DNA of 13,755 nucleotides from a bacterium (lineage in GTDB: Bacteria > UBA9089 > CG2-30-40-21 > SBAY01). Shown here piece by piece: positions 1 to 13,755 of the stretch. The stretch covers positions 1-13,755 of the forward strand of contig JBFLYA010000101.1 of NCBI GenBank assembly GCA_040757115.1. Reading direction: 5' to 3'. The notes under the pieces were generated by a model, which was not told the origin of the DNA, did no database searches, and saw only the letters and a list, made by a program, of their open reading frames with translations. Within the stretch, counting starts at the first letter, position 1, and every line of letters starts with the position of its first letter. A program made the position numbers and the translations under genes.

Positions 1-38
1 AATCCCTTTGCCTCTAATTTTCCTTCATAAACCTTCAT
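1..38 (-). CDS. ribH: Lumazine synthase, N-terminal fragment (partial)
   Basis: Only the first 12 codons are inside the window, reading MKVYEGKLEAKG on the minus strand from an ATG at 38-36. A very good Shine-Dalgarno AAGGAGG (complement of 48-54) lies 9 bases upstream, so this is a real translation start. The peptide matches the usual opening of 6,7-dimethyl-8-ribityllumazine synthase (M-K-x-Y/I-E-G-K-L-x-A-x-G), the RibH enzyme that makes the last intermediate before riboflavin. Identification rests on 12 residues and is therefore tentative; the existence of a gene start is much surer. A promoter at 324-351 and repeat B1 lie upstream, so B1 would be in its mRNA leader. Confidence 0.6.
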   Translation of the reverse strand, partial: MKVYEGKLEAKG

Positions 39-68
39 TTTCTCCAACCTCCTTAAGTTTGGTAATTG

Positions 69-269
69 GTAATGGGTCAGTGAAATAGGGGATTCTCCTG
101 AAAGTAGGAAGTAGGAGAGTAGGAAAGGGGGAGACATTGCCCCCAGAAGAGGAATACCGTGCACATCCTTTATCCCTTTCCTACTTACCTACTACCTACT
201 TGCCTACTATTTTCATTGCTCTGTCCTCCGCAGGTTAATGTTCATTCCTCCAAATAACTGACGTATTAC
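69..269. mobile_element. MITE-like element B1
   Basis: A 201-bp element with terminal inverted repeats. The left end reads GTAATGGGTCAGTGAAAT and the complement of the right end reads GTAATACGTCAGTTATTT. It is flanked by an identical 8-bp GGTAATTG at 61-68 and 270-277, consistent with a target duplication. Caution: the flank is a GGTAATT heptamer array, so the match could partly be that array. The interior has purine-rich (GTAGGAAGTAGG-like) and pyrimidine-rich (CCTACTTACCTAC-like) halves that can pair into a long imperfect hairpin. A second copy in the opposite orientation is at 11321-11527. No coding capacity is visible. It lies between the ribH promoter and ribosome binding site. Confidence 0.85.
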
Positions 270-297
270 GGTAATTGGTAATTGGTAACTGGTGAAT
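270..297. repeat. Short tandem heptamer array
   Basis: Four consecutive imperfect 7-bp units (ggtaatt, ggtaatt, ggtaact, ggtgaat) directly abut element B1, and another GGTAATT unit lies on its other side at 61-67. Either B1 inserted into the array or the array grew from its target duplication. Confidence 0.6.
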
Positions 298-323
298 GAT
301 AAGTTTTCTACTGCCTATTTTTA

Positions 324-351
324 AGTATACCATACTTCTTCAAAAAGTCAA
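324..351 (-). promoter_or_regulatory. Predicted sigma70-type promoter toward ribH
   Basis: On the minus strand TTGACT (complement of 346-351), a 16-bp spacer, then TATACT (complement of 324-329). Transcription would start near 317 and run through element B1 to the ribH start at 38, giving a leader of about 280 nt. Confidence 0.6.
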
Positions 352-410
352 GAAGAAAGTGAGCAAAAACTCATACTTTTTATATCGGCTGTTTCCTTAT
401 ATTACTTTCA

Positions 411-439
411 GTTCATCCCCCAAATAACTAACCTATTAC
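411..439. repeat. Solitary family B end
   Basis: The segment ends CCAAATAACTAACCTATTAC and resembles the right ends of B1 (CAAATAACTGACGTATTAC) and, in complement orientation, B2. It includes the preceding GTTCATCCCC part. I found no matching left end, so this is a relic or truncated B copy. Confidence 0.55.
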
Positions 440-456
440 ATAATTAGAAATTTTTC

Positions 457-485
457 TTGACAAATAAGTAAATTTTGAGTATTAT
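457..485 (+). promoter_or_regulatory. Predicted sigma70-type promoter of the response regulator
   Basis: A textbook match: TTGACA at 457-462, a 17-bp spacer, TATTAT at 480-485. The start point would be near 492, and element C1 begins at about 494. The response regulator is the next plus-strand gene, so its mRNA would carry C1 as leader. Confidence 0.7.
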
Positions 486-493
486 TTATTAAG

Positions 494-655
494 GGAACTA
501 TTCAGCCACTGATTAACACGGATTAGCACGGATAAATACAGAGGTCAGAGGACAACAGGAGGAAAAACCTTCAGCCTAATTACGGACACGGAAAACGGAT
601 ACGATTCACGAATTTTCCGTGTTTCATCCGTGTTCATCTGTGGCTGAACAGTTAC
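494..655. mobile_element. MITE-like element C1
   Basis: An element of about 162 bp with long imperfect terminal inverted repeats. The left end reads GGAACTATTCAGCCACTGAT and the complement of the right end reads GTAACTGTTCAGCCACAGAT; both continue into ACACGGAT-type sequence and the pairing runs about 35 bases. The outermost bases share GTAAC-GTTCAG with family A. I see no target duplication, and the left terminal base differs from GTAA, so this copy may be old. There is no coding capacity. It occupies the leader between the promoter at 457-485 and the response regulator. Confidence 0.7.
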
Positions 656-661
656 AGATAA

Positions 662-715
662 TTTTACATTTTGATATGTAATTTTTATATTTGCTTTTTG
701 CATTTTGCTCTTTGG
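662..715. repeat. Low-complexity repeat E2
   Basis: A T-rich tract containing TTTTACATTTTGATAT (662-677) followed by TTTGC/CATTTTG repeats. The same 16-mer occurs at 12245-12260 within a similar tract. It is probably a degenerate dispersed repeat; function is unknown. Confidence 0.4.
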
Positions 716-790
716 AGAAAATTGATAAAAATAGAGGTTTTTGGTTTTGCAGAACTCTAACAATTACCAAAGAAAGGAGGGTAATGAATT

Positions 791-1168
791 ATGATGGCAA
801 AAAAAAGAATTTTAGTAATTGATGATGACCCTGTTATTCTTCGAGTTATCAACTTGAAATTAAGCCGGGGCGGTTTTGAGGTCAGGACGGCAAATAATGG
901 AACAGAAGGACTACAGAAGGCATTTGAGGAAACACCAGATTTAGTTATTACGGATATTATGATGCCTAAGATAAATGGTTTGGTCGTATATCAGGAATTA
1001 AAGAAAAATCCAAAAACAGAAAAAGTGCCAGTAATCTTTCTAACCGCATTAGGTGAAGAAAACGAGGAATTAAAAGAACTTGGTCCATTCACTGTAATTA
1101 CTAAACCCTTTAGCCCAAAACAAATGTTAAATACCGTTAATTCAATGTTGAGTTTACCTTTGCTTTAA
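791..1168 (+). CDS. Single-domain CheY-like response regulator
   Basis: A 125-residue receiver domain with no output domain. The acidic pocket is D11-D12-D13, the phospho-acceptor Asp is D55 in LVITDIMMP, the switch Thr is T85 (VIFLT) and the conserved Lys is K105 (TKPFSP). It should accept phosphate from an unlinked histidine kinase and act by protein-protein contact, or pass phosphate on in a relay; no kinase is in the window. The start at 791 has GGAGG at 776-780, 10 bases upstream; an earlier ATG at 784 is out of frame and soon stops. The alpha4-beta5 region (GEENEELKELG) is slightly shorter than usual. The 3' end overlaps the convergent pseudouridine synthase by 15 bases. A promoter at 457-485 with element C1 in the leader probably drives it. 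Confidence 0.93.
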   Translation: MMAKKRILVIDDDPVILRVINLKLSRGGFEVRTANNGTEGLQKAFEETPDLVITDIMMPKINGLVVYQELKKNPKTEKVPVIFLTALGEENEELKELGPFTVITKPFSPKQMLNTVNSMLSLPLL

Positions 1169-2062
1169 TTCCTTGATAAATTCACTTATGTCTTCTGGAA
1201 GGCGAGAGGAGAACTCTAAATATATATTGGTAATTGGGTGGTAAAATCCAAGTAGAAAAGAATGGAGTGCTTGCCTTTTGAGTGAGACTTCTCTTCTCTT
1301 GCCATATCTTTTATCCCCGACAACCTGATATCCAAGGTAACTCAAGTGAACTCGAATTTGATGTGTTCTACCTGTGCCTAATTTCACCTCTAAAAGTGTA
1401 TAACCTGCAGAAAATCGCTCTTTTACCTTAAAATAAGTAATGGCATTTTTGGCTAATCTCCCTTTTACCTTCATTCCCACACCACCATCCCATTCCCTTC
1501 CAATGGGAAGATTTATCTCGTCTTCATCCTGCTTTACAATTCCATACACAAGGGCGAAATAAGACCGATTAATCGTATGAGCGCTGAATTGTCGGGCTAA
1601 TGACCAATAGGCTTTATCACTTTTGGCAATAACTATTATTCCCGATGTGTCTTTATCCAGACGGTGAACTATCCCTGGCCGAAAAGGAGCACCAATTGAA
1701 GAAAGTCTACCTTTAGTATGAAATAGTAAGGTATTGATTAATGTGCCGGATTTTATTTTATGGGTAGGATGAACTATAATGCCGGCAGGTTTGTTGATGA
1801 CGATAATGTCATCATCCTCATATAAAATCTCTAAAGGAATATTTTCTGCCGGGATATTGAAATCTTCAGGTTGAGGTAAATTAATTATTATTTTGTCTCC
1901 TGGTTTTATTTTATAATGTGGTTTTACGCCGATTTTATCATTTAAAGTTACCTGGTTAGATTTAATCAAATCCTGGATTCTTACCCGGGATAAACCTGAT
2001 TTTTTAGTCAAATAAACATCTAATCTCTGATTCTCCTCATCTTTAATTACACTTAATTCCAT
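1154..2062 (-). CDS. RluD-family rRNA pseudouridine synthase
   Basis: A 302-residue protein with the RluA/RluC/RluD layout. An N-terminal S4 RNA-binding domain (about residues 13-60, LDVYLTKKSGLSRVRIQDLI) precedes the catalytic domain. The catalytic motif HRLDKDTSG is at 133-141, with D136 the expected nucleophile. NKPAG is at 90-94 and GTGRTHQIRVH at 229-239, both family hallmarks. It should convert specific uridines in 23S rRNA to pseudouridine; the S4 domain and length favour RluD over RluA, but the target site cannot be read from sequence. The start at 2062 lacks a Shine-Dalgarno, and a strong promoter whose -10 box ends 7 bases before the ATG suggests a leaderless mRNA. It converges on the response regulator with a 15-base overlap. 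Confidence 0.93.
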   Translation of the reverse strand: MELSVIKDEENQRLDVYLTKKSGLSRVRIQDLIKSNQVTLNDKIGVKPHYKIKPGDKIIINLPQPEDFNIPAENIPLEILYEDDDIIVINKPAGIIVHPTHKIKSGTLINTLLFHTKGRLSSIGAPFRPGIVHRLDKDTSGIIVIAKSDKAYWSLARQFSAHTINRSYFALVYGIVKQDEDEINLPIGREWDGGVGMKVKGRLAKNAITYFKVKERFSAGYTLLEVKLGTGRTHQIRVHLSYLGYQVVGDKRYGKRREVSLKRQALHSFLLGFYHPITNIYLEFSSRLPEDISEFIKELKQR

Positions 2063-2069
2063 AAGTTAC

Positions 2070-2098
2070 ATATTACATTGAGATGGACAATAAGTCAA
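2070..2098 (-). promoter_or_regulatory. Promoter for a probably leaderless pseudouridine synthase mRNA
   Basis: On the minus strand TTGACT (complement of 2093-2098), a 17-bp spacer, and TAATAT (complement of 2070-2075). Seven bases separate the -10 box from the ATG at 2062, so the start point would fall at or next to the first codon. No Shine-Dalgarno is present, which agrees with leaderless translation. Confidence 0.65.
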
Positions 2099-2110
2099 GA
2101 AAAAAACATC

Positions 2111-2140
2111 TTGACTTTTAATCATATTTTGTGTTACTAT
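2111..2140 (+). promoter_or_regulatory. Predicted promoter of the glycosyltransferase pair
   Basis: TTGACT at 2111-2116, an 18-bp spacer, TACTAT at 2135-2140. It diverges from the promoter at 2070-2098. The expected start near 2147 lies in the target duplication that precedes element A1, so the original leader was short (about 20 nt to the ATG once A1 and one duplication copy are removed). Confidence 0.6.
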
Positions 2141-2149
2141 TATAAAGTT

Positions 2150-2386
2150 GTAACCGTTCAGGCTATATATCAAAAGTGTAAGAAAGGGGATAAGGAGATA
2201 AGAGTGATATGGAGATAAGATAATAGAAATAGATTGAAATTTATAGAAATAGGTAGAAATTGATTGTGGAAAACAACAAATTTCCATAAATTTCTATTAG
2301 TTTCTATTAATTTCAATTTTTTTAATAATATCTCCCTATCTCCTTAATCTCCACATCTCCTTTTGTTACACCACCTGAACGCTTAC
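2150..2386 (+). mobile_element. MITE A1 (family A, 237 bp)
   Basis: Termini are GTAACCGTTCAGG and CCTGAACGCTTAC, inverted repeats with one mismatch in 13. It is flanked by perfect 8-bp ATAAAGTT duplications at 2142-2149 and 2387-2394. The two halves are complementary over most of their length (purine-rich GGAGATAAG and ATAGAAAT words on the left, their complements on the right), so the whole element can fold as one long imperfect hairpin. It has no gene. It differs from A2 only by two single-base homopolymer changes. It lies between the promoter at 2111-2140 and the TGAGGA ribosome binding site at 2394-2399 of the next gene. Termini and 8-bp duplication resemble the IS66 family. Confidence 0.93.
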
Positions 2387-2405
2387 ATAAAGTTGAGGAA
2401 AATAT

Positions 2406-4532
2406 ATGGCTAAAATAAAAAAGAAGGGAAAAGGTCTTCAAGAAAAACTCACCCATAAAAAAGGGGTATCATTAGCGATAAAATCTAAATATAATTACAT
2501 TCTTATCAGCATTATCACGGCAATAACGATTTTATATGTCACCTCTACCTTTTATTATACAGGTGGGCATTTTTTCCTGCCAACAGATGATTCATTTTTA
2601 TCCTTTCATTATGCCAAACAATTATCACAAGGACAGCCGTTTCAATATAACTCAGGCGAATCTCCGACCACCGGGGCAAGAAGTCTTTTGTGGACAATCC
2701 TTTTATCTCCGGGATTTTTCATTGGATTAGATGGTAATGGGATAATTGGTTATTCATTTTTACTGGGAATTTTATTTCTCTTTTTATCAAGTTGGTTAAT
2801 CTTCAGGATTGGCGAGATACTTTTTAACCAGATGCTGGGGATAATTGCCAGCCTCCTTTTTTTGCTTAACGGACCGATTAGCTGGGGATATTTAAGTGGG
2901 ACTGAAATTGGTCTTTTTAGCACCTTAATTTTAGCTACCCTTTATTTTTTAGGACAAGAACAAGACAATGGTTACAAAAAGATAATTTTCGGTTCGTTAT
3001 TGGCAATTGCACATCCAGAGGGAATTATACTTGCATTTTTGTTGACATTAGTCCTGGTATTGAACTTAATCTTCAAAGGAGAGCGACCAAAACTAAAGAC
3101 TCTATATCTTATTATTCCTGCTATTGTTGGACTTAGTTGTATATGCTTAAACCTAATTCTAACAGGTAATGTTTATTCTACCTTTTTACAGGCGAAATCT
3201 CAATTATTTTCCCCAAATATGCCATTACCGGAAGTTTTAGCAAAATCAATTAAATTTTATGCCTATCTTCTAAAGGAGATATTTGGAGGTTTTAATGGGG
3301 CATATACTGAGATGATAGATGCAAATGTTGGACAGACGGCAACATATTTTGCACCCTTTGCCTTCTTATTCTTTTTATTAGGTTTGTTACCTTTAGCGGT
3401 TAAAGAGATTTATTCCCAAAAATTAGGTTTTAATTTCCTGACTATGAGTTGGTTCTTTCTGGGAATTGGGCTTACCGCAATTACATTTCCAACAGATTAC
3501 TCCTGGAATATAACCATTATTCCCTATTATCCATTATTTCTTATCGGGGTGGTCATAGGAATTTATCAGGTGAGTCAGATGATAAGCGCGCAGGTGACTA
3601 CATTGCCTTTAAAGGACATCTTTTACAGCATTTCTTCTTTTTTCCTTCTTTTTTCTTTATTTAGCACCTCTTTTTTTGTCGTGGTTTATGGCAAGAGTTG
3701 TAAGGATAATTATCATCAGAAGATTGGATTAGTCAAATGGGTAAAAGAAAATCTTCCGGCTAATATAACCGTGGCGATGAGTGGGATAAATACATTAAGG
3801 TATTATGAAAATAGAAACTTTATAGATTTAACTGGCGTTGGCACGAAAGGATTGGCTAAACCATATCAAAATGGTGTAGGAAGTGTATTTGAGTGGCTTG
3901 AAGATAAAAAAACATATCCGGATTGTTTTATCCTTGATAAATTAGATTTTACTCGTTCTGGTTTACTTCAGAATCAGTTATATTCGGCAAAGGTCGTGGG
4001 GGTGCGGGCAATTGAGCCCATAAATGTTTATCAGGCAAATTGGAATTTAGCCAATAGTGGAGAGCAACCAGTTACCTCATTTGATGGCTATAAATTGGTT
4101 GATAAAATTGATGTTGCTAATTTAACCGATGAAGGAAAACACAATTATAGATTTTGGGGTGCAGAACCGGGGTTAAATGCTCCGACCTATGTTTATGAAC
4201 TTTCGTGTTTAAACAGTGAGCGAAAGGTTATTGATGGAGGTCGCATCCTCTCTGGCGGGGAAAGTATGGTTGTCAAAACTCAACCGGGCCGTGAGATGAA
4301 AATAATGATGCGCACTACTGGGGCTTTAAAACTAAATGTGATAATAAATGAAAAATATCGCAAAACATGGGTTGATGAAAGAAATTATGGAAATCTCTGG
4401 GTAGAATCGATACTCACTATTCCTGGAAAATGGATTACCTCGGACAAGACAAAGATACATATTGAGATAAAGAATTTACAACAAGATACTTACTCAGTTA
4501 CCCACTATTGGTTCTTTCAAGTGGAGGATTAA
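2406..4532 (+). CDS. GT-C-like membrane glycosyltransferase, first of a tandem pair
   Basis: A 708-residue integral membrane protein. A basic N-tail (1-28) precedes the first membrane helix (30-52). The outer loop after it carries the acidic pair D61-D62 in LPTDDSFLSFHYAKQL, then GQPFQYNSGE and TTGARSLLW (about 76-96). This is the pattern of GT-C enzymes that use polyprenyl-phosphate sugars, the acidic pair being the likely catalytic or metal site. Further hydrophobic helices run to about residue 430. A soluble part follows, with WVKENLPANITVAMSGINTLRYY and a beta-rich end from about 610. It probably transfers sugar to a surface glycan or protein; substrate is unknown. TGAGGA lies 6 bases before the ATG. 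The next gene starts 8 bases on and is a paralog. Confidence 0.85.
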   Translation: MAKIKKKGKGLQEKLTHKKGVSLAIKSKYNYILISIITAITILYVTSTFYYTGGHFFLPTDDSFLSFHYAKQLSQGQPFQYNSGESPTTGARSLLWTILLSPGFFIGLDGNGIIGYSFLLGILFLFLSSWLIFRIGEILFNQMLGIIASLLFLLNGPISWGYLSGTEIGLFSTLILATLYFLGQEQDNGYKKIIFGSLLAIAHPEGIILAFLLTLVLVLNLIFKGERPKLKTLYLIIPAIVGLSCICLNLILTGNVYSTFLQAKSQLFSPNMPLPEVLAKSIKFYAYLLKEIFGGFNGAYTEMIDANVGQTATYFAPFAFLFFLLGLLPLAVKEIYSQKLGFNFLTMSWFFLGIGLTAITFPTDYSWNITIIPYYPLFLIGVVIGIYQVSQMISAQVTTLPLKDIFYSISSFFLLFSLFSTSFFVVVYGKSCKDNYHQKIGLVKWVKENLPANITVAMSGINTLRYYENRNFIDLTGVGTKGLAKPYQNGVGSVFEWLEDKKTYPDCFILDKLDFTRSGLLQNQLYSAKVVGVRAIEPINVYQANWNLANSGEQPVTSFDGYKLVDKIDVANLTDEGKHNYRFWGAEPGLNAPTYVYELSCLNSERKVIDGGRILSGGESMVVKTQPGREMKIMMRTTGALKLNVIINEKYRKTWVDERNYGNLWVESILTIPGKWITSDKTKIHIEIKNLQQDTYSVTHYWFFQVED

Positions 4533-4539
4533 ATTTTAA

Positions 4540-6630
4540 GTGTTCAAAGATAAAGAAATTATAGGGATTTTAATTATTACACTTATCATTGCATTTTTTT
4601 ATTTAGGCACTATGTTTTATTACACGATGGGGCAATTATCTGCCCCACTGGATGATACCTTCATCTTCCTTCAATATACCTGGCAATTAATTCATGGACA
4701 TCCACTGCAATATAACACTGGTGACCCACCTACTACTGGGGCAACCAGTATGATTTATCCTTTATTTTTAATCCCGGGATTTTTAATCGGGCTTGATAAG
4801 ACAAACATACTTTATTATACCTTTAGTCTGGGTGTTGTTTTTTTGACTATCTCTGGTTGGTTGGTGTTCAAGATTGGAAGGCGGTTAATTAATGATAAGA
4901 TTGGGGTTTTGATGTGTTTGCTATTCCTTTTTAATGGACCTATTTTATGGGTTTATTTAAGTGGTATGGATGCTGGATTATTTAGTCTGTCGATTCTATC
5001 AACAATGTATTCCTTGCTTTTAGAATTAGAGGACAAAGAACAGCGATATACTCGAACTATTTGGGCAGGCTCATTGATGACCTTAACCCGACCTGAAGGT
5101 TTTATCCTTTCAGTGATTATCTTTAGTTATATCTTTTGGTCAAAGGGGATAAAGAGTTATTATTTTCTCATTCCCATTGCTCTGGGGATGGCACAGATAG
5201 GAGTAAATTATTTATTTAACGGCACATTAAGTGCTAATACGATGACAGCAAAGTCTGTCTTAACGAAACCAAATGTGAATTTATTAGATATGATGGCGAC
5301 TTCAGGTAAGTACTGTGTGTATATTTTAAAGGACATTTTTAGTGGATTTAATGGTGAGTTTTCTGCGTTGATGGAGACTAATGAGGGAAGGCAGGTAAGT
5401 GTATATTTTGCGCCGTTTTCTTTAATCTTTTTCTTAATTGGCATCCTTTTTATAATCCTTAAAGAAAGGTCAAAATTTGGCATTGTTATTTCCAGTTGTT
5501 TTTTTATTGGGATATTGGCGGTTGCGACCGCACTTCCTTTTAAATGGCACTGGCACCGCTATCTTATTCCCTACTATCCAATTTTTCTCATATTTACACT
5601 TTTAGGGATTTATTATTTTAGTGAGTTAATGGGGAAGACAATTTCTTCACTTAACCCCAAATATGTATTTTATGGATTGGTATCTTTTTGCTTATGCTTT
5701 GGGTTTTTAAGCACGGTGTATTTTGGGGTAGCGTATGGAAAAAATTGTAAGGATATTTATTTTCAGCAAATAACACTCGGTAAATGGATAGATAAGAGTC
5801 TTCCTCGTGAGGCAATAATTGCCGTAAATGACCTTGGTGCATTAAAATATTTTGGAAACAGATATGTTATTGACCTGCTTGGATTAGGGACCAAAGGAGT
5901 AGCCAGGATATGGGTAAATGGGGCTGGAAGTGTTTATGAATATCTTGAGAATTTAGAGCCAAAATATTATCCTCAATATTTTATCATTTATCCTAATTGG
6001 TTTGTCTTTGATAGGCTTGGGATGTTGGAGGAAGAAATAGCTCAATTTAAACTACTTCAACCAACAATTGCTGGTAGTGGAGCCCCAATGGTAGTTTATA
6101 AGATTGATTGGGGGTTTGCACATTCCGGAGATAAAATTCAATCTCCGGATATTTTAACTCAGTTAGAGGGATATAAATTAGTTGATAGAGTTGATGTTGC
6201 GGATATTGAGAATGAATTAAAACACAGGTATAAGTTCTGGGAATCAGAACCAGGGATGTATTATGGGATGAATTATCAGGACCAGGTATTAAAACTTCCC
6301 TGTCTTGAGGCACCAGATAAAATTGTGATTGATGCCGGGAGAATGATTACGGCTGGGGAGAGTATGGTTGTTGAAACTGAGGTGGGCAAGGATTTGAAGA
6401 TAATTAAGAGAACCAATACCTTTACCCCGTTAGAGGTTTTTGTTAATGATAAATTAATTGGCTTATGGACACATCACAATGTCGAGGAGCAGTGGAGTGA
6501 GACGGTTTATGAAATTTCAGGCAGACATATAACCTCAAATAAAACTAAGATTCGGTTTGAGATTCATCGAGAATTGAGGCATCATTACACCTGTTTTTCG
6601 GCACATTATTGGTTTTATCAGAAAGCTTAA
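4540..6630 (+). CDS. GT-C-like membrane glycosyltransferase, second of a tandem pair
   Basis: A 696-residue paralog of the preceding protein, sharing the same order of motifs: first helix (about 7-29), acidic pair D38-D39 in APLDDTFIFLQYTWQL, GHPLQYNTGDPPTTGATS, multiple helices to about residue 395, a CKDIYFQ junction near 402, then WIDKSLPREAIIAVNDLGALKYFGNRYVIDLLGLGTKG and a beta-rich C-terminal domain beginning near ITAGESMVVETE. The start is GTG at 4540, with GGAGG at 4523-4527 inside the end of the previous gene, so translation is probably coupled. It lacks the 28-residue basic N-tail of its neighbour. The pair arose by tandem duplication and may act on successive steps or different acceptors of one glycan; this is inference. 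Confidence 0.85.
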   Translation: MFKDKEIIGILIITLIIAFFYLGTMFYYTMGQLSAPLDDTFIFLQYTWQLIHGHPLQYNTGDPPTTGATSMIYPLFLIPGFLIGLDKTNILYYTFSLGVVFLTISGWLVFKIGRRLINDKIGVLMCLLFLFNGPILWVYLSGMDAGLFSLSILSTMYSLLLELEDKEQRYTRTIWAGSLMTLTRPEGFILSVIIFSYIFWSKGIKSYYFLIPIALGMAQIGVNYLFNGTLSANTMTAKSVLTKPNVNLLDMMATSGKYCVYILKDIFSGFNGEFSALMETNEGRQVSVYFAPFSLIFFLIGILFIILKERSKFGIVISSCFFIGILAVATALPFKWHWHRYLIPYYPIFLIFTLLGIYYFSELMGKTISSLNPKYVFYGLVSFCLCFGFLSTVYFGVAYGKNCKDIYFQQITLGKWIDKSLPREAIIAVNDLGALKYFGNRYVIDLLGLGTKGVARIWVNGAGSVYEYLENLEPKYYPQYFIIYPNWFVFDRLGMLEEEIAQFKLLQPTIAGSGAPMVVYKIDWGFAHSGDKIQSPDILTQLEGYKLVDRVDVADIENELKHRYKFWESEPGMYYGMNYQDQVLKLPCLEAPDKIVIDAGRMITAGESMVVETEVGKDLKIIKRTNTFTPLEVFVNDKLIGLWTHHNVEEQWSETVYEISGRHITSNKTKIRFEIHRELRHHYTCFSAHYWFYQKA

Positions 6631-6631
6631 A

Positions 6632-6728
6632 CTACGAATTACACGAATTTATAGTTTCGTGATTTTGGACGCAGATTTTCGCAGATTAGCAGGATTATTT
6701 AAATTTGTATAATTCGTGAAATTAGTGG
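6632..6728. repeat. Inverted-repeat element D
   Basis: The ends CTACGAATTACACGAATT (6632-6649) and the complement of 6711-6728 (CCACTAATTTCACGAATT) match at 14 of 18 positions. It starts one base after the glycosyltransferase stop codon. The interior holds a GGACGCAGATTTTCGCAGAT segment (6667-6695) that also forms the arms of the hairpin at 13518-13587. A transcription-end role for the fold is possible but there is no T-run. Confidence 0.55.
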
Positions 6729-6742
6729 TATATTTTTGGGAA

Positions 6743-6758
6743 TGTTTCACATGAAACA
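6743..6758. promoter_or_regulatory. parS: parS-like ParB site upstream of parB
   Basis: TGTTTCACATGAAACA differs from the bacterial parS consensus TGTTTCACGTGAAACA at one central base. With flanks, the palindrome is AATGTTTCACATGAAACATT. It lies about 290 bases upstream of the parB start, separated from it by element A2, and could serve as a second nucleation site or in parB autoregulation. Confidence 0.75.
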
Positions 6759-6780
6759 TTAATCGAAAATCTAAAATTAT

Positions 6781-7017
6781 GTAACCGTTCAGGCTATATA
6801 TCAAAAGTGTAAGAAAAGGGGATAAGGAGATAAGAGTGATATGGAGATAAGATAATAGAAATAGATTGAAATTTATAGAAATAGGTAGAAATTGATTGTG
6901 GAAAACAACAAATTTCCATAAATTTCTATTAGTTTCTATTAATTTCAATTTTTTAATAATATCTCCCTATCTCCTTAATCTCCACATCTCCTTTTGTTAC
7001 ACCACCTGAACGCTTAC
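6781..7017 (+). mobile_element. MITE A2 (family A, 237 bp)
   Basis: Same orientation as A1 and almost identical to it: one extra A in the left arm and one T fewer in the right arm. Termini are GTAACCGTTCAGG and CCTGAACGCTTAC. It is flanked by perfect 8-bp AAAATTAT at 6773-6780 and 7018-7025. The distinct duplication shows an independent insertion. The right duplication lies 5 bases before the GAGGAGGG ribosome binding site of parB, so the hairpin separates parB translation signals from upstream promoter sequence and the parS-like site. Confidence 0.93.
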
Positions 7018-7045
7018 AAAATTATACTTTGAGGAGGGATTTAAA

Positions 7046-7921
7046 ATGCAACGAATAGCTTTAGGTAAAGGATTAGATGCCTTACTTCCGGAGGTAAAGT
7101 CTGAAGGGGAGAATATTCGGGAGATAAAGATTTCAGAGATTATGTCAAGTCGTTATCAACCAAGGCGGTATTTTGATGTGGAGAAACAGAAGGAATTAGC
7201 AGATTCAATCAGAGAAAAGGGAATAATTCAACCTGTTTTGGTGCGGACATCTAAGGATGGTTATGAATTAATAGCAGGTGAACGAAGGCTTCAAGCGGCG
7301 AAGTCCATTGGATTAGAGCGAATCCCGGCGATAGTGAAGGATGTAGTTGATAGCGAGGCATTAGAAATTGCCTTGATTGAAAACATTCAACGCCAGGATT
7401 TGAATCCAATGGAAGAGGCGGATGCTTATCAAAGATTAATCCGTGAATTTAATCTCACACAAGAAGATTTAGCCAAAGAGGTCGGAAAGGATAGAACCAC
7501 TGTGACGAACACCCTCCGATTATTAAAATTACCTCCTGAAATTCAAGACCATGTTTCTACGGGTATTATTTCGATGGGGCATGCACGGGCAATATTGAGT
7601 CTGGAAGTCGAGGCGCAACAATTAGAAGCATCCGAGAAAATTATTAAAAAGGGCTTATCCGTTCGGGAAACTGAAGGATTGGTTAAACGAATGAAAAAAA
7701 CGAGTGTTTCACGTGAAACATCTCAACCCCCAGAACCAGATGCCACAATTCTTGCCTGTGAAGAGGATTTAATGCGAGCATTAGGGACTAAAGTGAGGAT
7801 TAAGCAAGAATCAAAAGAGAAAGGAAAAATAGAAATAGAGTTCTATTCTTACTCAGACCTTGAAAGAATAATGGATAGAATTATCCCAAAAGCAGATTTG
7901 GTAAATATACCTACTCTGTAA
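7046..7921 (+). CDS. parB: Chromosome partitioning protein ParB
   Basis: A 291-residue ParB of normal length. The N-terminal ParB/Srx CTPase domain (about 24-115) has SRYQPRRYF (35-43), GERR at 79-82 and ENIQRQDLNP at 112-121, the CTP-binding and clamp-closing motifs. The parS-binding helix-turn-helix is about 138-160 (TQEDLAKEVGKDRTTVTNTL). A short linker (215-235) leads to a C-terminal dimerisation domain. It loads at parS, slides as a CTP clamp and, with ParA and SMC, segregates the origin region. GAGGAGGG at 7031-7038 is 7 bases from the ATG. ParA is usually just upstream; here that position is taken by glycosyltransferase genes and element A2, so parA must be elsewhere. A perfect parS is inside this gene. 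Confidence 0.97.
   Translation: MQRIALGKGLDALLPEVKSEGENIREIKISEIMSSRYQPRRYFDVEKQKELADSIREKGIIQPVLVRTSKDGYELIAGERRLQAAKSIGLERIPAIVKDVVDSEALEIALIENIQRQDLNPMEEADAYQRLIREFNLTQEDLAKEVGKDRTTVTNTLRLLKLPPEIQDHVSTGIISMGHARAILSLEVEAQQLEASEKIIKKGLSVRETEGLVKRMKKTSVSRETSQPPEPDATILACEEDLMRALGTKVRIKQESKEKGKIEIEFYSYSDLERIMDRIIPKADLVNIPTL
7705..7720. promoter_or_regulatory. parS: Perfect parS site inside parB
   Basis: TGTTTCACGTGAAACA is an exact 16-bp match to the near-universal chromosomal parS palindrome. It codes for the linker residues VSRET (221-225), a place where parS can be kept without harming a domain. It marks the locus as chromosomal and probably origin-proximal. Confidence 0.95.
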
Positions 7922-7934
7922 GAGGATAAAAAGT

Positions 7935-8513
7935 GTAAGCGTTCAGGGTGTCCGTAAGGGAAAATGGAAAAGTAGGGAAAAAAGGGGAAAAATATTAAAG
8001 AATTTCATTTCAAATTTTTGGAGTTCTCAATTCCTGAAGCTGTCAGGAACAGGTTTATTGAGGATTGTGTGCTTTGTCAGTATCACAGAATCGAAGAGCA
8101 AACGAAGCATCTAAATCTGGGACTCCGTTAAAAAAAAAGGAACTTATTTTTGCAAAAACTGTAAGCATTCAGGTGGTGTAACAAAAGGAGATGTAGAGAT
8201 TAAGGAGATAGGGAGATATTATTATAAAAAAATTGAAATTAGTAGAAACTAATAGAAATTTATGGAAATTTGTTGTTTCCCACAATCAATTTCTACCTAT
8301 TTCTATAAATTTCAATCTATTTCTATTATCTTATCTCCATATCACTCTTATCTCCTTATCCCCTTTCTTACACTTTTGATATATAGCCTGAACGGTTACC
8401 AAAAACTATAATGCGGGAACGAGCAGAACAACTTTCAAATTCCTATACATAAAAATAAATTTCCCATTTTCCCATTATTTCCCCTTTTCCCTTCATTACA
8501 CCTGAACGGTTAC
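7935..8513 (-). mobile_element. Element A4, a longer family A relative, interrupted by A3
   Basis: The left end is GTAAGCGTTCAGGGTGT and the complement of the right end is GTAACCGTTCAGGTGTAA; both continue into GGGAAAA-type purine runs. Flanks are TAAAAAGT (7927-7934) and CAAAAAGT (8514-8521), an 8-bp duplication with one change. Total length is 579 bp; removing A3 and one of its duplication copies leaves about 332 bp. The interior shares no obvious sequence with A3 beyond the ends. It holds a small hairpin (8031-8049, TTCCTGA/TCAGGAA) and a start-less open frame (7976-8131). It fills the gap between the convergent parB and radical SAM genes, starting 13 bases after the parB stop codon. Confidence 0.8.
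8161..8399 (-). mobile_element. MITE A3 (family A, 239 bp, inverted, nested in A4)
   Basis: A reverse-oriented copy of A1/A2 with termini GTAAGCATTCAGG and CCTGAACGGTTAC and perfect 8-bp CAAAAACT duplications at 8153-8160 and 8400-8407. Compared with A1 it has about four base changes and one 2-base insertion, so it is slightly older or more drifted than A1 and A2. It is inserted inside A4, dating A4 as the earlier arrival. Confidence 0.93.
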
Positions 8514-8559
8514 CAAAAAGTAATACTTAATTGGCTGAATGATGAACAGCAGATTACCT

Positions 8560-9465
8560 TCAGAATCCTCGTGATAAACCTGATTCTTTAGCTATTCTTA
8601 TCGCCGACTGGTATTCCTGCCGTGTAATACTCCTTGAAAGCATTGGATAATCATAAGCTTGATACATCGGCCGATATTGTGCCATTATATTAACATAGGT
8701 ATTTTTCGATATTTTGTTAGCAATAAATTCCATTATTTGTTGAGTGCCAGCCAGATTATAAGGCAGGACTAAATGTCGAACTAATAAACCTCTGGTAGCA
8801 ATGCCTTCATCATTTATTTGCAAATCTCCTACCTGACAATACATCTCAACTAATACCTTTTTTATTATCTCCGGGTAATTCTTTGCCTTTGAATATTTTT
8901 CTGAGACTTCTGAGTCTGCGTATTTAGCATCCGGCATATAAATATCTACAATCCCATCTAATAATTTTATCGTTTCAATATTCTCATAGCCACCACAATT
9001 ATAGACAATAGGGATATTCAATCCTTTTGCAATTGCTATGGCTAATGCCTCTACCCAGAGAGGAACAAAATGGGTTGGTGTAACAAGATTAATATTATGA
9101 CAGCCGAGTTTTTGTAAATAAAGCATCTGGTTGACCAGCTCTTCTTTAGTTATCTCTTCCCCATATCCTAAATGACTAATATCATAATTCTGGCAAAAAA
9201 TACACCCCAAATTACAATGGGTAAAGAATATGGTTCCAGAACCATATTTTCCTACTAATTCTGGTTCTTCACCAAAATGAGGATGAGCGCTTGAGACTTT
9301 TAAGGTAGCCGTAGATTTGCAAAATCCCAGTTCGCCCTGAACCCGATTAACCTTACATTCTCGTGGGCACAGGGTGCATTTCTGGAGTTTTTGAGTAAGT
9401 AAGTTAATCCTTTTTTGTAATTCGCCAGTTTCGTATAACTTGATATAAGAAGGTATAAAGATCAT
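8560..9465 (-). CDS. PflX-type radical SAM protein (pyruvate formate-lyase activase homolog)
   Basis: A 301-residue protein. The radical SAM cluster motif CxxxCxxC is C84, C88, C91 (CNLGCIFCQN). It is preceded by an N-terminal four-cysteine group, C30, C33, C37 and C49 (CTLCPRECKVNR...GFC), and by HPHFGEEPEL (61-70), the combination typical of COG1313/PflX proteins. They cleave S-adenosylmethionine to make a 5'-deoxyadenosyl radical; the substrate of this group is not established, and no glycyl radical enzyme is in the window. The gene starts 13 bases after the TPR gene, with AAGGTG before the ATG, so the two are probably cotranscribed. A full-length ORF with no missing cysteine. Confidence 0.9.
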   Translation of the reverse strand: MIFIPSYIKLYETGELQKRINLLTQKLQKCTLCPRECKVNRVQGELGFCKSTATLKVSSAHPHFGEEPELVGKYGSGTIFFTHCNLGCIFCQNYDISHLGYGEEITKEELVNQMLYLQKLGCHNINLVTPTHFVPLWVEALAIAIAKGLNIPIVYNCGGYENIETIKLLDGIVDIYMPDAKYADSEVSEKYSKAKNYPEIIKKVLVEMYCQVGDLQINDEGIATRGLLVRHLVLPYNLAGTQQIMEFIANKISKNTYVNIMAQYRPMYQAYDYPMLSRSITRQEYQSAIRIAKESGLSRGF

Positions 9466-9478
9466 TTAACACCTTGAA

Positions 9479-10159
9479 TTATTTTAACTTGTTATAATAA
9501 AACCTTGCCTCATTTGCCCAACTTGAAGAAGAAGATACCTTTCCGTAGGCTTCTTTAGCCTTCTTCAGGTCGCCTAATTCCTGATAACATCTACCTATAC
9601 TTACCCACGCATAATTAATATTGAATTCTTCAGGATATTTCTGGATAATTTGTTGATAGGTTTTAACCGCAGTCTCAAAATCCTTTTTTTCTTCATAAAT
9701 TTGGGCTAATTCTTGCAAGGCAGAAGATGCCAGTAAGTGTTTTGGGTATTTTTTCAGGAATTCTTCAAACAGTTTTTTTGCCTGGTCATATTCCTCTAAT
9801 TGGACCAAGCAGACAGCTTTGTAGAACATTGCCGGCCTGATCCATTTACTCCATCCATATTTATCCATCACTTTCTGATACTCGTTGAGTGCCTGTCGAT
9901 AGCTTTCTTTAAATAGAGGTGTGCATTTTTCATAGGTTGTTTGTGCTTTAGCAAATTGTTGTTCAGCGCCTTTTATTGCCCCGCCAAAAGTCCAGACTAA
10001 TATAAACCCAACAACGAGTGTGCCTAAGGTTACAAAGGCATAAGTTTGTAATTTAGCTGGATTTTGACGCAAATACTCTATCAACCGTTTTATACCCATC
10101 GCTAATACATCTTCTTTGATGTCATGTCTTGTGATTTTTTTCTTTTTCTTTATCTTCAT
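9479..10159 (-). CDS. Membrane-anchored TPR-repeat protein
   Basis: 226 residues. A lysine-rich N-terminus (1-9, MKIKKKKKI) and a short helix precede a single membrane segment (about 39-60, TYAFVTLGTLVVGFILVWTF), oriented positive-inside with the rest outside the membrane. The remainder is TPR-like: ALNEYQKVMDKYG, YDQAKKLFEEFLKKYP, FETAVKTYQQIIQKYP and LKKAKEAYGKVS are successive second helices of repeats, about residues 90-220. This resembles YfgM/BamD/CpoB-type scaffolds acting in envelope assembly, but the specific partner is unknown. AAAGGAG sits 6-7 bases before the ATG. A TATAAT-like -10 box (complement of 10213-10218) lies in the 112-base gap behind the dehydrogenase, with no good -35, so an internal promoter is possible. 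Confidence 0.8.
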   Translation of the reverse strand: MKIKKKKKITRHDIKEDVLAMGIKRLIEYLRQNPAKLQTYAFVTLGTLVVGFILVWTFGGAIKGAEQQFAKAQTTYEKCTPLFKESYRQALNEYQKVMDKYGWSKWIRPAMFYKAVCLVQLEEYDQAKKLFEEFLKKYPKHLLASSALQELAQIYEEKKDFETAVKTYQQIIQKYPEEFNINYAWVSIGRCYQELGDLKKAKEAYGKVSSSSSWANEARFYYNKLK

Positions 10160-10271
10160 TGATTATCTCCTTTCTTAGTTCCATTTTTAATCTTCTTTTT
10201 GAGCCCCTTAATATTATACTTTTTGAACTATCACAATTTATTTAATCTGTTTATCCATCCCTTTTTCACCC

Positions 10272-11300
10272 CTATGTGCGACATATTTTTTGTGGTTCAA
10301 TAATAACCTTCATCGATTCTTTAGCTTCAGCGACCAGTTGAAAGCCAAGTTGAATCTGGTCTAATGGCAATCTATGTGTAATCATCTCTTTTACCCACAC
10401 TCGACGGGTCCTGATTAGTTCAAGTGCAGTGAGATGGTCTGCTCTATTCCCGGCGTAGGAACTGGTAAGGGTAATTTCATTACGCCAGAAAATGTCCTTA
10501 AGAGATAAAGGCGTAGTAAATGGAGCAAAAAATAGTATAGTTCCACCCCGCTCAACTGATTGTAATGCCTGGGAAATAGCCTCAGTGGCACTGGTGCATA
10601 TTATCACAATATCAGCCAATCGACCATTATTTATTTTTTTAACTCGTGTCGGGACATCTTCTTTAGCCGACACCGTAAAATTTGCTCCAAATCGTGTCGC
10701 TTGAGTGAGTCGATAGTCACTAATATCTGTGGCAATTATTATTCCTGCACCACAAGATTGTGCCAGATGGATATGCAGTAATCCCGCCATCCCACTACCC
10801 ATAATTAGAATACTATTGCCTGGTTGCATACCTGCTATTTTTTGTCCCCTTAAAACACATGCTAATGGCTCAATAAAGGTTGCCTCTTCAAAAGAGATTT
10901 CATCAGGTAATAAATATACTCCCCGGTCAACATTAATTGCTGGCAGACGGACATATTCGGCAAAACCACCCGGCTCAAAATGGGTTTTTCGTAATGTCTC
11001 GCAGACCGTATGATGTCCATGCAAACAGTAATGGCAGGTGTAACACGGCACATGATGGGAAGCAGAAATCCGGTCTCCAACTCTGTATTGTGTTACTCCC
11101 TCTCCGAGCTCAACAATTACACCACCAATTTCATGTCCTAAAACCAGAGGCACCTTATTAATTCGATACCATTCCATCACATCACTTCCGCAAATACCAC
11201 TTGCCTCTACCTGAATCAATAATTCTCCTGGTCCAATTTGTGGTTTTTGCATCTGTTCTATTCTTATATCACTATTGCTGTAATACATTGCCACTCGCAT
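10272..11300 (-). CDS. Zinc-dependent medium-chain alcohol/polyol dehydrogenase
   Basis: 342 residues from the start I choose (MRVAMYYSNSDIRIE). Catalytic-zinc motifs are CGSD and GHE (in LGHEIGG); the structural-zinc loop has four cysteines spaced CxxCxxC-x7-C (CYTCHYCLHGHHTVC); the NAD(P) Rossmann motif is GSGMAGLL. This is the threonine/sorbitol dehydrogenase-like branch of the MDR family; substrate cannot be assigned. A longer ORF runs to 11336, but its extra residues MTDPLRKE are encoded by the end of element B2, so that start is an artefact. The native site GGAAGGAA, partly rebuilt by the B2 target duplication, lies about 12 bases before the ATG at 11300. Without B2 the gene would start about 20 bases after the NDK-like gene. 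Confidence 0.88.
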   Translation of the reverse strand: MRVAMYYSNSDIRIEQMQKPQIGPGELLIQVEASGICGSDVMEWYRINKVPLVLGHEIGGVIVELGEGVTQYRVGDRISASHHVPCYTCHYCLHGHHTVCETLRKTHFEPGGFAEYVRLPAINVDRGVYLLPDEISFEEATFIEPLACVLRGQKIAGMQPGNSILIMGSGMAGLLHIHLAQSCGAGIIIATDISDYRLTQATRFGANFTVSAKEDVPTRVKKINNGRLADIVIICTSATEAISQALQSVERGGTILFFAPFTTPLSLKDIFWRNEITLTSSYAGNRADHLTALELIRTRRVWVKEMITHRLPLDQIQLGFQLVAEAKESMKVIIEPQKICRT

Positions 11301-11320
11301 CGTAATAGATATTTCCTTCC

Positions 11321-11527
11321 GTAATGGGTCAGTCATTTGGGGGAACGAACATTAACCTGCGGATTATAGAATAATGAAAATAGTAGGCAAGTAGGTAGTA
11401 GGTAAGTAGGAAAGGGATAAAGGATGTGCACAGTATTCTTCCCCTGGAGGCAATGTCTCCCTTTCCTACTTTCCTACTCTCCTACTTCCTACTTTCAGGA
11501 GAATCCCCCATTTCACTGACCCATTAC
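11321..11527. mobile_element. MITE-like element B2
   Basis: A 207-bp element, inverted relative to B1 and alike over its whole length. Both ends begin GTAATGGGTCAGT. Flanks TTCCTTCC (11313-11320) and TTCCCTCC (11528-11535) form an 8-bp duplication with one change. The duplicated target is the ribosome binding site of the dehydrogenase (GGAGGGAA on the minus strand), so insertion left a Shine-Dalgarno copy on the gene side. The interior GTAGGAAAG-like and CTTTCCTAC-like tracts can pair as a long hairpin. It splits what was probably a tightly spaced NDK-like/dehydrogenase operon. Confidence 0.88.
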
Positions 11528-11535
11528 TTCCCTCC

Positions 11536-11973
11536 TTAAGGGAAAAAGATAGTCATTTCTCTTTGGGCACTGATGGAATTTTCAGCCCGATGGACTAAAT
11601 TCTGGACAGCACGATTCTCGCTATAAGCAATCTCTAATGAATCTGGACTCAGACTTCGTATTGTGCCTTTTAATGCCTTTGCCGGGTCAGTAGTTCCAAC
11701 AATTTTATCCATTAGTAAAAAGAAGTCTTCTTTAATGCCATCTTTTTCTTCTAAGATAAATGCCTTAGCCGGTTTATCCTGAAGATAAGCCACTAACCAC
11801 GGATAAAACCTTTTATTTTGATGTTCAAGATAAAGTTGTTCAATCTTTTTTAGTGGTAATTTATCAAATTCTTTAACCGCAACAATCTCAGCTGCAGGGT
11901 TAATCCTGGCTAAAATCTGCTCCTCTAATTTAACACCATCAGGCTTTAGCATAAAAAATGTTCTTTGTTTCAT
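11536..11973 (-). CDS. Nucleoside diphosphate kinase-like protein, single domain
   Basis: 145 residues, the usual NDK length. Family landmarks: FFMLKPDGV (6-14, K10 in the phosphate-binding position), GTTDPAKALKGTIR (93-106) and the active-site segment NLVHRAENSISAQREM (125-140), with H128 as the expected phospho-histidine. In normal NDKs this reads N-x-x-H-G/A-S-D-S; here the S-D pair is replaced by A-E, and the arginine expected four residues before G93 is Asp (D89). It may be a weak or specialised kinase, or a regulator. The Shine-Dalgarno is poor: AAAGGA lies 18 bases away. The neighbour upstream is a tandem NDK-like protein, so three NDK-type domains occur in a row. Confidence 0.8.
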   Translation of the reverse strand: MKQRTFFMLKPDGVKLEEQILARINPAAEIVAVKEFDKLPLKKIEQLYLEHQNKRFYPWLVAYLQDKPAKAFILEEKDGIKEDFFLLMDKIVGTTDPAKALKGTIRSLSPDSLEIAYSENRAVQNLVHRAENSISAQREMTIFFP

Positions 11974-12025
11974 TTTAATTTATTGAATTCATCCTTTATT
12001 TAATAAGAGATTTAGTTCTCATAAA

Positions 12026-12083
12026 ACACAAAATATAGGGATTTGTATAAATTAAGCCCTATATATTGTGGCTGAACGGTTAC
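12026..12083. repeat. Stray family C/A end with adjoining hairpin
   Basis: The complement of 12068-12083 is GTAACCGTTCAGCCAC, matching the C1 end and the family A terminal GTAACCGTTCAG. It runs into an inverted repeat in which ACACAAAATATAGGG (12026-12040) pairs with CCCTATATATTGTGG (12057-12071). No opposite GTAAC end is visible, so this is a truncated or decayed element lying in the leader region of the single-domain NDK-like gene. Confidence 0.55.
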
Positions 12084-12169
12084 AATCTCTCTTGCTTGTT
12101 GTATTTCAGAATAAGATAGATACATAGTATAGCGGTTATTAACCAAATTTTTACATAGAGAATTACCAA

Positions 12170-12270
12170 CAAAATCAAAATGCAAAAATTAAAATGCAAA
12201 ATGAAAAAATGCAAAGAGAATTTGTATGGGTTTAGTCTCCTGCTTTTTACATTTTGATATTTGATTTTTG
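12170..12270. repeat. Low-complexity inverted repeat E1
   Basis: The left arm has repeated AAAATGCAAAA words and the right arm ends TTTTACATTTTGATATTTG (from 12245). Left arm and complement of right arm are similar, allowing a weak hairpin around a central 40 bases. It shares a 16-mer with the tract at 662-677. The 335-base gap 11974-12308 contains this and the stray C end, and no gene. Confidence 0.4.
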
Positions 12271-12308
12271 TCTCACATTATGTCAAATTTTGACTAATAA
12301 CTGCTATA

Positions 12309-13256
12309 TTACCCCAGTTGATTATTTTCAAAATTAATTACCGCATATTCCCTTTCAAAATCCTGTTTATTTTCAGAGGTATGAACTGTATTTTCAATTA
12401 TGGACTCTGTATATGCTATACGGACAACTCCTAATGCGGTTTTACGAATCTCCTGAATAACATTTACTCCTTCATACAATAGAGCCAGCGAGCGTTTATT
12501 GCTCATAAAATCTACTAATTCACCAAAGAAGGGTTTATGTTTATGTGGGGTATAAAAGATTTCCATATCAGAGGTAGTAGGGGTAATAATCTTTGCAGAA
12601 ATGATATACATACCTGTCTTAGAAAAGGCATTGACGACATTGCCCAGTCTTGGGTCATTTGGGGTATCAAATACATTAGGCTTGACGACTACTAAACTTT
12701 GTTCAACCTGGTCTTTTATATCATCAGGATAAACAATAGTCTCTTTTAAAGGTCCTCCACATGATTTATATTTACGCCACATCACATCCAATTGGGCATC
12801 TGCTTCCTCTTTATTTGAAGGTGCAGAAGCAGGAAATTCTATAATTATGTCCGTATTTATTTTATAAAAAACGCCGTATCTTCCTAAGATAGTCGTGCCA
12901 TTCCTCTGTCTTATGTCACCCATTAAATTACTAATCCGACTGATAGCATCTTCTCCCTCGATAACTAAATTAAATATCCTTTTTTTATTATATTTCCTTT
13001 TATCATAACTTTCTTCACTCATAAGCATTTGTTTGAATTTATCCTGGATAATTTTTTCTTCTTTTGTTTCTGGCAAAGTTAATGTTTCGCAAAAATCCTC
13101 AGCAAAATCAGGGGTCAGTGTATAAACATCTGCCGCAATAATGTCTAATGGAGAATTTCCCTCAGGCATAAAGCGAATTAGACTGAGAATATCCCCTGTT
13201 AAAGACCGCTCAAGTGCGGGTAAATAGATATTAATTAAAGTTCGTTCACTTGCCAT
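12309..13256 (-). CDS. Fused double NDK-like protein, N-terminal domain degenerate
   Basis: 315 residues that I read as two NDK-like domains. The C-terminal one (about 187-309) has LVVVKPNVF (K192), KPFFGELVDFM, LYEGVNVIQEIRK, VVRIAY (R279) and ENTVHTSEN, with H292 in the phospho-histidine position, followed by EREYAVINF. The usual L-x-G-x-T-x-P loop before the arginine is missing. The N-terminal one (about 4-160) has ERTLINIYLP where ERTLxxIKPD is expected, LTPDFAEDF, VIEGEDAISRISNLMG (98-113), GTTILGRYG, then a segment with no His where N-x-x-H belongs, so it should be inactive. GGAGGAG lies 10 bases before the ATG, and a promoter is at 13335-13363. The first-domain call is mine, from motif order. 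Confidence 0.72.
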   Translation of the reverse strand: MASERTLINIYLPALERSLTGDILSLIRFMPEGNSPLDIIAADVYTLTPDFAEDFCETLTLPETKEEKIIQDKFKQMLMSEESYDKRKYNKKRIFNLVIEGEDAISRISNLMGDIRQRNGTTILGRYGVFYKINTDIIIEFPASAPSNKEEADAQLDVMWRKYKSCGGPLKETIVYPDDIKDQVEQSLVVVKPNVFDTPNDPRLGNVVNAFSKTGMYIISAKIITPTTSDMEIFYTPHKHKPFFGELVDFMSNKRSLALLYEGVNVIQEIRKTALGVVRIAYTESIIENTVHTSENKQDFEREYAVINFENNQLG

Positions 13257-13334
13257 ATAATTTTATCTCCTCCTGAATCAAAATTAGAAATTAGGGTTTC
13301 ACTCTAAAATGAACCATCTCCTTAATTCAATTCT

Positions 13335-13363
13335 ATTTTACCATTTTTTCTCTTTGTTGTCAA
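13335..13363 (-). promoter_or_regulatory. Promoter of the double NDK-like gene
   Basis: On the minus strand TTGACA (complement of 13358-13363), a 17-bp spacer, TAAAAT (complement of 13335-13340). The start point is near 13328, giving a leader of about 72 nt with no inserted element, unlike the other leaders here. It is probably the main promoter for the minus-strand gene series. Confidence 0.7.
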
Positions 13364-13410
13364 TATAAATTCGTAAATGAAAAAATCATCGCATTACCTA
13401 AAAATAATTG

Positions 13411-13439
13411 TTGGCAAGATTACTTAAATATGTTATAAT
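13411..13439 (+). promoter_or_regulatory. Predicted promoter for a gene beyond the right edge
   Basis: TTGGCA at 13411-13416, a 17-bp spacer, TATAAT at 13434-13439. The start point is near 13446. It diverges from the promoter at 13335-13363. No plus-strand gene follows inside the window, so the target lies outside, or the transcript is non-coding. Confidence 0.55.
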
Positions 13440-13446
13440 TTTAAAT

Positions 13447-13462
13447 ATAATTATTCAGCCAC
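13447..13462. repeat. Family C-like end
   Basis: ATAATTATTCAGCCAC resembles the C1 left end (GGAACTATTCAGCCAC), sharing AA-TATTCAGCCAC. It begins 8 bases after the -10 box of the promoter at 13411-13439, the same placement as C1. The partner end is not in the window, so the element is truncated or continues past the edge. Confidence 0.45.
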
Positions 13463-13517
13463 CAGGTTAATAAGATACGAAAAAAGGGATTCGGGATTCG
13501 TGGTTCGGGAAAGTATA

Positions 13518-13587
13518 GGACGCAGATAAACGCAGATTATCAGGATTTTTAAATGTACATCCTGATAATCTGCGAAAATCTGCGCCC
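13518..13587. repeat. Long hairpin of the cgcagat repeat
   Basis: The arm GGACGCAGATAAACGCAGAT (continuing to 13546) pairs with the complement at 13559-13587 at about 25 of 29 positions, around a 12-base loop. One arm, at near identity, also occurs alone at 6667-6695. No T-run follows, so it is not a typical terminator. The rest of the gap, 13589-13755, holds a small hairpin TGCCCA/TGGGCA (13616-13634), an isolated TTGACT at 13693 without a good -10, and no gene. Confidence 0.75.
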
Positions 13588-13755
13588 CATAACCTATTTT
13601 CAGAAGAAACGCTCATGCCCACAGGGAATGGGCACAAAGTCTTATGGTGAAATGTCAAGTAAAAAATTAAGTTTTTTTAAAAATATTTTTCTTGACTTAT
13701 ATCCCTAAAAAGGCACAAAAATAGTATGTTCGGATACAAGTGAATTTTTTAAATA

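Follow-up and report, generated by a model that had tools for sequence, protein, structure and literature searches.

Placement of IS66-type miniature elements relative to predicted promoters in a bacterial genome

Elements and predicted promoters in the window

The DNA analysed here, referred to as the window, is a stretch of 13,755 nucleotides from a bacterium that contains the ribH leader, a response regulator gene (791-1168), two adjacent large genes, parB and a set of short repeats, none of which carries a gene. Three near-identical copies make up the A family: A1 at 2150-2386 (TIRs GTAACCGTTCAGG/GTAAGCGTTCAGG), with the target duplication ATAAAGTT at 2142-2149 and 2387-2394; A2, upstream of parB at 6781-7017, with the duplication AAAATTAT at 6773-6780 and 7018-7025; and A3 at 8161-8399, with the duplication CAAAAACT. 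A3 is nested in, and interrupts, an outer element, D (7935-8513), which lies between convergent genes and has A-family TIRs (GTAAGCGTTCAGG/GTAACCGTTCAGG) with the flanks TAAAAAGT/CAAAAAGT. The second family consists of B1 in the ribH leader (69-269; TIRs GTAATGGGTCAGT/GTAATACGTCAGT; duplication GGTAATTG at 61-68 and 270-277), which has many further copies in the genome, and B2 (11321-11527; TIR GTAATGGGTCAGT; flanks TTCCTTCC/TTCCCTCC), just upstream of a minus-strand gene (10272-11336). The third includes the decayed MITE C1 (494-655; TIRs GGAACTATTCAGCCAC/GTAACTGTTCAGCCAC) and two solo C-type ends, a right end, GTGGCTGAACGGTTAC, at 12068-12083, recognised from its sequence and by comparison of ends, and a left end, ATAATTATTCAGCCAC, on the plus strand at 13447-13462, whose partner is absent from the window.

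The flanking 8-bp duplications are perfect in A1, A2, A3 and B1 and match at 7 of 8 positions in B2 and D, while none remains at C1. Each of A1, A2, A3, B1, B2 and D is a transposon insertion that has GTAA-type TIRs and duplicated 8 bp of its target. The preliminary description, which had assigned the elements to different families, left out B2, D and A3; the A, B and C groups can indeed be told apart, but they share one kind of end, in which GTAA precedes a related stretch of 9 bases, and an 8-bp duplication.

Several other features were noted in the same stretch. Short GGTAATTGGTAA-type repeats flank B1 (62-83 and 270-299) and recur in the response regulator leader of the congener G001; they are possibly another repeat family, entered by B1. 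Palindromic repeats ACGCAGAT...CGCAGATT at 6667-6695 and 13514-13591 form a further family without GTAA ends. The adjacent large genes (2406-4532 and 4540-6630) encode related membrane proteins, probably through tandem duplication, and sequences that look like parS sites lie upstream of parB (TGTTTCACATGAAACA, about 6742-6757) and inside it (TGTTTCACGTGAAACA, 7706-7721).

An E. coli-like matrix served for promoter prediction and a simple script based on codon usage for gene calling; both yield predictions. Strong sigma70-type matches were found on the plus strand at 457-485 (TTGACA-17-TATTAT, 12.9 bits), upstream of the response regulator gene, at 2111-2140 (TTGACT-18-TACTAT, 9.5 bits), before A1, and at 13411-13439 (TTGGCA-17-TATAAT, 13.1 bits). 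C1, A1 and the 13447 end had been described as starting shortly after -10 boxes, which was confirmed, with gaps of 8, 9 and 7 bases, respectively. Since the target duplication flanks A1, the distance from the -10 box to the ATG at this locus before the insertion could be determined as about 20 bases. The 13447 end does follow a strong promoter, but it is a solo end without a partner and has no downstream gene within the contig. The positions given for A2 and B1 were also borne out: 13 bases separate the end of A2 from the parB ribosome binding site, and B1 occupies the ribH leader, some 54 bases past the -10 box of a predicted minus-strand promoter at 324-351 (TTGACT-16-TATACT; present in G001 with a few changes). 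Neither of the two sits at a transcription start, and no strong predicted promoter was found at start-site distance from A2. RNA folding predictions support the proposal that several mRNAs would gain long hairpin leaders: the A1 transcript has a predicted fold of -90.9 kcal/mol (z -9.4 versus shuffled sequence) and the C1 transcript one of -58.4 kcal/mol (z -7.0), and the predicted fold of B1 is less extreme (z -2.9).

Evidence for transposition and element class

The genome sample comprised 2.44 of 4.32 Mb (about 56%), taken as stretches. Within these 2.44 Mb, 101 elements combined matching GTAA ends with an 8-bp duplication mismatched at no more than one position, compared with 2 and 0 elements when the duplication was read at shifted positions as an offset control. 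The target consensus was symmetric and AT-rich, approximately (A/C)AAWWTT(T/G). Empty sites were found in the congener G001 (97% identity in ParB): a single AAAATTAT copy occupies the A2 site there, and a single target copy the B1 site. In the reciprocal case, an element found only in G001 at the parB locus, with the duplication ATTTAAAT, corresponds to a spot that is empty in the genome studied here. C1 is absent from G001, but its flanks there fail to rejoin cleanly; the 457-485 promoter is identical in G001, from TTTTTCTTGACA through ATTATTTATTAAG, and is followed there by a leader of different sequence. Promoter cores appear to be spared and leaders replaced between congeners. Numerous A copies within the genome share 100% identity, as do some between it and G001, which suggests recent movement of A elements. 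Separately, the flank ATTATAAACCAAATC ahead of GTAACTATTCA occurs at about ten places in the genome (G000), so that one C-type element seems to have been copied within a larger repeat.

An IS66-family transposase gene (PF03050) is present in the same genome, at C277. The best transposase copy (L171), 1,563 bp long between its 15-bp ends (GTAACCGTTCAGGTA), reads as a single long ORF broken by two in-frame stops; it was the only near-complete transposase gene found, and no matching target duplication flanked its GTAACCGTTCAGGTA ends, which the B-type ends (GTAATGGGTCAGT) resemble less well. ISDge4, a member of the ISBst12 group of the IS66 family, has the end 5'-GTAACTGCTCAGCA and an 8-bp direct repeat (PMC12898284), and its end is nearly matched by those of the C type (GTAACTATTCAGCC) and of the A type (GTAACCGTTCAGG) in our elements. 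Based on the IS66 gene with matching ends in the genome and on the end and 8-bp repeat of ISDge4, we filed the elements as non-autonomous IS66-type (ISBst12-like) MITEs, a known kind of element that differs from the IS66/ISBst12 group elements in carrying no gene. We infer that the IS66 transposase of this genome mobilises them. Our literature search found nothing specific on IS66 MITEs with 8-bp duplications.

Placement of element ends across the genome

At threshold 10, the promoter matrix gave 0.59 hits per kb-strand in noncoding against 0.14 in coding DNA, so that the predicted promoters are informative, though they are not a map of starts. Insertions were mostly intergenic, and the orientation of the neighbouring genes there resembled that at random intergenic positions. 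Some targets lie at the stop codon or in the last bases of a gene (L095, L096, L097, L104, L160, L166, L184, L189, L195), where the GTAA end may itself provide a stop codon.

A first test, with duplication-bearing elements and promoter thresholds of 7-9, gave no excess near promoters. With promoters scoring above 11, 10 of the 808 distinct ends lay 4-7 bases past the -10 box, compared with about 1.1 per other 4-bp bin. The expected number at this peak was 1.9 under an 8-bp target model and 3.0 under a 20-bp target model (P 0.001), and the excess persisted in the remaining genome when the window's ends were excluded. Among 230 paired elements, the density was 5.1 per kb at gaps of 4-8 bases and 2.5 per kb in the 50 bp upstream of the -35 box, against 0.85 per kb in the rest of the leader and 0.46 per kb in all noncoding DNA. 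None of the 230 lay in the 7,975 bp of predicted promoter cores (-35 to -10), where about 3.6 were expected at mean density; this zero is partly expected, because duplication-less insertions leave broken promoters unrecognisable after element removal. Conditioning on position within the leader, again with the 20-bp target model, gave 7 ends at 4-8 bases, where the expectation ran from 3.7 at threshold 11 to 7.4 at threshold 8. The genome-wide tabulation of distances to predicted promoters thus returned an excess at 4-7 bases, but a within-leader P of 0.05-0.64, depending on the promoter threshold. An apparent pile-up just upstream of the -35 box was mostly gone under the conditional test (P 0.04-0.34). 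Individual P values near 0.01 call for caution, given the number of thresholds and tests applied. Only about 2% of the element ends lie at a strong predicted start, and start-site placement is hence not a general rule.

AT-rich target choice, combined with selection against insertions that damage genes, promoters or ribosome binding sites, probably accounts for most of this pattern. An ISBst12-like, single-gene transposase of the IS66 family would move the MITEs into AT-rich 8-bp targets, duplicating each, and insertions in genes, promoter cores and ribosome binding sites would mostly be purged by selection. The surviving copies would then be intergenic, some of them in 5' leaders and some a short way upstream of -35 boxes. 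The -10 to +1 stretch itself would be a good target sequence, and in very short leaders it would be the sole insertion-tolerant place between promoter and ribosome binding site, by which a small fraction of copies would come to lie at the transcription start. The distance from the -10 box to the start codon is only 19, 20 and 32 bases at the start-site cases L167, L098 and L221 (about 20 at A1), so that in these leaders an insertion could leave promoter and ribosome binding site intact only at the start site. We attribute most of the start-site excess to these very short leaders and to the resemblance of the AT-rich target to a -10 box. The role of selection or tolerance, proposed at the outset, is supported by the intergenic bias, the empty promoter cores and the C1 locus, where the congeners share the promoter but not the leader. 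Selection would act as a filter, and transcription presumably runs through the elements, so that mRNAs made through them would start with a long hairpin.

Several observations count against this explanation. The sharp peak at 4-7 bases, with 10 ends, stays above the 3.0 that the genome-wide target model predicts, the argument of the only free slot is inapplicable to the 4 of 7 start-site cases in which the -10 box lies more than 120 bases from the start codon, and a TTGAC box has a 3.8-fold odds effect (P 0.005). A modest residual promoter effect beyond target preference is possible.

Alternative explanations and related elements

A transposase that prefers initiation regions, where DNA opened or bent at active promoters between -10 and +1 captures the element, would fit the 10 ends at gaps of 4-7 bases against about 1.1 per other bin, though we consider it unlikely. 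Searches across eight genomes gave 86 distinct promoter-end pairs within the searched range of 0-30 bases, 44 of which, in keeping with such targeting, had gaps of 0-7, with 4 and 6 as the commonest values. An exact TATAAT at 3-7 bases from an end occurred 16 times with and 16 times without TTGAC at promoter spacing, and at 8-30 bases 14 times with and 53 times without it; the resulting odds ratio of 3.8 (P 0.005) hints at -35 dependence and would favour promoter targeting, with the reservation that the eight-genome counts are not fully independent, since some pairs are orthologous between genomes. A pattern control with wrong spacing gave 26 distinct matches, of which 14 were the same real promoters and the other 12 were too few for a gap distribution. 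A precedent is offered by IS5, which favours destabilised (SIDD) promoter DNA in E. coli (PMC5493358). However, the target consensus found here is itself -10-like, and -10-like hexamers that lack a -35 box showed an enrichment of their own at the same distance (50 versus about 28 per bin), as a plain preference of the transposase for such sequence would predict. Promoter targeting is further weakened by the lack of significance in the within-leader conditional test and by the small share of ends concerned. RNA polymerase would, moreover, occupy the same DNA. A control comparing -10-like hexamers that read into and away from the element was set aside, as the target half-site is not strand-symmetric. 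The insertion targeting to promoters or leaders suggested in the preliminary description is weakly supported: the excess at 4-7 bases is real and recurs in relatives, but it is mostly explained by the target and short leaders. We give little credence to the stronger claim that IS66-type transposition is steered to active promoters, with the 8-bp target inside the -10 to +1 DNA melted by RNA polymerase; if it were true, a mini-transposon family would systematically supply new 5' hairpin leaders while leaving promoters intact.

Positive selection for copies at +1, with an extreme 5' hairpin stabilising the mRNA or tuning expression, seems improbable. 5' hairpins slow mRNA decay, long and very stable hairpins are predicted for the A and C elements, and a gene called close behind a start-site element is mostly co-directional with the promoter, all of which would suit such selection. 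Nevertheless, copies shared with the congener, judged by eye, showed no clear surplus at start sites (about 3 of 11) over positions further downstream (about 2 of 17), C1 is missing in the congener despite an unchanged promoter, and the body sequences of the elements differ freely. Pure chance, by which a single window was chosen for striking cases, is very improbable: only one window was read, its cases were found by the reader first, and the duplication-bearing set showed no excess at lower promoter thresholds, but the excess holds in the rest of the genome without the window's ends and short gaps also prevail in other genomes.

AT-rich target choice and selection against damaging insertions remain our preferred explanation. 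With its hundreds of IS66-type mini-transposon ends, this uncultured lineage represents a natural insertion experiment, which reveals where intergenic DNA can accommodate a hairpin of about 160-240 bases. Should what is left of the start-site excess reflect targeting, bacteria would have an equivalent of promoter-directed integration; nothing specific on transposon insertion preference at start sites was found in the literature. In E. coli, IS5 likewise favours easily deformed, AT-rich promoter-region DNA, whereas its target is Py-T-A-Pu, and a start-site peak is not among the features described in the available part of that study (PMC5493358). The Correia/NEMIS and ERIC repeats are short, non-coding and intergenic, with inverted-repeat ends and proposed effects on mRNA (PMC2229807). 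The window elements are likewise short, non-coding and intergenic with inverted-repeat ends, but their ends and targets differ from those of both. Putative promoters are found within Correia elements themselves; the promoters scored in this analysis are located in the flanks and vary between sites.

Follow-up and report, generated by a model that had tools for sequence, protein, structure and literature searches.

Insertion sequences of the IS66 family have published ends GTAACCGTCCGGGCA and GTAAGCGTCCGGCGAACTCACCTT (PMC12888890), and 8-bp target duplications are listed for two of them, ISPpa5a and ISPpa7 (PMC3281130). MITECca01 of Cardinium, a trans-mobilised element derived from an IS982 element, reaches 169 copies and 3.5% of its genome (PMC9769881). 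Here, we describe family A, a gene-free hairpin family of ~130 copies, and three recently moved copies of it (A1, A2 and A3) within the window, i.e., the whole 13,755-nucleotide stretch of DNA that was analysed. Like members of the IS66 family of the single-ORF type (PF03050, DUF6444 and zf-IS66), A has ends that start with GTAA and 8-bp duplications, and its end is identical to the published end GTAACCGTCCGGGCA at 11 of 13 bases. Unlike them, A carries no gene and is itself not an IS66 insertion sequence proper, and the related element found here is one broken ORF rather than a tnpA-tnpB-tnpC set. With MITECca01, A shares its small size, lack of genes, high copy number, mostly intergenic placement, nesting in other mobile elements and ends matching an insertion sequence of the same genome; it differs by its IS66 ends, 8-bp duplications, full-length hairpin and interior unrelated to the insertion sequence, and by the several unrelated families that have its end type in common. 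In the open-access papers searched, no description of an IS66-powered MITE or of the A end sequence was found; the expansion of A is, thus, newly tied to IS66 through its ends, the length of its duplications and its empty sites. We put the probability that A is a MITE moved in trans by an IS66-family transposase made elsewhere in the cell at roughly 87%.

The features of the window on which the analysis rests are as follows:

2142-2149, no strand: left target duplication of A1, ATAAAGTT
2150-2386, + strand: MITE copy A1, 237 bp, ends GTAACCGTTCAGG...CCTGAACGCTTAC
2387-2394, no strand: right target duplication of A1, ATAAAGTT
6773-6780, no strand: left target duplication of A2, AAAATTAT
6781-7017, + strand: MITE copy A2, 237 bp; the site in a congeneric genome is empty, with a single AAAATTAT
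7018-7025, no strand: right target duplication of A2, AAAATTAT
7935-8513, no strand: element B, a longer, older MITE with the same end type (GTAAGCGTTCAGG / CCTGAACGGTTAC), interrupted by A3
8153-8160, no strand: left target duplication of A3, CAAAAACT
8161-8399, - strand: inverted MITE copy A3, 239 bp, inside element B
8400-8407, no strand: right target duplication of A3, CAAAAACT

An earlier note on this DNA had described three near-identical hairpin repeats of 237-239 bp, each with its own perfect 8-bp duplication, in a region without a transposase. The repeats are as described, with lengths of 237, 237 and 239 bp; A1 and A2 differ solely in two homopolymer lengths, A3 departs at a few bases, and no ORF of the window matches a Pfam transposase. 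The perfect duplications are present in all three window copies, and the chance of identical 8-mers 237 bp apart is 3e-5 per position in the window's own genome (G000; 4.32 Mb, 462 contigs). A2 is predicted to fold into a single hairpin of near full length (z = -9.0 as DNA and -12.4 as RNA), and A1 and A3 have nearly the same sequence. The termini are 13-bp inverted repeats with one to two differences, set inside this near full-length palindrome. A has all the features by which a MITE is recognised: it is short and gene-free (237-239 bp, below the limit of ~600 bp, with no transposase ORF inside), and it has terminal inverted repeats, a fixed 8-bp duplication, and dispersed copies with empty sites. 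After excision, 11 and 20 bases, respectively, would separate the sites of A1 and A2 from the start codons just downstream. A2 sits between a parS-like site (6743-6758, TGTTTCACATGAAACA, one mismatch) and the start of parB, which contains a second, perfect site (7705-7720, TGTTTCACGTGAAACA). The window also encodes two membrane proteins of ~700 amino acids each, which follow one another, seem to be related and have no Pfam match (2406-4532 and 4540-6630), and two nearby nucleoside diphosphate kinase domains (11536-11973 and 12309-13256), the second of which is fused behind ~180 residues without a Pfam match.

Several lines of evidence support transposition as the source of these copies. First, in a genome-wide search for the ends, as the earlier note had proposed, GTAANCGTTCAGG occurred 526 times in G000 compared to once for the reversed control. 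A longer left end of A gave 123 exact matches, or 135 with one mismatch allowed, in G000 and 77 in the congeneric genome G001; it was absent from 17 other genomes of the phylum, and neither the A ends nor the transposase were found in the viral contigs searched. Second, the duplications of A are AT-rich (83% vs 63% in the genome), with an A-rich left half and a T-rich right half (counts symmetrised). Third, sites that are empty and hold a single 8-mer, which the earlier note had made a test of its reading, are present in G001. The A2 region is collinear in this genome and reads ...CTAAAATTATACTTTGAGG..., i.e., an uninterrupted target with a single 8-mer. The empty sites predicted for two further copies (L004 and L009) were found intact, that for a third (L003) is a lower-identity match that could be a paralogue, and one insertion (L018) is common to both genomes. 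The genes flanking A are ~97% identical between the two species, compared to 98-100% identity with A2 for the A copies scored in G000. Because orthologous sequence has diverged by ~3% and these copies by at most 2%, at least part of the spread of A probably took place after the species split. At the A1 site, G001 has other insertions (L190:460-800, G001:C223), including a 34-bp remnant that begins with GTAACCGTTCAGGTATAG, the IS66 left end; at the site of element B (L190:6220-6300, G001:C223), it has a D-like element.

Long palindromes, the many copies without duplications, and the location of 20 of 28 copies outside ORFs (8 of 28 lie within mechanical ORFs of at least 100 amino acids, vs an ORF coverage of 71%) would also suit intergenic hairpins that are not transposons and that are dispersed via recombination or template switching, RNA-level or REP-like. 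We consider this highly improbable. Insertion of the REP/IS200 type leaves no duplication, whereas A has perfect 8-bp duplications and fixed ends; the exact empty sites already contradict dispersal of this kind, and no Rfam family matches A.

That each copy has its own perfect duplication holds in the window but not generally, since among 44 complete copies sampled, 19 have perfect 8-bp duplications and 25 do not; the reading that all identical copies retain their duplications is ruled out by this sample. In a first set, perfect duplications flanked 12 of 29 copies compared to 1 of 812 mismatched flank pairs. We paired orphan left flanks, which came from copies lacking the duplication and from contigs that break off within A, with orphan right flanks and obtained 12 matches at 8/8 (one counted twice) vs 0-2 in shifted controls. 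Most of these matches rejoin cut contigs and three link a copy lacking the duplication to another copy. It is, therefore, likely that some exchange between A copies occurred, either in vivo or in assembly. Only 3 of the 25 copies without a perfect duplication have flanks matched elsewhere. For these three, the flanks point to exchange, and exchange, whether cellular or introduced by the assembler, is most likely also how the other identical copies lost their duplications. Many contigs of G000 break ~100-125 bp inside A, as expected when short-read assembly meets a repeat. These breaks, together with the pairing of orphan 8-mers across contig ends (12 vs 0-2 in shifted controls), lend some weight to the proposal that the near-identity of the copies and the loss of duplications stem in part from faulty assembly of short reads in a metagenome bin. 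This proposal is compatible with mobilisation by IS66 and covers only the copies lacking duplications and the degree of identity. We hold it as possible but rather doubtful, given that the window copies differ among themselves and that misjoins cannot create empty sites or intact duplications.

The earlier note had placed the ends and the 8-bp duplication in the IS66 family and had suggested a search for an IS66 tnpABC element with the same ends. A PF03050 search of G000 yielded a single gene that is close to complete (G000:C277, locus L031 893-2455), bounded by a 15-bp perfect inverted repeat, GTAACCGTTCAGGTA, and with pieces that match DDE_Tnp_IS66 and DUF6444. Thus, G000 itself contains an IS66 gene that shares the ends of A; it is, however, of the single-ORF type and broken by an in-frame TAA and an in-frame TAG, and the element's own flanks show no duplication. 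Most of the remaining IS66 pieces of G000 are truncated where a contig stops. The end GTAACTATTCAGCA, which resembles that of MITE family F, marks a second IS66 type. In the 840 kb of G000 stretches that form our main sample, GTAACCGTTCAGG-type ends enclose only one transposase, which is IS66, as judged from the listed ORFs rather than from a domain scan of each ORF. Relatives extend this picture. An intact IS66 relative of 468 amino acids (L082) with ends GTAACCGTTCAC is present in G004, a genome of the same order in which 3801 bp match GenBank JASEHA01 ("bacterium isolate Yes70-11") at 100% identity. Relatives of the transposase in named genomes of several phyla also have GTAACCGTTCAC-type ends, with perfect 8-bp duplications (8/8) in Omnitrophota (L115, AATTCTTT) and in Desulfosarcina widdelii (L127, AAAGATAC), while several other full-length IS66 relatives show no duplications in their assemblies. 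The IS66 assignment is, therefore, supported by the G000:C277 gene and its flanking repeats, by the ends and duplications of its relatives, and by the published IS66 ends and duplications. A does not derive from the G000:C277 element by internal deletion; the two have just 13-18 bp in common.

The other reading to be weighed is that a different DDE transposase with 8-bp duplications moves A and that the likeness of its ends to those of IS66 is ancient or due to chance. In its favour, the search for transposases between exact GTAACCGTTCAGG ends brought up no intact one, and G001 and G008, a genome from another family of the phylum, are rich in such MITEs but lack a full IS66 gene of the matching type: G001 has 483 ends and no such gene, and G008, which has 108 such ends and similar MITEs, has zero PF03050 matches. 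Such absences are weak evidence because draft bins frequently miss high-copy elements, but the enzyme may also be a different one or have been lost. Moreover, IS66 is the only transposase between such ends in the 840 kb, the IS66 end types parallel the MITE end types in these genomes, and the published IS66 ends agree with A at 11 of 13 bases. We, therefore, regard a different DDE transposase as unlikely. The earlier note's assignment to IS66 is well supported by the matching ends and duplications; the action in trans is something we infer, the sole gene with exactly these ends being broken. Judged from the sequences, an IS66-type transposon of the same genome most likely supplied the enzyme that moved A, and we infer that an intact source existed recently. 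The two arms of A pair with one another over nearly their full extent, and its ends (GTAACCGTTCAGG / GTAAGCGTTCAGG) resemble those that an IS66-family DDE transposase would bind and cleave. A related IS66 element elsewhere in the cell would make this transposase, which would join the ends of A to AT-rich target DNA cut in a staggered manner; a stagger of 8 bp would, once repaired, leave the 8-bp target duplications.

A is not the only family with such ends. The flanks of element B (TAAAAAGT / CAAAAAGT) match at 7 of 8 bases, and A3 is nested within it; thus, insertions of different age are stacked here. In the G000 sample, 38 end pairs have a duplication of at least 7/8, a few of them overlapping or chance pairings, and they fall into families with unlike interiors, i.e., A, B, D (CGCAGAGACGCAGAG), E (CCACAGAGGCACAGAG), F (GGACACGGAT), G and H. 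The families compared share little beyond the ends with the IS66 element. Together with family C, they make up ~3.0% of 814 kb. Family C is a second hairpin with ends GTAATGGGTCAG / GTAATACGTCAG and ~13 loci in the 814 kb; it occupies 69-269 and 11321-11527 of the window, where one copy has GGTAATTG on both sides, within repetitive sequence, and the other has TTCCTTCC/TTCCCTCC. G008 has MITE families of its own with 8-bp duplications, one of which begins with 20 bp, GTAACCGTTCAGGTATAGCT, identical to the IS66 left end. Ends of the E/F type occur in 5 of 290 genomes, all of the phylum of the window organism. The same pattern finds many such ends in G008 (e.g., L271 and L275) and none in G013, a genome of the same genus, indicating patchy spread. 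Remnants of other families with GTAAC-type ends lie at 494-655 (CACGGAT interior) and 12063-12083 (a solo right end, GGCTGAACGGTTAC) of the window. We tentatively propose, at less than even odds, that the genus hosts at least seven MITE families with IS66 ends, making up ~3% of the sample with family C included, with further families in G008; these families would have unrelated, mostly palindromic interiors, share no more than their ends of 13-20 bp, and have arisen by repeated capture of hairpins between IS66 ends and not by deletion of an insertion sequence.

Altogether, A is a recently active MITE family of a familiar kind, unusually abundant and varied, for which an IS66 transposase acting in trans is the best explanation. 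It explains many of the contig breaks of this draft genome. The main interest lies in its abundance and in how many unrelated hairpin families share its ends, and A provides a testable case of unrelated hairpins acquiring transposon ends.
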